A stretch of 64,000 nt of DNA from Halanaerobiaceae bacterium (GTDB lineage Bacteria > Bacillota > Halanaerobiia > Halanaerobiales > Halarsenatibacteraceae): contig PWEJ01000102.1 of assembly GCA_003553485.1 (NCBI GenBank), positions 1 through 64,000 on the forward strand. Direction: 5' to 3'. A model generated the notes under the pieces. That model was not told where the DNA came from and did no database searches. It saw nothing but the letters and a program-made list of their open reading frames with translations. Numbering within the stretch: position 1 is the first letter of the stretch; each line of letters begins with the position of its first letter. Positions 1-64,000 of the stretch are shown one piece after another. Both the position numbers and the translations under genes were made by a program.

Positions 1-80
1 GAATACTGGAGACAGGTTTTTATTATTTTAATTAGCTAAATTTTGCCTGTTTTTGACATATAGCGAGAGGAGTGGTTCTT

Positions 81-1826
81 TTGAGTGAAAAAATATCAGG
101 TGCTGAAATGTTTGTTAAATCTTTAGAAAAAGAGGGGGTAGAGGTTATCTTTGGCTACCCCGGAGGGACTGTCTTACCAATATATGATAAGCTTTATGAC
201 GCAAATTTTAAGCATGTCTTGCCGCATCATGAGCAGGGAGGAATTCATGCCGCTGATGGCTACGCTCGCTCCACAGGAAGAGTAGGAGTAACAATAGCAA
301 CATCAGGCCCCGGAGCGACCAATCTGGTTACTGGATTAGCCACTGCCTACATGGACTCTGTACCCCTGGTGGCCTTTACTGGCCAGGTCCCCAGTCATAT
401 GCTGGGCACCGATGCCTTTCAAGAGGCTGATATTACCGGGATTTCAATGCCCATTACCAAGCATAATTATTTGGTTAAGGATGTTAAAGAACTGCCTCGC
501 ATCATCAAGGAGGCCTTTCATATTGCCCAGACTGGTAGACCCGGGCCGGTGCTGGTGGATATTCCCAAGGATATGATGGTCTTGGAAGCTGAATTTTCTT
601 ATCCTGAGAAAGTGGACTTGCGCGGTTATAAACCAAACTACGAAGGGCATCCTTTGCAGATTAAGACCGCTGCCCAAAAAATAAATCAAGCAGAGAAGCC
701 AGTCTTTTATGCCGGTGGTGGTGTAATTATCTCCAATGCCAGCCAGGAATTGCGAGAGCTGGCTGAAAAAGCCAAAATTCCTGTTACCACAACTTTGACG
801 GGGCTGGGCTCCTTTGATGAGCATAATGAGTTAAGCCTGGGAATGTTAGGAATGCATGGAAGCACTGAGGCCAATATGGCTATTTCCAATGCTGACCTGA
901 TAATAGCCGTAGGCTGTCGCTTTGATGATAGAGTCACTGGAAAGTTAGAAGAATTTGCCCCGGAGGCTGAGATAATCCATATTGATATAGACCCGGCTGA
1001 AGTAGGCAAAAGAGTTTCTATAGATGTCCCCATTGTTGGTGATGTTAAAAGTATCCTGCAGGATTTAGAGGAGAAAGTTAATGCCAAGAAAAATAATGGC
1101 TGGGGTAAAAAGATAAAAGAATGGCAGGAGATGGATTGCCGTCAGTGTGAAGATGTAGGTGAACAGGGGCGTCTTTCTCCCCGGCCCATAATAGAAGAAA
1201 TAGACAGGTTAACCTCAGGTGATGCCTATATAGTAACGGAAGTGGGTCAGCATCAGATGTGGGCAGCCCAATTTTTTAAATACAACCGCCCCCGTCAGTT
1301 TATTACCTCAGGAGGGCTGGGAACTATGGGATATGGATTTCCAGCTTCCATTGGAGTACAGGTGGGCAATGAAGATGAAGAGGTATTTTTATTAGCCGGC
1401 GAGGGTAGTCTGCAGATGAACATTCAGGAACTTGCTACGGTGGCAAAAAATGATCTTCCTGTAAAAATCATTATATTCAATAATCACTACCTGGGCATGG
1501 TGCGACAATGGCAGGAGATGTTCATGGATAAAAGATATTCTTCTACCTGTATGAGCAAAACAATTGATTGTCCACCCCATTGTTCCAGCCCCGGGGAAGA
1601 TTGCCCGGAGATGGTACCAGACTTTGTTAAACTGGCTGCAGCTTATGGCATTAAAGCTGAGATAATTACCGAACCAGAAGAAATTAAGCCAGCTCTTAAA
1701 AGAGCTAGAGCTGAGGAAGGCCCTTATCTGCTTGACTTTCAAATAGAAGTAGAAGAAAATGTATTTCCGATGGTTCCACCCGGTGGTAGCCTTTATGAAA
1801 TGATATTAGAGGAGGAATCACAATGA
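81..1826 (+). CDS. ilvB: Acetolactate synthase, large (catalytic) subunit
   Basis: This TPP/FAD-dependent enzyme condenses two pyruvates to acetolactate, or pyruvate with 2-oxobutyrate, as the first common step of branched-chain amino-acid synthesis. The three-part TPP-enzyme fold is visible: an N-terminal domain with the catalytic Glu in HHEQG, a central domain, and a C-terminal TPP domain with the GEGS...NNHYLGMV region. The TTG at 81 is preferred because the GAGAGGAG ribosome site ends 8 bases upstream; the alternative GTG at 72 lies inside that site. About 581 residues is normal. One oddity is an insertion of about 16 residues between RYS and PDFVKL that carries four Cys (about residues 490, 497, 501 and 508). 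The gene overlaps ilvN by four bases, as expected for a translationally coupled regulatory subunit. Confidence 0.97.
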   Translation: MSEKISGAEMFVKSLEKEGVEVIFGYPGGTVLPIYDKLYDANFKHVLPHHEQGGIHAADGYARSTGRVGVTIATSGPGATNLVTGLATAYMDSVPLVAFTGQVPSHMLGTDAFQEADITGISMPITKHNYLVKDVKELPRIIKEAFHIAQTGRPGPVLVDIPKDMMVLEAEFSYPEKVDLRGYKPNYEGHPLQIKTAAQKINQAEKPVFYAGGGVIISNASQELRELAEKAKIPVTTTLTGLGSFDEHNELSLGMLGMHGSTEANMAISNADLIIAVGCRFDDRVTGKLEEFAPEAEIIHIDIDPAEVGKRVSIDVPIVGDVKSILQDLEEKVNAKKNNGWGKKIKEWQEMDCRQCEDVGEQGRLSPRPIIEEIDRLTSGDAYIVTEVGQHQMWAAQFFKYNRPRQFITSGGLGTMGYGFPASIGVQVGNEDEEVFLLAGEGSLQMNIQELATVAKNDLPVKIIIFNNHYLGMVRQWQEMFMDKRYSSTCMSKTIDCPPHCSSPGEDCPEMVPDFVKLAAAYGIKAEIITEPEEIKPALKRARAEEGPYLLDFQIEVEENVFPMVPPGGSLYEMILEEESQ

Positions 1827-2302
1827 AACATACCGTAGCAGTTAAAGTGGCCAATGAAGCTGGAGTATTAGCCAGGATTGCCAGTCTTTTTAGTCGCCGT
1901 GGTTTTAATATAGAGAGTCTTTCTGTGGGACAGACAGAGAGAGAGGATGTATCTCGAATTACTTTAGTGGTCTGTGGCAACAAAAAAGATCTGGAACAGC
2001 TGGAAAAGCAGCTAAACAAACAGGTTATTGTCTATAAAGTCAGTAATATTACCAATGACCCGGCTGTTAATCGCAGTATGGCCCTGATAAAGGTTAAGGC
2101 TAATTATTCTACCCGCTCGGAAATAATCCAGATTGTTGATGTCTTTCGGGGAGAAATAGTTGATGTGGCCAATGATTCAGTCATGGTAGAGGTTACAGGA
2201 GATGAAGGCAAAATTAATGCCATGGAAGAACTCTTAGACCCCTATGGAATTATAGAATTAGTAAGGACGGGAAAAATCGCTATGACTAGAGGTAAAAAAT
2301 AA
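1823..2302 (+). CDS. ilvN: Acetolactate synthase, small (regulatory) subunit
   Basis: This 159-residue protein has an N-terminal ACT domain (starting KHTVAVKVANEAGVLARIASLF) followed by the C-terminal ALS small-subunit domain. It binds the large subunit and gives it activity and valine feedback control. The family length is about 160 residues. The ATG overlaps the ilvB stop as ATGA, and the ribosome site GGAGGAATC lies inside the ilvB end. A 90-base gap separates it from ilvC, with no obvious terminator, so it is probably in the same transcript. Confidence 0.96.
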   Translation: MKHTVAVKVANEAGVLARIASLFSRRGFNIESLSVGQTEREDVSRITLVVCGNKKDLEQLEKQLNKQVIVYKVSNITNDPAVNRSMALIKVKANYSTRSEIIQIVDVFRGEIVDVANDSVMVEVTGDEGKINAMEELLDPYGIIELVRTGKIAMTRGKK

Positions 2303-2391
2303 ATATTTTTATTGATGATAGCATAATAGAGAAAATTACAGTTATTTAAAATATGTTGAGAGCTGGAATGAAAAGAGGGAGCTGAAATATA

Positions 2392-3384
2392 ATGGTAAAA
2401 ATGTATTATGACGAAGATGCTAATTTAGATTTGCTGGCTGATAAGACAATAGCAATCGTTGGTTATGGCAGTCAGGGTCATGCCCAGGCTCAGAACCTGC
2501 GAGATTCTGGGTTGGAGGTGATAGTGGGGCAGCGTAAAGGGGGAGATAGCTACGAACAGGCAGTTGCTGACGGTTTTTCTCCTAAAGAAGTCGCTGAAGC
2601 GGCCAAAGAGGCCGATATAGTACAAATTTTACTACCTGACGTTATTCAAAAATCTGTCTATAAAAAAGCCATTGAACCCAACCTGGAAGCAGGCAATGCC
2701 CTAGTCTTCTCCCATGGCTTCAATATTCACTTCGACCAGATCGTTCCTCCTGAAGATGTGGATGTATTTATGGTAGCCCCTAAAAGCCCTGGTCACCTGC
2801 TCAGAAGAGTCTATACCCAGGGAGCAGGAGTGCCCTGTTTATTGGCTGTCTACCAGGACGCCACAGGAAAGGCCAAAGATGTAGGTTTAGCCTATGCCAA
2901 GGGGATTGGCGGTACCAGAGCCGGAGTTATTGAAACCACCTTCAAAGAGGAAACAGAGACTGATCTTTTCGGGGAACAGGCAGTGCTCTGTGGTGGAGCC
3001 ACTGAATTGGTTAGAGCAGGCTTCGAAACCCTAGTAGAAGCAGGTTATCAGCCGGAAATTGCCTATTTTGAATGTTTGCATGAATTGAAATTAATAGTTG
3101 ACCTGATGTATGAAGGTGGAATTGCCAGGATGAGGGATTCCATTTCTGATACAGCTGAGTATGGAGATTTAATAGCAGGCAAAAAAGTTATTAATGATAA
3201 ATCACGGGAAGAAATGCAAAATCTTTTAAGCGATATTCAACAGGGAGAGTTTGCTAAACGCTGGTTACTAGAAAATCAAGTTGGACGTCCAGCCTATAAT
3301 AAACGCAAAGAAAAAGAAGCCAATCATCAAATTGAACAGGTAGGCCAAAAACTTCGTGATATGATGAAATGGATTGAAGAATAA
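2392..3384 (+). CDS. ilvC: Ketol-acid reductoisomerase (class I)
   Basis: It converts acetolactate or acetohydroxybutyrate to the dihydroxy acids by Mg-dependent alkyl migration and NAD(P)H reduction. The N-terminal Rossmann motif [17 protein letters not shown] is visible. The knotted C-terminal domain carries the metal and catalytic acidic residues in the [17 protein letters not shown] and [19 protein letters not shown] regions. The 330-residue length is that of short class I enzymes. The coenzyme-specificity loop after the second strand reads [12 protein letters not shown], where the common form is GLR-G-S-K-S-W; a Gly and an Asp occur where Ser and Lys are usual. This may relax NADPH preference (inference). 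Confidence 0.97.
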
Positions 3385-3399
3385 AGGAGTTGCATAAAA

Positions 3400-4905
3400 A
3401 TGGGTGTTAAAATATTTGATACAACATTAAGAGATGGTGAACAATCTCCTGGAGTAAGCTTAAATGTAGAAGAAAAATTACGGATTGCTCAACAGCTTGC
3501 TCGTCTAAAAGTTGATGTAATAGAGGCTGGATTTCCCATTGCCTCTGAAGGGGATTTTGCTGCAGTGCAAAAAATAGCTCAGGAAGTAAAGGGGCCAGTA
3601 ATTGCAGCTTTAGCCCGCACCAGTTTTCCTGATATAGACCGGGCCTGGCAGGCCATTCAAGAGGCTGAAAAACCAAGGATCCATACCTTTATTGCTACCT
3701 CTCCCATTCATATGGAGTTTAAACTGCAAAAAAGCCCTGAAGAGGTTTTGCAGAGTGCAGTTAAAGCTGTGGAGAGAGCAAAAACTTATACAGATGATGT
3801 TGAATTCTCAGCCGAGGATGCCTCTCGGAGTGAGCGAGAATTTCTCTGTGAAATCTTTACAGCTGTTATTGAAGCCGGTGCTACCACCATCAATATTCCC
3901 GATACAGTGGGGTATGCTACTCCAGGGGAATTTGGGGAGCTGGTTAAATATATTTATGATAATGTCAGCAACATAGACCAGGCTGAAGTAAGTGTCCACT
4001 GCCATAATGATTTAGGTTTAGCAGTGGCTAATTCTATTGCTGCTTTAGAAAATGGAGCTACTCAGGTCGAATGTGCTGTAAATGGCATTGGAGAAAGAGC
4101 CGGTAACGCTGCTTTAGAAGAAATTGCCCTGGCTTTAAATACCCGCCAGGATTATTATGATGATAGAACTAATCTTGAGTTGCAGGAAATTTATCGGACA
4201 AGCAAACTTGTAAGCCAGTTGACCGGCATGGATATCCAGTTTAATAAAGCAGTCGTTGGTAAAAATGCCTTTGCCCATGAATCAGGCATTCATCAGGATG
4301 GAGTGATTAAAGAGCGGACTACCTATGAAATAATGGATGCCAGGACAATAGGATTAGAAGAGAATCAGATTGTGCTGGGCAAACATTCTGGCAGACATGC
4401 TTTCAGGGATAAATTAAAAGAGTTAGGATATGAATTGGATGATGAAGAATTAAACAAAGCCTTTAAGCGCTTTAAGGAGCTGGCAGACCGCAAGGGAGAA
4501 ATAACTGGCCTTGACCTGGAAGCCATAGTGGAAGATCAATTCGGTCAAAGCCTGCAGGTAATGGATCTAAAATTATTACAGATAACCACTGGCAATGGCC
4601 TCTCTACTGCTACTATTCACATGGAAAAGCAGGGTGAGAAGATATTAAAATCTGTATGTTCTGAAGGTGGGCCTATTGATGCCACCTATGAGGCAATCAA
4701 CCAGGCCGCTGACCTTGACTGTCAGCTGGTAATCTTTAAAATTGACGCCATTACTGGTGGAAAAGATGCTTTAGGTCATGTAACTGTTAAAGTTGAACAC
4801 CAGGACGATGTTTATATCGGTCGTGGTGTAAGTACTGATATTATAAAGGCAAGTGCTGTTGCTTATAATAATGCCTTAAACAAAATACTAGTAGCTAGTG
4901 GTTGA
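3400..4905 (+). CDS. leuA: 2-isopropylmalate synthase
   Basis: It condenses 2-oxoisovalerate with acetyl-CoA, the committed step to leucine. The N-terminal TIM barrel begins with the family signature [17 protein letters not shown], followed by metal-binding HCHNDLG and the [14 protein letters not shown] motif. The last 120 or so residues form the LeuA dimer/allosteric domain for leucine feedback. The length of 501 residues is standard. A strong AAGGAGTTG ribosome site precedes the ATG, 15 bases after ilvC. It can be told from the neighbouring citramalate synthase by the EQSPG versus TQREG form of the first motif. Confidence 0.96.
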
Positions 4906-4924
4906 CTGGAAAGGCGGTTAAATT

Positions 4925-6186
<1,262 letters not shown>

Positions 6187-6187
<1 letters not shown>

Positions 6188-6681
6188 TGGAGTTACAGGG
6201 AAAAGCCTGGAAGTACGGTGATGATATAGATACTGATGTAATAATACCAGCTCGCTACTTAAATACTTCTGATCCCCAGGAGCTGGCTAAACACTGTCTG
6301 GAAGATTTAGATCCTCAATTTAAAGAGAAAATGACAGCAGGAGATTTAATCGTAGCCGGAGATAATTTTGGCTGTGGAAGTTCTCGGGAGCATGCTCCTT
6401 TAGCCATTAAAGCGGCTGGAGTTTCCTGTGTCATAGCTAATTCCTTTGCTCGAATTTTTTATCGCAATGCTTTAAATATCGGTTTGCCGATTTTAGAGTG
6501 CCCCTCAGCTGTGATTGATATATCCGAAGGTGATGAAATAAAGGTTGATATAGATAGTGGTTTGATCTTCAATTTGTCCACAGAAAAGAAGTATCAAGCT
6601 GTTCCTTTTCCTGATTTTATGCAGGAATTAATCCAGTCTGGAGGGCTGATCAATTATGTGAGAAAGCAGGTGAAAGAATAA
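6187..6681 (+). CDS. leuD: 3-isopropylmalate dehydratase, small subunit
   Basis: This 164-residue swivel-domain partner of LeuC begins with the typical [21 protein letters not shown]. It contains the [21 protein letters not shown] substrate-binding motif and the [15 protein letters not shown] segment. The short length matches the archaeal/clostridial type that pairs with 420-residue LeuC. It sits between leuC (one-base overlap) and leuB (stop directly followed by ATG), so the genes are tightly coupled. Confidence 0.95.
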
Positions 6682-7731
6682 ATGTCTGAATATAATATAG
6701 CTCTGATACCAGGCGATGGCATAGGTCCAGAAGTGGTAGCCCAGGGAGTGAAGGTCCTGGAAAAATTGGCCCAAATCAGTACTTTGAATTTTAATTTTCA
6801 GGAATTTCCCCTGGGGGCTGACCATTATCTAAGCACTGGCGAACTTATTAGCCCGGAGACCAAGCAGGACCTGGCCGACTTCGATGCTCTTTATTTAGGT
6901 GCCGTCGGTGATCCTCGAGTTAAACCTGGAGTTTTAGAACATGGAATTTTATTGGATCTGCGCTTTTCCTTTGATATGTATATCAACCTGCGGCCAGTGA
7001 AGCTCTTAATGGAAAAGTTTACCCCCCTTAAGGATACCAGCCCAGAGGATATAGATATGTTAGTGGTAAGAGAAAATACCGAGGGGTTGTATGCTGGCAG
7101 CGGTGGATTTCTTAAAAAAGATACCCCCCAGGAAGTGGCCGTGCAGGAGATGATCAACACCTATCATGGGGTGGAAAGAGTAATCCGCTATGCCTATGAA
7201 TATGCTGCCAGGAAAGAGGGGAAATTGACCCTCTGTGATAAGTGTAATGTTCTGGAATATGCTCATGATCTCTGGCAGAGAGTTTATAAAAAGGTGGGGG
7301 AAGACTTTCCCGCTGTTGAGCAGGATCATATTTTAGTTGATGCTATGACCATGAAGATGGTCAGAAATCCTGAGATTTTCGATGTAGTGGTGACCTGTAA
7401 TATGTTCGGTGATATCATTACTGATTTAGGTGCCGAGATTCAGGGGGGAATGGGTCTGGCTGTTTCTGGCAACATTAACCCAGAAGGAGTTTCGATGTTT
7501 GAACCAGTACACGGCTCTGCTCCTGATATTGCTGGTGAAGGTAAAGCCAACCCCACAGCAGCTTTATTGGCAGCAGCTATGATGGTTGAGGTTTTAGGCC
7601 ACCGGAAAGAAGCAGAGAAGATAGAAAAAGCTGTCAATAATGCTCTAACAGCAGGAAAAACCACTGAAGACATGGGCGGTAGACTTTCAACAAGTGAAGC
7701 AGGAGATTATATCTGTAGTATTTTAGAGTAA
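6682..7731 (+). CDS. leuB: 3-isopropylmalate dehydrogenase, archaeal/IDH-like branch
   Basis: This beta-decarboxylating dehydrogenase produces 2-oxoisocaproate from 3-isopropylmalate and, in this context, probably 2-oxobutyrate from 3-methylmalate. The family motifs are clear: IPGDGIGPEVV at the start, MYINLRPVKL, and the metal-binding NMFGDIITDLGAEIQGG and FEPVHGSAPDIAGEGKANP regions. However, the substrate-loop signature is RENTEGLYAG, not the RELTGGIYFG of ordinary bacterial LeuB, and GVLEHGILLDLRFSFD also looks like tartrate/homoisocitrate dehydrogenases. The position between leuD and cimA supports a LeuB role, but specificity may be broad. Confidence 0.85.
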   Translation: MSEYNIALIPGDGIGPEVVAQGVKVLEKLAQISTLNFNFQEFPLGADHYLSTGELISPETKQDLADFDALYLGAVGDPRVKPGVLEHGILLDLRFSFDMYINLRPVKLLMEKFTPLKDTSPEDIDMLVVRENTEGLYAGSGGFLKKDTPQEVAVQEMINTYHGVERVIRYAYEYAARKEGKLTLCDKCNVLEYAHDLWQRVYKKVGEDFPAVEQDHILVDAMTMKMVRNPEIFDVVVTCNMFGDIITDLGAEIQGGMGLAVSGNINPEGVSMFEPVHGSAPDIAGEGKANPTAALLAAAMMVEVLGHRKEAEKIEKAVNNALTAGKTTEDMGGRLSTSEAGDYICSILE

Positions 7732-7779
7732 TATAAAGTAACTAAAGCAATTGTTGAATAGGAGGCATTTAGAAGGATA

Positions 7780-9357
7780 ATGATAAAAATATATGATACT
7801 AGTCTGCGTGATGGAACCCAGCGAGAAGGGATCTCCTATTCCACCGAAGATAAATTAAATATCACCAGAAAACTAGCTGAAACAGGGATTGATTATATAG
7901 AAGGAGGTTGGCCGGGCTCTAACCCCAAGGATATTGAGTATTTTGCCCGAGTCCAGGAATTGGATCTGCCCAATAGCAAAATTGCTGCCTTTGGCAGCAC
8001 CAGACATGCTAATATCTCTCCAGCTGAGGATAAAAATTTGCAGGCTATTATAGATTCTGGAGCTGATGTGGCAACTATAGTAGGCAAGTCCTGGGTATTG
8101 CATGTAGAAGAGGCCCTTAATACCAGTTTAGAGGAAAATCTGGCCATGATAGAAAGCTCAGTGAGATATTTAAAAGAACAGGGAATGGAAGTCTTTTTTG
8201 ATGCAGAACATTTTTTTGCTGGATATCAAGACTCAGCTGACTATGCTTTGAAGGTACTGCAAGCCGCCGAAAGAGGTGGTGCTGATGCCCTGGTTCTCTG
8301 TGATACCAATGGTGGGACGATGCCCTCCAGGTTGCGGGAAATAATTAAGGAAGTCAAGCAGGAGGTTTCCTGTTCCCTGGGGATTCACGCCCATAATGAT
8401 TGTGAGCTGGCCGTTGCCAATACTCTGGTTGCTGTGGAAGAAGGAGTTTCCCAGGTGCAGGGAACCATAAATGGCTATGGTGAGCGCTGCGGAAATGCCA
8501 ATCTATCATCGATAATACCCAACCTGCAGTTGAAGTATGACTATCAGGTAGTAAGCCCGGAAGAGTTGAAAAAGTTGACGGCTACCTCCCGATATGTTAG
8601 TGAAGCTGCTAATCTCAATCCCCCTGCCCAGGCTCCCTATGTGGGAGAAAGTGCCTTTGCCCATAAAGGGGGTATTCATGTTAGTGCTATTTTGAAAAAT
8701 TCCCGCACCTATGAACATCAGGACCCGGAGCTGGTAGGCAATAAACGCCGGGTGTTGGTATCAGAGCTGTCAGGAAAAAGCAATTTGATTTATAAGGCTG
8801 AAGAATTAGGCATAGAATTAGATGCTGATAACCATAATCTCAAGGCAGTGCTCAACAAAATCAAGAAACTGGAGCATGAAGGCTATTATTTTGAGGGAGC
8901 TGAGGCCTCTCTTAAACTCCTTTTAGAAAAAGCTAGAGGAGATTATGAAAAGCTCTTTGAGTTAGAGGGGATTAGAATTTTGACCGATAAGAAAGAGGCT
9001 ATTAACCCTCACTCTGAGTCCACTATTAAAGTCTTGGTAGAGGGCAAGAAGGTCCATACGGCGGCAGAAGGGGTAGGGCCTGTCAATGCTTTAGATAAGG
9101 CTTTAAGGAAAGCCTTAGTCAATTTCTACCCTGAGATCAGCAATATTTATTTAGTAAACTACAAAGTACGAGTTCTCAATGGTAAAGATGGTACAGCAGC
9201 CCGGGTTAGAGTATTAATCGAAAGCAGTAATGGAGATGAGAGCTGGGGGACGGTGGGAGTATCCAGTAATATTATTGAGGCTAGCTGGCAGGCTTTAGTC
9301 GATAGTATCCAACATGGAATCAAGATAGCCCGGGAAAATAAAGAGGTGAAAAAGTGA
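7780..9357 (+). CDS. cimA: (R)-citramalate synthase
   Basis: It condenses pyruvate and acetyl-CoA to citramalate, giving 2-oxobutyrate for isoleucine without threonine deaminase. The start [17 protein letters not shown] is the citramalate-synthase variant of the LeuA barrel signature. [14 protein letters not shown] and [12 protein letters not shown] follow, and [11 protein letters not shown] lies before the helical region. The C-terminal third is a LeuA-type regulatory dimer domain. Length 525 is normal for CimA. An AGGAGGCATTT ribosome site precedes the ATG. The last bases overlap ilvD as GTGA. Another member of the LeuA family is possible but less likely. Confidence 0.93.
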
Positions 9358-11021
9358 ATAAAAATAGTGACAAGGTAACTGGCAAAATTGATAATGCTCC
9401 TCAACGTTCTCTTTTTAAAGCCTTGGGCCTGACTGATCAAGAACTAGAAGATCCTTTGATTGGTATCGCCAATTCTTTCAGTGAGTTGATACCAGGACAT
9501 AGTGATCTTAAGAAAGTTGCTGCAGCGGTGAAGGCCGGAGTGAGAAGAGCCGGAGGGACGCCCTTAGAATTTGGCACTATCGGAGTCTGTGATGGAATTG
9601 CTATGGGACATGAAGGGATGCACTTCTCCCTGGCCAGCAGAGAATTAATAGCCGATTCTGTGGAATCGGTAGCCAGAGCCCATGCCCTTGATGCTTTGGT
9701 ATTAATACCAAACTGTGATAAGGTGGTACCAGGGATGATAATGGCTGCTTTGCGTTTGAATATTCCGGCTCTGGTTATTAGTGGGGGCCCGATGATGGCC
9801 GGGCAGCATGGCAGCGAAAATATCGATTTAAAGACTGTTTTTGAAGGGGTAGCAGCTGTTAAAGCTGGCAAAATGACCGAGGAAGAGTTATCGACAATAG
9901 AAAATTCAGCCTGTCCTGGCTGTGGTAGCTGTGCAGGAATGTTTACTGCAAATTCCATGAACTGTTTAACAGAGGTTTTGGGGCTGGGTTTACCTGGCAA
10001 TGGGACAATTCCTGCTGTGGAGGCAGCCAGGCTGCGCTTAGCCAAAAAAGCAGGCCAGCAAATCGTAAGGCTCTTTAAGGAGGACTTAAAACCCCGGGAT
10101 ATTGTTAAGGAAGAATCCTTTATCAATGCCCTGAAGGTAGATATGGCCCTGGGTTGTTCTACTAACACCGCTTTGCATTTACCTGCAATTGCCCATGAAG
10201 CCAATGTTGATCTGGAGATCGAATTGATAAATGAAATTAAGGAACAAATACCCCATTTATGCAGTTTAAGTCCAGCAGGGGAGCATCATATTCAGGATCT
10301 TCATCGGGCCGGCGGTATACCAGCAGTGATGAAAATATTGCAGCAAAATGATCTCTTAGCTGACGAAGTGATGACAGTGACAGGACAAAAATTGCGCGAA
10401 AATCTCCTGGGAGTAAAAGTTGCTGACAGGCAGGTTATAAGGGATTTTACCACAGCTTATCATGCCACAGGAGGTTTAGCTGTCTTAAAGGGCAATATTG
10501 CTCCCCAGGGAGCGGTGGTGAAACAGGCAGCCGTAGCGGAAGAGATGCTGGTCCATGAAGGTCCAGCTAGAGTTTTTAACTCCGAAGAGGAGGCAGTGGC
10601 TGCAATCCATGCCGGTAAGATCAATTCCGGCGATGTTATTGTGATAAAATATGAAGGGCCTAAGGGTGGTCCTGGTATGCGGGAGATGTTATCCCCAACT
10701 TCAGCTATAGCTGGCGTCGGTCTGGATAAGGAAGTGGCTCTCCTCACCGATGGCAGGTTCTCTGGAGCTAGCCGCGGGGCTTCTATAGGTCATATTTCCC
10801 CGGAAGCAATGGCCGGAGGGCCTCTGGCGGTAGTAGAGGAAAATGATCTAATAAAAATAGATATCCCAGCTGAAAAATTGGCAGTGGATATTTCCGCTGA
10901 AGAGTTACAGCAAAGAATGAAATCATGGCAGAAACCCGGTGCTAAAGTTGAGAGCAGTTACTTAAGAAGATATGCTAGTATGGTGAGTTCAGCTGCTAAA
11001 GGAGCCATATTAGAAGTGTAA
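9354..11021 (+). CDS. ilvD: Dihydroxy-acid dehydratase
   Basis: This Fe-S enzyme dehydrates the dihydroxy acids to 2-oxoisovalerate and 2-oxo-3-methylvalerate. The cluster cysteines are visible in NCDKVVPGM and [18 protein letters not shown]. The C-terminal [15 protein letters not shown] and [21 protein letters not shown] blocks are characteristic. The 555-residue length is usual. The GTG start overlaps the cimA stop (GTGA), with GAGGTG just upstream as the ribosome site. A long antisense frame inside this gene is judged a shadow. Confidence 0.96.
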
Positions 11022-11088
11022 AATGGGTTAGGACTTATATTTAGCAGATTAATTAATAACTTACTAAGAAAACTGGAGGATTTAAAGA

Positions 11089-12156
11089 ATGGATAAAAAC
11101 ATAAGAATTGAGAAGTGTGAAGATAGACAAGAACCCCCGAAGGATGAAGAACTTAGTTTCGGCAGGACCTTTACAGACCATATGTTTGTCATGGACTACG
11201 AGGAAGAGCAGGGATGGTATGACCCCAGGATTGTTCCCTATAGCCCCTTAGAGATTGATCCAGCAGCTGCTTTTTGCCATTACGGGCAGACCACTTTCGA
11301 AGGTTTGAAAGCTTATCGAACGGAAGATGATAGGATTTTACTCTTTCGGCCGGAAAAAAATGCCGAGAGGTTTAACAATTCCAATGAGAGAATGTGTATC
11401 TGTCAGATGGATCCCGATTTTTTCGTGGAGGCGGTAAAAAAGACAGTCCAGGTAGATAAAAATTGGGTGCCTGCTAAACCAGGTACTGCCCTTTATATCA
11501 GACCCTTTACCATTGCCACGGAGATATATCTGGGATTAAAACCTTCCTCAAGATATAAATTTATAATTATCATGTCCCCGGTAGCTGCCTATTACGATCA
11601 GGGCATAAAACCAACTAAAATATACGTTGAGACTGATTTTGTTAGAGCAAGCAAGGGAGGTACCGGTATGGCCAAAACCGGTGGCAATTATGCCGGCAGT
11701 TTAAAGGCTCAAGCTGAAGCAGCAGAGATGGGATATGATGAAGTTCTCTGGCTAGATGGGAATAATAGAGAATTTGTTGAAGAAGTTGGGGCCATGAATG
11801 TCTTTTTCAAGATAAATGGCAAGATCATCACCCCTTCTTTAGAGGGAACTATTCTGCCTGGTATCACTAGAGATTCAGTGATTACAATCTTAGAAGACTG
11901 GGGTATGGAGGTAGAAGAGAGGAAGATTAAGATTGAAGAGGTGGCTGAAGCTTATAAAAGTGGCGATTTAGAAGAAGCCTTTGGCACAGGCACAGCAGCT
12001 ATAATTTCTCCTATTGGCACCCTTAGCTGGCAGGATATGGAGATGGAGATTAACAATGGTGAAACTGGTGAGGTTGCCAGCAAGCTTTATGATAAGCTGA
12101 TTGGCATTCAAACGGGCAAGATAGAAGACCCCTATGACTGGACAGTAGAAGTTTAA
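11089..12156 (+). CDS. ilvE: Branched-chain amino-acid aminotransferase
   Basis: This PLP enzyme performs the last step to Val, Leu and Ile. It is a fold-type IV aminotransferase of 355 residues, resembling the longer BCAT2-like form. Visible motifs are HYGQTTFEGLKAYR near the start, the PLP lysine in MAKTGGNYAGSLKAQAEA, EEVGAMNVFF, and the LPGITRDSVITI phosphate-binding turn. It follows ilvD by 67 bases with an ACTGGAGGAT ribosome site. It is the last gene before a strong new promoter, so it probably ends the ilv-leu transcript, although no clear terminator hairpin is seen. Confidence 0.94.
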   Translation: MDKNIRIEKCEDRQEPPKDEELSFGRTFTDHMFVMDYEEEQGWYDPRIVPYSPLEIDPAAAFCHYGQTTFEGLKAYRTEDDRILLFRPEKNAERFNNSNERMCICQMDPDFFVEAVKKTVQVDKNWVPAKPGTALYIRPFTIATEIYLGLKPSSRYKFIIIMSPVAAYYDQGIKPTKIYVETDFVRASKGGTGMAKTGGNYAGSLKAQAEAAEMGYDEVLWLDGNNREFVEEVGAMNVFFKINGKIITPSLEGTILPGITRDSVITILEDWGMEVEERKIKIEEVAEAYKSGDLEEAFGTGTAAIISPIGTLSWQDMEMEINNGETGEVASKLYDKLIGIQTGKIEDPYDWTVEV

Positions 12157-12198
12157 CCAGATTTTTATAAAATATTTTAATTTATTTGCTCAAAGTGT

Positions 12199-12227
12199 TT
12201 GACAAAGAGAAGAATACCTGCTATAAT
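12199..12227 (+). promoter_or_regulatory. Consensus sigma-A promoter for the T-box/aro operon
   Basis: TTGACA at 12199-12204 and TATAAT at 12222-12227 are separated by exactly 17 bases. Both hexamers are perfect consensus. This suggests strong constitutive initiation, with control left to the T-box leader just downstream. Transcription should start near 12234. Confidence 0.9.
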
Positions 12228-12233
12228 TCATTT

Positions 12234-12513
12234 TAACAATTTATCAGAATAAAAACTGTGACGGGGACCAAGTAAGCTTGTGAAGATATAAAGAGAGCCG
12301 ATGGCAGTGCAAATCGGTTATTTTTCCAGGCTGAATTTCCCCCCTGAGTTGCCAGCTGAAAATCAAAGTAAGCTCCGGCCGTCTGCTGACGTTATCAAGC
12401 AAGAGAGTGTCTGCTCTTGAAGAGGTAGCCTTTCATAGCTATTATTTAACAGGAGAAAGGCTTAAACAGGTGGTACCGCGATAATAGTCGCCCTGCTAGG
12501 GGCGGCTTTTTTT
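12234..12513 (+). promoter_or_regulatory. T-box leader, probably tRNA-Phe responsive
   Basis: The conserved T-box AACAGGTGGTACCGCG is at 12465-12480. It is preceded by a long Stem I with AGTAAGC, AGAGAGCCGATGG and GTGCAAATCGG elements, and followed by the terminator hairpin. In the specifier region GAATTTCCCCCCTGAG, the likely specifier codon is TTC at 12337-12339 (Phe); shifting by one base gives TTT, also Phe. The UGGU of the T-box (12471-12474) would pair with an ACCA tRNA end, fitting tRNA-Phe (discriminator A) and arguing against tRNA-Trp (G). Uncharged tRNA would stabilise the antiterminator and switch on the downstream aromatic genes. Confidence 0.93.
12487..12513 (+). terminator. T-box regulated intrinsic terminator
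   Basis: The stem GTCGCCC / GGGCGGC with loop TGCTAG is followed by a run of seven T. It is mutually exclusive with the antiterminator that includes the T-box sequence directly upstream. Confidence 0.9.
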
Positions 12514-12582
12514 GTTTTGTAGGATTTTTTTGGATTAAAATTAATAAACTAACAATTATCAACTTCAAGGAGGAATAATCTA

Positions 12583-13626
12583 ATGATAGTAGTAATGAAA
12601 GCAGAGGCAAGTGAAGAAGAACTTGATGAGGTTTTGGCGGCAGTACCTAAGGACAAATATGATTCGCATATTTTTAGAGGAGTTGACCGGACGGTAATAG
12701 GTTTAATTGGCAAAGGCAAGGATAAAGAAACTCTGAAGAATCGCTTATCATCCTATTCTTCAGTTGATAAAGTTATCGCTATTTTAGACCCTTATAAATT
12801 AACCAGTTGGAATTTCAAACCGGAGAAGACTGTTATCCAATTAGAGCATGTAAAAATAGGAGGCGAAAAGCCTACTGTTATGGCAGGCCCCTGTGCTGTG
12901 GAGAATGAAGAGCAGCTGATGACCACTGCCCGGGCCGTAAAAAAAGCAGGAGCTGAAATTTTAAGAGGTGGTGCCTTCAAACCGCGAACTTCCCCTTATT
13001 CCTTTCAGGGTTTAGGAGAAGAGGGTCTAAAATTACTGGCTAAAGCTCGCCAGGAAACCGGGCTTAAAATTGTCACTGAGCTAATGGATATCGAACATAT
13101 AGATGTGGTAACAGAGTATACTGATATAATTCAGATTGGAGCCAGAAACATGCAAAATTATCCTCTCTTAACAGCAATAGGTCAGTTAAATAAACCAGTG
13201 ATGTTAAAGAGAGGAATGTCAGCAACTATAAGAGAATGGTTATTAGCAGCTGAATATATTATGACTGAAGGTAACCATCAGGTTATTTTATGTGAGCGGG
13301 GCATTAGAACCTTTGGTGAGGAGACTAGAAACACCTTAGATTTAAGCTCCATTCCCATGATTAAAGAGATCAGCCATCTACCTGTAGTGGTTGACCCCAG
13401 TCATGGTACCGGGCGCTGGGAGCTGGTAAGACCGATGGCTAGAGCAGCTGTAGCCTGTGGAGCAGATGGATTGATTGTTGAGGTTCATCCCAAACCAGAA
13501 GAGGCTTTATCTGATGGCCCTCAGTCTTTAAAGCCAGATAAGTTTGCCCTCCTGATGGAGGAAATAAGTGGCATGAAAAACTATCTCAATAGGAAAATAT
13601 CCAGAAACTTACAGTCAGTGGTATAA
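12583..13626 (+). CDS. aroF: 3-deoxy-7-phosphoheptulonate (DAHP) synthase, type I-beta
   Basis: It condenses PEP with erythrose-4-phosphate, the first step of the shikimate pathway. The first 70 or so residues form a ferredoxin-like regulatory domain (MIVVMKAEASEEELDEV...), as in Thermotoga-type DAHP synthase. The barrel follows, with MAGPCAVENEEQL, RGGAFKPRTSPYSFQG, LKRGMSATIREWL, CERGIRTF and VVDPSHGTGRWELV metal and substrate motifs. Length 347 is typical. An AAGGAGGAAT ribosome site precedes the ATG. It is the first gene after the T-box, so supply of DAHP is tied to aromatic tRNA charging. The gene is called aroF or aroA in different species. Confidence 0.95.
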   Translation: MIVVMKAEASEEELDEVLAAVPKDKYDSHIFRGVDRTVIGLIGKGKDKETLKNRLSSYSSVDKVIAILDPYKLTSWNFKPEKTVIQLEHVKIGGEKPTVMAGPCAVENEEQLMTTARAVKKAGAEILRGGAFKPRTSPYSFQGLGEEGLKLLAKARQETGLKIVTELMDIEHIDVVTEYTDIIQIGARNMQNYPLLTAIGQLNKPVMLKRGMSATIREWLLAAEYIMTEGNHQVILCERGIRTFGEETRNTLDLSSIPMIKEISHLPVVVDPSHGTGRWELVRPMARAAVACGADGLIVEVHPKPEEALSDGPQSLKPDKFALLMEEISGMKNYLNRKISRNLQSVV

Positions 13627-13653
13627 TTAGCTTTCTGAGAGGCAGGGATTTTT

Positions 13654-14583
13654 ATGAAAAATTTAGGATACTTAGGACCATCAGGAACCTTTACAGAAAT
13701 GGCCGCTAATGAATTTCTTAAGGAAATAAAAGAACCTCACGTAGAAAAAATAAGTTACCCGGATATATCTGAATTAATTCAAGCTGTTGCTGAGGGTGAA
13801 ATTTATCAAGCCGTAGTCCCTATAGAGAACTCCCTTGAGGGTTCTGTTAATATTACCTTAGATTATTTAGCTCATAAGGTTTCTCTCAAAATAGGACTGG
13901 AGATAGTTTTGCCCATCAACCAACAATTGATGACGGCAACTGGAGTTGACATAAATGATATAAAAGAAATTTATTCTCATCCGCAGGCTTTAGCCCAATG
14001 TAGAGAGTTCTTAAACAGTTTTAACTCAGGTTGCCAGATTAAAAAAGTAAGTAGTACAGCCGAAGCGGCCCAACTTATTAATTCTAACAATGGTTCTCCA
14101 GATATAACTAAAGCAGCAATCGGTTCTCGTCTGGCTGCTAAATTGAACGAGTTGACTATAATTGAAGAAAACATCCAGGATAATGATTCTAATTGGACCA
14201 GGTTTGTGCTGCTGGTCAGGGAGAAAAATTATCATACTGCCCGGGATAAGCCTTATTTTTGGCCTCAAAAGGATTTTAAGACCAGCATAATCTGCTCTCC
14301 TATTAAGAATAGGCCAGGAATTTTACATGAAATTTTAGCAGAATTTGCTACCCGCAATATTAACCTGACCAGAATTGAATCCAGACCGACTAAAAAGATG
14401 TTAGGCGATTATCTTTTCTTCATCGATTTTGCTGGCCAGGTTGGCTCTAAGGAAAGCCAAAATGTCATCACAAATCTTAAGGAAAAAACTTCTCATTTGA
14501 AAATATTAGGTTCTTACCAAACTTTAACATGTCAGCAGGAAAAAATTGCTCCAGGGGAGGTAGATAACCATGAAATTAAATAA
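13654..14583 (+). CDS. pheA: Prephenate dehydratase
   Basis: It converts prephenate to phenylpyruvate, the branch step to phenylalanine. The N-terminal PDT domain begins LGYLGPSGTFTEMAA and has the ENSLEGSV and catalytic TRF (SNWTRFVLL) motifs. A C-terminal ACT domain with GILHEIL and the ESRP element (RIESRPTKK) should bind Phe for feedback inhibition. The protein is monofunctional with 309 residues; there is no chorismate-mutase domain. It overlaps hisC by 14 bases. Its place behind a Phe-type T-box supports the specifier reading. Confidence 0.95.
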   Translation: MKNLGYLGPSGTFTEMAANEFLKEIKEPHVEKISYPDISELIQAVAEGEIYQAVVPIENSLEGSVNITLDYLAHKVSLKIGLEIVLPINQQLMTATGVDINDIKEIYSHPQALAQCREFLNSFNSGCQIKKVSSTAEAAQLINSNNGSPDITKAAIGSRLAAKLNELTIIEENIQDNDSNWTRFVLLVREKNYHTARDKPYFWPQKDFKTSIICSPIKNRPGILHEILAEFATRNINLTRIESRPTKKMLGDYLFFIDFAGQVGSKESQNVITNLKEKTSHLKILGSYQTLTCQQEKIAPGEVDNHEIK

Positions 14584-15691
14584 AATACTAAAAAATAATT
14601 TTGCCGGTTTAAATCCTTATAAGCCGGGCAAAGGAAAAGATAAATTAACAGAGGAATATGATATAGCTAAACCTATTAAGCTTGCTTCTAATGAAAATCC
14701 CTATGGAACTTCCAGTAATGTTAAAAAGAGAATCAAAGCTGAGCTAAAGAGATTAAAGGAGTACCCGGAGAGTACCGCTGCTCCTTTAAGAGAGGAATTA
14801 GCCGATTTTTATAATTTATCCACTGATAAACTGGTTATTGGCAATGGGTCCGATGAATTGATCGGGCTCTTAGTAGAAATTTTTGGAGCAGACCAGGGAG
14901 AGATAATCTATCCTGATCCCTCCTTTATAAAATATGAAGTTTATGTAAACTTAAAAAAATGTCAGGGCCGACCAGTACCTTTAGATAATAATTATGGCAT
15001 TGATTTACCGGCTATGCTGGCAGAGATAAATGATAAGACCAGGTTGATTTTTATCTGCGATCCCAATAACCCTACAGGCACTTTGCTTTCAGCTGCTGAA
15101 ATAAAGGATTTTTTAGCTGAAGTTCCCGACGATATTCTGGTAGTTTTAGACCAGGCCTATCATGAATACGTCAATGATCCCAATTACTTTTCAGCGGTTC
15201 CAGAACTGGATAACTGGGATAATTTATTTGTTCTAAGAACTTTTTCCAAGGCCTATGGTTTAGCTGGATTGCGCGTAGGTTATGGAATAGGACATCCAGC
15301 AGTAATCCATTACTTAACTCAAATTAAGGATACCTTTAACTCCAACAGGATGGCCCAGGTTGCTGCCTGTGCTGCTTTAAAGGATCAACTCCATATAGAG
15401 AAAAGCAGCCGAAGGAATCAAGAAGAGAAGGAATTTTTGTATACCCAGTTAAAAGAAAGAGGATTGGACTATATTCCTACTCAGGGTAACTTTATCATGA
15501 TTAAAATCCCCTTTCCCAGCCAGAAAGTGGTAAGATTCCTGGAAAAAGAAGGTATTATAGTTAAACCAGGAGCTGCCCTGGGGGTTAAAAAGACTATTAG
15601 AGCAACCATTGGAAGTCGTGCAGATAATAAAGCATTATTGTCTGCTCTGGACAAATTTTTAAGGAAAAACAATTTAGCAGTTTCAAATTAA
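14570..15691 (+). CDS. hisC: Histidinol-phosphate/aromatic aminotransferase
   Basis: This PLP aminotransferase of fold type I has 373 residues. Visible motifs are KLASNENPYG near the start, GNGSDELIG, DPNNPTGTLLS, and the PLP-lysine segment TFSKAYGLAGLRVGYG. The family converts imidazole-acetol phosphate to histidinol phosphate, but many HisC proteins also transaminate phenylpyruvate. Directly after pheA and with no other his genes here, the likely job is the final Phe (and Tyr) step. The ATG at 14570 has GGGGAGGTAG upstream, inside the pheA end. Confidence 0.9.
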   Translation: MKLNKILKNNFAGLNPYKPGKGKDKLTEEYDIAKPIKLASNENPYGTSSNVKKRIKAELKRLKEYPESTAAPLREELADFYNLSTDKLVIGNGSDELIGLLVEIFGADQGEIIYPDPSFIKYEVYVNLKKCQGRPVPLDNNYGIDLPAMLAEINDKTRLIFICDPNNPTGTLLSAAEIKDFLAEVPDDILVVLDQAYHEYVNDPNYFSAVPELDNWDNLFVLRTFSKAYGLAGLRVGYGIGHPAVIHYLTQIKDTFNSNRMAQVAACAALKDQLHIEKSSRRNQEEKEFLYTQLKERGLDYIPTQGNFIMIKIPFPSQKVVRFLEKEGIIVKPGAALGVKKTIRATIGSRADNKALLSALDKFLRKNNLAVSN

Positions 15692-15763
15692 TTAACTTTT
15701 GGTTGATTATTCTTCCAGACAGCATTAAGGGCTTTTATTTCATTTCTTTTTTTACCATTGCTA

Positions 15764-15772
15764 TGATATAAT
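15764..15772 (+). promoter_or_regulatory. Extended -10 promoter element
   Basis: TG-A-TATAAT at 15764-15772 is an extended -10 element about 44 bases before the GTG start of the next gene. No good -35 is seen, as expected for extended -10 promoters. Confidence 0.5.
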
Positions 15773-15815
15773 AAAATTAAGCTTAAGATATTATAAAAAG
15801 AGAGGGTTTTCATCA

Positions 15816-17249
15816 GTGGCCACTGATAGCACTGAAAATACAGAAACAGAAACAGAAACTGAGTCTAACCTATCTGAAACAACACTAAGCTATAAAAAAT
15901 TATTAAATTTCTTTTTACCTTTAGCAATCACCCCCTTCTTTATTTCAACGATGCACTCGTTTTTTAACGCAGCTATGGCCCGGTTACCATCTCCTGATTT
16001 AAGTATAGCCATGTTTACCCTGGTTAAGGGCATTTCCCATGCGTTGAAGGCCCCTACTAATATGTTCATGCAGGTCTTCGTTTCGCTGGTTGATGATAGG
16101 CAAAGCTTCTTTGTTGCATCCAAATTTGCCTGGCTTTTAAGCTTGGCCTTTTTTCTCATTCTCTTTTCCTTAGGTTACACACCATTAGGGGGCTGGTTTT
16201 TAAGAAATATAATCGGCATACAGGATGCTCGTTCCATAGAATTTGCCTATATTGCTCTTAGAATAACCTGCTTCTTGCCCTTTGTAGAAACATTGCGCAA
16301 TACCAATCGAGGTTTGGTTATAAGCAATGAAAGAACTAAAGTAGTCTCACTGGCTACAGCGGTAAGACTGATCTCTGTCAGTGTATTTTTGCTCTGGGCA
16401 GTGAATAGTCAGGCATTGTCTGGTATTGTTGTTGGCAGCTTCACCTGGACAGTTGGCATAGGTATCGAAGGACTGGTGGTTTTTTTAGGAGTGTTGTTTT
16501 ATTATTCTTCTCCAGCTAAAGCTGCTGAAAATATTTCTAGCTTTACTGATACTGAATTAAAGATTATGGATGTTGTAATCTTCTTTTTACCCCTGGCAGT
16601 GATGATGTTTTTAGATTCCTTTATTAATCCTTTAGTACAAAGTGGTATTGCCCGCAGTCCCCTGCTGGCAACTCAATCCCTGGCTGCTTATGGGGTAGCC
16701 TACGGGCTTCGCAGTATAATCGATAGTCCTGTTCGCTATCTCCATCATTGTTCTCTGGTCTATGTAGGTGAGGATAATATTAAAAACTGGAAAAAGGTGC
16801 GCAACTTTAGTGTCATAGCAGGCCTAATCGGTACTGCCGTGATGTTAATATTAAGTTTAACTCCCCTGGGTCACTTAATTATGAGACATATCATCGGGGT
16901 TTCAGACACAATTGCCACTATTGGTAACGGTGCCCTGCTGGCCTTTAGTCCCATACCTTTGATTCGTTCAATTAGAGAGGCTTACTGGGGACTTTTAATG
17001 CAGCAAAGAAATACCAGGCTCATAGGCATGGCTAAAGCTGTTAATATAATTTCTGTCTTTATTGCTTTAATTTTTCTTATCGGTCCCTTCTTTGGCCTGT
17101 TCTTTGAATCTGCAGCCGCAATAGGTGCTTTGACCTACACAATTGGCCATTCCATGGAAACCTTAGTTATCTGGATTTATGCTAATAGGAATATTAAACC
17201 TGCTTCTCTAACGCCAACTCTATGGGACAAGTTGAAATCAGCCAACTAG
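15816..17249 (+). CDS. Multi-pass membrane protein, MATE/MOP-superfamily-like
   Basis: This 477-residue protein has an acidic Thr/Glu-rich start (repeated TE dipeptides in the first 20 residues), then about 12 hydrophobic segments. The pattern of two similar halves (LLNFFLPLAITPFFIS near residue 28; VIFFLPLAVMMFLDSF near residue 255) resembles MOP flippases/exporters such as MATE, MviN or the ANK family. The GTG start has AGAGAGGG about 9 bases upstream. It stands alone between hisC and uspA. Substrate is unknown; the family call rests on pattern only. Confidence 0.55.
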   Translation: MATDSTENTETETETESNLSETTLSYKKLLNFFLPLAITPFFISTMHSFFNAAMARLPSPDLSIAMFTLVKGISHALKAPTNMFMQVFVSLVDDRQSFFVASKFAWLLSLAFFLILFSLGYTPLGGWFLRNIIGIQDARSIEFAYIALRITCFLPFVETLRNTNRGLVISNERTKVVSLATAVRLISVSVFLLWAVNSQALSGIVVGSFTWTVGIGIEGLVVFLGVLFYYSSPAKAAENISSFTDTELKIMDVVIFFLPLAVMMFLDSFINPLVQSGIARSPLLATQSLAAYGVAYGLRSIIDSPVRYLHHCSLVYVGEDNIKNWKKVRNFSVIAGLIGTAVMLILSLTPLGHLIMRHIIGVSDTIATIGNGALLAFSPIPLIRSIREAYWGLLMQQRNTRLIGMAKAVNIISVFIALIFLIGPFFGLFFESAAAIGALTYTIGHSMETLVIWIYANRNIKPASLTPTLWDKLKSAN

Positions 17250-17308
17250 TTTAACTTTAGCATGATTAAACTATTTATAATTAATCATCTCCAGGAGGTG
17301 CTATTGCT

Positions 17309-17764
17309 ATGAATAAAATTTTATTGGCCGTAGATGGTTCTGAAAAAAGCAAACATGCTGTAGAAGAAACAGTGGAACTGGTTAACAATATATCGGCAGA
17401 GATAACTCTATTAACAGTGGTAGCGGATATCAATCAAGTTATCGATATAGCGGAAGCTTCTACCCATGCTGCCATCCATCGAGGTCTAAAAGAAAGAAAA
17501 GCTCAGGAGGAAAACTTGGAGAAACAGGGTCAAAGGCTGCTAGAGGAAGCCGGGGAGATTTTAACGGCTGCTGGTTTGAATTATGAGACCAAACTAGGGA
17601 AAGGTGACCCGGCGGAAGTAATCTGTAGAATAGCTGAAGAAGAGGGTTTTGATCTGATTATTCTGGCTGATAAGGGATTAGGAGGAGTTAAGCGTTTTTT
17701 CCTGGGTAGTATTAGTGATAAAGTGGTCCGGCATGCCAAAACATCAGTATTAGTTGTTAAATAA
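17309..17764 (+). CDS. Universal stress protein, UspA family
   Basis: This 151-residue cytoplasmic protein has the UspA fold. It starts MNKILLAVDGSEKSKHAVEE with the ATP-loop Asp, and ends with DLIILADKGLGGVKRFFLGSISDKVVRHAKTSVLVVK, which contains the G-2x-G-9x-G-S nucleotide motif. It is therefore probably ATP-binding. A CCAGGAGGTG ribosome site precedes the ATG. Members of the family help cells survive starvation and stress; no specific partner can be read from the neighbours. Confidence 0.93.
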   Translation: MNKILLAVDGSEKSKHAVEETVELVNNISAEITLLTVVADINQVIDIAEASTHAAIHRGLKERKAQEENLEKQGQRLLEEAGEILTAAGLNYETKLGKGDPAEVICRIAEEEGFDLIILADKGLGGVKRFFLGSISDKVVRHAKTSVLVVK

Positions 17765-17803
17765 AAATATAACGGCCAAAGAGCCAATGAGGAGTTGAAA
17801 TTT

Positions 17804-19150
17804 TTGCTAGTAGATTCTGAATCTTTAGTCAATACTCTGGAAAAGTTAATTGCTGGCCAAAGGGACTTATCTGCCTATTTGACAAATAAATTAACTAAGA
17901 TAGCTGCTAAAGAGGAAAAGATTCAAGCTTTATTGGAGGAAGCTGATAGAAAAAAACGCCTTCTTCAGCAAGCTGATGAGCTGGCGGCTGCCTATAAAAA
18001 CGAAGAAAAGCCCTCTCTTTATGGAGCTTTGCTGGGGGTGAAGGATATTTTTCATGTAGATGGTTTTTTAACCCGGGCTGGTTCTAATCTGCCTGCCAGT
18101 ATTTTAACAGGCCCAGAGGGGAAGTTAATAACTAATTTAAAAGAATTGGGCCTATTGATACTGGGTAAGACGGTAACCACGGAATTTGCTTACTTTCATC
18201 CCGGTCCGACGAGAAATCCCCATAACACCGACCATACTCCTGGCGGTTCAAGTAGTGGCTCGGCTGCAGCCGTAGCTGCTGGTTATTGTCCCTTAGCTCT
18301 AGGGACTCAAACTATAGGCTCCATAATTAGACCGGCTGCCTTCTGTGGGGTGGTAGGCTTTAAGCCTTCCTATGAGCGAATACCTGCTGAGGGTTTATTG
18401 CTTTTCTCTCCCTCGGTAGATCAGGTGGGTTTTTTCACCTCAGCAGTGGAAGATATTAATTTAGTCTTTTCAGCTCTAGTCGATGATTGTCAGGAGGAAT
18501 TTAAAGCTAAGAATTATAAAGAACTGACTGAAAATAAGAAGCCTGTTCTAGGAGTTCCCCGGGGCCCCTATTTAGAACAGCTATCTCCAGCAGGCCAGGT
18601 AATTTTTAAAAAACAAATAAAATATTTATCCCACCGGGGATATAAAATTAAAGAGATAAAAACCCTTAGTGATATTAAAAATATTAATCAGAGCCACCAG
18701 AGATTAATAGCTCGTGAATTTGCTAAAATTCAGGAAGAATGGTACAAAGAGTATAAAGATATCTATCGGCAGCAGACCAGGGAGTTAATTGAGCTGGGCC
18801 AAGAGATAGATTATAAAATCTATCAGCAGGATAAGGCAGTGAGATTAAGCCTGCGTTCCAGGCTGCAGCAGAAAATGAAGGACAGTGAAATCGATCTCTG
18901 GCTTGCACCCTCTGCTCCTGGCCCAGCTCCTCAGGGTCTTGCTAGCACTGGTGATCCAGCTTTGAATTTACCCTGGACTAATGCCGGTTTACCGGTAATT
19001 AATTTGCCGGCCGGAAAATTTGCCAATCAACTACCAGCTGGGCTGCAGATAATAGGAGAATTCAGGAGCGATGAAAAACTATTATCCTGGGCCCTGAAAC
19101 TGGAAGAGGATTTAGAGCAGATCAAAAATACTATTCTCCCAAAACCTTGA
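17804..19150 (+). CDS. Amidase-signature family hydrolase
   Basis: This serine amidase family protein has about 448 residues. The Ser-cisSer-Lys triad is supported by the Lys in [10 protein letters not shown], the cis-Ser/Ser motif [36 protein letters not shown], and the following GFKPSYERI. The TTG at 17804 is chosen because AATGAGGAG lies 9 bases upstream; the TTG at 17795 touches the ribosome site. It is not assigned as GatA because gatC and gatB are absent and the protein is shorter than usual GatA. Its 3' end overlaps the convergent yjbQ gene by 20 bases. Substrate unknown. Confidence 0.85.
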
Positions 19151-19547
19151 CCAAAACTCTTTTATCTCTTTGCCCGTCAAATTCACCATAAAATATCTGC
19201 TCCCAGGGACCGAAATCCAATTGTCCTTCGGTTATAGCTACCACGACCTCCCGTCCCATAATCTGCCTTTTTAAATGAGCATCAGCATTATCCTCAAAGG
19301 TATTGTGGTCATACTGGGATACTGGTTCATGGGGAGCAAGCTCTTCTAACCAGTGCTTAAAATCTCGATGTAAACCACTTTCGGCATCATTGATAAAGAC
19401 ACTGGCAGTTATATGCATGGCATTTACTAGACAGAGCCCTTCTTTAATGCCACTTTTATCGACAATTTCCTGTACCTGGTTAGTAATATTGATAAATTCT
19501 ACTCTTTCATCTGTATTAAACCAAAGATACTCTCTCTTTGCTATCAT
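19131..19547 (-). CDS. YjbQ/UPF0047 family protein
   Basis: This 138-residue protein has the family core: [75 protein letters not shown]. YjbQ proteins have been linked to low thiamine-phosphate-synthase activity in some bacteria, but their true role is unclear. The conserved HIT, DNADAHL and [11 protein letters not shown] patterns are intact. The start has AGGAGGTTATTTC upstream. It is convergent with the amidase and divergent from the HD-GYP gene. Confidence 0.88.
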
Positions 19548-19735
19548 GAAATAACCTCCTGTTAAAATTTTTAGTCCCTTTAAATTATATTCCGCAGAAA
19601 AGGGCTTGTTCCTGCTCAGTAGTAGTAAAGTTGGATAAATAAATTATTATGGTAATTAGTACTAACTTGTTAGAGGAGATTTCAAGTAAAAAGACAATTA
19701 TACAACTAAGAAGGTCTATCAGGGAGGTGAGAGGA

Positions 19736-20806
19736 ATGGATAATAAAAAATTTACTTCTGAACAAAAAACCAATATAGAAGTTACTGATCTTAAGCCAGG
19801 CATGAAATTGGCAAGCAATATCGAGCTGGAGTATGGTGGTATTATCATTCCGGCAGGAACGATTTTAGACCAGGAAAAAATAATGAGATTAAGGAATATG
19901 GGAAATAAATTTGTCTATATTTATGATGAAGATGAGGATACCATTGCTGATAATTACAAAAAAATAAGCAATACTGAGGTTAAATATCAAAAGAGCATAG
20001 ACCAGGCAGGAAAATTATATAAACAGGCTAGAAATAATGAAGAAATTGACTTAGAGGAGGTTAAGAAACTAACCTTTGAAGTTACTACCTTTGGCAATGA
20101 TGAGGAGATGATAAATCTTTTGACTTCCATCAGAGAAGCTGATAGATATACCTATATCCATTTAATAAACGTAGGCATGCTGGCCTATCTCTTCGGGAAC
20201 TGGATAGGTCTATCTGAGGATAAACAGCTAGAGATAACTCAGGCTGGACTGCTCCATGACATTGGCAAAGCTTTTATATCTGATGAAATATTAAAAAAAT
20301 CTGCTGACCTTACAGAAGAGGAATACCAAAAAGTTAAACAGCATTGTATTTTCGGCTATAAATTAGTAGAAAAAAAAGAAGAGATATCCGAGGAGATCTC
20401 CCGAGCCATTTTAACTCATCATGAAAGATATAATGGTACCGGATATCCTCTGGAGCTAAGCGGGGAGAATATTCCTCTCTATGGCAGGATGTTGGCTATT
20501 ATAGATACCTTTGATGCCATGACTGCAGAGCGGCCCTATCAAAAAAGCAGCTCCCCCTTTACTGCCATGCGCCTATTTCAAGAAGAGACCTTTGGAAAAT
20601 TCGATATTGAATTATTAAATATATTTCTTGACAATATTCCCTTCTATTTCGTTAATGAAGAGGTTTTACTCAATGATGGCAGAGAAGCTTTGATTATCCA
20701 TATAAATCCCCGTTATCCTGATAAACCTATCATTAAAGTTGAAGACGATTATATTGACCTGGTAGTAAATAGAGATATAGAGATAGCCCGGCTGATAGAG
20801 GCCTGA
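19736..20806 (+). CDS. HD-GYP domain phosphodiesterase-like protein
   Basis: This protein probably degrades cyclic di-GMP. It has about 356 residues from the ATG at 19736, which has AGGGAGGTGAGAGG upstream; an open frame continues further but lacks a ribosome site. The N-terminal 70 or so residues form a DUF3391-like lead (ITDLKPGMKLASNIELEYGGIIIPAGTIL is the typical run). The HD domain has AGLLHDIGKAFISDEIL, HCIFGYKLVE, HHERYNGTGYP, and the DTFDAMTAERPYQ motif. The C-terminal 50 residues (PDKPIIKVEDDYIDL) are the usual tail of HD-GYP proteins in Firmicutes. No receiver domain is fused. Confidence 0.88.
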   Translation: MDNKKFTSEQKTNIEVTDLKPGMKLASNIELEYGGIIIPAGTILDQEKIMRLRNMGNKFVYIYDEDEDTIADNYKKISNTEVKYQKSIDQAGKLYKQARNNEEIDLEEVKKLTFEVTTFGNDEEMINLLTSIREADRYTYIHLINVGMLAYLFGNWIGLSEDKQLEITQAGLLHDIGKAFISDEILKKSADLTEEEYQKVKQHCIFGYKLVEKKEEISEEISRAILTHHERYNGTGYPLELSGENIPLYGRMLAIIDTFDAMTAERPYQKSSSPFTAMRLFQEETFGKFDIELLNIFLDNIPFYFVNEEVLLNDGREALIIHINPRYPDKPIIKVEDDYIDLVVNRDIEIARLIEA

Positions 20807-20822
20807 TTTATTAGCCTGGCAT

Positions 20823-20851
20823 TTGTCAGATAGAGCAAATTACCCTATAAT
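20823..20851 (+). promoter_or_regulatory. Sigma-A promoter for recD2
   Basis: TTGTCA at 20823-20828 and TATAAT at 20846-20851 are 17 bases apart, about 38 bases before the recD2 start. Confidence 0.75.
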
Positions 20852-20888
20852 ATAAGGTAAGATATATAATAATTTAGGTTGTGATTTG

Positions 20889-23099
20889 ATGTCTCAGGAG
20901 AAAACAAAGATCAAGGGACAACTTGACCATATCACCTATACCAATGAGGATAATGGTTTTACAGTGGCCAGGATTATCTTAACTGACAGTGACGAGAAGG
21001 TTACTGTTGTGGGGAATTTGCCGGCGCCAGAGGCTGGGCAGGTAGTAGAACTCGAGGGGCAATGGACAACCCATCCCAAATATGGCCGCCAATTTGAGAT
21101 CTCTTCCTTTGATATTGCTGTGCCCACCAGTGAAGAAGGCGTAGAAAAGTACCTGGGTTCTGGCCTTATTCCTGGCATTGGCCCGGTAATGGCTGAAAGA
21201 ATTGTGGCCAAGTTTGGGGAAGAGGCCCTGGAAATTATCGATAATAATCCAGCTAAATTGAAGCAAGTCGAGGGTATTGGGGAAAAACGCTATAATCAGA
21301 TTATTGCTTCCTGGCAAAAACAGTCTGATATAAGGGAGATAATGGTTTTTTTATTATCCCAGAATATTAGCCCCACCTATGCTGCCAGAATTTATCAGGA
21401 ATATGGTCAGCAGGCTGTTCAAATAATTGAAAACAATCCTTACCAATTAGCCTCTGATATCTGGGGGATTGGTTTTAAAACTGTCGATAAAATAGCTCAG
21501 GATATGGGGATTGACAGAGAATCTCGCCAGAGAGTAAAGGCGGGATTATTATATATACTAGAAGAAAAGGTAAATGAGGGGCATGTTTATTTTCCCTATA
21601 AAGATTTGCTGGCTGAGGCTGAGGAGATATTAGAAGTTTCTAAGGAGATTGTTACAGAGGCCTTTGCCGAATTAGAGCTGGAGGATGATATCGTAGTAGA
21701 AGATTTGAATGAGGATATAATAAACTTTGAGAAAAATAATAAAGCTGTATATCTTAAACCTTTTTATATAGCAGAGAAGGGAATAAGCAAAAAACTAAAA
21801 AAGCTTAATAGTTTTAGCCAGCAGCAGCCTTTAATTTCCTGCGAAGATAAAATCGATGAGCTTACAGGAAGACTGGCCATAAATTTAGCTCCAAGGCAAA
21901 GAGAAGCTATCAAATTGGCTGTTAGAGAGAAGTTGCTGGTGATAACAGGTGGTCCAGGTACCGGTAAGACAACTATCATAAAGGCAATAATAAATATTTA
22001 TCAGGATTTGCAGAAAGAAATACTGCTGGCGGCTCCCACAGGGAGAGCTGCCAAAAAAATGTCTGAAACCACTGGTAGAGAAGCAAAAACCATCCCCCGC
22101 CTGTTAGAGTATAATTATTATCAAGGAGGTTTTCAAAGGGGTCGGGAAAAACAACTGGATGGCGATGTTTTTATCATTGATGAAGCATCTATGTTAGATA
22201 TTATTTTAATGTATAATTTGCTTAAAGCCATTCCTCAGGAGGCTGTCTTGATTTTAGTTGGTGATGTAAATCAATTGCCACCTGTTGGTGCCGGTTATGC
22301 ATTAAAGGATATTATCAATTCCCAAGAAATAGCTGTAGTTAAATTGAAAAAAATCTTTCGCCAGGCTAAAGAAAGCACTATTGTATTAAACTCCCATCGT
22401 ATAAATAAGGGACAACTACCCAGTAAGGGAACCCAAAAAGACCAGGAGCTTGATGATTATTATTTTATTGAAGAAAAAAACCAGGAAAAAATCAGTCGAC
22501 TAATAAATAAACTTGTTAAAGAAAGGATACCGACCAGGTTTTCCCTGGATCCTATAGAAGATGTGCAGGTTTTATCTCCCTTACGCCAGGGGAAGCTAGG
22601 CATTAACAGTCTTAATCAGAGTTTGCAGCAATCCTTAAATCCCAGGGCAGGGAAGGATAAGGAAAAGGGCCTTCAGCATGCCGGTCGGACTTTTTTTCCT
22701 GGAGACAAAGTGATGCAGATTAAAAATAATTATGAACTAGAGGTTTTCAATGGAGATATTGGCCGAGTTCAGGCTTTAGACCGGGAAAAGGGGAAAATGC
22801 TGGTTAATTATTCCAGCGAACTGTTAAAATATGATAAAAAGGACCTTAAAGAATTAGAACTGGCTTATGCAATAACAGTTCATAAATCTCAGGGTTCAGA
22901 GTATCCAGCCATTATCTTTCCTCTGGTGACCTCACATTATATCATGCTGCAGCGCAATCTCCTTTATACTGCCCTGACCAGAGGAAAAGAACTGGCCATA
23001 ATAATTGGGGAATACAAAGCGATGGCAATAGCTGTTAATAATGATAAGGTTGAGGAACGATTTTCGCTCCTGGAAAGGAGATTAAAAGAAAAAAGTTAA
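20889..23099 (+). CDS. recD2: RecD2-type DNA helicase
   Basis: This 736-residue SF1B helicase acts 5'-3' and, in Firmicutes without RecBC, serves in recombination and fork repair. An OB-like N-terminal part is followed by helix-hairpin-helix segments (LIPGIGPVMAERIVAKFG; VEGIGEKRYNQIIASW; DIWGIGFKTVDKIAQDMG) typical of RecD2. The motor has Walker A GGPGTGKTTI near residue 354, DEASMLD (motif II), VGDVNQLPPVGAG (motif III) and the late YAITVHKSQGSEYPAIIFPL and LLYTALTRGKELAI motifs. The stop codon lies inside the stem of the downstream terminator. Confidence 0.95.
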   Translation: MSQEKTKIKGQLDHITYTNEDNGFTVARIILTDSDEKVTVVGNLPAPEAGQVVELEGQWTTHPKYGRQFEISSFDIAVPTSEEGVEKYLGSGLIPGIGPVMAERIVAKFGEEALEIIDNNPAKLKQVEGIGEKRYNQIIASWQKQSDIREIMVFLLSQNISPTYAARIYQEYGQQAVQIIENNPYQLASDIWGIGFKTVDKIAQDMGIDRESRQRVKAGLLYILEEKVNEGHVYFPYKDLLAEAEEILEVSKEIVTEAFAELELEDDIVVEDLNEDIINFEKNNKAVYLKPFYIAEKGISKKLKKLNSFSQQQPLISCEDKIDELTGRLAINLAPRQREAIKLAVREKLLVITGGPGTGKTTIIKAIINIYQDLQKEILLAAPTGRAAKKMSETTGREAKTIPRLLEYNYYQGGFQRGREKQLDGDVFIIDEASMLDIILMYNLLKAIPQEAVLILVGDVNQLPPVGAGYALKDIINSQEIAVVKLKKIFRQAKESTIVLNSHRINKGQLPSKGTQKDQELDDYYFIEEKNQEKISRLINKLVKERIPTRFSLDPIEDVQVLSPLRQGKLGINSLNQSLQQSLNPRAGKDKEKGLQHAGRTFFPGDKVMQIKNNYELEVFNGDIGRVQALDREKGKMLVNYSSELLKYDKKDLKELELAYAITVHKSQGSEYPAIIFPLVTSHYIMLQRNLLYTALTRGKELAIIIGEYKAMAIAVNNDKVEERFSLLERRLKEKS

Positions 23100-23127
23100 C
23101 CTGTAAAGAAAACAGGTTAACTTTTTT
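23095..23127 (+). terminator. Intrinsic terminator after recD2
   Basis: A perfect 10-bp stem GTTAACCTGT / ACAGGTTAAC with a 7-base loop is followed by six T. The recD2 stop codon is embedded in the left arm. Confidence 0.93.
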
Positions 23128-23170
23128 GCAGGCAGTATTAAATTTTACTAGACAAACTGCTGAAAGTTGA

Positions 23171-23371
23171 TTAAAGGATGACTTGAGGTTTGGGAAGTTC
23201 AAAGGTTAGGGCCAGGCTCTCTAAAACATCCTCTTCCAATCCAAAATCATCAATAGGATCTTCTTCAAACTCATCAAAGTCCTCTTCATCTGGTACTCCA
23301 CAGGCAGCAGCTGCGAAAATAACCAGCGTCAAAACTAAAGCCAGGGCTATAAATTTTGTATATTTTCTCAC
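23171..23371 (-). CDS. Small acidic putative lipoprotein
   Basis: A 66-residue protein starts at a GTG with AGGAGGTG 8 bases upstream. It has a basic lead (RKYTKF), a hydrophobic stretch (IALALVLTLVIFAAAAC) ending in a possible lipobox Cys, then a very acidic tail rich in Asp/Glu (PDEEDFDEFEEDPIDDFGLEEDVL). The Cys and preceding Ala residues suggest export and lipid attachment, although AAAC is a weak lipobox. No family is recognised. It lies alone, convergent with recD2 and divergent from the flavin-reductase gene. Confidence 0.65.
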   Translation of the reverse strand: MRKYTKFIALALVLTLVIFAAAACGVPDEEDFDEFEEDPIDDFGLEEDVLESLALTFELPKPQVIL

Positions 23372-23517
23372 TATTGACACCTCCTCATGTTTTGATGTAT
23401 CTTTGATATTTAAATTTATTATACCTAAATTATATCCTAAAATTTTGAGGTATTTATGGAGAAATAGTAAAAAAATTATGTGATATGCCACTTTTTATTT
23501 CTTAAGGAGGGTTTTTA

Positions 23518-24024
23518 ATGAAAAAGATTGCTTACGATGATTGTTTTTCAGAGTTCACCACCTCTTTAGCTGATGGGGGAGCTTTTTTAACGGTGAAAAG
23601 CAAAGATGGATTAAACACGATGACCATTGGCTGGGCAACTATTGGTATTAGCTGGAGTATACCAGTTTTAGCTGTCCTGGTTAGGAAATCTCGCTTTACC
23701 TACCAATTGATAGAAAGAGCAGCTGACTTTACCGTCAGTGTTCCCTTTGCTGATCGCTTTAAAGAAGAGCTGGCTTTTTGTGGTAGTGAGTCCGGTCGTG
23801 ATTACAATAAATTTAAAGAGTGTGATTTGCAGACAACACCAGCTCTGGAGGTGGAAACACCGATAATTAAAGGCTGCCAGCTTTTTTATGAATGCGAAAT
23901 CAAATATCAACAGGCCATGGAGGCTAAAAATATCACTGAAGCTGAAATAACAAAATGCTATCCAGAATCTGATCTCCACACTATTTATTACGGCAAGATA
24001 GTTGCAAGTTATTTAGCTGATTAA
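23518..24024 (+). CDS. Flavin reductase-like, FMN-binding protein
   Basis: This 168-residue protein has the split-barrel flavin reductase fold signature: LADGGAFLTVKSKDGLNTMTIGWATIGISWSIPVLAVLVRKSRFTYQLIERAADFTVSVP. Such proteins bind FMN and reduce it or act as small oxidoreductases in anaerobes. The segment GSESGRDYNKFKECDLQT and the C-terminal YYGKIVASYL are also typical. A TTAAGGAGGGTTTTT ribosome site precedes the ATG. It is monocistronic, in front of the metal-efflux operon promoter. Physiological substrate is unknown. Confidence 0.87.
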   Translation: MKKIAYDDCFSEFTTSLADGGAFLTVKSKDGLNTMTIGWATIGISWSIPVLAVLVRKSRFTYQLIERAADFTVSVPFADRFKEELAFCGSESGRDYNKFKECDLQTTPALEVETPIIKGCQLFYECEIKYQQAMEAKNITEAEITKCYPESDLHTIYYGKIVASYLAD

Positions 24025-24045
24025 TCATGATTGCTAAAAAGGGGG

Positions 24046-24074
24046 TTGACTAAGGAAGCCAGTTTTTATATACT
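24046..24074 (+). promoter_or_regulatory. Promoter of the metal-efflux operon
   Basis: TTGACT at 24046-24051 and TATACT at 24069-24074 are spaced 17 bases. The -10 hexamer lies inside the left arm of the palindrome at 24067-24106, so repressor binding would block polymerase. Confidence 0.85.
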
Positions 24075-24106
24075 ATAGTTGAACAGTTATTCAAATATAG
24101 TATATA
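24067..24106 (+). promoter_or_regulatory. ArsR/CadC-type operator, 40-bp palindrome
   Basis: The arms TATATACTATA (24067-24077) and TATAGTATATA (24096-24106) are perfect inverted repeats. The core TTGAA (24079-24083) and TTCAA (24090-24094) shares the same symmetry centre. TGAACA...TTCA with flanking AT-rich arms resembles SmtB/CadC operators. The repressor is probably the ArsR-family protein encoded at the end of this operon; metal binding would release it. Confidence 0.82.
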
Positions 24107-24119
24107 AAAGGTGATAAAA

Positions 24120-26051
24120 GTGGCCAAAAATGCATCCAGTGCTAGTCTAGGCAAAAATCTGCTAACTGATCTCGATTCTTTTAAGGCTTTGGAGATTTTA
24201 TTAGCATTGTTTCTCTTCAGCTTGAGCCTATTATCTATATATTGGCTGGAGATATTTTCGGAAAATCTAAGTTTGATTTTTTTCTTGCTGGCTTATTTAC
24301 TTACTGGCTGGAGAATTGTCTTAAAAGCCGGTCAGAATATCTTAAAGGGTACCCTCTTTGATGAAAACTTTTTAATGACTGTTGCCACCCTGGGGGCCTT
24401 TGCTATTGGTGAGGCACCAGAAGCTGTTGCTGTGATGCTTTTTTACCGGATTGGTGAATATTTTCAGGATAGTGCAGTCTCCTATTCGCAAAAATCCATT
24501 AAAGAGCTTCTTTCTTTAAACCCCGATAAGGCAAAGGTGAAAGTAGGGGGCCAAATTGCAGAAAAAAATGTTGCTGACCTGCAAAAGGGTGATGTTGTGA
24601 TAGTAAGTAGAGGTGAAAGAATACCTGCTGATGGAAGAGTGAAGAAAGGCCGAGCTAATCTTGACACCTCAGCTTTGACGGGAGAGAGTGAACCCCAACC
24701 AGTTATTAAGGGGAATGACGTTAAGGCTGGGATGCTCAATTTAGATGGGGCTTTAGAGATAGAGATCAGTCATCCTGCTAAAGAATCAGCAATAGCTAAA
24801 ATTATAAATTTGGTAGAAGAAGCTACAGCCAGGCAGGGCAAAACAGAAAAATTCATCAGCAGAGTGGCCGGTTATTATACACCAATAGTGGTGGGAATGG
24901 CAGTGCTCATAGCCACGTTTCCTCCTTTAATTTTAGGAGCATCCTGGCAGCAATGGGTATATCGGGCCTTGATTTTTCTAGTTATCTCCTGCCCCTGCGC
25001 CTTAGTGATATCAATTCCCTTGAGTTTCTTTGCCGGTCTAGCCTCTTTAGCACGACAGGGTATTTTATTTAATGGTAGTGAATTTATTGAAAAATTGGCT
25101 GAGATAAAAAATGTTATTTATGATAAGACAGGTACTCTGACTGAAGGAGAGATGAAACTAAGGGAGGTAAACATCGTAAATGATTATGATAAAGATGAAA
25201 TCTTAAAATTGGTATTGGCAGCTGAACAATATTCCAACCACCCTTTAGCTAAAGCTCTATGGGAAGATAAAGATTTAAAGGGAAAATTTAAGGACTTACC
25301 AGAGGTTAATCATATTGAGGAAAAACCAGGTCAGGGTCTGGTGGCCACCTTTGATAATAAAAAATTAAAGATTGGTAATAGAAAGTGGTTGGAGGAAGAT
25401 TTAGGACTAAATTTTCCGGCAGACCAATCGTCAGGCGCCCAAATATTAGTAGCTATAGCAGAAGAACCGGCAGCAGTATTGAGCTTTAGTGATACTATTC
25501 GTAGAGGAATGAAAGAGCTTATAGTTGATCTTAAGAGTGCGGGAATAATAGAACAACTTATTTTAAGTGGGGATAAAGAAAAGACGGTGGATAAGGTGGC
25601 TGAGAATTTAGGCATATCCTATCAGGCCGATTTATTACCAGAGGATAAAATGACGCTCTTAGAAAAATTTTTAGAGGATAAAAGCGGCAAAACAGCTTAT
25701 CTAGGCGATGGCATCAATGATGCTCCGGCTTTAGCCAGAGCTGACGTAGGTATTGCAATGGGAGGAATGGGCTCTGATATTGCTTTAGAGTCTGCCGAAG
25801 TTGTGATTATGAATGATGACCCCCGGCGGTTATTGACAGGTCTGCAAATATCCAGGACCACGATGAAAATTGTCTGGCAAAATATTATTTTAGCTTTAGG
25901 CATTAAGGTGCTTATCATGCTCACAGGCTTAATGGGAGTTACTAATTTATGGCTGGCTGTCTTTGCTGATGTCGGTGTTACTATTTTAGCTGTATTAAAC
26001 TCTTTAAGAATTATCTGGAAATATCGTGGTAAGGAGGATCATGATGAATAA
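24120..26051 (+). CDS. Heavy-metal translocating P1B-type ATPase (Zn/Cd/Pb exporter)
   Basis: This ATP-driven exporter of soft divalent metals has about 643 residues. Visible parts are hydrophobic lead helices, the A-domain TGESEPQ loop, the transmembrane CPC motif (SCPCAL, about 291-293), phosphorylation site DKTGT (Asp about 335), the HP motif in SNHPLAKAL, and GDGINDAPALARADVGIAMG. The CPC plus the late GSDIALESAEVVIM region fits the Zn/Cd/Pb subgroup. There is no N-terminal heavy-metal (GMTCxxC) domain. The GTG at 24120 is chosen because AAAGGTGA lies 6 bases upstream and contains the alternative GTG at 24111. It overlaps the repressor gene by 11 bases. Confidence 0.93.
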   Translation: MAKNASSASLGKNLLTDLDSFKALEILLALFLFSLSLLSIYWLEIFSENLSLIFFLLAYLLTGWRIVLKAGQNILKGTLFDENFLMTVATLGAFAIGEAPEAVAVMLFYRIGEYFQDSAVSYSQKSIKELLSLNPDKAKVKVGGQIAEKNVADLQKGDVVIVSRGERIPADGRVKKGRANLDTSALTGESEPQPVIKGNDVKAGMLNLDGALEIEISHPAKESAIAKIINLVEEATARQGKTEKFISRVAGYYTPIVVGMAVLIATFPPLILGASWQQWVYRALIFLVISCPCALVISIPLSFFAGLASLARQGILFNGSEFIEKLAEIKNVIYDKTGTLTEGEMKLREVNIVNDYDKDEILKLVLAAEQYSNHPLAKALWEDKDLKGKFKDLPEVNHIEEKPGQGLVATFDNKKLKIGNRKWLEEDLGLNFPADQSSGAQILVAIAEEPAAVLSFSDTIRRGMKELIVDLKSAGIIEQLILSGDKEKTVDKVAENLGISYQADLLPEDKMTLLEKFLEDKSGKTAYLGDGINDAPALARADVGIAMGGMGSDIALESAEVVIMNDDPRRLLTGLQISRTTMKIVWQNIILALGIKVLIMLTGLMGVTNLWLAVFADVGVTILAVLNSLRIIWKYRGKEDHDE

Positions 26052-26448
26052 TTCCAGGGAAATACAGGAAAAAAAAAGAGAAGAGAGACAGCAAAATGAC
26101 TGTGCAGTCTGTGAAATTTATAATCCCCATGAAAAAATTATTGAATTACTGAAAAATAAAGATTTAAATGAGGAGAAAACGAAAAGGCTGGCCGATCTTT
26201 TTCAGGTTTTGTCAGATCCAACTCGTCTAAAAATTATCAACGCCTTAAGGCAACAGGAGCTGTGTGTCTGTGATATTCAAGAAATTTTACAAATGAGCGC
26301 ATCGGCAGTATCTCATCAACTAAGGGTTTTACGCAATTTTAATCTGGTGAAATACAGGAAAGAAGGCCGGCAAGCTTTTTATTCTATAGCTGACCAGCAT
26401 GTAATCTCTCTCTTTTGTCAGGGTCTAGAACATGTTATGGAAGATTAA
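26041..26448 (+). CDS. ArsR/SmtB-family metal repressor, CadC-like
   Basis: This 135-residue winged-helix repressor probably senses Cd, Pb or Zn. Two metal sites are complete by sequence. The alpha-3N type site is Cys21 and Cys24 (DCAVC) with Cys75 and Cys77 (ELCVC). The alpha-5 type site is Asp118, His120, His131 and Glu134 in the exact D-x-H-10x-H-2x-E spacing. The DNA-recognition helix region is MSASAVSHQLRVLRNFNLV. The ATG at 26041 has TAAGGAGGATC upstream, inside the ATPase gene. It should bind the palindrome at 24067-24106 and thus autoregulate. Confidence 0.93.
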   Translation: MMNNSREIQEKKREERQQNDCAVCEIYNPHEKIIELLKNKDLNEEKTKRLADLFQVLSDPTRLKIINALRQQELCVCDIQEILQMSASAVSHQLRVLRNFNLVKYRKEGRQAFYSIADQHVISLFCQGLEHVMED

Positions 26449-26568
26449 TTGAGTTTTCAGGCAGGAATTCCCCTGATCTTTTCGAACTATATAATATAAA
26501 GTATTTAGCCGAAAAGAATTTAGGGTTTAATTCTTTTATCTAATTATTAAAATGGGATGTGAAATTTC

Positions 26569-27273
26569 ATGAAAATACTTCCAGCTTTGTATCTAAAAGA
26601 AGGAAAAGCTGTTTTATTAAAAAATGGCAATTTAGATGATTTTGAAGTTATTTCTGAGGATCCCTTAGAGTTGGCCAGGGATTTTAGCGAGCAAGGGGCC
26701 AGCACTATACATCTCGTTGATCTCGATGGAGCTCAGCAAGGTGGACCTCGGAACCAATGTGAAGTCCAGCAAATTTTGAGCAAGACTGATCTGGCCGTCC
26801 AGGTAGGTGGGGGTATCAGGGATATTGTTGTTGCCCGAAATTACCTCCATGCTGGAGCTGAGGCCGTTGTGGTTAGCACTGCTGCCGTAACCAATCCCTA
26901 TTTTGTGGAAGAATTACTGAGTACCTTCGGCCAGGAAGCGGTGATAGTATCACTGGATGTAAGAGATGATAAAATAGTTATATCTGGTTGGGAAGAAGAG
27001 TCAGGACTGGGAGTTCACTCCACTCTGGCTAAGTTTATTGACAAAGGGGCTACTAGATTTGTTTATACCGATGTAGGTGGCGATAACCTTATTGAAGGCC
27101 TTGAAGCAAGAAATCTAAAAGCCTTTACCAGACAAAATATTGAAGTTACTATTTCGGGCAGGATTTCCAGCAAGGAAGAAATAGCAGAGTTTGCTAAAAA
27201 AGGTGTCGATAGAATTATTTTAGATTATTCTCTTTATAATAATGAAATCAAGTTAGAAAAAGTTCTGCAATGA
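26569..27273 (+). CDS. HisA-like (beta-alpha)8 barrel protein lacking the first catalytic Asp
   Basis: This 234-residue protein aligns along its length with HisA (ProFAR isomerase of histidine synthesis). Phosphate-binding VQVGGGIRD and the SLDVRDD segment (catalytic Asp about 130) are present, and YTDVGGD keeps the Thr-Asp. However, the HisA general base in PAIDL is replaced: the start reads MKILPALYL with Tyr8. The second phosphate loop reads SGRIS instead of SGGIS. It is alone, not in a his operon. It could be a divergent HisA, a repurposed paralogue, or inactive. A GGGATGTGA ribosome site precedes the ATG. Confidence 0.7.
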   Translation: MKILPALYLKEGKAVLLKNGNLDDFEVISEDPLELARDFSEQGASTIHLVDLDGAQQGGPRNQCEVQQILSKTDLAVQVGGGIRDIVVARNYLHAGAEAVVVSTAAVTNPYFVEELLSTFGQEAVIVSLDVRDDKIVISGWEEESGLGVHSTLAKFIDKGATRFVYTDVGGDNLIEGLEARNLKAFTRQNIEVTISGRISSKEEIAEFAKKGVDRIILDYSLYNNEIKLEKVLQ

Positions 27274-27301
27274 GAACAAAGTTGATTGGATTAATTTAAA
27301 A

Positions 27302-27330
27302 CCCCGGGATTAGATTTGTTTTTCCCGGGC
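27302..27330. terminator. GC-rich hairpin after the HisA-like gene
   Basis: CCCGGGA (27303-27309) and TCCCGGG (27323-27329) form a strong stem with a 13-base loop. The + strand lacks a clean T run after it, so it may be a weak terminator or insulator before the iron operon promoter. Confidence 0.55.
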
Positions 27331-27338
27331 TAAAATTC

Positions 27339-27367
27339 TTGCAGAAAATAAAGAGATATGCTATAAT
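27339..27367 (+). promoter_or_regulatory. Promoter of the iron-uptake operon
   Basis: TTGCAG at 27339-27344 and TATAAT at 27362-27367 are 17 bases apart. A second possible promoter (TTGTTA near 27395, TATATG near 27419) would overlap the Fur-like box. Confidence 0.7.
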
Positions 27368-27421
27368 TTTTCTAGGTTGATATTTTACAGTGAATTGTTA
27401 CAATAATTTTTTTAATAATAT

Positions 27422-27438
27422 ATGAAAATGATTTTCAT
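27422..27438 (+). promoter_or_regulatory. Fur-family operator
   Basis: ATGAAAATGATTTTCAT is a perfect inverted repeat about a central base. Its core TGAAAAT-G-ATTTTCA fits the 7-1-7 Fur box TGATAAT-N-ATTATCA with one mismatch per arm. It lies 22 bases before the first start codon of the operon that ends in feoA-feoB, so iron-dependent repression is expected. Confidence 0.85.
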
Positions 27439-27460
27439 TTGAATTGTGCAGGTGAAAAAG

Positions 27461-28048
27461 TTGCAAATAATTAGACCTTTAATCCAAAAATGGGAAAACC
27501 TTTGTCAGGGCAATAAATTTCTTTTTTTTCTCTATGCTAAACCTTACCGCAAAGCTGTGGCTCGAGAAGCTGAGTTAGCTAATATTACCAGCACTGATAA
27601 AGTATTAAATATAGGCTGTGGCGCTCTTCCCTTTACGGCCTATTATTTACAGAAAATTACCCGGGCTAAAGTTATTGCTATTGATAATGATAGGTCAGCA
27701 GTAGAGCAGGCTGCTATCTTGCTCTCTGATTTAGAGTTAAAAAATAATATTGAGTTAAAAACAATGACAGGAACAGAGGCCGTTACTAATCTGGATTATA
27801 ATGTAGTGGTAGCAGCCTTACAAACTGCTAATAAAGAAAAAATATTAGCCAGGATCTCTGAGACTAAAACCAATGATAATTGGAAATTTGTTCTACGGGA
27901 GCCCCGGGAAAGAGTTGCTGGACAGTATGATTCCTTATCTTCAGATATCCCCTATGCTGACCAGGCTAAACAATATTTCCCGACCTTTTCCAAATCAGTG
28001 ATGCTAACGGCCAATTCTTTATCAAAAGCAGTGATCAGCGATGTTTAA
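27461..28048 (+). CDS. SAM-dependent methyltransferase-fold protein, nicotianamine-synthase-like
   Basis: A small Rossmann protein of about 195 residues. The SAM loop reads VLNIGCGALPFTAYYL (about 48-63), followed by AIDNDRSAVEQAA, DYNVVVAALQTANKEKIL and LREPRERVAGQYD. The order and spacing resemble plant and archaeal nicotianamine synthases (GxGxLPxT; FDID.xAN.xA; D-V-V-hydrophobic-AAL; LRxAxG). Nicotianamine-type enzymes join aminobutyrate units from SAM to make metal chelators. The Fur box and downstream feoAB fit a metallophore role, but an ordinary methyltransferase is possible. The TTG at 27461 has AGGTGA just upstream; the GTG at 27446 is an alternative. Confidence 0.6.
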   Translation: MQIIRPLIQKWENLCQGNKFLFFLYAKPYRKAVAREAELANITSTDKVLNIGCGALPFTAYYLQKITRAKVIAIDNDRSAVEQAAILLSDLELKNNIELKTMTGTEAVTNLDYNVVVAALQTANKEKILARISETKTNDNWKFVLREPRERVAGQYDSLSSDIPYADQAKQYFPTFSKSVMLTANSLSKAVISDV

Positions 28049-29015
28049 AGGTAAGAAAAAATACTTTACTATTTTAGTTATGACTTTGCTCCTAGGGGCT
28101 ATCTTAAGAGCTAGAGATGAACTTTTTCAAGCGCTCTCCCATTTAACTCTGGAGGTTTTTTTACTCCTCGTAATTTTACAGCTGACGACCTTGCTGACCG
28201 TTGCCTGGCAATGGAAATATATCATTGAGAAGGGGCATTTTGCAAAAGTTTCTTTCCAGGAAATTGTTAAGATTAATTTAGGGGCAAAATTCATTGAAAG
28301 TATCACCCCTTCGACCAAACTGGGTGGTGAGTCAGCTAAATTTTACTTATTAAATAAAATAAGTAATATTTCGGCAGTGAATTCTGTGGCTGTGATGAGT
28401 CTGCAAAAAGTAACCACTTTTTCTGCTTTAATTATAATAGTTCTACCCTTTATATCCTATTGGCCCCGGGAACAGGAAATATTTTCTAGTATATCTCCTG
28501 TTAAGGCAATTAATTCCTATTCACCTGAAATTATTATAATCATTATACTAATTATCGTCACTATGATTGTAGGAGGCAAAAAAAGTGAAATTGATTTTTC
28601 CCCTGTATTACTCAAGGTGAAAGATTTTTTTCAGGAACTGGGGGAAGTATTAGTTGATAAAGGAAAGCCCAAAATAATAATTAAAGCTTCTTTGATTGCA
28701 GGTTTATATTGGCTATTATATCCTGTTAAAACTTATTTAGTAGCACATTTTACCTTTGGTAATATTACTATAGGATTGGCAATAGCAGCGACATTACTTG
28801 CCTATATAGTTAGCACTTTACCTTTAATGCCAGGTGGTTTAGGAACTTTTGAAGGAACAATGGCCCTGGTTTTGATGGGCGCCGGTTTTACTTTTAATGA
28901 GGGTTTATTGGTAGCCCTGCTCCTTAGAGTAATCACCTTCTGGTTTCCTTTAATATTATCTGCCATAATCACCTTGAAATTATCCAATGAAGTTTTACAG
29001 CTAAGAGAAGATTGA
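28041..29015 (+). CDS. UPF0104/MprF-like flippase-domain membrane protein
   Basis: This 324-residue protein has about eight hydrophobic helices and the lysylphosphatidylglycerol-synthase transmembrane-domain (UPF0104) signature: VFLLLVILQLTTLLTVAWQW near the start, LGAKFIESITPSTKLGGESAKFYLL, and the late STLPLMPGGLGTFEGTMALVLMGAGF. The family includes flippase modules of MprF but most members are uncharacterised. It overlaps the upstream NAS-like gene by 8 bases, so the two are translationally coupled. In this setting it may move the product of that gene or its metal complex (inference). Confidence 0.82.
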   Translation: MFKGKKKYFTILVMTLLLGAILRARDELFQALSHLTLEVFLLLVILQLTTLLTVAWQWKYIIEKGHFAKVSFQEIVKINLGAKFIESITPSTKLGGESAKFYLLNKISNISAVNSVAVMSLQKVTTFSALIIIVLPFISYWPREQEIFSSISPVKAINSYSPEIIIIIILIIVTMIVGGKKSEIDFSPVLLKVKDFFQELGEVLVDKGKPKIIIKASLIAGLYWLLYPVKTYLVAHFTFGNITIGLAIAATLLAYIVSTLPLMPGGLGTFEGTMALVLMGAGFTFNEGLLVALLLRVITFWFPLILSAIITLKLSNEVLQLRED

Positions 29016-29075
29016 AATTGCTATATTTATATTTAATAAGTTTAAGTTCGTATACCGCAATATGGAGGGTTTTAT

Positions 29076-29354
29076 ATGAAAGATAGAATTCAAAATTGTC
29101 AGCAGCAACGAGAGGAATACAAAAATTTATTGCAATTAGAGGAAGGAGAAGAGGCAACAATAATCAGTTCTCCTGAGCACTGTCTATTGGCCCCGCTGGG
29201 TTTTAGAAGAGGAAAAAGTGTAAAAATAAGGTCTTATCAGCCTTTTCAGGGTCCCGTGGTAGCCGAAATAGAAGGCCGGCAGGTTGCCATTGATAGAGAA
29301 TTAGCCGCAGAAATATTGCTAGAGCCGGAGGTTTCTATTAATGCCGCCGGGTAG
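29076..29354 (+). CDS. feoA: Ferrous iron transport protein A
   Basis: This 92-residue SH3-like protein helps FeoB. The FeoA core is visible from about residue 23: EGEEATIISSPEHCLLAPLGFRRGKSVKIRSYQPFQGPVVAEIEGRQVAIDRELAAEILLE, including the L-G-F-R-G and G-x-x-hydrophobic-A-ID patterns. It has an extra 20-residue N-terminal helix. ATATGGAGGGTTT precedes the ATG. It overlaps feoB by 14 bases, the usual arrangement. Confidence 0.92.
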   Translation: MKDRIQNCQQQREEYKNLLQLEEGEEATIISSPEHCLLAPLGFRRGKSVKIRSYQPFQGPVVAEIEGRQVAIDRELAAEILLEPEVSINAAG

Positions 29355-31086
29355 TTTAGCTAAGGAAGAACAACAGAAAAAAATATTACTCATGGGACCG
29401 CCAAATGTCGGGAAAAGTGTTATTTTTAACAAGTTAACCGGTTTAGATGCCATGATATCTAATTACACCGGAACTACTATAGATTATAAAGAAGGATATA
29501 TTAAAGACCATCCCAATTATCATCTGATAGATGTACCTGGCACCTATACCCTTGATGCTACCAATGAGGCTGAAAAGGTGGCCACAGATATGTTAACTGC
29601 CGGGGCTGATCTGGTAGTAGCTGTTTTAGATGCTAAAAACTTAGAAAGCAGCATATATCTTTTGTTGCAGATTTTAGAGAAAAATTTACCCACCATAGTG
29701 GTAATCAATCGGATTGATATTCTGGCTAAAGAGGGTTTTATTATCAATGAAAGAATTCTCTCAAGCAAGCTGGGGTTGGATGTAATTAAGACGATTGCAA
29801 TTGAAGAAGAGGGATTAAAAAAATTAAAAAATAAAATCAGTGCTCTGTTAAAGGGTGATTGTCAGCAATGTCTGGGAAGTCAGGATTTAACCAGCAGCTG
29901 GGAACTGGCAGAAGAGCTCACTATTGATATCCTAGCCCGAAATAAAAAAGAAAAAAGCAGTCGCGATGATAAAATTGAACAAGTAGGTGATATGCTCTCT
30001 CGCCCCTGGCCCGGGATACCCCTAGCTTTTTTAATTTTAGCGGCAATTTTTGCTCTGGTGGTAGGAATTGGTATGGGGTTAAGGCAGTATATATTATTAC
30101 CCTTATTCACCCAATTTTTATTTCCCCTGATTACTGCCGCCGTCGAATCGGTAATCCCGGCTGGAATATTCCGCAATATTCTAATCGGCGAGTATGGCTT
30201 TTTAATTAAAGGCCTGGAGTGGCCCTTTGCCCTAGTCTTACCCTACGTTATTTCTTTTTATACCGCATTAAGCATCCTGGAAGACGTAGGTTATTTGCCC
30301 CGCCTGGGAGTTTTGCTTGATGGCATATTTAGCAAGATAGGTTTATCAGGTGCTAATATAATTCCTTTGCTATTAGGGTATGGTTGTGCTATTCCGGGCA
30401 TTGCTGCCACTAGAGCAATGCCGACGCAGAAGGAGAGAGTGATGGTCTCTACCATGATCTGTCTGGCTATTCCCTGCATCTCGCAGACCGGGGCTATGAT
30501 CTCTTTATTGGCCGAGGAATCAATTCTGGTAATGCTTTTAACCTTTATGGTTTCCTTTTTAGTATTAATTGCTAATGCCCTGGTTTTGAATCATATTTTA
30601 CCTGGGCAAAAAAATGCCACGGTGGTGGAAATTCCTCCCCTTTTATTTTCGGGACCAAAAATTTTAGCCAAAAAAATCTGGCTCCGGATTAAGACCTATC
30701 TTAAAAGTGGAGCAGTGATGATGATATATGCCATTGCCGGAGCAGCCGTTTTATTTGAGATAGGTCTACTGGAATATGTGGGCAGGTTATTACAGCCTTT
30801 AGTAGAAAGCTGGTTATTACTACCTGCTGAGGCTTCAACTCCTCTAATTTTAGGGATAGTAAGAAGAGAGCTGGCAGTTTTACCTCTATTGGAAATGAAT
30901 CTAACGGGACTGCAGCTTTTTACCGGCGCTCTGGTGGCCTTATTTTATGTTCCCTGTATAGCTGTTTTAGCCATGTTAGCTCGAGAATTCAACCTTAAAT
31001 TAGCTGCTAAAATAACAATATTCACCATAGTATTTTCTTTAATATTTGGTGGTTTGGTAGCGCAGCTAGGTGGTTTGTTTATTTAA
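29341..31086 (+). CDS. feoB: Ferrous iron transport protein B, divergent short form
   Basis: This GTP-gated Fe(II) membrane transporter has 581 residues, shorter than the common 650-770. The N-terminal G domain has G1 GPPNVGKS (19-26), the switch region NYTGTTIDY, G3 DVPG (64-67) and a G4 of NRID instead of NKxD (123-126). The membrane part has the Gate motif GYGCAIPGIAATR (about 345-357) and the C-terminal YVPCIAVLAMLAREF. The second half of the Gate is IPCISQTGAMISLL, where classic FeoB has C-x-A-x-LPVY. It is last in the Fur-box operon. Substrate is probably Fe(II), possibly another metal or a complex. Confidence 0.9.
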   Translation: MPPGSLAKEEQQKKILLMGPPNVGKSVIFNKLTGLDAMISNYTGTTIDYKEGYIKDHPNYHLIDVPGTYTLDATNEAEKVATDMLTAGADLVVAVLDAKNLESSIYLLLQILEKNLPTIVVINRIDILAKEGFIINERILSSKLGLDVIKTIAIEEEGLKKLKNKISALLKGDCQQCLGSQDLTSSWELAEELTIDILARNKKEKSSRDDKIEQVGDMLSRPWPGIPLAFLILAAIFALVVGIGMGLRQYILLPLFTQFLFPLITAAVESVIPAGIFRNILIGEYGFLIKGLEWPFALVLPYVISFYTALSILEDVGYLPRLGVLLDGIFSKIGLSGANIIPLLLGYGCAIPGIAATRAMPTQKERVMVSTMICLAIPCISQTGAMISLLAEESILVMLLTFMVSFLVLIANALVLNHILPGQKNATVVEIPPLLFSGPKILAKKIWLRIKTYLKSGAVMMIYAIAGAAVLFEIGLLEYVGRLLQPLVESWLLLPAEASTPLILGIVRRELAVLPLLEMNLTGLQLFTGALVALFYVPCIAVLAMLAREFNLKLAAKITIFTIVFSLIFGGLVAQLGGLFI

Positions 31087-31125
31087 AGGAATAGACTGAT
31101 ATATAAAGATAATTGGAGGATTAAG

Positions 31126-33432
31126 ATGGAATTAAAAAATAACCTTTTTAGTGATACCGGTTGGGAGATTTATGAGAACACCCTGGAACCAGAGAAGCTA
31201 ATCAATAGAGGCAGCATTTTTATGGTGGGAAATGGATATCTTGGTTATCGAGGTACCTTTGCTGAAGCTGATAAAGATGAATATCAGGCCTGCATAGTCA
31301 GCGATACCTATGATAAAGCCGATGATAAATGGAGGGAACTCTGCAATGTTCCCAATGGTCTGCAGGTTAAATTTTCCCTGGATAATGAACTTTTCTCTAA
31401 TTATGAAGCTGAGCTAAATAATTATCAAAGAAAAATTGATTTTAAAAAAGGAATATTTTCTTATAAGTCTGAGGCCAATATAGCAGGTCAGAATATCAAT
31501 CTCTCTGTTGAAAGGTTTTCCAGTTATGAAAATAAGCACCTTTTAGTGCAAAGACATATTATTGAATTCACTGAAGAGGCTGATTTTTCCTTGGAGCTGG
31601 CCATTGAGGGAGAGCTTTGGAGTTTAAATGGAGATCATTTCAAAGATTATCAGCCTGGAGTTATGGATGAAGGAGAATTGAAATTTTCCACAACAACCCA
31701 GGAAAGAGAAATTGCCATCGAAGTTATACAGGACTATCAGCTTAATCAAAAGCCTCAAGCGGAAAAAATAATTACTAAGGAGCGAAAGGTAGCCAAAGAG
31801 CTAACCTATCAGGTAACAGCAGGTGATAAGTTGGTTTTAGATCTTTTCACTACTATCTATACCAGCAATGATCTTGCCAACCCTAAAAAAGCGGCTCTTG
31901 ATCTAAATCGTCGAGCCCAAAAAAAGGGATTTCAGACTTTAAAGACTGAACAGGTTAAAAGCTGGGCTGAATTATGGGATAAATTTGATATAAAGATAAC
32001 CGGAGATTTAGAAGCCCAGGCTCTATTGAGATTTAATATTTTTCATAATATCATAGCTACCCCGGTTCACAGCGAAAGACTACCTATTGGAGCAAGGGGC
32101 TTATCCTGTCAGGCTTACCAGGGGGCTGCCTTCTGGGATCAGGAAATCTTTAATCTGCCTATGTTCCTCTATTCCTGGCCTGAGGTGGCTAAGAATATAT
32201 TATTGTATAGATATCATACTCTGCCTGCTGCTAGAGAAAAAGCTGAAAGACTGGGTTTTAAGGGAGCCTATTATGCCTGGATAAGCGGCAAGACAGGGGA
32301 AGAATTATGTCCTGATTTCTTTTTTGAAGATGTCTTGACAGGCAGAAAAATCAGGAACCACTTCAATGACTGGCAGATTCATGTTTCTCCAGATATTGCT
32401 TATACAGTCTGGAAGTACTATCAGGTAACAGGAGATTGGGATTTTATCGTGGATTATGGGGCAGAGATAATCTTTTCTGTAGCCCGCTTTTTATATTCTC
32501 GAGCTTATTATAATCCCGGTGAAGAGAGATATGAGTTTTTGAAGTTATTAGGTCCCGATGAATATCATGAAAATGTCGACAATAATTATTTCACTAATTA
32601 TCAGGCTAAACATGTCCTGGATAAAGCCTGTAAATTGTATCAGCGCCTGGAAGAAGAGAATCTCGAGCAACTAACAGAGCTAAAAAATAAAATCTCTTTA
32701 AGCTCAGAGGAAGTTGAAACCTGGGCTGAGATGGCTGATAAAATATATTTATTCCAACCTGACCCTGAGTCAAAATTGATACCTCAATTTGCAGGTTACT
32801 TTGCTTTAGAAGATGTAATTCCCGAGGTGTTAGAGGAGAGATTGCAGGACCCCAGAGAATACTGGGGCTGGCCCATTGGAGTTGCCGTTCATACTCAGGT
32901 AATTAAGCAGGCTGATTTAATCCAGCTTTTTGTCCTCCATGATGATTTTAGAGAAGAGGTCATAAAGGCCAACTATGATTATTATGAACCCCGGACTGAA
33001 CATGGCTCTTCTTTAAGTCCTTCGGCCTATGCATTGATAGCCTGTAAAATAGGATATCAGGAACAGGCTTATAAAAATTTTCTTAAATCCTGCAGTGTTG
33101 ACTTGTATAGTACTAATAAAGCTATCAGTGGAGGCACTTTTATCGGGGGGATTCATACAGCAGCCTGTGGAGCAGCCTGGCAGATGATAGTCCAGGGTTT
33201 TGCTGGTTTTAAATATCAGGATCGGCAAATTATCTTTGATCCTCTTTTACCGGAAAAATGGCAGGCAGTAGAATTTAATTTAGTGGTTAAAGGCAACAAA
33301 TTTAAGGTTAAGCTAACAAAAAATGACCTCAATATCAGAGCAGAGCAGAGCAATAAATCTCCCCAGGACTTTGCTGTTTTTGCTAATGAATTTTCCCTGG
33401 CTCCTGGAGACCATAGGAGAGTTAATCTATAA
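31126..33432 (+). CDS. Glycoside hydrolase family 65 disaccharide phosphorylase
   Basis: This inverting phosphorylase has 768 residues with no signal peptide, so it is cytoplasmic. It has the N-terminal beta-sandwich (INRGSIFMVGNGYLGYRGTFAEAD), a linker, and the (alpha/alpha)6 barrel with FWDQEIFNLPMFLYS, the general acid Glu in LLGPDEYHENVDNN (Glu about 479), EHGSSLSPSAYALIA, and GGIHTAACGAAWQ. The family cleaves trehalose, maltose, kojibiose or nigerose with phosphate to give beta-glucose-1-phosphate. No phosphoglucomutase or sugar transporter is adjacent, so the substrate is open; trehalose would fit a salt-stressed cell. TTGGAGGAT precedes the ATG. Confidence 0.92.
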   Translation: MELKNNLFSDTGWEIYENTLEPEKLINRGSIFMVGNGYLGYRGTFAEADKDEYQACIVSDTYDKADDKWRELCNVPNGLQVKFSLDNELFSNYEAELNNYQRKIDFKKGIFSYKSEANIAGQNINLSVERFSSYENKHLLVQRHIIEFTEEADFSLELAIEGELWSLNGDHFKDYQPGVMDEGELKFSTTTQEREIAIEVIQDYQLNQKPQAEKIITKERKVAKELTYQVTAGDKLVLDLFTTIYTSNDLANPKKAALDLNRRAQKKGFQTLKTEQVKSWAELWDKFDIKITGDLEAQALLRFNIFHNIIATPVHSERLPIGARGLSCQAYQGAAFWDQEIFNLPMFLYSWPEVAKNILLYRYHTLPAAREKAERLGFKGAYYAWISGKTGEELCPDFFFEDVLTGRKIRNHFNDWQIHVSPDIAYTVWKYYQVTGDWDFIVDYGAEIIFSVARFLYSRAYYNPGEERYEFLKLLGPDEYHENVDNNYFTNYQAKHVLDKACKLYQRLEEENLEQLTELKNKISLSSEEVETWAEMADKIYLFQPDPESKLIPQFAGYFALEDVIPEVLEERLQDPREYWGWPIGVAVHTQVIKQADLIQLFVLHDDFREEVIKANYDYYEPRTEHGSSLSPSAYALIACKIGYQEQAYKNFLKSCSVDLYSTNKAISGGTFIGGIHTAACGAAWQMIVQGFAGFKYQDRQIIFDPLLPEKWQAVEFNLVVKGNKFKVKLTKNDLNIRAEQSNKSPQDFAVFANEFSLAPGDHRRVNL

Positions 33433-33480
33433 AGAAATTGTTTAAATTCACAGGAAATTATTCAATCTAGCTAATTTAAA

Positions 33481-33517
33481 AAACCTTCCGGCAGTCTAAT
33501 AGCTTTCCGGAAGGTTT
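33481..33517. terminator. Bidirectional terminator
   Basis: AAACCTTCCGG (33481-33491) and CCGGAAGGTTT (33507-33517) form an 11-bp stem with A and T runs on the two sides. It separates the GH65 gene (+) and the betaine transporter operon (-), which converge here. Confidence 0.92.
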
Positions 33518-33522
33518 TATTA

Positions 33523-34365
33523 TTATTCTTCTCTAAATAATCTATCCAGGATAATGGCCAGGATTACCACTCCAAGACCGGCTTCAAAACCCAGCCCCAC
33601 ATCAACAGTTGAAAGTGACCTTAAAACAGGTTCTCCTAAACCACCTGCTCCTATCATGGCGGCAATAACTACCATTGAAAGTGACATCATGATGCACTGA
33701 TTGACTCCCATCAAAATTGAAGGCAAAGCCCCGGGAAGTTCTACTTTGGTTAACATCTGCCACCAGTTGCTACCAAAGGCCTGACCAGCTTCGATTAATT
33801 CATCAGGGACCTGTTTGATACCCAGGTAAGTGAGCCTGACCGGGGGGACCATTGCGAAGACAACAGTGGCGATGACTCCAGGTACTGTCCCCAGGCCAAA
33901 AAACATCAGGGCAGGAATTAAATATACAAAGGGCGGGATGGTCTGCATTAAATCCAAAATAGGTCTGGTAATTAAATGGACGATCTTACTATGGGCTTTA
34001 ACTATCCCCAGGGGAATTCCCAGCACTAAAGCCACCAGCACTGAGGTTAAAATAGAAGCGATGGTAACTATAAATTCTTCCCATAATCCCATGTTAAAAA
34101 CCAGCATCAATCCGAACAGACTGAAAATAGCCAGTTCTTTGCCCCGGACCTTTGCTGCAATTAAGGTTATTATTAACATGAAAATCAGGGGAGGAAATAA
34201 AAACAAAAAACCTTCAAAGCTTTCGATCATGGTTCCAATTATTTCTGAAATAGCCCCTAAAACTTCTCCGAAATTGGCTATTAAAAAATCAACAAAATTC
34301 TCTATCCAGTCCCCAACTGGAATCCCGATATTGATAAATTCTTCAATCTCTGAAATTACCTCCAT
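33523..34365 (-). CDS. Glycine betaine/proline ABC transporter, permease
   Basis: This ProW/OpuAB-type inner-membrane permease has about 280 residues from the ATG at 34365, preceded by AAGGAGGAAGC. Several transmembrane segments are visible. The binding-protein-dependent transport loop is present (GQAFGSNWWQMLTKVELPGALPSILMGVNQ, an EAA-type motif), as is the preceding KAHSKIVHLITRPILDLMQTIPPFVYLIPALMFFGLG run typical of OpuAB. It is the last gene of the ATPase-binding protein-permease operon, separated from the binding-protein gene by a stable stem-loop. Its role is uptake of compatible solute under high salt. Confidence 0.94.
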   Translation of the reverse strand: MEVISEIEEFINIGIPVGDWIENFVDFLIANFGEVLGAISEIIGTMIESFEGFLFLFPPLIFMLIITLIAAKVRGKELAIFSLFGLMLVFNMGLWEEFIVTIASILTSVLVALVLGIPLGIVKAHSKIVHLITRPILDLMQTIPPFVYLIPALMFFGLGTVPGVIATVVFAMVPPVRLTYLGIKQVPDELIEAGQAFGSNWWQMLTKVELPGALPSILMGVNQCIMMSLSMVVIAAMIGAGGLGEPVLRSLSTVDVGLGFEAGLGVVILAIILDRLFREE

Positions 34366-34437
34366 AAATGCTTCCTCCTTGTTTTGCAAAAGTAATAATG
34401 AAATATATTATTATAGCAAAAATTATATTATAAAGAT

Positions 34438-34470
34438 AATCAGGTAGCAGCTAAGCTCTGCTACCTGATT
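34438..34470 (-). terminator. Intercistronic stem-loop between binding protein and permease genes
   Basis: A perfect 13-bp inverted repeat with arms AATCAGGTAGCAG and CTGCTACCTGATT and a 7-base loop lies after the binding-protein gene. No T run follows in the transcribed (-) direction, so it more likely stabilises the upstream mRNA or gives partial read-through, favouring excess binding protein. Confidence 0.7.
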
Positions 34471-34522
34471 AATCTCTCTCCAATTAATCTCTATTAATAA
34501 TTCTTTAATTAAGACGCTGTCC

Positions 34523-35464
34523 TTACAGGCTTTCCTGCAGAACTTCTAGGGCATCTTCTTCACCATCAGCTGTAGTAACATCCTCTAACCAAAACTCTAT
34601 CTCTTCAAGATTTTCTGCCACCCATTCCTCAGCGACTTCATCTGCATCTCTACCTTCATGACCATATTCTAAAATCCATTCATCCTGCCACTCTGTTTCA
34701 ACGACTATTTGCGACATTAATTGATAAACGTTAGGTTGCTCTTCGGCATAACCTTCTCTCATAGCTGTATCCACTCTATCAGCTTCACCCCAGATGTTTT
34801 CGGGATCTTCCAGGGGTTTGATGTCATAAAGAACATTCATATAATGAGGTTCCCAGCCGTGGAAAGCTATCCATTCTTCATTGGCTGTCTGCCTCTCCAC
34901 CTCAGTTAGCATACCTGCTTCACTACTTTCAATTAATTCCCAATCAGCTAGATCATAGGTGCTGTCTTCTTTAGCTTCCTGGATTAGCTGATTGCCGTCA
35001 TTACCTGGTTCAAGACCATAATATTCATAGTCAAACTCCTCAGCATAGTCGCTTAAATCGTCCATGGACTGAACTCCGGCTTCATAAACATATTCAGGCA
35101 CATAAGTAGTGTAAAGAGCTTCCTCTAAATTGGTGGTGATTATCTCTATGGTCCCCTCTTCTTCATGAGGAGTGAAAGTTACTTCCATGGTAGGCAGCCA
35201 AACTCCCATAAAGAGGTCAATATCACCGGCACTCATTCCCTGGAAAATAACCTCCTGGCCGGCAGCAGTAACATCGGTTTCATACCCTAATTCTTCTAAA
35301 ATAGTCCGAGCAACTTCAGTTTTTACTGTGACACCAGGCCACTCAACTCGACCAAATTCGATGGTTTCCTCTGCTTGAATTTCACTGCTATTGAGGAAAG
35401 GACCAAAACCAGTAAAGACTAAAGCTAAGGCGAGAAAAGAAATTAATAAAGTTTTTTTCCGCAT
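34523..35464 (-). CDS. Glycine betaine ABC transporter, substrate-binding protein
   Basis: This 313-residue ProX/OpuAC-type binding protein has a Sec signal peptide (RKKTLLISFLALALVFTGFGPFL, cleavage near IQAEE). No lipobox Cys is present. The mature part begins FGRVEWPGVTVKTEVARTILEELGY, and has GVWLPTMEVTFTP, DWELIESSEAGMLTEV and WIAFHGWEPHYMNV, which hold the aromatic residues that box quaternary ammonium ligands. The mature protein is extremely rich in Glu/Asp, as in extracytoplasmic proteins of halophiles. AAGGAGGTTTTTG precedes the ATG. Confidence 0.94.
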   Translation of the reverse strand: MRKKTLLISFLALALVFTGFGPFLNSSEIQAEETIEFGRVEWPGVTVKTEVARTILEELGYETDVTAAGQEVIFQGMSAGDIDLFMGVWLPTMEVTFTPHEEEGTIEIITTNLEEALYTTYVPEYVYEAGVQSMDDLSDYAEEFDYEYYGLEPGNDGNQLIQEAKEDSTYDLADWELIESSEAGMLTEVERQTANEEWIAFHGWEPHYMNVLYDIKPLEDPENIWGEADRVDTAMREGYAEEQPNVYQLMSQIVVETEWQDEWILEYGHEGRDADEVAEEWVAENLEEIEFWLEDVTTADGEEDALEVLQESL

Positions 35465-35541
35465 AACAAAAACCTCCTTTTGTTTTTGTCCAGCAGTCTG
35501 CCAATTTTCCGGTCAGAGCTGCTAATTTATAAAAAGCAAAT

Positions 35542-36741
35542 TTAATCTTTAACCTGTTCATCCGGCTCACTGGCTAAGTTAGCAATGACATTTGTCTTGA
35601 CAATGACTCCAATTAGTTTTTGTTCTTCCCCTACTACGGGAAGCGGTGTATCAAGATCAGCCAGGCGAGCAAATAACTCATCAATAGTTGTCTGGGGGTC
35701 AATCTCTGGTACCTGGCGACAATACTTTTTAACATCTCTAGCATTATCGTCCAGCATATCCTTCACATCATCAATTAATAGTATGCCCTGATATCTTCTT
35801 TCTCTATCCACCACAAAAATACTGGTTAAACCTTCCTCATTCATTTTATGGAGAGCCGTCTTAGGTCCTTGATTTTCGTATAATAGTGCTAAAGGTTTAC
35901 TCATGATATCTTCAGCTGTCAGAACCCTTGAGCGATTAACGTCCTGAACAAATTCAGCCACATAATCATTTTCAGCTCTGGTTAGTATTTCTTCATGATC
36001 ACCCAGTTGCACTATTTCTCCATCTTTCATAATAGCTATCCTATCACCTAACTTTAAGGCTTCATCTAAATCATGGGTAATAAAGACGATGGTTCTATCA
36101 ATATCTTCATAAAGTTCTAATAGTTGATCCTGCATATCTTTTTTGATTAGGGGGTCCAGGGCGCTAAAGGGTTCATCCATAAGCATGATATCAGTTTCTA
36201 CGGCTAAAGCCCTTGCTAAACCCACTCGCTGTTGCATTCCTCCACTTAACTGGTCTGGTTTTTGCTCCTCATAGCCCTCTAAACCTACCATAGCCAGGGC
36301 CTGCCTGGATTTTTCTCGCCGTTTTTCTTTTGACATCCCATCTATTTCAAGCCCAAATTCCGTATTTTCTAAGACAGTCCTATAGGGGAAGAGGGCAAAG
36401 TTTTGAAATACCATGCCAAATTTTTGCCGGCGGTAATGGATTAACTCTTTTTTATTTAGATCCATAATACTATCGCCATCTATTAATATATCTCCCCGGG
36501 TTGGTTCAATTAATCGATTTAAACAGCGCAGGAGAGTGGACTTACCGCTACCTGATAAACCCATGATAACAAATATTTCACCTTCCCTGACAGAAAAATC
36601 AACATTTCTTACCCCGACTGTGTTATCAGATTTAGCTAATATTTCATCTTTACTGAACCCCTCATCAATTAACTCAATACCTTCCTGGGGCCGGGGGCCG
36701 AAAACTTTGCTGAGATTTTTAACTTCTATCTTATTTTTCAT
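35542..36741 (-). CDS. Glycine betaine ABC transporter, ATP-binding protein with CBS domains
   Basis: This ProV/OpuAA-type ATPase has about 399 residues. The nucleotide domain has Walker A GLSGSGKST, the Q-loop MVFQNFALFPYRTV, signature LSGGMQQRVGLARALA, and Walker B ILMLMDEPFSALDPL-type DIMLMDEPFSALDPL. The C-terminal third holds two CBS domains (TAEDIMSKPLALL...; a second after DDNARDVKKY), which in OpuA-type transporters sense ionic strength. The ATG at 36741 has GAGGAGGAAAATTC upstream; an upstream in-frame ATG lacks a ribosome site. It is first in the operon, divergent from the DUF389 gene. Confidence 0.94.
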   Translation of the reverse strand: MKNKIEVKNLSKVFGPRPQEGIELIDEGFSKDEILAKSDNTVGVRNVDFSVREGEIFVIMGLSGSGKSTLLRCLNRLIEPTRGDILIDGDSIMDLNKKELIHYRRQKFGMVFQNFALFPYRTVLENTEFGLEIDGMSKEKRREKSRQALAMVGLEGYEEQKPDQLSGGMQQRVGLARALAVETDIMLMDEPFSALDPLIKKDMQDQLLELYEDIDRTIVFITHDLDEALKLGDRIAIMKDGEIVQLGDHEEILTRAENDYVAEFVQDVNRSRVLTAEDIMSKPLALLYENQGPKTALHKMNEEGLTSIFVVDRERRYQGILLIDDVKDMLDDNARDVKKYCRQVPEIDPQTTIDELFARLADLDTPLPVVGEEQKLIGVIVKTNVIANLASEPDEQVKD

Positions 36742-36991
36742 TATTGAATTTTCCTCCTCCTCAAAACAAAAAAGGCTTAGACAGATGCTCATCTTAATTG
36801 ATGTAAAGCCAGGATCAATTAACTGAACATACTACCTAAACCTTTTTAAGAATTCATTTTTTCTGACCATGCTAAATAATAACAAAATAACAGGGGCTTG
36901 TCAAATCAGAGTGATAAATGCAGGTAATTGGTGTTTTCCAGGCAGGAAAAAGCCCCTTTTTGCAGAAACCTTTTATAAGGGGGAAGAGAGA

Positions 36992-38017
36992 TTGCTGAGA
37001 AAAATAGAAATTGTCATTCCCATTACAGAGGATGAGAAACTGCAGGAAATATTAATGGATTATAAAATATTAGACCAATACCGGGTCTCTCTGTTAGAGG
37101 ATAGGTATTTATATCTGATTACCCTTAAGGTTGAAGATAGTGGACCCCTATTGGATCAAATGGAAAAAAAGCTGGCCTTTGCTGAGGGTTTTAGATTGAA
37201 TTTATTAGCAGTTGAAGCTACTCTGCCTGAACCAGAAACCACTGAATCTGATGGTGATGAGGAAGAAAAGGAGAGCTTGTCAGAGAACCAGAATAATCAG
37301 AGCAATAATAAAGTGAGTCTTTCCAGGCAGGAGCTTTATAATGATGTAGGAGCTTCAGTTGAATTAAATAGAAATTATTTAATAATGTGTTTTTTGTCAG
37401 CAATAGTGGCCAGCAGCGGAGTGCTGCAGGGCAATGTAGCAGTCATAATTGGAGCAATGGTTATTGCCCCTCTTTTAGGCCCTAATGTGGGTTTATCCCT
37501 GGCAGCTACTTTAGGAGATATTGAATTGGGTCGAAAGGCCCTTAAGGCCAGTTTGCTGGGAGTTGCAGTATCTTTAATCATAGCCTTCTTGATTGGTTTA
37601 TTCCTGCAGCCAACCAGCTGGTCAGCTGAAGTCTTAAATAGAACAACTTTAAGCTGGGGAGATATAGCTTTAGGTCTGGCCTCAGGAAGTGCAGGGACCC
37701 TGGCCTTTACCACTGGAGCAGCTAATGCTGTAATTGGGGTAATGATAGCTGTAGCTTTAATGCCACCTTTAGTTGTTATTGGTCTTTTAGCTGGAGCAGG
37801 TGAGCTGGTTCTGGCAGGAGGAGCTTCGCTGTTATTTTTAGCTAATATTATCTGCGTTAATCTCTCCGGGGTCTTGACTTTTTTATTACAGGGCATCCGT
37901 CCTCTGAACTGGTGGGAGGAGAAGAAAGCCAAAAAATTGAGACGTTATAGCTTGATTTTGTGGTTAGGTCTATTGATGCTCTTGATTTTTATTTTACATT
38001 TAGCTAATTTTCTTTAA
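36992..38017 (+). CDS. DUF389 (TIGR00341) membrane protein
   Basis: About 341 residues from a TTG preceded by AAGGGGGAAGAGAG. The protein then begins LRKIEIVIPITEDEKLQEIL, the usual start of the family, so the longer upstream frame is rejected. A cytoplasmic ferredoxin-like N-terminal part and an acidic linker (ESDGDEEEKESLSEN) precede about seven membrane segments. These carry the family core: ASSGVLQGNVAVIIGAMVIAPLLGPNVGLSLA and GSAGTLAFTTGAANAVIGVMIAVALMPPLVVIGLL. Function is unknown in the family. Confidence 0.87.
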   Translation: MLRKIEIVIPITEDEKLQEILMDYKILDQYRVSLLEDRYLYLITLKVEDSGPLLDQMEKKLAFAEGFRLNLLAVEATLPEPETTESDGDEEEKESLSENQNNQSNNKVSLSRQELYNDVGASVELNRNYLIMCFLSAIVASSGVLQGNVAVIIGAMVIAPLLGPNVGLSLAATLGDIELGRKALKASLLGVAVSLIIAFLIGLFLQPTSWSAEVLNRTTLSWGDIALGLASGSAGTLAFTTGAANAVIGVMIAVALMPPLVVIGLLAGAGELVLAGGASLLFLANIICVNLSGVLTFLLQGIRPLNWWEEKKAKKLRRYSLILWLGLLMLLIFILHLANFL

Positions 38018-38035
38018 TAGAGGAGTTATATTCAG

Positions 38036-39289
38036 ATGACTAACTTAAATAACAGTGAGCAGTCTGAGGAAAATAATAACGAATGCGAACACTGTGAACG
38101 AAAACTGAAGGAGCTAAATTCAGCTAAAAAATTAGTCCAGTCCACCATTGATTCCCTCTCAGCTCATATAGCTGTCTTAGACCATAAGGGAGAGATAAAA
38201 TATACCAATAAAGCCTGGAGAAATTTTGGGCTTAATAACACCCCGGATTCTAAAAAGCAAGAACTTGATATGATTGGTTATAATTATATAGATGTCTGTA
38301 AAAATGCCACTGGTTTTAGCTCCAGTGGCGCTAAGGATGCTGGAGAGGGGATAAGAGAAGTTATCCAGGGAGAGAGTGAGCTTTTCACCATGGAATATCC
38401 CTGCCATTCTCCAGAAGAAAAACGCTGGTTTTTGCTGAGAGTTACTCCTTATCAGGGAGAAGGTCCCTATGCAGCAGTCGTCTCTCATGAAAATATCACT
38501 GAGCGCAAGGAAAGTGAATTGAGATTGGAAAAATCACTGGAAAGGGGCCGACAATTACATGAACAGTTTCTCCCCCGGGAAATGCCTGATATAGCTGGCT
38601 TTGAATTTGCGGCTCATTTTGAACCGGCAGAAAAATTAGGGGGAGATTTTTACGATTTTATTGAATTTGGAGACCGCCTGGTATTTTTTCTTTCTGATGT
38701 CAGCGGCCATGACCTGAGCAGTGCCATGTTAAATATATTTTTACGGGAAAACATCAACTCTTATTTCCTTTCTAATTGGGGGATGCAGGGTGAAATTTCA
38801 CTATCTCTATTGATGGATTTTGTTACCGAACGTTTTATTCAGGAAGACTTTCCGCCAGACTTTTTTATCTGCCTTATTTTGGGGGTAATTAATTACAATA
38901 AAATGACTTTAAAGTTTATTAATGCTGGCATGCAATTTTATCCCCTGCTATTGAAAAAGAAACAACCTCCGCAGCCTTTAAAGAATTCTCATATGCCAAT
39001 TTCCTATTTGAATACTCTTAGGGAAATAAATTATGAAGAAAAATGTATAAGTCTAGAATCAGACATGACCTTTTTATTTTTTACCGATGGATTGATAGAA
39101 CAAAAAAATGAAAAGGGTGAGATGTTTGGTGTGGAGAGGCTTAAGCAGCTTTTAACCTGTAATAATAACATAGCTCCAGGGAAAATTTTAGCCAGGATAA
39201 ATAATAAATTTGCAGAATTTATTCAGGAGCAGCCCTTGCAGGATGATTTAACCCTTTTGAGTCTGCGTTATAGCAAAAATAGCAGATAA
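38036..39289 (+). CDS. PAS domain-PP2C (SpoIIE/RsbU-type) serine phosphatase
   Basis: This 417-residue signalling protein has a predicted coiled N-terminal part with a short Cys pair (CEHCERKL), and a PAS domain at about 40-160 (IDSLSAHIAVLDHKGEIKYTNKAWRNFG ... ITERKESELRLEKS). The PP2C-type phosphatase has metal-binding GGDFYDFIEF, FFLSDVSGHDLSSAMLNIF, and the late DMTFLFFTDGLIEQKN and QDDLTLLSLRY. Such proteins dephosphorylate anti-anti-sigma factors. No anti-sigma genes are adjacent, so the target is unknown. It is 18 bases after the DUF389 gene. Confidence 0.92.
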   Translation: MTNLNNSEQSEENNNECEHCERKLKELNSAKKLVQSTIDSLSAHIAVLDHKGEIKYTNKAWRNFGLNNTPDSKKQELDMIGYNYIDVCKNATGFSSSGAKDAGEGIREVIQGESELFTMEYPCHSPEEKRWFLLRVTPYQGEGPYAAVVSHENITERKESELRLEKSLERGRQLHEQFLPREMPDIAGFEFAAHFEPAEKLGGDFYDFIEFGDRLVFFLSDVSGHDLSSAMLNIFLRENINSYFLSNWGMQGEISLSLLMDFVTERFIQEDFPPDFFICLILGVINYNKMTLKFINAGMQFYPLLLKKKQPPQPLKNSHMPISYLNTLREINYEEKCISLESDMTFLFFTDGLIEQKNEKGEMFGVERLKQLLTCNNNIAPGKILARINNKFAEFIQEQPLQDDLTLLSLRYSKNSR

Positions 39290-39388
39290 ATAATATATTA
39301 TGTCTGATATTTTGTTTTATAGATGTTTGTTAGTTAACAGAGCCTTTTGGCCTGACAATTTATAATCAGTGCGGGAGGTTAGATAAAG

Positions 39389-39571
39389 ATGCCTAATTAT
39401 AATTTTAAATGTCAGCAATGTGAGACTAAATTTACTTTACAGGCTTCAATGGAAGAGATTGGTGATGATTTTCAGGTGGAATGTCCAGAATGTGGAAGCG
39501 AAGATGTACTGCAGACCTTCGACCGGGTAGGCATTATTGGCTGTAGCATATCAGGTGGGGGTCCAGGCTGA
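39389..39571 (+). CDS. Small zinc-ribbon protein, FmdB-like
   Basis: This 60-residue protein has two CxxC knuckles (FKCQQCETKF and VECPECGSEDV) and a Gly/Ser-rich end (GCSISGGGPG). It matches the FmdB/CxxC_CxxC regulatory-type family, which binds zinc; function is mostly unknown. A GCGGGAGGTTAG ribosome site precedes the ATG. It lies between the phosphatase and the deacylase genes. Confidence 0.85.
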   Translation: MPNYNFKCQQCETKFTLQASMEEIGDDFQVECPECGSEDVLQTFDRVGIIGCSISGGGPG

Positions 39572-39637
39572 AGTAGAGCCTAAAGGCTGCTCCGTGAGAG
39601 CAGCAGTAATTTGAGAGGCAGAAAGGGGATTTGTACT

Positions 39638-41242
39638 GTGTCCAGAAAAGCAATTAAAAATGCTAAAATCATAGACGGTAGTTCCTCCTCCTGGTTTTGG
39701 GGGTCATTACTTATAGAAAAGGGAGAGATAACTGAAATTATATCTGGCAGGAGAGCAGAAAAGCTTTCCTCCAGATATAATTTTACCAGCACAGATGAAG
39801 TTATTGATGCTCAGGGAGATTTTCTAGCTCCAGGATTTATTGATATTCATACCCATTCAGATTTAACACTGCTGGCTCAAGGCAAAGCTGCCAGCAAAGT
39901 ACAGCAGGGAGTTACCACGGAAGTAATAGGAAACTGTGGTTCTTCACCTGCTCCTTATGGGGAGACTGATAAAGAAACTATAAAAACTGAACTGGCTGAT
40001 TATGGTCTTGAATTGACCTGGAGAACCTTTCCTGAGTTTTTAAGTATTCTGGCCCAAAAGAAGACCAGCGTCAATATTGTTCCTCTTCTAGGTCTAGGAG
40101 CTGTTAGAAGTGCTGTTGGAGGGTATTCAAACCAGGAGTTATCAGGGAAGGAGTTAAAAGAAGCTAAAGAGATAATTGCTGATGCTATGGAGGCTGGGGC
40201 TAGAGGAGTTTCAAGTGGTTTAATCTATCCACCCTCCAGTTACAGCAATACTGCTGAATTAATTTCATTAGCAAAGGTGGCCTCCGCTTACGGTGGGTTA
40301 TATGCCACTCATTTAAGAAATGAGGGCTGTGATTTAGTTGCGGCTTTAAAGGAGGCTCTCACCATAGGAGAGCAGGCTGAGATTCCAGTGCAAATATCCC
40401 ATCATAAGGTAAGTGAGAAGTCCTGCTGGGGATTAGTGGCCGGGACAATTAAAATGATGGAAAATGCCCGGCAAAGGGGGATTGATGTTACCTGTGATCT
40501 CTATCCTTATTTAGCCTCCAATACTGGCTTGGCTTCACTTATACCGGATTGGGCTCATGAAGGTGGTAAAGAAAAACTATTAAAGCGTTTAAAAGAACCC
40601 ACTGCCAGAGATAAAGTGCTTACTTCTCTTGCAGAGACTGGAGAAAATAGAGGCTGGGATAAAATTATGGTATCTCATCTTGCCGGGGGAGCACATCAAA
40701 AATTTGCAGGCAGCTATATATCAGAGATCGCTCAATCCTGGAAAGTTAGCGGTGCTGAGGCGGTAATAAAAATATTACAGGATAATGAATTGCGGGCTGG
40801 AATGATTAGTTTTGCCATGTGTGAAGAAGACCTGATAGAGGTGCTCACCAGTAGATTGAGCATGATCGGTTCTGATGGCAGTTCGCTGGCCCGGGAGGGA
40901 ATACTGGCTAAAGGGCAGCCCCATCCGCGTAATTTTGGCACCTTCGCCAGGGTTTTAGGGAAATATGTCCGAGATAAAAAAATTCTGCCCTTAGAAGAAG
41001 CTATCCACAAGATGACAGGGAAACCGGCAGCCCGGCTGGGACTGGCCCAGAGGGGGATTATTAAACCTGGAAATAAGGCAGATCTGGTGCTTTTTTCAGC
41101 TGAAGAAATTAATGATAAAGCAACCTTCAAAGAACCTTTTCAATATCCAGAAGGTATTAAAAGAGTTATGGTAGCCGGTGAAAATGTGGTAAAAGATAAG
41201 GAGCATCAAAGAGTCTACCCGGGAGAGTTAATCAGGGCTTAA
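39638..41242 (+). CDS. N-acyl-D-amino-acid deacylase (D-aminoacylase) family amidohydrolase
   Basis: This metal-dependent amidohydrolase of about 534 residues removes acyl groups from D-amino acids or acts on related amides. Zinc ligands are visible in GFIDIHTHSDLTLL, the bridging Cys/carboxyl region EVIGNCGSSPAP, YATHLRNEG, QISHHK, and the catalytic Asp in MIGSDGSSLA. The late GNKADLVLFS is typical. The GTG at 39638 is chosen (AAGGGG 9 bases upstream); the upstream TTG at 39611 has no site. Substrate could be D-amino acids from cell-wall turnover. Confidence 0.88.
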   Translation: MSRKAIKNAKIIDGSSSSWFWGSLLIEKGEITEIISGRRAEKLSSRYNFTSTDEVIDAQGDFLAPGFIDIHTHSDLTLLAQGKAASKVQQGVTTEVIGNCGSSPAPYGETDKETIKTELADYGLELTWRTFPEFLSILAQKKTSVNIVPLLGLGAVRSAVGGYSNQELSGKELKEAKEIIADAMEAGARGVSSGLIYPPSSYSNTAELISLAKVASAYGGLYATHLRNEGCDLVAALKEALTIGEQAEIPVQISHHKVSEKSCWGLVAGTIKMMENARQRGIDVTCDLYPYLASNTGLASLIPDWAHEGGKEKLLKRLKEPTARDKVLTSLAETGENRGWDKIMVSHLAGGAHQKFAGSYISEIAQSWKVSGAEAVIKILQDNELRAGMISFAMCEEDLIEVLTSRLSMIGSDGSSLAREGILAKGQPHPRNFGTFARVLGKYVRDKKILPLEEAIHKMTGKPAARLGLAQRGIIKPGNKADLVLFSAEEINDKATFKEPFQYPEGIKRVMVAGENVVKDKEHQRVYPGELIRA

Positions 41243-41276
41243 ATGTTCAATTAACTAAGGGGATGAGGTTTTAATA

Positions 41277-41576
41277 ATGAAGGTCACTAAAATATATCAG
41301 CATAAATCAGAAAATAATCAGGATCTAGTATTTAAACTTGATAGCGGTTTTATGCTGGTAAAGAGATCAGAGGATAAAATAAAGAAATTTAATATTGCTC
41401 GCTGGGAGGAGATTAATTTTCTCTCGGAAGATTATCAGGAGATTCAGCGCCAGCCCACTGCAGAGGAACTTAGAGCAATCAAAAAATATGTGGCTAAGAG
41501 CAGAAGACAGGATAAGAAAACCTCTCTTTTTGCCAGGATACTGGAGAAAATTAGAGCTTTATTTAATAAAAGATAG
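41277..41576 (+). CDS. Small hypothetical protein
   Basis: This is a 99-residue basic protein of unknown family. The first 60 residues look like a compact beta-rich fold (KVTKIYQHKSENNQDLVFKLDSGFMLVKRSEDKIKKFNIARWEEI). The tail is a basic amphipathic helix (KKYVAKSRRQDKKTSLFARILEKIRALFNKR). No membrane segment is seen. GGGGATGAGG precedes the ATG. It lies between the deacylase and the TPP enzyme, all in one direction with short gaps, so co-transcription is likely. Confidence 0.7.
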   Translation: MKVTKIYQHKSENNQDLVFKLDSGFMLVKRSEDKIKKFNIARWEEINFLSEDYQEIQRQPTAEELRAIKKYVAKSRRQDKKTSLFARILEKIRALFNKR

Positions 41577-41617
41577 CTCAAGCTTACTTAAATTAATAGA
41601 TAATAGGAGGAATTTAC

Positions 41618-43348
41618 ATGGATGCCTGGGAAGCATTAATGCTGATGATAAAAGAACAGGGTGTAGAGATGGTTTTCGGCTTAGGTGATAATTATCTCAA
41701 TATGTTAGCGGAGGAGGCTGGATTACTGGCAGTTAATGTTAGACATGAAAGTTCTGCCCCCTTCATGGCTATGGCCTATAGTCGTTTAACAGGTAAGATT
41801 GGCCTTGTTTCGGCTTCGCCTGGCCCGGGTACCGCTAATTTAGTTCCCGGGGTACTGGAGGCCTATTCTGCCTCTTTACCCCTTGTTTTACCCTGTCATT
41901 CTGCTGCTGTTTCTACTTCAGGAAGAGGGGAATTTCAGGAATGTGATCAAGTGAGTTTAATGGAGCCTATCACTAAGTGGAGTACCCAGCTACCTAAAGC
42001 AGAGTTATTGCCCTGGTATGTTAGGAGAGCCTTCACTAAAAGTTTAAATGGAAGTCCAGGGCCAGTTTATTTAGATCTGCCCCATGATATTATGGGACCC
42101 GGTCCTTTAAGAAAAGATAACACCAACCAAAGTGAAAAAGAGAAGTTTAATATATCTTTTCCTGGAGAGTTTAGACCAGCGACTAAAAAGCGTATCCCGG
42201 CCAGTAAAGACTCCATTATTAAGACCTTAACTGCACTAAAAAAAGCCCACAATCCAGTTATTGTTTTTGGGAATGGGGCGATTTTATCCAGAGCTTTTCA
42301 AGAAGCTGAAGATTTGATCAATACTATGGCTATTCCCTTTTTGACAACTCCAGGAGGAAGAGGAATTATCTCCGAGAGCCACCCCCTCTCACTGGGTTTA
42401 AGTGGCAGGTATAGGAGTAAAATAGCCCGGAATTATATAAATAAGGCGGATTTGCTTTTCACTATAGGCAGTAGCAATGAAGCCTTTCAAACTGGTCACT
42501 GGGAGCACTTACCACCCCAGGCTAAATTTATCCAGCTGGATATATCTCCTGAGAATATCGGAAAAAACTGGCAGCCAGATATTGCGGTAGTAGGTGATGT
42601 TAAGCCAGTTATTAGACAGTTACTTGCTGAAAATGAAGAACAGGAGATTATCCCTGATTATTCAACGCCCGAGAAAAGTAAACCCAAAATTTTTGAGAAA
42701 TTAAAGCAAAAAAAGGAAGAACTTCAACAGGAGATTCGAGCTTCCTTACCCCAAAAATCAACCGAGCTTTTGGCCAGAGAAGTAGTTTTACTGGCCAATA
42801 AAGTCTTTGGAGAAGATACTATCCTGGTCAATGAAAATGGCAGCCAGGATGTCTGGTCCTATTTTCACTCCTATTATCAGGTAAGGAGCAGATTAGGCTG
42901 TATTCCCGTGGCTGAACAGACCTGCATGGGAATGGGGGTTGTCGGGGCTATTGCAGCCAAAATTACTGAACCGGAAAGGCCGGTGCTCTGTATTACCGGT
43001 GATGGAGCATTTCAAATGTATCTACAGGAGATGGCAACAGCTGTCCAGTATAATGCCGGCTGTACCTGGCTGGTTTTAAATAATAAAGGTTTAGGCTGGA
43101 TAAGAGCTAAACAGCAACGGGCTGGTTTCTCAACCTATTCCACTGAATTTACCAGTCAACCGGCTCTGGCTGAGACGGCAGAGAGCTTTGGCTGTCTGGG
43201 TTTAAGAGTTGAAGACAGGAAAGACTTAAAAGAGGCTTTAGAAAAAGCTAAGAAAGCTAATATTGCCGGCCGACCGGTAGTTATTGATTGTCAGATAGCC
43301 TTTAATCCTGATATGTCTCACTTAGATGATGGTAACTGGTGGGAATAG
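41618..43348 (+). CDS. Thiamine-pyrophosphate enzyme, acetolactate-synthase/decarboxylase superfamily
   Basis: A 576-residue TPP enzyme with the same fold as IlvB but clearly different. It starts MDAWEALMLMIKEQGVEMVFGLGDNYLN, has the catalytic Glu in NVRHESSAPFMAMAYSRLTG and GLVSASPGPGTANLVPG, and ends with the TPP motif CITGDGAFQMYLQEMATAVQY...LNNKGLGWI. It lacks a partner small subunit, and the IlvB Cys insertion is missing. The family includes decarboxylases, carboligases and oxalyl-CoA or sulfopyruvate enzymes; substrate cannot be read. ATAGGAGGAATTTAC precedes the ATG. The deacylase upstream may be functionally linked. Confidence 0.85.
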   Translation: MDAWEALMLMIKEQGVEMVFGLGDNYLNMLAEEAGLLAVNVRHESSAPFMAMAYSRLTGKIGLVSASPGPGTANLVPGVLEAYSASLPLVLPCHSAAVSTSGRGEFQECDQVSLMEPITKWSTQLPKAELLPWYVRRAFTKSLNGSPGPVYLDLPHDIMGPGPLRKDNTNQSEKEKFNISFPGEFRPATKKRIPASKDSIIKTLTALKKAHNPVIVFGNGAILSRAFQEAEDLINTMAIPFLTTPGGRGIISESHPLSLGLSGRYRSKIARNYINKADLLFTIGSSNEAFQTGHWEHLPPQAKFIQLDISPENIGKNWQPDIAVVGDVKPVIRQLLAENEEQEIIPDYSTPEKSKPKIFEKLKQKKEELQQEIRASLPQKSTELLAREVVLLANKVFGEDTILVNENGSQDVWSYFHSYYQVRSRLGCIPVAEQTCMGMGVVGAIAAKITEPERPVLCITGDGAFQMYLQEMATAVQYNAGCTWLVLNNKGLGWIRAKQQRAGFSTYSTEFTSQPALAETAESFGCLGLRVEDRKDLKEALEKAKKANIAGRPVVIDCQIAFNPDMSHLDDGNWWE

Positions 43349-43380
43349 AGAAGAAAATCAATTAAAAATTACAATACCCC

Positions 43381-43410
43381 TTGCAAAATATAGCAGTGAT
43401 AGGTTATAAT
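43381..43410 (+). promoter_or_regulatory. Promoter of the acetate transporter gene
   Basis: TTGCAA at 43381-43386 and TATAAT at 43405-43410 are 18 bases apart. Two direct copies of TTCACAA (43432-43438 and 43453-43459), exactly 21 bases or two helical turns apart, follow in the leader and may be regulator half-sites. Confidence 0.65.
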
Positions 43411-43475
43411 AGAAATTGGATAATTATATTTTTCACAAAATAAGTGTATTATTTCACAACAAGGGGAGATAATTA

Positions 43476-44099
43476 ATGACAGAAACGAAAATAGCAGATC
43501 CAGCGCCTTTAGGCCTGGGAGGTTTTGCCTTAACTACCTTTGTCTTAAGTTTTTATAACGCCGGTATTATGCCAGCAGCAGGGGCAGCAGTTGTAGTTCC
43601 CTTAGCATTATTTTATGGAGGTTTAGCCCAATTTATGGCCGGAATGTGGGAATTTAAAACGGGCAACACCTTTGGTGCTACAGCCTTTACTTCTTTTGGA
43701 GCCTGGTGGATGTTTTATGCCCTGTTGCAGTATTCTCTTTCTTTAGGCTGGCTGGAGTTAGGCGATTATGAGCTGATTTCCATGGGTTTGGTTCTGGCAG
43801 CCTGGGCTATATTCACCTTTTATATGTGGATTGCCACCTTTAAACTTAATCGGGCAGTTTGGTTGATATTTTTAACCCTCTGGATCACTTTTGCTCTCTT
43901 AGCTCTAGGAGACTTAGTGGCTCCAGGTTTTGGTATTGCAGGAGGTTATTTAGGAATAGTTTGTGCTTCGATTGCCTGGTACACCTCAGCGGCAGAGGTG
44001 ATAAACTCAGTTTTTGCCAGAGAAGTTTTGCCCTTAGGAGAAGCAGTTTTAACTGCTGATAAAGAAAAAACAAGGGAAGAGTTTGTCAGCGAAGGATAA
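43476..44099 (+). CDS. Acetate/succinate transporter, YaaH/SatP (GPR1/FUN34) family
   Basis: This 207-residue membrane protein has six hydrophobic helices. The family signature near the start reads ADPAPLGLGGFALTTFVLSFYNAG (consensus NPAPLGL). FYGGLAQFMAGMWEFKTGNTFGATAFTSFGAWWM is the characteristic second block. The family takes up or releases acetate and related acids by proton symport. A GGGGAGATAATT ribosome site precedes the ATG. It has its own promoter and a strong terminator, so it is monocistronic. Acetate is a common end product of fermenting anaerobes. Confidence 0.93.
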   Translation: MTETKIADPAPLGLGGFALTTFVLSFYNAGIMPAAGAAVVVPLALFYGGLAQFMAGMWEFKTGNTFGATAFTSFGAWWMFYALLQYSLSLGWLELGDYELISMGLVLAAWAIFTFYMWIATFKLNRAVWLIFLTLWITFALLALGDLVAPGFGIAGGYLGIVCASIAWYTSAAEVINSVFAREVLPLGEAVLTADKEKTREEFVSEG

Positions 44100-44112
44100 T
44101 TTAAAGCAATAA

Positions 44113-44140
44113 AAAAAGGCCGGATAATTCCGGCCTTTTT
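44113..44140. terminator. Bidirectional terminator
   Basis: AAAAAGGCCGG (44113-44123) and CCGGCCTTTTT (44130-44140) form a perfect 11-bp stem with a 6-base loop. It ends both the acetate transporter (+) and the Fe-S/flavin reductase gene (-). Confidence 0.95.
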
Positions 44141-44156
44141 GAGGTGGGGAAAGCTT

Positions 44157-45692
44157 TTAAACACCGAAGTCCTCGTAATTTATCTGCTCCTTCGGTACTC
44201 CCTTATTTTCTAAAATTTCTATAGCATCCTGAGCCATAGGCCTAGATCCACAGATATAAACCACTGTCTCTGGATCAACCTCAAGCTCCTCTAAAATATG
44301 AGTTACATATCCCTGTTTATAGTCATCACCTCGAGGGCGGGAGAGCACCCGATCATAAGCAAAATTATTATTTTCCTGGGCGATAGTGGCAAAGAAATCG
44401 TCATAGATAAGATCTTCCTCATAACGAGCCCCGTAGAGCAGGGTCGCTTCACCGTTATAATTTTCCTCAATTTTTCTTGCTTCAATATTTGTTCCTCCGG
44501 CAGCCTTTAATCTAACTCCAGGCCGGGCAAAAAGATTCTCTACGATAGAAGTAAAGGGTGTAATTCCAATGCCATTTGCTAAAAAGAGCATCTTTTCCTG
44601 ACTTTTATCGATGGCTAACTCTCTTCCCATAGGTCCCTTTAAAGTTACTCTTTGACCTTCCTGAAAATTATCGAAGATTAAATTTGTCCCATAGCCATCT
44701 TCTATCTTTTTGATAGTAACGGAAACCTGGTTTTTAGCTGCATCACTGCCAGAGATTGTGTAAGCCTTAAACATTTCTCGCTGGTCATCTACTTTTACCA
44801 ACATAAATTGCCCGGGAATAAATTCCATGCTGTTAGGTTCTAAAAGAGAAAAGGTAAATTCCTTAATATCTGGATTGGCAAATTCTTTGATCTTACTAAT
44901 TTTAGCCTGATAATAACGAGACTTTTCAAAGCCTGTTAAATCTGCCGCCTCCTCGATACTATCAGCCTCAGTCGGTGTAGCTAACTGAAGTATACCGCTG
45001 GGACAATTTTCCACACAGGTATTACAGCGGATGCATTTTTCATTTTCAAATTGGTTATTGTTTTCCTGAAAACTTTTGTGAGGCTCTAACTGCATAGGAC
45101 ATACGCGAGAACAATTGGCACAGGAATGACATAAATCAGGACTTTCAGCTGTTATCAGTTGATCGGTAGTGCTGGTTATACCAAAAGTTTTACCTAATTT
45201 ATAGGAGAATAATTGCATGGTCCCCATGGGACAAAACTGACACCAGCTCCGAGGGCTAAAGATAACTCCAAGCAGCCCCCCCACCACAAGCACCATAAGA
45301 TAGGTGTTGGAGAATATAAAGCCGGTTCTGGCCAGCAGACCTTCAGTCTGTTGAAAAACTGCCAAAAACCTTCGCCCCATATTAAATCCGAAAAAAATAA
45401 AGGCTAAAGCAACAAAAGGTTTTGATTTTAAAATTTCTGGAATTTTATCATTGCGGCTTATAGGCAAAATTATCTGGTCGTAGAGACTACCATGAGGACA
45501 AAAGTTACCACACCAGTAACGACCTTTTAAAAAGCTCGTTATTAACAGAGCTAAAATAATTAGAGGCACCACAAGTCCCAGATAAGGCCAAAATTGTCCG
45601 CCTAAAGCTACAATAACAGTGATCAACCAGGCCCAGCGTCGGATAAAATTAAAAGTACGATTTGTTTTGATATTATAGGCTATTTCTGCCAA
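44157..45692 (-). CDS. Membrane 4Fe-4S protein fused to an FNR-type flavin reductase
   Basis: About 511 residues from a TTG that has AGGGGGG 8 bases upstream. The N-terminal 170 residues carry membrane helices with two cytosolic Cys motifs (YWCGNFCPHG and WCQFCPMG), as in NapH/CcoG proteins. A 2x[4Fe-4S] ferredoxin segment follows (CHSCANCSRVCP and CIRCNTCVENCP). The C-terminal half is a ferredoxin-NADP reductase module with FIPGQFMLV, FAD-site KAYTISGSD, nucleotide-site FLANGIGITPF and VYICGSRPMAQD. It could pass electrons between NAD(P)H and a membrane or periplasmic partner. The fusion order is unusual. The Crp/Fnr gene is directly upstream. Confidence 0.87.
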   Translation of the reverse strand: MAEIAYNIKTNRTFNFIRRWAWLITVIVALGGQFWPYLGLVVPLIILALLITSFLKGRYWCGNFCPHGSLYDQIILPISRNDKIPEILKSKPFVALAFIFFGFNMGRRFLAVFQQTEGLLARTGFIFSNTYLMVLVVGGLLGVIFSPRSWCQFCPMGTMQLFSYKLGKTFGITSTTDQLITAESPDLCHSCANCSRVCPMQLEPHKSFQENNNQFENEKCIRCNTCVENCPSGILQLATPTEADSIEEAADLTGFEKSRYYQAKISKIKEFANPDIKEFTFSLLEPNSMEFIPGQFMLVKVDDQREMFKAYTISGSDAAKNQVSVTIKKIEDGYGTNLIFDNFQEGQRVTLKGPMGRELAIDKSQEKMLFLANGIGITPFTSIVENLFARPGVRLKAAGGTNIEARKIEENYNGEATLLYGARYEEDLIYDDFFATIAQENNNFAYDRVLSRPRGDDYKQGYVTHILEELEVDPETVVYICGSRPMAQDAIEILENKGVPKEQINYEDFGV

Positions 45693-45797
45693 AGTTCTTT
45701 CCCCCCTGATGATTAATAAATTAAGCAAAAAATTTTTAGTAGATATTGAGCGTAAATTTACACTATATTTATTATGACCTATCAGGGGGATTATTTC

Positions 45798-45812
45798 TGT
45801 GATTAAGTCACA
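45798..45812 (-). promoter_or_regulatory. Crp/Fnr-type palindrome upstream of the Fe-S/flavin reductase gene
   Basis: TGTGATTAAGTCACA has perfect TGTGA/TCACA arms around 5 bases. On the - strand a CATAAT -10 like element at 45777-45772 would put transcription start about 40 bases from its centre, a typical activator position. The Crp/Fnr protein encoded next to it is the natural candidate. Confidence 0.65.
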
Positions 45813-45818
45813 TTACCT

Positions 45819-46496
45819 TTATCTATAGGCTAAGTCTTCTAAAAATCTTCGCTTAATTATGGTGATTTTACCACGCCCTAGTTCAACAGCTCCTCTGGCA
45901 GCAAAGTCTCTTAAAGTTCTGCTAACTACTTCTCGAGCCGAGCCAATTTCTTTGGCTATTTCTGCCTGGGTTAAATTTAGAGTCTCCTGATTTTGCTCAA
46001 CAGTAGATATTAAAAATGAGGCTATTCTGGTTTCAATGTTCTTGAAAGCTATATCTTCAACAGTCAACATAACATCCTGCAAACGACTAAAAACTTTACC
46101 AAAAACAAATTCCTGTAACTCAGGAATGGAAGATAAATATCTTTTAAAGGTAGAGGCTGGTAAGGCTAATATTTCTGTTTCTTTCTCTATCTGGGCCTGA
46201 GCAGGGAAATTAGAACTGCTCATAATACAGGCTATCGACATCAGACACATTTCTCCCCTTTGGATACGGTATAAAGTTAATTCCCGGCCTTTTTCTGAGA
46301 CTTTATAGACCCTGATAGAGCCTTTTAAGAGAAAGAAAGTGTTTTCGCAGGTATAGCCTGCCTTCATGATTATCTTGCCTGGGGGATATTTAATATATGT
46401 CAGCTGGTTCAATAAATTTTCTCTTTTTTCTGGCTTCAGTTTATTATAAAAAGAAAAATTTTTAGCCAATTTCTTCTCTTTCCGTTTATTGATCAT
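45819..46496 (-). CDS. Crp/Fnr-family transcriptional regulator
   Basis: About 225 residues from the ATG at 46496, with TTAGGAGGTATACC upstream. An N-terminal cyclic-nucleotide-binding-like beta roll (IKYPPGKIIMKAGYTCENTFFLLKGSIRVYKVSEKGRELTLYRIQRGEMCLMS) is followed by a dimer helix and a C-terminal winged helix, with recognition region LTQAEIAKEIGSAREVVSRTLRDFAARG. The Fnr four-Cys iron-sulfur pattern is not present, so the signal is unknown. It lies just upstream of the fused reductase gene on the same strand, with a TGTGA-TCACA palindrome between them. Confidence 0.92.
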   Translation of the reverse strand: MINKRKEKKLAKNFSFYNKLKPEKRENLLNQLTYIKYPPGKIIMKAGYTCENTFFLLKGSIRVYKVSEKGRELTLYRIQRGEMCLMSIACIMSSSNFPAQAQIEKETEILALPASTFKRYLSSIPELQEFVFGKVFSRLQDVMLTVEDIAFKNIETRIASFLISTVEQNQETLNLTQAEIAKEIGSAREVVSRTLRDFAARGAVELGRGKITIIKRRFLEDLAYR

Positions 46497-46659
46497 GGTA
46501 TACCTCCTAATTTTAATTAGGCTACTATTATATTCTAACATTTATTGCTCCTGTAACCAAGTGCTTATGAAGGGTCTGGCGATTTTTTTATCCTGTTAAT
46601 TATAATTGCAGTATGTTAAAATTAATTGAGATAATTTATTAAACAGGGAGGTTTTAAAT

Positions 46660-47070
46660 TTGTTTAACATTGAATCCATTGGCCGCATTGAAAGTAAATT
46701 TAAGGAGTCCACTGACCCCAATATTATGAAAAAACAGCCCAGCAGAGTTATAATTGAGCCAGATTATCAAGCTGGTCTTGATAAAATAGAGGAAAATAAT
46801 TATCTGAAGATAGTTTTTTATTTGCACCAGGCAGAGGGTTATGATTTAATAGGCCCCCGGCGTTATGGCGGGGTGAGAGGTGTATTTGCCTCTCGCTCAC
46901 CTAGGCGTCCTGTACCTATTGCAGTAACCGTCGTCAAACTTTTAGCCAGAGAAGATAATGTGTTAGAAGTTTTGGGCCTGGATGCAATTGATGGAACTCC
47001 AGTTCTGGATATAAAACCCTATGCTGAAGAGATTGATAATCCTGTTATAAAATTTGCCGATTATGATTAA
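46660..47070 (+). CDS. trmO: tRNA m6t6A37 methyltransferase TrmO (TsaA/YaeB)
   Basis: This 136-residue beta-barrel methyltransferase N6-methylates t6A37 in some tRNAs for Thr. It begins IESIGRIESKF, and has IIEPDYQAGLDKIEENNYLKIVFYLHQ, then the family core RYGGVRGVFASRSPRRPVPIAVTVVKLLAREDNVLEVLGLDAIDGTPVLDIKPY. Arg/Ser/Pro-rich SPRRPVPI and DAIDGTPVLDIKPY are the hallmarks. The TTG start at 46660 has CAGGGAGG upstream. It is divergent from the crp-type gene. Some homologues are annotated as S-adenosylmethionine-dependent of unknown target. Confidence 0.92.
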   Translation: MFNIESIGRIESKFKESTDPNIMKKQPSRVIIEPDYQAGLDKIEENNYLKIVFYLHQAEGYDLIGPRRYGGVRGVFASRSPRRPVPIAVTVVKLLAREDNVLEVLGLDAIDGTPVLDIKPYAEEIDNPVIKFADYD

Positions 47071-47209
47071 CCTCTGTCCAGGTAAGAAAAAGATAATAAT
47101 AATTTGAGAAAAAAATACTTTTCTTGCAGGATTGTTGACTGTTATCTAGAATAGTTAAATTAATAACAAACCTTTATTAATTATCATATTAAATAAGGAG
47201 GAAAAAATT

Positions 47210-47650
47210 ATGAAAAGAAAAATCCCAGTAATATTGTTGGTTTTTGTGTTGACTTTAGGCATAAGCTTTTCTGTAGCAGCTGAAGTTATGGATGGTGGAG
47301 CTTTGGTTGATGAACTGAGCGAGGAAGTTGAAAGAGAGATGGATGCTCAGGATCTGCAGATGGACCTCGATGTAGGGGAAGAATATATAATTTTGGATGT
47401 TCGTTCTACCGCTGAAAGAGAAGAGGGATATATTCCTGGCAGTGAATATGTTAATTTTGGTCAGCTCTTCTTTCAAATTGGCGATTTAGTTGAAGATCCT
47501 GAACAAGAATTTATAGTGGCCTGTCAATCTGGCGCTCGTTCCGTTATAGCTGTAAAATTACTACAGGATATGGGCTATGAAAATCCTATTAACTTAGAAG
47601 GGGGCTTTATGGCCTGGGAAGATGCAGGATTTGAGGTTGAAACCCCCTAG
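47210..47650 (+). CDS. Exported rhodanese-like protein
   Basis: This 146-residue protein has a Sec signal peptide (KRKIPVILLVFVLTLGISFSVAAE) and a single rhodanese domain. The catalytic loop is ACQSGARS with Cys at about 105, and the fold markers YIILDVRSTAEREEGYIPGSEYVNF and LEGGFMAWEDAGF are intact. It may move sulfane sulfur outside the membrane, or sense persulfide. AAGGAGGAAAAAATT precedes the ATG. It is followed by a strong terminator, so it is a single-gene unit. Confidence 0.92.
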   Translation: MKRKIPVILLVFVLTLGISFSVAAEVMDGGALVDELSEEVEREMDAQDLQMDLDVGEEYIILDVRSTAEREEGYIPGSEYVNFGQLFFQIGDLVEDPEQEFIVACQSGARSVIAVKLLQDMGYENPINLEGGFMAWEDAGFEVETP

Positions 47651-47683
47651 AGTTTTACTTAATATAAGTATTTACCCACAAGG

Positions 47684-47712
47684 AGTCAGCTATTTTGAGC
47701 TGGCTCTTTTGC
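47684..47712 (+). terminator. Intrinsic terminator after the rhodanese gene
   Basis: GAGTCAGCT (47684-47692) pairs with AGCTGGCTC (47699-47707) with one G-T pair, a 6-base loop, and a T-rich tail. Confidence 0.85.
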
Positions 47713-47779
47713 TTTTTAATTCTAGAATTAAATATAAAAGCAAATAATATTTTAGCACTATATTATTACCTGAAATTAC

Positions 47780-47808
47780 TTGCATAACTACAATATGTAA
47801 TATATACT
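47780..47808 (+). promoter_or_regulatory. Promoter of the MacAB-like export operon
   Basis: TTGCAT at 47780-47785 and TATACT at 47803-47808 are 17 bases apart, about 60 bases before the adaptor start. Confidence 0.7.
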
Positions 47809-47869
47809 TGATTAAATAACCGAAAAATTTATCAAATATTAACAAAAATAGAGGGTGGGGTAGAAGAAA

Positions 47870-48964
47870 GTGAAAATGAAAGAGCAATATTCTGGTATTT
47901 TAAAATTATCCTTGCTTTTTTTTGTTATGTTATTACTTTTTTCTTTCAGTAATCATCAAGTGTCATCGGTTAGAGCTGAAGAAGGTGATTTTTTAAGAGC
48001 TTCAGGATTTTTAGAGCCAGTTGTAGAATTGAGTAAATCAACAGCCATCAATGGCAAAATTGCTGATATTTTTGTTACAGGCGGCGATGAGGTTGAGAGC
48101 AATGAGCTCTTATTAAATTTAGATGATAGCCGGAGGCAGAAGGAGATATCTTCATTGGAAAAAAGTCTGGCTCAGGAAAAAAAACAATTAGAGGCAGAAG
48201 AGGAATCATACCAGCAGGCTTTATTAAACTATAATTTAAGCCAATTACAATTAGATAATTTGCGAGAAAAAGATTTTTCCCTTTTAGAGACTGAAATTGA
48301 ATTAGCCAAGGCAGAGCTGGAATATGAAACTACAGAATTTAACCGGGCAGAAAGGCTATACTCTCGGGAGGCCATGGAAGATGTTGAATTTGCTCAATAT
48401 GAATTTAATTATATCCGTTCACAATTAAACAAAACGATAGCCGAATTAACTCTGGCAGAGCAAAGAAAAGAGACTGAAGATCAGATAGAGGAGCAAAAAA
48501 TTCAATTAAAGGAGAGTGAAAGCGCCAGGAAATATGCCGAATTGCAACTTGAGGCAGCCGAATTAGCTCATGAGGCAGCAAAACTAGACTTAGAACAATT
48601 GAAATTAGAGTTAGCTGATTATGAATTTAAGGCCCCAAAGGATATGGTGGTCTTAGATGTGTTAGTAGAAGCAGGGGAACAGGTGACTGCCGGGGAAGAG
48701 CTCTTTACTTTAGCCAGTCAAGATCTGCAAATAGTTATAGAACCTGATGAAAGAGAGATTGGCAGTATTTATCAGGGACAGCAGGGAAAGGCTGTAGTGG
48801 AGAGTTATCCTGAGGAAAATTTTCCTGTAGAAGTAAAGGAAATTGCACCCAAAGTTGATATTGACCGAGGCACAATTAAGGTGAAGCTTGATATAACTGG
48901 AGAAACTCCAGATTTACTGCCCTTTATGACTGTCTCAGTTGATCTTGAGCTAGGGGAGGAATAG
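47870..48964 (+). CDS. HlyD/MacA-type membrane-fusion adaptor
   Basis: This 364-residue exported or membrane-anchored adaptor has an N-terminal hydrophobic anchor (LSLLFFVMLLLFSF), a split lipoyl domain (INGKIADIFVTGGDEVESNELLLNLDD ... DMVVLDVLVEAGEQVTAGEELFTLAS), a long coiled-coil of about 150 residues (strongly charged Glu/Lys heptads), and a C-terminal beta-barrel part. It works with the FtsX/MacB-type permease and ATPase encoded downstream (5-base gap to the permease). The GTG at 47870 lies about 9 bases after GGGTGGGG. Cargo unknown. Confidence 0.9.
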   Translation: MKMKEQYSGILKLSLLFFVMLLLFSFSNHQVSSVRAEEGDFLRASGFLEPVVELSKSTAINGKIADIFVTGGDEVESNELLLNLDDSRRQKEISSLEKSLAQEKKQLEAEEESYQQALLNYNLSQLQLDNLREKDFSLLETEIELAKAELEYETTEFNRAERLYSREAMEDVEFAQYEFNYIRSQLNKTIAELTLAEQRKETEDQIEEQKIQLKESESARKYAELQLEAAELAHEAAKLDLEQLKLELADYEFKAPKDMVVLDVLVEAGEQVTAGEELFTLASQDLQIVIEPDEREIGSIYQGQQGKAVVESYPEENFPVEVKEIAPKVDIDRGTIKVKLDITGETPDLLPFMTVSVDLELGEE

Positions 48965-48968
48965 TTAT

Positions 48969-50183
48969 ATGTGGTTTGAAATTAAAATGGCTTTTCGCTT
49001 CCTGATTTCAGGGAGAACTCAAACTTTATTGATTTTAGCAGGGATAACTATTGGAGTTGCTGTACAGGTCTTTTTAGGCTCGCTGATAAGTGGTCTACAG
49101 GCCGACTTAATCCAACAAACAATTGGTTCTTCTTCTCATATAACTCTGCGCTCTGAAAGGGAATTACCCAGGCAGATTTCTGAAACCTATTCCCCTGGCT
49201 CTCGAGTAATAACTTTTGCAGACCGTCAGGAAGGTTTGAAGAACTATGACCTCATCCGACGAGAATTAGAAAATTATTCTGAATTGACGGCAATATCTCC
49301 CACTATTACCGGTAATGGTTTTGCCATAAGAGGGGGAAAGAGTGAGTCTATAGTATTTCGCGGTATCGACTTTTCGGAAGCTGATAAAATATATAATATC
49401 TCTGACCGAATAACCCGGGGAGAGGCAACTGTTGGGGGAAATGATATTTTAATGGGTAAAAATTTAGCAGAAGAGTTAAATCTAGCTCCGGGAGATACAA
49501 TTCAGCTGAGGACAGCCGATGATGTACAGGATAGATTTAGAGTCTCGGGACTTTTTGATTTAGGCAGTCAGGACTTAAATGAGAGCTGGATTTTTCTGGC
49601 TAGAAGCAGAGCTGCCTCTTTATTTAATCTTCGTAATGAAGTTTCTAATATTGAAGTACAGATAGAGGATGTTTTTGCCGCCGAGCCTCTGAGCGAGCAA
49701 CTTCGTCAGGAATTTCCAGAAATAGAAATAGAAAGCTGGCAGCAGACCAATGCTGATCTTTTAACAGCGCTAGAAAGTCAGAGCACCTCCAGTTTGGTCA
49801 TTCAGTTTTTTGTTATTGTAGCTGTAACCCTGGGAATAGCCAGTGTTCTGGCTGTATCAGTGGTTCAGAAGAACAAACAAATCGGAATTATTAAAGCCAT
49901 AGGGGCCAGACCTAAAAGAGTAGGAAGAATATTCTTGCTGCAGGGGGGAATTATTGGCGCCATAGGAGCAGTGCTGGGTATTTTATCTGGCATTGGTTTA
50001 AGCCAACTTTTCGTTACTCTAGTTAGAGATGCTGCAGGTGACCCTCTTTTTCCCATTGAAGCCGACCCTCGTTTTCTTGCGATTTCTTTTATAATAGCCA
50101 CTATAGCAGGGATGTTAGCAGCTTTAGTCCCGGCTCGAAACTCTGCTCGATTAAATACCGTAGAGGTGATACAAAATGGATAA
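48969..50183 (+). CDS. MacB/FtsX-type ABC transporter permease
   Basis: This 404-residue permease begins with an amphipathic lead and first helix ([26 protein letters not shown]), then has a large extracytoplasmic MacB-PCD domain with about 220 residues ([22 protein letters not shown] ... [18 protein letters not shown]). Three helices at the end ([56 protein letters not shown] ...) carry the FtsX family KQIGI-KAIGA motif. It overlaps the ATPase gene by 8 bases. Lipoprotein or peptide export, or a mechanical role, is possible; this unit may be inactive if the ATPase is lost. Confidence 0.92.
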
Positions 50184-50943
50184 TAATATTATCGAAGTAG
50201 AGGATGTTTATAAAACTTATGGTGATGAAGTTGAGACTGAAGTTCTCCATGGGGTGTCTTTTTCTCTGCTGGAAAATGATTTTGCAGCCATTATCGGCCC
50301 CTCTGGCTCTGGCAAAAGCACCCTGTTAAATTTAATTGCGGCTCTTGATAAACCAACCAGAGGAAAAGTATTCATTTCTGGTGAGGATATAACTCAATTA
50401 GATGAAAATAAATTAGCCGATTTGAGGAATTAAAAATTAGGCTTTGTCTTTCAATTCCATCATTTGTTGCCGGAATTTACTGCCCTGGAAAATGTTCTCA
50501 TGCCCGTCTGGATCTCTCAGGGAAAACCTACCAGGGAGGATGAAGAGTGGGCTGAAAAACTTATTGATACTGTGGGTATGACCCCCTGGAAAGATAATTT
50601 AAGTACCAAGCTTTCTGGAGGTCAGAAGCAGCGGATAGCCATAGCTCGCTCCCTGATGAATAAACCCGGCGTTATCCTGGCCGATGAGCCTACAGGTAAT
50701 CTTGACACTGATACTTCAGAACAGGTTTTTAAGTTGCTGCGGAATATCAATCAAGAATTTGGCACAGTCTTTGTTATCGTTACCCATGATCGTCACTTAG
50801 CTGGAAGGACGGATAAAATTATTGAAATTGTAGATGGTAACATTGTAAGGACCTTATCGGGCTCTAAAACCGATGAATTTGAGGTCTGGGATGAAATGGC
50901 TCCTGGTTATTGTGTTGAGCATAAGAAAAAGGTTGAGGTTTGA
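50176..50943 (+). pseudogene. MacB-type ABC ATPase gene interrupted by an in-frame stop
   Basis: A complete ATPase of about 255 codons would be read in one frame, but codon 86 is TAA (50431-50433). Before it lie the Walker A loop GPSGSGKST and the conserved LADLRN. Right after it, in the same frame, come KLGFVFQFHHLLPEFTALENV (Q-loop), signature [16 protein letters not shown], Walker [16 protein letters not shown] and VIVTHDRHLA. The stop replaces the AAA/AAG Lys usual in RN-K-K-LGFVFQ, so a single base change explains it. It may be a recent nonsense mutation, a sequencing error, or read-through. Restart at the TTG at 50464 would give only the C-terminal part. Confidence 0.88.
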
Positions 50944-51016
50944 AAAATTTAATTCTACTGGTTTTTATTAAAAATTATTTGAGATAATCATAAATGTAAA
51001 CTCAGGGAATGGTTAG

Positions 51017-52825
51017 ATGACTTTAGAAATAACCTTGATGCTGTTAATTTTAATAACCACTATAATCCTCTTTATCACCGAAGTCTTAAGAATAGATATT
51101 ACTGCTCTGTCGATAATGGTAATCCTGCCCTGGTTGGGGTTAATTGAACCCCTAGAAGCCTTTTCTGGCCTGGCCAGTAATGCAGTTATTGCAGTAATAG
51201 CAGTGATGGTATTAGGTGAGGGGTTAGTGCAGACTGGGGCCATGCAATTACTAACCAGGCCCATTTTAAATCTGGCCGGTCAGGAGGAACAGAAGCTGAC
51301 AGCCGTTATTTCAGCATCAGCTGGAGTTTTTTCTGCTTTTGTGCAAAATATTGGGGTGATTGCCCTCTTCCTCCCGGTGGTTCGCAGAATAGCCAGCAAA
51401 ACCAATAATTCTATTAGCAAAATATTACTTCCAGTGGGTTTCGCCACCCTCCTGGGTGGCAGCCTGACGATGGTTGGTTCTGGCAATCTTATAATTTTAA
51501 ATGACCTTTTAGTCCAGGGAGGGGAATCTTCCTTTAATTTATTTAGTGTTACTCCCATTGGAGCGGTATTATTACTGATTGGCATAGCTTACTTTTTTGT
51601 TTTTGGCAATAGGCTTCTGCCGGCCCGGGAATGTGAAGTTGAAGAGGATGCCACCAGGCAAAAGGAGCTTATAGACAATTGGAATCTGGTAACAACTATA
51701 TATAGTAGTAGAGTCAAAAAGAGCAGTCAACTAGTCGGCGAAACCCTAGAATCTGCTGGACTCTGGTCTGAATATGGAATTTATTTGTTGGCCTTAAAGG
51801 AGAGGGAAGATATTTCTTATGCCCCCTGGAGATTTACCCGATTTTCCAGCGGTCAGAAATTAATAATTTTAGGTAGAGAAGATTCGGTGGCCAAATTTGC
51901 TGCTGATTTTGGACTTAATTATGTTGAAGAGGGCAGACGAGAAGAGAGTGGTCAACTCACCAGTGGATTAGACCTGCAGGAGAGCTTCTTTGCTGAATTT
52001 TTGGTTCCTCCTCGCTCGGAATATCAGGGTAAAACTTTGCGCGAGATTGCCCTGAGAAAAAATTTCAATATCAACCCTTTACGTTTAATAAGGGGAAATA
52101 AAGAGCTGACCGGTGATTTCTCTGATTTTAAAATGAGAGCAGGGGATATTATAGTCGTTTTTGGTTTAAGGGAAAATATTAAAGCTGCAGCCAGGACAGA
52201 GAACTTTGTTTCCCTAACCAACTTTCAATCTATCAAAAAACCAACTGGCAGCCCTAAATTGGCCATAGCGATATTTTTGTTATCGATAGTTTTGATCTTA
52301 TTTGGTTTTGAATTATCTTTAGCCCTATTCAGCGGAGCTTTAGCAATGGTTTTAGCGGGGCTGATACCGGTGCAAGAACTTTATCAGGCCATTGACTGGC
52401 AGACAGTCTTTTTATTGACTGGCTTAATTCCTTTAGGTTTGGCTATGGAAAAGACGGGCACTGCTGAATATTTGGCCACTAATCTAATGGTGATATTGGC
52501 CGATGCTCCTACTTTTACAATATTATTGGCTTTAGCCTCTTTAAGCACATTATTTACCCTCTTTATGTCCAATGTTGCTTCCACTGCGGTCTTAGTACCT
52601 TTAGTGATTATGATTGGCAATCAGAGCGGTATTAATCCTCGAGCTCTGGCTCTTTTAGTTGCTCTCTGTGCCTCAAATTCCTTTGTCTTACCCACCCATC
52701 AAGTCAATGCTTTTTTAATGAACCCTGGCAATTATAATAGTCGTGACTATTTGAAAGCCGGCAGTATCCTGACTCTGTTGTATATTTTGTTGGTGTCCTC
52801 TATGATTTATTTATTTTATCTTTAA
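51017..52825 (+). CDS. SLC13/DASS-type anion carrier with two TrkA-C (RCK-C) domains
   Basis: This 602-residue membrane protein has two halves of about five to six helices each, split by a cytosolic insert. The family motifs include VFSAFVQNIGVIALFLPVVRRIA and the second-half FMSNVASTAVLVPLVIMIGNQSGINPRALALLVALCASNSFVLPTHQVNAF. The insert (about residues 220-400) has two TrkA-C domains (AGLWSEYGIYLLALKERED; LREIALRKNFNINPLRLIRGNKEL). Such proteins move sulfate, other divalent anions or Na+ coupled substrates. The gene lies 14 bases before an MBL-rhodanese gene, which hints at a sulfur oxyanion substrate. Confidence 0.87.
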   Translation: MTLEITLMLLILITTIILFITEVLRIDITALSIMVILPWLGLIEPLEAFSGLASNAVIAVIAVMVLGEGLVQTGAMQLLTRPILNLAGQEEQKLTAVISASAGVFSAFVQNIGVIALFLPVVRRIASKTNNSISKILLPVGFATLLGGSLTMVGSGNLIILNDLLVQGGESSFNLFSVTPIGAVLLLIGIAYFFVFGNRLLPARECEVEEDATRQKELIDNWNLVTTIYSSRVKKSSQLVGETLESAGLWSEYGIYLLALKEREDISYAPWRFTRFSSGQKLIILGREDSVAKFAADFGLNYVEEGRREESGQLTSGLDLQESFFAEFLVPPRSEYQGKTLREIALRKNFNINPLRLIRGNKELTGDFSDFKMRAGDIIVVFGLRENIKAAARTENFVSLTNFQSIKKPTGSPKLAIAIFLLSIVLILFGFELSLALFSGALAMVLAGLIPVQELYQAIDWQTVFLLTGLIPLGLAMEKTGTAEYLATNLMVILADAPTFTILLALASLSTLFTLFMSNVASTAVLVPLVIMIGNQSGINPRALALLVALCASNSFVLPTHQVNAFLMNPGNYNSRDYLKAGSILTLLYILLVSSMIYLFYL

Positions 52826-52839
52826 AAAAAGGAGAGATA

Positions 52840-54207
52840 ATGATGTTATTTGAAAAGATTAAAACACCGGGATTGGCCCATAATTCTTATTTAATTGGTG
52901 ATGCTGGAGAAGCTGTGGTGATTGATCCCAGGCGAGATGTTGATATTTATCTGCAGAAGGCAGTGGAAGCAGGTTATGCTATTAAAACTGTCCTGGAAAC
53001 TCATCGCAATGAGGATTATTTGGTCGGTTCTTTAGAGCTCAAGAAAAAAACAGGAGCTGACCTTTATCACGCCGATGCCTCTCTGGACTATCAATATGGT
53101 CAGGCAATTGAAGAAGGACAGAGGTTTAAATTTGGCAGGTTATATTTGGAAGCACTCCACACACCAGGCCATACCCCTGGCTCTCGCAGTTATGTTTTAT
53201 ATGGCTATGAAGAAGAGCCTTTAATGGTTTTTACTGGTGATGTTCTCTTTGCTGGAGATGTAGGGCGGGTAGACTTTCTCGGTGAAGATAAGCTTGAAGA
53301 GACAGCCTCCGCCTTGTATGATTCAATATTTAATAAGATTTTTCCGCTGGGCGATGAGGTAATCATCTGTCCAGCCCATGGAGCAGGTTCGGTATGTGCC
53401 AGTGCAATTGCTGATAGAGAGTGGACCACCATTGGTATAGAGAAAAAATTAAATCCTAAATTGCAGGTAGATGATAAAGAGGAATTTATCGAAAAAGTAG
53501 CTAAAATGCTGGAGTATAATCCTTACTTCAAAAAAATGGAGGAAGAAAATCTGGCTGGAGCTGCCCCTTTATCGGAGTACGCAAAACCTGCTGCCCTTAC
53601 TCCTGAGGAGTTTGCTAACATTAAAGAATCGGAAAATGCCATAGTAATCGATACGAGAATGGAAGTCAGTTTTGCCACCGCTCATGTGGAAGGCTCACTA
53701 TCAATCTGGAAGGATAATTTAACCAGTTTTACCGGTTGGTTTGCCCCGCTAGACGAACCGATTTTACTGGTGACAGAGGGAGATTATCCGAAGGAAGAGA
53801 TAAAGCATCTCTACAGGATAGGGTATGACGATATTAGAGGTTATTTAGGTGGTGGAATAATCAAATGGCATATGGCCGGAAAAAAGAGCAGCTCCATTAA
53901 TACTGTAACCGTTGATAAATTATGTAATATTATCGATGGAAGTGAGGAATATTTTATTCTGGATGTTAGAGCTGAAGATGAAGTCGAAGAAGAGGGAGAG
54001 ATAAAAGATGCCACCAATATCCATCTCACTCAATTACCCGATAATTTAGCGGCTCTTCCGAAGGATAAACCAATTTATATCTTTTGTGGTAGTGGGATTA
54101 GGTCGATGACGGCAGCCTCGGTATTGAAAAATAAAGGATTTGCTAATCTCAATGTAGTTCTAGGGGGCTTAATGGGTTGGTCCTCAACTGCCTGTCCTAT
54201 AGTCTAA
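52840..54207 (+). CDS. Metallo-beta-lactamase fold protein with two rhodanese domains
   Basis: A 455-residue cytoplasmic protein. The N-terminal MBL domain (about 1-235) belongs to the persulfide-dioxygenase/glyoxalase-II-like group, with THRNEDYLVGS in place of the usual THxHADH (His about 55), HTPGHTPGSRSY, FTGDVLFAGDVGRVD and CPAHGAGS. The first rhodanese (about 250-345) lacks the catalytic Cys (VTEGDYPKEE). The second (about 355-455) has an active FCGSGIRS with Cys about 416. This layout resembles CstB-like sulfur enzymes handling persulfide and thiosulfate. An AAAGGAGAGATA ribosome site precedes; ATG at 52840 or 52843. Confidence 0.92.
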   Translation: MMLFEKIKTPGLAHNSYLIGDAGEAVVIDPRRDVDIYLQKAVEAGYAIKTVLETHRNEDYLVGSLELKKKTGADLYHADASLDYQYGQAIEEGQRFKFGRLYLEALHTPGHTPGSRSYVLYGYEEEPLMVFTGDVLFAGDVGRVDFLGEDKLEETASALYDSIFNKIFPLGDEVIICPAHGAGSVCASAIADREWTTIGIEKKLNPKLQVDDKEEFIEKVAKMLEYNPYFKKMEEENLAGAAPLSEYAKPAALTPEEFANIKESENAIVIDTRMEVSFATAHVEGSLSIWKDNLTSFTGWFAPLDEPILLVTEGDYPKEEIKHLYRIGYDDIRGYLGGGIIKWHMAGKKSSSINTVTVDKLCNIIDGSEEYFILDVRAEDEVEEEGEIKDATNIHLTQLPDNLAALPKDKPIYIFCGSGIRSMTAASVLKNKGFANLNVVLGGLMGWSSTACPIV

Positions 54208-54246
54208 TACAGTCTAAAAACTTACAAAAATCATAAACCTTAGAAT

Positions 54247-54290
54247 AAATCAGCGGTTTTTAAGCTAACTTAAAAACCGCTGATTTTGTT
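54247..54290. terminator. Bidirectional terminator
   Basis: Arms of 18 bp (54247-54264 and 54269-54286) with a 4-base loop CTAA form a perfect stem, flanked by A-rich and T-rich sides. It separates the MBL-rhodanese gene (+) and the DMT transporter gene (-). Confidence 0.95.
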
Positions 54291-54308
54291 TATTCTGGGC
54301 CAATAAAA

Positions 54309-54743
54309 CTAAAAAAGCTGAAAAATTATCAGGCCGATTATCATTAAAATAAAGCCAAATATTTTGCTTAAAGAAATATTTATTACTGCTTCGCCAAAGA
54401 GGCCAAAATAGTTAATTACCAGGGAAGCAAAAAGCTGAGTTACTATGATTATGGTTAGAGAATAACTCATCCCCAGATTGCTTACCCCCTGCATTACGGA
54501 AAATATTATGCCTGCTCCCAGCACTCCACCGAGCAGATATATAATATTAACGTCTTTAAAGGCGCTTAGAGAGGGTTGGCTTTGGATAAACATGAGCACA
54601 GCAAGGGTAAATAAAAAGCCACTGCCATGGACAAAGGCATTAGAAGTCCAGAGCCCTGCCGTTTCTCCCAATCGAGCATTAAAAATTGATTGTAGAGCAA
54701 TCATCAGGCCGGCCAATATTGAGAAAATAGCTCCTACTAACAT
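54309..54743 (-). CDS. DMT-type membrane protein, YdcZ (DUF606) family
   Basis: A 144-residue protein with five hydrophobic helices. It starts MLVGAIFSILAGLMIALQSIFNARLGETAG, the YdcZ/DUF606 hallmark, and ends with the typical FGLFGEAVINISLSKIFGFILMIIGLIIFQ. AGGAGTTGATCAA precedes the ATG. Members are small putative transporters, often in pairs, with unknown substrates. It is a single-gene unit, convergent with the MBL-rhodanese gene. Confidence 0.9.
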   Translation of the reverse strand: MLVGAIFSILAGLMIALQSIFNARLGETAGLWTSNAFVHGSGFLFTLAVLMFIQSQPSLSAFKDVNIIYLLGGVLGAGIIFSVMQGVSNLGMSYSLTIIIVTQLFASLVINYFGLFGEAVINISLSKIFGFILMIIGLIIFQLF

Positions 54744-54939
54744 TTGATCAACTCCTATTTATGACTATGTACAGTTTATAATTATATCAGTTATATATAA
54801 GAATACAAGTATTACCAAATGAAAAATATAAAATATTTCAGGCAAACTATTGACAACAGCCCATATTATAATATAATAACATTAAGAGAATTAACAAGAT
54901 TAATAAATTTTGTCAAGTTCTTGCAGGCAGGTGAAAAAG

Positions 54940-55617
54940 ATGGTCATAATTTATTTTATTTTGCTTTTTATCCTTGCTTTTATTCTATTGCTTTTACTTT
55001 GCCCGTTAAAGTATAAGCTAATTTTTTTCTATGACCATGAATTTACTTACCAGATTTATCTAGGTAATTTTTTGCTCGCCTACAAAGTTCAGCAGAATAA
55101 GGGCTGGCAGGAGAAAATATATTATTTATTTTCTCTGCCTTTAGTAACTAGAAAGAAAAAAGAGCCAGCTCAGGAACCCAGAGAAGATAAGGACTTTGAT
55201 AATGATCTAAAAAAGAAACCAGCTCAGGACACTCTAAAATTTTTCTATAGATTAACTCAGCAAAAATTCTTTAGTAAAAATATATTTTATCATTTTTTAA
55301 CTTTTATTAAAGATATATTTATCTCAATTAAACCTTCCAGCTATCAGTTAAAACTTGCTCTAGGGTTAGAAGACCCCAGCTATAATGGTTATTTAGCAGC
55401 AATTTATTATCAGGTTAAGAGCTTATATCCCGGGTTACCCCTGTTTCTTAAAATAAAATGGGAAAGAAAGGAGGTGAAGGGGGAAGGGAAGGTAATTGGT
55501 AGTATCAGTCTGGGAAAGATTGTTTTGCAACTGCTTTTCTTTATTTTTTCCTTAAAGACTTTGAGATTTATTTGGCAAGCCAAAAAAGCTAAAAAGAATT
55601 TAGAGATTGGTTATTAA
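54940..55617 (+). CDS. DUF2953 protein (YtfI-like)
   Basis: About 225 residues with one N-terminal membrane helix (VIIYFILLFILAFILLLLL), then a soluble domain with the family start CPLKYKLIFFYDHEFTYQIYLGNFLLAYKV, a charged linker, and a C-terminal hydrophobic stretch (GKIVLQLLFFIFSLKTLRF). The ATG at 54940 has GCAGGCAGGTG upstream. In Bacillus the homologous gene sits directly upstream of ytfJ, exactly as here, and the pair belongs to the forespore programme. The presence of both suggests sporulation ability or a remnant of it. Confidence 0.82.
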   Translation: MVIIYFILLFILAFILLLLLCPLKYKLIFFYDHEFTYQIYLGNFLLAYKVQQNKGWQEKIYYLFSLPLVTRKKKEPAQEPREDKDFDNDLKKKPAQDTLKFFYRLTQQKFFSKNIFYHFLTFIKDIFISIKPSSYQLKLALGLEDPSYNGYLAAIYYQVKSLYPGLPLFLKIKWERKEVKGEGKVIGSISLGKIVLQLLFFIFSLKTLRFIWQAKKAKKNLEIGY

Positions 55618-55673
55618 CTTGAAAGAACTTGAAAGTTTAACTTCAATTATTTTAGATAAAGGGGAGAGAAAGA

Positions 55674-56075
55674 ATGGAAGAAGCCAGAAAAATGATGGAG
55701 ATGATCTATGGAAAGCTGGATAATTTTTTGAAGACCGAAACAGTTATAGGCGAACCTATGGAGGTTGGTTCCATAAAAATAATTCCCATTATAACTGCTT
55801 CCTTTGGCCTTGGTGGGGGTATAGGAGAAGAAAAGCCAAAAAAAGGAGAGGAAAGTGGCGGAGCCGGTGGAGGTGTTGGCTGTCGTATATCTCCCAATGC
55901 TCTTTTAATAATTAAGGAGGATGACGTTGAATTAGTTTCTCTGGAGGAAAAAACTTCGCTAACAAAACTCTTTGACCAACTGCCTGAGTTGGTAACCAAA
56001 TTAGGCGAATTGAAAGGTCAGGCCAGCCAGGAGGACGGTAAGGAAGAGACAAAGGGGGAAGAACAGGAGGAATAG
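55674..56075 (+). CDS. ytfJ: Spore protein YtfJ/GerW family
   Basis: A 133-residue protein with the GerW core: KLDNFLKTETVIGEPMEVGSIKIIPIITASFGLGGG, the Gly-rich middle (GEESGGAGGGVGCRISPNALLIIKEDDVELVSL) and a charged end (EEETKGEEQEE-type). In Bacillus it is a spore protein involved in germination, but homologues also occur in non-spore formers. AAGGGGAGAGAAAG precedes the ATG. It follows the DUF2953 gene by about 55 bases and ends in a terminator. Confidence 0.92.
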   Translation: MEEARKMMEMIYGKLDNFLKTETVIGEPMEVGSIKIIPIITASFGLGGGIGEEKPKKGEESGGAGGGVGCRISPNALLIIKEDDVELVSLEEKTSLTKLFDQLPELVTKLGELKGQASQEDGKEETKGEEQEE

Positions 56076-56120
56076 TCTTTCTTTTTTTAGCTGTAGATAT
56101 TAATAGCAATTATTTTGAGA

Positions 56121-56167
56121 AAAAATCTCTTCTCCAGTTAGTAACAATCTGGATAAGAGATTTTTTT
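56121..56167 (+). terminator. Intrinsic terminator after ytfJ
   Basis: An imperfect long stem, AAAATCTCTT-CTCCAG against CTGGAT-AAGAGATTTT, ends in a run of T. Confidence 0.85.
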
Positions 56168-56246
56168 ATTTGCGAATTTAAATAATTAATTATATAATAA
56201 CTTAAATATAGTGGTGTAAAAGAGATATTTTAAGTGGTGATATTTT

Positions 56247-56981
56247 ATGGAAAAGACTACAAGAGTTAAAGATAAAAGTTTAAGCAAGGAGAGATTTTTA
56301 GCCGGTTTAAAGGCTGGCTTACCTGTAGCCATTGGCTATGTTCCTATAGCGGTAGCCTTTGGGGTTATTGCCAGGACTTTAGAAATACCAGCTGTTATAG
56401 CAATTTTGATGTCTGTCTTTGTCTTTGCTGGAGCAAGTCAATTTGTGGCAATCGAACTTATAGCGGCTGGCATCGGTGGAGTAAGCATTATCTTAACGAC
56501 TTTTTTTGTTAATCTGCGCCACCTATTAATGTCAGCCACTGTGGCTGAAAAACTACCTGCTTTACCAACTAGATGGCTGGCTCTCTTATCCTTTGGTATT
56601 ACAGATGAGAGTTTTTCGCTCCTGGCGACTTCTAAAATCAAAACCCTATCGGCCTTTTATGTCCTGGGAGTTATCTTATTACCCTATCTGGCCTGGACTT
56701 CAGGGACGGTTTTAGGAGTTTTAATCGGGGGACAGATGCCTTCTATTTTGGAGTCCAGCATGGAAATTGCTTTATATGCCATGTTTTTAGGAATAATAGT
56801 ACCTGAAGTTAAAAAATCTAATCCTAAGCTAATAGTAGTTAGTTTAGCTTTGTTTCTTAGTAGTCTTTTAACCTGGAATCCTTTTTTAGTTTTAGCTGAG
56901 GGCTGGAGAATAATCCTGGTAACAGCAATATCAGCCTTTATTGCTGCTAAGTTATTTGCTGGAGATGATGTGAATGCTTGA
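56247..56981 (+). CDS. azlC: Branched-chain amino-acid exporter, large subunit
   Basis: This 244-residue membrane protein has the AzlC signature: FLAGLKAGLPVAIGYVPIAVAFGVIAR, VFAGASQFVAIELIAAG, TTFFVNLRHLLMSATVAEKL, LSFGITDESFSLLA. AzlCD (like E. coli YgaZH) exports branched-chain amino acids or analogues. It overlaps azlD by 8 bases. It complements the ilv-leu operon in the same window, although it is 44 kb away. Confidence 0.94.
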   Translation: MEKTTRVKDKSLSKERFLAGLKAGLPVAIGYVPIAVAFGVIARTLEIPAVIAILMSVFVFAGASQFVAIELIAAGIGGVSIILTTFFVNLRHLLMSATVAEKLPALPTRWLALLSFGITDESFSLLATSKIKTLSAFYVLGVILLPYLAWTSGTVLGVLIGGQMPSILESSMEIALYAMFLGIIVPEVKKSNPKLIVVSLALFLSSLLTWNPFLVLAEGWRIILVTAISAFIAAKLFAGDDVNA

Positions 56982-57282
56982 ATATTTAGTAATTATTTTA
57001 GGAATGGCCGGGGTGACTTATCTTCCCAGAATGATGCCCCTGGTATTTCTGGCTAATATTGAGCTTCCCCCTTTCTGGAAAAGATTTATGAACTATGTTC
57101 CTCCGGCTGCTCTGACAGCCCTGATTTTTCCTGGTATTCTTTCCGCCACGGACTCTGCCTTGTTTGCCCTGGCCGGGGGATTAACAGCCATGATCTTAGC
57201 TTATCAAAAGTTCAGTCTTCTGGCAGTTGTTATTTTTAGTATCTTAGTGGTTTTTATATTACAACTTGGCGTGCAACTTTGA
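56974..57282 (+). CDS. azlD: Branched-chain amino-acid exporter, small subunit
   Basis: A 102-residue protein with three to four helices and the AzlD pattern: VIILGMAGVTYLPRMMPLVFLANIELPPFWKRFMNYVPPAALTALIFPGIL. The GATGATGTGAATG ribosome region is within azlC. It is a partner of AzlC in amino-acid export. No terminator is clear before the next gene. Confidence 0.93.
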   Translation: MLEYLVIILGMAGVTYLPRMMPLVFLANIELPPFWKRFMNYVPPAALTALIFPGILSATDSALFALAGGLTAMILAYQKFSLLAVVIFSILVVFILQLGVQL

Positions 57283-57385
57283 CTAAGTCTCTATAATATT
57301 TCAGGCAAATATTCCTTGAATTCTTCTTGTTAAATCTATCTAAAAAAGATATAATTATAACAGTAAGCCATAGGAGGTTTTAATT

Positions 57386-58081
57386 TTGAATCAATTTCAG
57401 GTTTTAATTATTGACGATGATGATCATATACTACAGATTTTAACAGAGTACTTTGAATATGAGAACTTTAGAGTTCATACTGCCTCTACAGGTCAGGAAG
57501 GTTTAAAATTAACCAGGGAGTTAAATCCTGATATTATAGTCCTTGATATTATGTTACCAGAAATGGACGGCTGGGAAGTCTGCAAGAAGTTACGGCCTGG
57601 CAACAATACCCCTATAATTTTTCTAAGTGCCAAGACCAAAGATTCCGATAGGATAATGGGGTTAGAGTTAGGTGCCGATGATTATGTGACCAAACCCTTT
57701 AGTCCCCGGGAGGTTGTGGCTCGAGCTAAGGCTGTTTTAAGGCGCTTACAACGAGAAGATGAATCTGACTCCGAAGTTTTGGAATACAGTGATTTTACAG
57801 TCAACAAGAATGAGAGAAGTGTTAAGGTTGCTGATGAAGAGATAGAGTTAACCCCTAAAGAATTTGACCTGCTGTGGACTCTAGCCTCTTCTCCTAAGAT
57901 TGTCTTTGACCGTGAAAGCCTGTTAAAAAAAGTCTGGGGTTATGACTATTTTGGTGATATTAGAACAGTAGATACCCATATTAAGTCCTTGAGGCAAAAA
58001 CTGGGGGATGCAGTCGCCGACTATATTAAAACGGTCTGGGGGGTGGGCTATAAATTTGAAGTTGAAGAAAAAAATCAATGA
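57386..58081 (+). CDS. Two-component response regulator, OmpR/PhoB family
   Basis: A 231-residue regulator with a receiver domain (acidic DDDD near residue 10, phospho-Asp in PDIIVLDIMLPEMDGWEV, Lys in FVTKPFSP-type DDYVTKPFSPREVVARA) and a winged-helix DNA-binding domain (ELTPKEFDLLWTLASSPKIVFDRESLLKKVWGYDYFGDIRTVDTHIKSLRQKLG). TTG start with TAGGAGGTTT upstream. The partner kinase gene overlaps its 3' end. The signal is unknown; the pair resembles PhoPR or WalRK-type systems of Firmicutes. Confidence 0.95.
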   Translation: MNQFQVLIIDDDDHILQILTEYFEYENFRVHTASTGQEGLKLTRELNPDIIVLDIMLPEMDGWEVCKKLRPGNNTPIIFLSAKTKDSDRIMGLELGADDYVTKPFSPREVVARAKAVLRRLQREDESDSEVLEYSDFTVNKNERSVKVADEEIELTPKEFDLLWTLASSPKIVFDRESLLKKVWGYDYFGDIRTVDTHIKSLRQKLGDAVADYIKTVWGVGYKFEVEEKNQ

Positions 58082-59894
58082 TTTAAAAAAGTCTTTTGCA
58101 AATTATTTTCCTCCAAGCATGAATACTTTGTTCACCCGGCTCTTCGTCCGCTTTTTTCTTCTTTCCCTCCTTATAATAATAATTTTAGGTTTTTCTATGA
58201 TTTATTTCTTCTATAATTTTCAATTTTCTAAAACAGAAACAGAAATAATCAATAATAGCCAGGTTTTAAATCAGGCTTTATATAATGCTATTGAAGAGCG
58301 CGATGAAGAGAGCATTGCCAATACCCTACAGCTTATAGCGGAGATCAATTCAGGCCAGGCCTGGCTAATCAACAATGAAGGTTTTTTAATCCACAGTTAT
58401 CCTTATCTTGATACCGGTGATTCAAATATTCAGTTTCTTAATTCGGAGCCTATCTTTGCTGGCAATATCATCTCTCAGGAAGTCGACCCCCAGCATTTTG
58501 AAAGGCCAATGTTATTAGTAGGGATGCCAGTACGTCAGGTCGATGAAGTGGTGGGAGGATTATTGGTCTTTACTTCCGTTGAGGGTATCAACTCTACTGT
58601 CCGTCAGGTGCGAAGATTGATGCTCTATTCCTCTTTAATTGCTATTATACTGGGAATTGCTCTGGCCTATGGCTGGTCTCGAACCCTGGCCAGTCCCTTA
58701 AAAAATATGAGTCAGGCTGTGTTAAATTTGCGTCGAGGCGATTATGGACTGCAACTGGATTTCCAGGACGAAAATCCCAGCCGGGAACTCACCACTCTTA
58801 GGGATAGTTTTAACTCCCTTTCCACAGAACTGAAAAGAAGTATAGATGATTTAACTCGGGAGAGGAATAAATTAAAATATATTTTAACGGGAATGGAAGA
58901 GGGCGTTTTAGCTATCGATAAAGATGAAGATATTATTCTCCACAATAGTTCCTTTAGGAACCTCTTTGACCTCTCTGATAATTTAGTTGAGCAAAGCCTT
59001 TCTGGTCTTGAGATTGAAGAACAGGTTCTAAAGGCTTTTTCTAAAGCTTTAAGTGAGCAAAAGGCTAATCAACAGGAGTTTACTTTAAAAAAAGGCAAGC
59101 AGGAGAAGAGAATCCTTTTGCGCTGTAATGCTATTAGTGTAGGAGATTCTGTGTGGGGAGTGGTAGGACTTTTCCAGGATATTAGTGAACGCTGGCGTTT
59201 TGAAAAACTACAGAAGGACTTTGTGGCTAATGTCTCCCATGAATTAAAGGCACCTTTGTCCAGCATTAGAGGTTCAACAGAAATATTGTTAGATGGTATA
59301 GTTGATGACCCCCAGAAAAGAAAAGAATATTTAAAAATAGTCTTACAGGAGAGTAATAGACTTAGCACTTTAGTAGATGAAATTTTGAGCATGGCAGAGT
59401 ATGAAAATCAGGACTTCTCAGCTGAAAAAGAGGTGATTTCGGCCAGAGATCTACTGGAGAATGTAGTGGAGACCTTCAATAAATCAGGTTCGATGCGAGA
59501 TAGAATTAATGTTACTTTACCTGAAGAAAAAACTCTTATTAGAGCCAGTAAATCTCGATTAAAACAAGTTCTTTTTAATTTTCTAGATAATGCCCGCAAA
59601 TTTTCTCCTGAAGATTCTCCCATTTATTTAAGGGCTAAAAGGGAAGGGGAAAAGGTTAAGATTTCAGTGGAAGACGAAGGGATTGGCATACCAGCTAATG
59701 AACTTGATAATATCTGGGAAAGATTTTATAAAGTCGATAAAGCCCGAACTCCTGGAAAGGAGGGAAGTGGTTTAGGTTTAGCTATCTCCAGGGAAATTAT
59801 TATTGAACATGAAGGGGATGTTTTCGTCGAGAGTATTCAGGGGGAGGGAACGACCATTGGTTTTTATCTGCCTTTAGTGGCATCAGAGGATTAA
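58056..59894 (+). CDS. Sensor histidine kinase
   Basis: A kinase of about 600 residues, WalK/PhoR-like. After the start lie a membrane helix (FVRFFLLSLLIIIILGFSMIYFFY), an extracytoplasmic sensor of about 130 residues, a second helix, HAMP (RTLASPLKNMSQAVLNLRRGDY), a PAS domain, the HisKA helix with the phospho-His in FVANVSHELKAPLSSI, and HATPase with N box NFLDNARKFSP, DEGIGIP and GSGLGLAIS. The start is unsure: TTG 58056 follows GGGGGGTGGGC and overlaps the regulator gene; ATG 58119 lacks a ribosome site but gives the usual short lead. Confidence 0.92.
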   Translation: MKLKKKINDLKKSFANYFPPSMNTLFTRLFVRFFLLSLLIIIILGFSMIYFFYNFQFSKTETEIINNSQVLNQALYNAIEERDEESIANTLQLIAEINSGQAWLINNEGFLIHSYPYLDTGDSNIQFLNSEPIFAGNIISQEVDPQHFERPMLLVGMPVRQVDEVVGGLLVFTSVEGINSTVRQVRRLMLYSSLIAIILGIALAYGWSRTLASPLKNMSQAVLNLRRGDYGLQLDFQDENPSRELTTLRDSFNSLSTELKRSIDDLTRERNKLKYILTGMEEGVLAIDKDEDIILHNSSFRNLFDLSDNLVEQSLSGLEIEEQVLKAFSKALSEQKANQQEFTLKKGKQEKRILLRCNAISVGDSVWGVVGLFQDISERWRFEKLQKDFVANVSHELKAPLSSIRGSTEILLDGIVDDPQKRKEYLKIVLQESNRLSTLVDEILSMAEYENQDFSAEKEVISARDLLENVVETFNKSGSMRDRINVTLPEEKTLIRASKSRLKQVLFNFLDNARKFSPEDSPIYLRAKREGEKVKISVEDEGIGIPANELDNIWERFYKVDKARTPGKEGSGLGLAISREIIIEHEGDVFVESIQGEGTTIGFYLPLVASED

Positions 59895-59980
59895 AATATT
59901 ATTAATTAATCTTAGTAAAAATATTGATTCTTTCTCAATTTTTTCTCACAGAATAAAGTTATAATCTGAATAGCAAATAA

Positions 59981-60073
59981 GGATAGAGTTTAACGGTCAG
60001 CCGAAGCTATGAGTTAAGGTCTGGCCTGCTTAAGGATTGATTTTAAAAGATCGCCTGCTAATAAGCAGGCTTT
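59981..60073 (+). ncRNA. Possible structured RNA or attenuator
   Basis: The gap of about 327 bases before the Fur-family gene holds two copies of GCCTGCT (60024-60030 and 60053-60059). Either can pair with AGCAGGC at 60064-60070; the second forms a compact terminator-like hairpin with a short T run. No known riboswitch motif is recognised. Confidence is low. Confidence 0.3.
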
Positions 60074-60109
60074 CTGATAGATAAAAACTGTTTTCCTCCT
60101 CCATGTTTT

Positions 60110-60135
60110 CCCTGCCTTCCCCGGGCAGGGTTTTT
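60110..60135 (+). terminator. Intrinsic terminator before the Fur-family gene
   Basis: CCCTGCC (60110-60116) and GGCAGGG (60124-60130) form a 7-bp stem followed by five T. Confidence 0.8.
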
Positions 60136-60150
60136 CAATTAAACCTGTTA

Positions 60151-60165
60151 TGTTAATCATTAAGA
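60151..60165 (+). promoter_or_regulatory. Possible Fur-family autoregulatory box
   Basis: TGTTAATCATTAAGA fits a 7-1-7 repeat; the arms TGTTAAT and ATTAAGA match in six of seven positions. It ends 3 bases before the -35 hexamer of the regulator's own promoter. Confidence 0.45.
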
Positions 60166-60168
60166 TTG

Positions 60169-60197
60169 TTGACATGGTAGAAAGGTCAGTATATAAT
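60169..60197 (+). promoter_or_regulatory. Consensus sigma-A promoter of the Fur-family regulator
   Basis: TTGACA at 60169-60174 and TATAAT at 60192-60197, 17 bases apart; both hexamers are perfect. Confidence 0.92.
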
Positions 60198-60221
60198 GTC
60201 ATTAAGAGTGGAGGGAGATAT

Positions 60222-60635
60222 ATGGGGGAAAGCATTTCTAAGCTACTGGCAAATTATGATATTAGGATTACAGAGCAGCGAAAGAAGATACTTAAGGTTC
60301 TGATTAGCTCTTCTAAACCCTTATCAGCCTCTGAAATTTACAATCAATTACAGCAAAATAATTATCAGGTCCGTCTATCAACAATTTATCGTAACCTGAG
60401 CAACTTTCATGAAAAGGGTCTGATTAAGGAACTTAATTTTGCCGGCAAAAACCAAAACTACTATGAGTTTATTAACGATCATCACCATCATTTGCTCTGC
60501 ACTTCCTGCGGTGAAATATTGTGCCTGGATTGTCCTTTGCAAGATTATGAAAGCAGTCTGGCCCGGGAAACAGGTTATGAGATAAGCGAGCATAAAATTA
60601 AAATTTACGGTCTCTGTCCGCAGTGCAAAAAATAA
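60222..60635 (+). CDS. Fur-family metal-dependent regulator
   Basis: A 137-residue regulator from the ATG at 60222 (GGAGGGAGATAT upstream); the longer frame runs through its own promoter. The winged helix reads YDIRITEQRKKILKVLISSSKPLSASEIYNQLQQ...VRLSTIYRNLSNFHEKGLI. The metal domain has FINDHHHHLLCTSCGEILCLDCPL and the end GLCPQC, giving three CxxC pairs and a His-rich loop for structural Zn and regulatory metal. It could be Fur, PerR or Zur. It is the only Fur-type gene in the window and could act on the box at 27422-27438. Confidence 0.93.
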   Translation: MGESISKLLANYDIRITEQRKKILKVLISSSKPLSASEIYNQLQQNNYQVRLSTIYRNLSNFHEKGLIKELNFAGKNQNYYEFINDHHHHLLCTSCGEILCLDCPLQDYESSLARETGYEISEHKIKIYGLCPQCKK

Positions 60636-60697
60636 AGGATTAAACAATGGCTAAAATCTTTAGCAACATAATTATTTTAGGAGGTGGCAATAAATAA

Positions 60698-60895
60698 ATG
60701 TCAGAATGTACTGAGTTAGATAATAATCTTGACTATTGTAGCTGCACCTATGACCCCTGTCCCCGCAAGGGAAATTGTTGTGCCTGCATCCAATATCATA
60801 ATAATAAAAATGAAATTCCCGGCTGTCTTTTTGATGCTGAAGCCGAAAAAACATATAACAGGTCAAGAAAATACTTTTTGCAAACCCAGCAGTAA
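60698..60895 (+). CDS. Small Cys-rich protein, DUF6485-like
   Basis: A 65-residue protein with eight Cys (CTELDNNLDYCSCTYDPCPRKGNCCACIQYH...GCLF) arranged so as to bind metal or an Fe-S cluster. A family of such proteins, DUF6485, is common in anaerobes; function unknown. TTTAGGAGGTGG lies upstream, about 11 bases before the ATG. It is directly after the Fur-family gene and may be co-transcribed with it. Confidence 0.78.
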   Translation: MSECTELDNNLDYCSCTYDPCPRKGNCCACIQYHNNKNEIPGCLFDAEAEKTYNRSRKYFLQTQQ

Positions 60896-60971
60896 ATTAT
60901 TACTAGAAAAATTATTGCTTTAGGTCCCCGGGGGTAGATTGGTTGTAAATTCGAGGACTTATACTGAAGGG

Positions 60972-61442
60972 TTATCCTCGCAGACTGGCCTTTAACCCCC
61001 GGGGGTTATCTAGCAGCTTAAAGACTTCGGTTATATCCTGACAGATTAAATCTGATTTTAGCAGAGCTTCTGTAGCTATACCCTCTCCCTTGAGCACCCC
61101 AATTCCTAAAGCAGCTTCGGCGAGCATATCTTTATCATTCCTGCCATTACCTACCGCCAAGACCTCCTCGGGGTTTAACTCTTTCACAAAGGAAACTTTT
61201 TCTTCTTTTCCCCTTTGAGAGGAAATAACTTTTATCTGCACCGGACTAGCGGAAAAATTATTTTTTACAGTACCAAAGGTATCGGCAGTAATTATATATA
61301 CTGCAAAAAAATTAGCTAAATCCTCCAATTCTTCCTTGACCTTTGCTGACAAGTGCCCTCCTTCAGCTAAAGTGCCATTGTAATCAAAGACTAATTTTTT
61401 TATTTTGAGGTCTTTAAATCCCGGTATTTTTAATTTCAACAT
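60972..61442 (-). CDS. HAD-family hydrolase, P-type-ATPase-like soluble form
   Basis: A 156-residue HAD protein. Motif I is FDYNGTLAEGG, where the second Asp of DxD is Asn, so the usual general-acid residue is changed. Motif II Thr lies in YIITADTFG, motif III Lys in SQRGKEEKVSFVKEL, and motif IV is AVGNGRNDKDMLAEAALGIGVL. It resembles soluble domains of Cu/Zn P-type ATPases. AAAGGAGAGAGATATTC precedes the ATG. Substrate unknown. Confidence 0.85.
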   Translation of the reverse strand: MLKLKIPGFKDLKIKKLVFDYNGTLAEGGHLSAKVKEELEDLANFFAVYIITADTFGTVKNNFSASPVQIKVISSQRGKEEKVSFVKELNPEEVLAVGNGRNDKDMLAEAALGIGVLKGEGIATEALLKSDLICQDITEVFKLLDNPRGLKASLRG

Positions 61443-61513
61443 TGAATATCTCTCTCCTTTTTTTGGCTGTGAAAATTTTGTCAGTTAAAAAAACTATCCT
61501 TCTGGCTTATAAA

Positions 61514-62104
61514 TCAGTATATAAAGGGAATTAAGCGATATCTATCTCTTTTCCAAGTAGTATATTTATCTCCTAAAGTAGCTGTCAATTTGTCTTCTTC
61601 TAATATTATTCTTTTATTAATGGCCCATAGAAGGAGGGGCAAAGCAGGGATTAAAGTCAACAAACTGCTGAAATAAAGTGGCACGCCAATAGTTAATAAC
61701 AGCAGCCCTAAATATAGGGGATGTCTTAAAATGCGGTAAGGACCCACACTAACTAACTCCTGTCCTTCCTGGACTGTTACCCCCCGGGTAAAATAAATTC
61801 CCAAAAGATAAGAACACCAGTACCTTAAAACTAATCCTAAAAAGTAAAAAATCAGGCCTATAATTTGGATTATTTGACCAGCTGTGCCCGTGAGAGTGCC
61901 AAGACCCAAAATTGCCGAGACGATACTTATAAGAATCGTCAAGATGATAGCTGCCAGGATTAATTTAAAACTCTCAGTTCCAGCATCACTGCGTTTAGCT
62001 CCAGTAGAGGGGAATATCCTGAACTCCAGCCACCACAGCAGAGTAATGACAATGAAAGCAATGCTATGCCAGGAAAACTCGAATAAATTTAACATAAACC
62101 TCAT
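61514..62104 (-). CDS. Isoprenylcysteine carboxyl methyltransferase-like membrane protein
   Basis: A 196-residue membrane protein with about five helices. The C-terminal SAM-binding signature of the ICMT/PEMT family is visible: VGPYRILRHPLYLGLLLLTIGVPLYFSS, then NKRIILEEDKLTATLGDKYTTWKRDRYRLIPF. Bacterial members methylate unknown small or lipid substrates. The ATG overlaps the aldehyde dehydrogenase stop (ATGA), so the two genes are translationally coupled. Confidence 0.88.
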   Translation of the reverse strand: MRFMLNLFEFSWHSIAFIVITLLWWLEFRIFPSTGAKRSDAGTESFKLILAAIILTILISIVSAILGLGTLTGTAGQIIQIIGLIFYFLGLVLRYWCSYLLGIYFTRGVTVQEGQELVSVGPYRILRHPLYLGLLLLTIGVPLYFSSLLTLIPALPLLLWAINKRIILEEDKLTATLGDKYTTWKRDRYRLIPFIY

Positions 62105-63678
62105 CCTTTCAGAAAGCGGAGCAATAAGGGAATTGTTCCCGAAATTTTTTCTAACAGAGAACGATCACCATAATAATTTTCCAGATAGGTTTTTAAATCC
62201 TGATAGACTTCTTCTTTGAAGGGAAACCAGTTGAGTTCCTTCTCTGCCTGGGATTTATTTAACATTATTGACTTGGTATTAGAGAAATTTTTTAACCCCT
62301 CCGGGCCATGATATCTCCCAATACCGCTCATCTTTACTCCGCCAAAGGGCAGGTAAGGATTTCCTACATTCTTGATGACATCATTAATCATGCAGTTTCC
62401 TGTCTCGAGCTCCCGGGCAATCCTTCTGGCCAGCTGGCGATCTTTGCTCCAGACGCTGGAATTTAATCCCAGATGGCTATTATTTGCTCTTTGAATGACC
62501 TCATCAACTGAAGAAAAGGTTAAAATAGGCATGACCGGGCCAAAGGTTTCCTCCTGTAATATTTTCAGATCTTCCTCAAGATTATCTAAGATAACTGGTT
62601 GTATTTCAGCAGGATAAGCTTCTTCTCTGGAGATATTATTATCATGAAGAGAGGAGGTGAAATTATCAGGCTCAATGATATTTGCTCCCTTAGCTAAAGC
62701 CTCTTCTACCTGCTCAATAATTTTATTCTTCTGTTGCGGGGTCGTTAAAGGCCCAATATCTCCCTTGGGACCCTGATTAACTCTCAACTCCTTAGTTTTT
62801 TCTTTTACCAGTTCTTTAAATTCCTCGGCTATCTCCTCCTGGACATAAAATCTTTCTGCTCCCACACATAACTGCCCAGTATTAGCAAAGGCGCCATAGA
62901 CCGCTCCTGTTGCTGCCCTGGCCAGGGGAGCATCTTTTAAGACGATAAAGGGGTCTTTTCCACCTAATTCTAATTCTACGGGGATTAATTTTTTAGCTGC
63001 CTGAGCCATTATCTTTTTTCCTGTAGCCACACTACCGGTAAAGAAAATCATATCCGGGCCACTTTCAATAAGCCCTTTACCAACCTCTCCCGGTCCCTGA
63101 ATAATCTGCAATAATCCTGAGGGCAGCCTAGTAATATCTGCAAACAAATCTGCTATTTTTTCTCCCGTTAAGGGGGTCTCTTCTGAGGGTTTATAAATGA
63201 CAGCATTTCCCGCTGCTATAGCAGTTATAATTGGCACCAGGGATAACTGGAAGGGGTAATTCCAGGGGGAAATAATAGCCACCACCCCTCGAGGGTAGTA
63301 TTCCACCCAGGATTTATTGCCCAGGGCTGTCAAGGGGGTTTTGCGTTTTTCTGGTTGCAAAATATCGGCTAAATTTTTTTCATAATAATATAGTATTTCT
63401 AGGCTGGGATAAATATCGGCCATTAGAGCCTCGAGCTGCACTTTACCGGTATCAAGACAAATAGTCTCAATAAGCTCAGTAAGATTAGCGATAATTTTTT
63501 TGCGTATTTCCTTAAGCAGTTCACTGCGCTTAGAAAAAGAGCTATCTTTCCAGAACTGGCTGGCTTCTGTAGCACTTTTTTTAGCCTTAATTATTTCTGA
63601 TTGACTGGGTATAGAGTACTTGCCAATCTCTTCTCCCGTGACAGGGTTATAGTTGAGGAAATAATTTTTAGCTGTCAT
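62101..63678 (-). CDS. Aldehyde dehydrogenase, NAD(P)+ dependent
   Basis: A 525-residue enzyme of the class 3-like ALDH group. The Rossmann-site run is SPWNYPFQLSLVPIITAIAAGNAVIYKPSEETPLTGEKIADLF. The base Glu is in VELELGGKDPFIVL, the nucleophile Cys in GAFANTGQLCVGAERFYV, and the late motif in LQEETFGPVMPILTF. The C-terminal about 60 residues (LNWFPFKEEVYQDLKTYLENYYGDRSLLEKI) extend beyond the catalytic core, as in Ald3-type membrane-associated enzymes. TTTAGGAGAAT precedes the ATG. The role may be oxidation of lipid-derived or succinic-type aldehydes. Confidence 0.94.
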   Translation of the reverse strand: MTAKNYFLNYNPVTGEEIGKYSIPSQSEIIKAKKSATEASQFWKDSSFSKRSELLKEIRKKIIANLTELIETICLDTGKVQLEALMADIYPSLEILYYYEKNLADILQPEKRKTPLTALGNKSWVEYYPRGVVAIISPWNYPFQLSLVPIITAIAAGNAVIYKPSEETPLTGEKIADLFADITRLPSGLLQIIQGPGEVGKGLIESGPDMIFFTGSVATGKKIMAQAAKKLIPVELELGGKDPFIVLKDAPLARAATGAVYGAFANTGQLCVGAERFYVQEEIAEEFKELVKEKTKELRVNQGPKGDIGPLTTPQQKNKIIEQVEEALAKGANIIEPDNFTSSLHDNNISREEAYPAEIQPVILDNLEEDLKILQEETFGPVMPILTFSSVDEVIQRANNSHLGLNSSVWSKDRQLARRIARELETGNCMINDVIKNVGNPYLPFGGVKMSGIGRYHGPEGLKNFSNTKSIMLNKSQAEKELNWFPFKEEVYQDLKTYLENYYGDRSLLEKISGTIPLLLRFLKG

Positions 63679-63735
63679 TTTTATTCTCCTAAAGTTAGCG
63701 TAATTTTTTTAAATTAACAGGCTAATAATTAACTT

Positions 63736-64000
63736 TTAATCAGACTTAGCTTGCTCAAAGACCTGGCTAAAGGCAGGGGAGTTTTCCCTGGCAAAGACAG
63801 CGAAGTTAGGTTCCAGTTGAAAATAATGAGCCGTGACTTCATGTTCTTCTAAGCTGGCAAAACTCTGGCTGATTTGCTTGCGGTAGGCCATAATAAAATC
63901 CAAATTAGCAAAAAATATTTCTAACAAATCTCCATCAAAATGGCTATCTTTTTCCTGCAGCATAATTTCCCTTGCTTTTGCCAGACTATAGGCCTCCTTG
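63736..64000 (-). CDS. C-terminal end of a probable HD-GYP protein (partial)
   Basis: The frame is open to the window edge, so this is a 3' fragment. The visible end is about 88 residues. It starts KEAYSLAKAREIMLQEKDSHFDGDLLEIFFANLDFIMAYRKQ; the D-SHFD-x-D-L-L-E-I-F-F pattern matches the end of HD-GYP domains (GTHFDPELVEAF). The remaining 50 residues are an unassigned tail. The ATG at 63963 is internal, not a real start. The upstream HD catalytic part lies outside the window. Confidence 0.7.
   Translation of the reverse strand, partial: KEAYSLAKAREIMLQEKDSHFDGDLLEIFFANLDFIMAYRKQISQSFASLEEHEVTAHYFQLEPNFAVFARENSPAFSQVFEQAKSD

Follow-up and report, generated by a model that had tools for sequence, protein, structure and literature searches.

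A Feo operon with a Fur-like box, a nicotianamine-synthase-like enzyme and an MprF-type flippase-like protein: a possible lipid-anchored ligand for FeoB

Bacteria import Fe(II) mainly through FeoB, and the general view is that this transporter accepts the ion either free or loosely bound. A survey of the evolution of Feo systems leaves methyltransferase or nicotianamine genes unmentioned (PMC8749426). In the nicotianamine synthase (NAS) of Methanothermobacter, MtNAS, the catalytic pair consists of Glu81 and Tyr107 (PMC10491745), and Arabidopsis NAS requires the equivalents of these two residues (PMC10248798). On the side of lipids, MprF both synthesizes and flips aminoacyl phospholipids (PMC8131360), and BtaA, the enzyme of betaine-lipid synthesis, is not homologous to NAS (PMC10491745). 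Here, we describe an operon in which a NAS-like gene and an MprF-type flippase-like gene stand together with feoA and feoB. It lies in the window, i.e., the whole 64-kb stretch of DNA that was analyzed, which comes from a halophilic bacterium, and comprises the following features:

27377-27404, + strand: sigma-70-like promoter TTGATA-N16-TACAAT (10/12 in a consensus scan, TG before the -10; a consensus match only)
27422-27438, no strand assigned: Fur-like operator ATGAAAATGATTTTCAT, a perfect 8-1-8 palindrome with a 7-1-7 core at 27423-27437
27461-28048, + strand: NAS-A (gene 1), 195 aa, a short NAS-type protein, predicted S-adenosylmethionine (SAM) 3-amino-3-carboxypropyl transferase
27494-27496 and 27545-27547, + strand: codons of NAS-A E12 and Y29, corresponding to MtNAS E81 and Y107
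28041-29015, + strand: gene 2, LPG_synthase_TM / MprF-type flippase-like membrane protein (PF03706, 2.6e-32)
29076-29354, + strand: feoA (PF04023, 1.7e-11)
29341-31086, + strand: feoB (FeoB_N, 1.5e-46, and Gate)

The four genes run on the same strand, with an 8-base overlap between gene 1 and gene 2, a 60-base gap between gene 2 and feoA, and a 14-base overlap between feoA and feoB. A first-pass annotation of this DNA had claimed four coupled genes behind a 7-1-7 repeat, and both the overlaps and the repeat, as a perfect palindrome, were confirmed. This palindrome, ATGAAAATGATTTTCAT, is the sole match without mismatches to TGAAAATNATTTTCA across the 64 kb and shares 12 of 14 positions with TGATAATNATTATCA (about 0.007 with the upstream region shuffled). 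It sits just downstream of the sigma-70-like promoter, and we read it from its sequence as a 7-1-7 Fur-type operator located at the promoter, i.e., a predicted Fur site; Fur-like boxes were also found near the operon start in many relatives, lone NAS-A copies included. For gene 1, the most probable start codon is TTG 27461, which has AGGTG six bases upstream; the mechanical open reading frame call begins at GTG 27446. Pfam and NCBIfam assigned genes 1 to 4, in order, to the NAS/methyltransferase fold, LPG_synthase_TM, FeoA, and FeoB_N plus Gate, where feoB reached 299.5 bits with the NCBIfam model TIGR00437 (cut-off, 315.65). The features of a Feo system, namely FeoB GTPase and Gate domains together with FeoA, are present, and a genome search found this feoB to be the only copy, so that the four-gene unit constitutes the dedicated Feo system of the genome. 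Of the flanking genes, the GH65 gene downstream falls outside the conserved unit and the hisA-like gene upstream is common only to one close relative (L032).

Profile searches and the predicted fold make gene 1 a minimal relative of NAS. The window protein alone scored 26.4 bits with the NAS Pfam PF03059 (cut-off, 27.1), alongside generic methyltransferase models (Methyltransf_31, 27.8 bits), and had CntL as its best NCBIfam and PDB match. At the level of the family, PF03059 matched 12 of 18 NAS-A members and 16 of 20 members of a second clade, NAS-B (clade B), at E ≤ 0.001. Searched against the PDB, the NAS-A family profile placed MtNAS first (1.5e-15) and CntL second (1.8e-13), ahead of the next methyltransferase at 9e-6, and the clade B profile likewise found MtNAS first (1.8e-20). 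The AF2 model of NAS-A (pLDDT 93.4) gave MtNAS followed by CntL as its first eight Foldseek matches, with a TMq to MtNAS of up to 0.73. The NAS likeness that had been claimed for gene 1 thus held, since both profile and fold put NAS and CntL nearest; on the same ranking, we rejected an ordinary methyltransferase identity for the protein.

The residues expected of such an enzyme are in place: Clades A and B have each retained the NAS-type GxGxxP(F/L/M)T motif as well as the two catalytic residues. Y29 sits on MtNAS Tyr107 in the profile alignment and is invariant in 66 of 66 aligned members, and E12 is kept in 64 of 64, with two further members gapped there. E12 is the position at which the clade B Glu aligns with CntL Glu84, a match made by alignment and not by superposition; the CntL Glu concerned is taken to be the residue mutated in 7c9k, which is titled E84Q. 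From this kinship, NAS-A is predicted to transfer the 3-amino-3-carboxypropyl (ACP) group from SAM with release of methylthioadenosine. The full N-terminal helical domain is absent, the alignment starting near MtNAS residue 95, and because most of this domain is missing, we refer to gene 1 as NAS-like and not as a nicotianamine synthase.

For gene 2, the sequence profile gave no match in the PDB. Its AF2 model (pLDDT 81, built from 16 sequences), when searched with Foldseek, returned six MprF structures at ranks 1 to 6 and nothing else convincing, and on this modeled structure gene 2 has the fold of the MprF lipid flippase and is a predicted flippase.

The NAS-like protein is present in 22 of 59 genomes of the class, and 55 of 399 sampled genomes across the phylum match, the weakest of them looking like generic methyltransferases. 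A profile search of contigs matched loci in Halanaerobiaceae, Halanaerobium polyolivorans, Fuchsiella and Halonatronum; it also gave short weak matches in Alphaproteobacteria and Halobacteria, which we took as generic methyltransferases. A restriction to Halanaerobiales was rejected, as the cluster was found in many families of the phylum. Across these many families, we recovered the linkage to feoAB that the first-pass annotation had expected to be conserved: at 54 of 65 NAS-bearing loci, a feoB gene of the same strand is found no more than 4 kb away, and the flippase is present at 52 of the 65. Most carriers in Halanaerobiia have the order NAS-A, flippase, NAS-B, feoA, feoB, and the common order outside this class is feoA, feoB, NAS-A, flippase. 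In assigning proteins to A or B, a threshold of 150 bits was used, with L140 and L142, near-equal on both models, counted as A. The genome of the window is a derived case in which NAS-B has been relocated away from the unit, onto another contig (G000:C76), where it adjoins a CbiX-type gene. Accordingly, the gene set proposed at first pass stands as far as NAS, flippase and feoAB are concerned, but lacks the second NAS paralogue that normally belongs to it.

Fusions and stray copies extend this picture. The C terminus of NAS-B is fused to a FeoA domain in 7 alignment members, and at one locus (L104) NAS-B is fused behind the flippase in one polypeptide, in the order found in MprF. At L116, a second NAS-A copy has as neighbors a ZnuA/ABC-3 importer and a membrane protein with a VTT domain, together with a 14/14 Fur-like box, so that the combination of a NAS with a membrane protein and a metal importer occurs again with different components. 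At L139, a lone NAS-A copy shares its neighborhood with an EamA exporter and an importer of the Opp type, and at L105 an Opp-type importer is divergent from the operon.

A phosphatidylserine synthase gene, pssA, follows directly after the flippase gene, often overlapping it, in 16 genomes from 9 families. The encoded enzyme belongs to the CDP-alcohol phosphatidyltransferases (PssA/archaetidylserine synthase type), and 14 of the 16 genomes have no other PssA; the genomes with this operon fall largely within one NAS-A subclade. Phosphatidylserine (PS) decarboxylase, Psd, was found in none of these 16 genomes, as compared with 13 of 16 NAS-A-only genomes that have PssA elsewhere. The presence of pssA in a NAS-Feo operon of a genome lacking Psd is a new observation. 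PssA further follows the complement of NAS paralogues: It occurs in all 32 NAS-A-only genomes and is absent from 23 of 24 genomes with both NAS-A and NAS-B, against a background of 151/399 (38%) in the phylum, where the genome counts are not independent and Fisher's p ignores kinship. The one exception, G316, has both paralogues and a PssA that lies beside PS decarboxylase; G054, a member of the class with NAS-A only, has a PssA that lies 2.3 kb upstream of feoA. In a phylogeny of 81 NAS proteins, the presence of NAS-B changes 4 times and that of PssA 5 times, and the exclusion comes down to few independent evolutionary switches. Three independent pairs have support, and each of them runs in the predicted (opposite) direction (sign test, p = 0.25), and with only three such pairs significance is out of reach. 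Most simply, the pattern would mean that NAS-A requires PS or an equivalent that NAS-B can supply. In the genome of the window, searches found one CDP-alcohol phosphatidyltransferase but neither type of PssA, nor a PS decarboxylase or BtaA. A PLD-type PssA as a hidden source of PS gave no match there, with the E. coli control positive, and a betaine-lipid route through BtaA was rejected on the absence of that enzyme.

Taken together, we would give about even chances to this locus being a Fur-controlled Fe(II) uptake unit with a lipid-anchored ligand of its own, and somewhat less than even chances to the broader proposal of a metallophore class with a nicotianamine-like head on a phospholipid, MprF-type display, dedication to FeoB, and an acceptor that PssA or NAS-B can provide interchangeably. 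Upon iron limitation, Fur would release the operon. The acceptor would be supplied in most relatives by PssA, which makes PS, and where PssA is lacking, as in the organism of the window, NAS-B might first make an amino-acid-bearing acceptor. NAS-A would then move the ACP group from SAM onto the α-amine of the amino-acid head group of the phospholipid, the MprF-type flippase would bring the product, a nicotianamine-like aminocarboxylate anchored in lipid, to the outer leaflet, and there this product could capture Fe(II) and pass it to FeoB by lateral diffusion. We assign the role in iron uptake because of the linkage to feoB, the NAS-B-FeoA fusions and the Fur-like boxes. The lipid is proposed because of operonic pssA without Psd, the pattern of PssA and NAS-B, the fusion at L104, and the role of MprF on lipids. 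The first-pass annotation had suggested that genes 1 and 2 make and move a chelator for FeoB; NAS kinship and Feo linkage agree with this, but the operonic PssA of relatives points to a chelator that is lipid-anchored rather than freely diffusing. Several points count against the lipid. To our knowledge, all characterized NAS-family enzymes take small soluble acceptors; PssA, Psd and BtaA are all absent from the genome of the window; G316 carries PssA together with Psd; the exclusion between PssA and NAS-B has few independent switches behind it; and the arrangement at L139 resembles soluble zincophore clusters.

A soluble nicotianamine-like metallophore, for which NAS-A (and NAS-B in sequence) would extend a free amino acid with ACP, the flippase-like protein would act as exporter, and FeoB would receive Fe(II) either as the complex or after its release, is possible but rather unlikely. 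Two paralogues would suit two successive ACP additions, cf. thermonicotianamine, and the Opp-type importers at L139 and L105, the former with an EamA exporter, speak for it as well. It fits all characterized NAS and CntL chemistry (PMC10491745), and zincophore clusters carry MFS, EamA or MatE exporters (PMC7438024); gene 2, however, has the MprF flippase fold, outside these exporter families. PF10100, the CntM opine dehydrogenase, was found in 0 of 56 genomes, a negative without a positive control. A soluble product also leaves the operonic PssA, its Psd-less context and the exclusion between PssA and NAS-B unexplained, and we know of no FeoB that accepts chelates.

It is improbable, and clearly more so than a soluble metallophore, that the unit modifies lipids in co-regulation with Feo but without chelation, with an ACP- or methyl-lipid adjusting the charge of the membrane or the activity of FeoB when iron is limiting. 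The same evidence from PssA, flippase and fusion speaks for it, FeoB as a large membrane GTPase could need particular lipids, and MprF offers an analogy in its tuning of charge; yet, lone NAS-A copies adjoin other metal importers (ZnuA/ABC-3), and the products so far known from the NAS family act as ligands for metals. Last, that gene 1 encodes an ordinary small-molecule, RNA or phospholipid N-methyltransferase, in the operon by chance, is very hard to credit in spite of the generic Pfam matches given above, as MtNAS and CntL come first by a clear margin in profile and fold searches, both clades preserve the motif and the catalytic pair, and the linkage is conserved beyond chance.

Full-text searches, with subscription journals mostly outside their coverage, returned no literature in which NAS, Feo, a flippase and a PS synthase are joined, and there is a fair chance that the operon represents a new kind of metallophore. 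If the lipid-anchored ligand is real, a ligand-making module within the Feo operon of many Bacillota families would change the picture of FeoB, NAS chemistry would extend from soluble opine metallophores to lipids, and PS would gain a role in cells without PS decarboxylase. The model predicts a new lipid that could be sought by mass spectrometry in cultured Halanaerobium, Fuchsiella and Halonatronum.

Compared with known systems, NAS-A is closest to MtNAS (PDB 3FPE/3FPJ), its best structural and profile match, with which it shares the SAM-binding GxGxxPxT, the catalytic Glu and the Tyr. It differs in its length of 195 aa versus about 265 ordered residues, in an N-terminal domain reduced to two helices, because of which the acceptor side may be more open, and in the linkage of its gene to feoAB and the flippase. 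CntL, of staphylopine and pseudopaline synthesis, is likewise a NAS-like ACP transferase of bacteria whose gene stands in an operon for metal uptake, and its Glu84 has an equivalent in NAS-A. Unlike CntL clusters, the present operon has no opine dehydrogenase, racemase, MFS/EamA exporter or Opp/FecCD importer, and carries FeoB and an MprF-type flippase in their place. With FeoAB(C) operons it shares feoA, feoB and the Fur-like box, to which the NAS, the flippase and, in relatives, the pssA genes are additional. MprF, a flippase joined to a lipid aminoacyl synthase, has the flippase fold of gene 2, and its domain order recurs in the L104 fusion, where the synthase domain is NAS-type with SAM as its predicted donor, whereas that of MprF is GNAT-type with aminoacyl-tRNA as the donor. 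In betaine-lipid synthesis, BtaA transfers ACP from SAM to a lipid, the same reaction that we propose for NAS-A.

Upstream of the NAS-A–flippase–feoA–feoB operon, the window carries the following genes:

24111-26448: P-type metal ATPase gene, followed by a gene for an ArsR/SmtB regulator
26569-27273: hisA-like gene, scoring 207.5 bits against the HisA equivalog model, below its cut-off of 228.95

No other his genes were seen adjoining the hisA-like gene. In the related locus L032, both this gene and the ATPase–regulator pair likewise precede the operon. At another relative locus, L109 (G151:C1:672000-688000), the operon has two flippase-like genes, because an additional LPG_synthase_TM gene (5551-6998) precedes feoA.

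Three genomes (G356, G160 and G082) gave no match at all to the CDP-alcohol phosphatidyltransferase family (PF01066), while the controls were positive in 14 of 14 cases; G356 is a single contig and 100% complete.

The paralogous NAS-B clade includes a copy in a Fuchsiella-like genome (L054, G049:C92, region 3939-5307) that lies apart from the feo operon and adjoins a 249-aa gene clustering with a DUF4198 protein of locus L051. A degenerate NAS-B fused to FeoA (L047, G001:C217, 5596-6372) has the SAM motif LGCAVVPFT and a very long branch, and is possibly a decaying or changed enzyme.

NAS-A copies were also observed beside other transport genes. A second copy in L116 (G314:C1:792000-808000, region 6766-11727) is accompanied by a perfect Fur-like TGATAATNATTATCA box; its neighbors are the gene for a membrane protein with a VTT domain and a cluster encoding a metal importer of the ZnuA/ABC-3/DtxR type. 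In L139 (G142:C20:91000-105000, region 6969-12099), a short NAS-A copy precedes genes for an EamA exporter and for an ABC importer of the Opp type that includes SBP_bac_5, an arrangement similar in make-up to a zincophore cluster lacking an obvious opine dehydrogenase.
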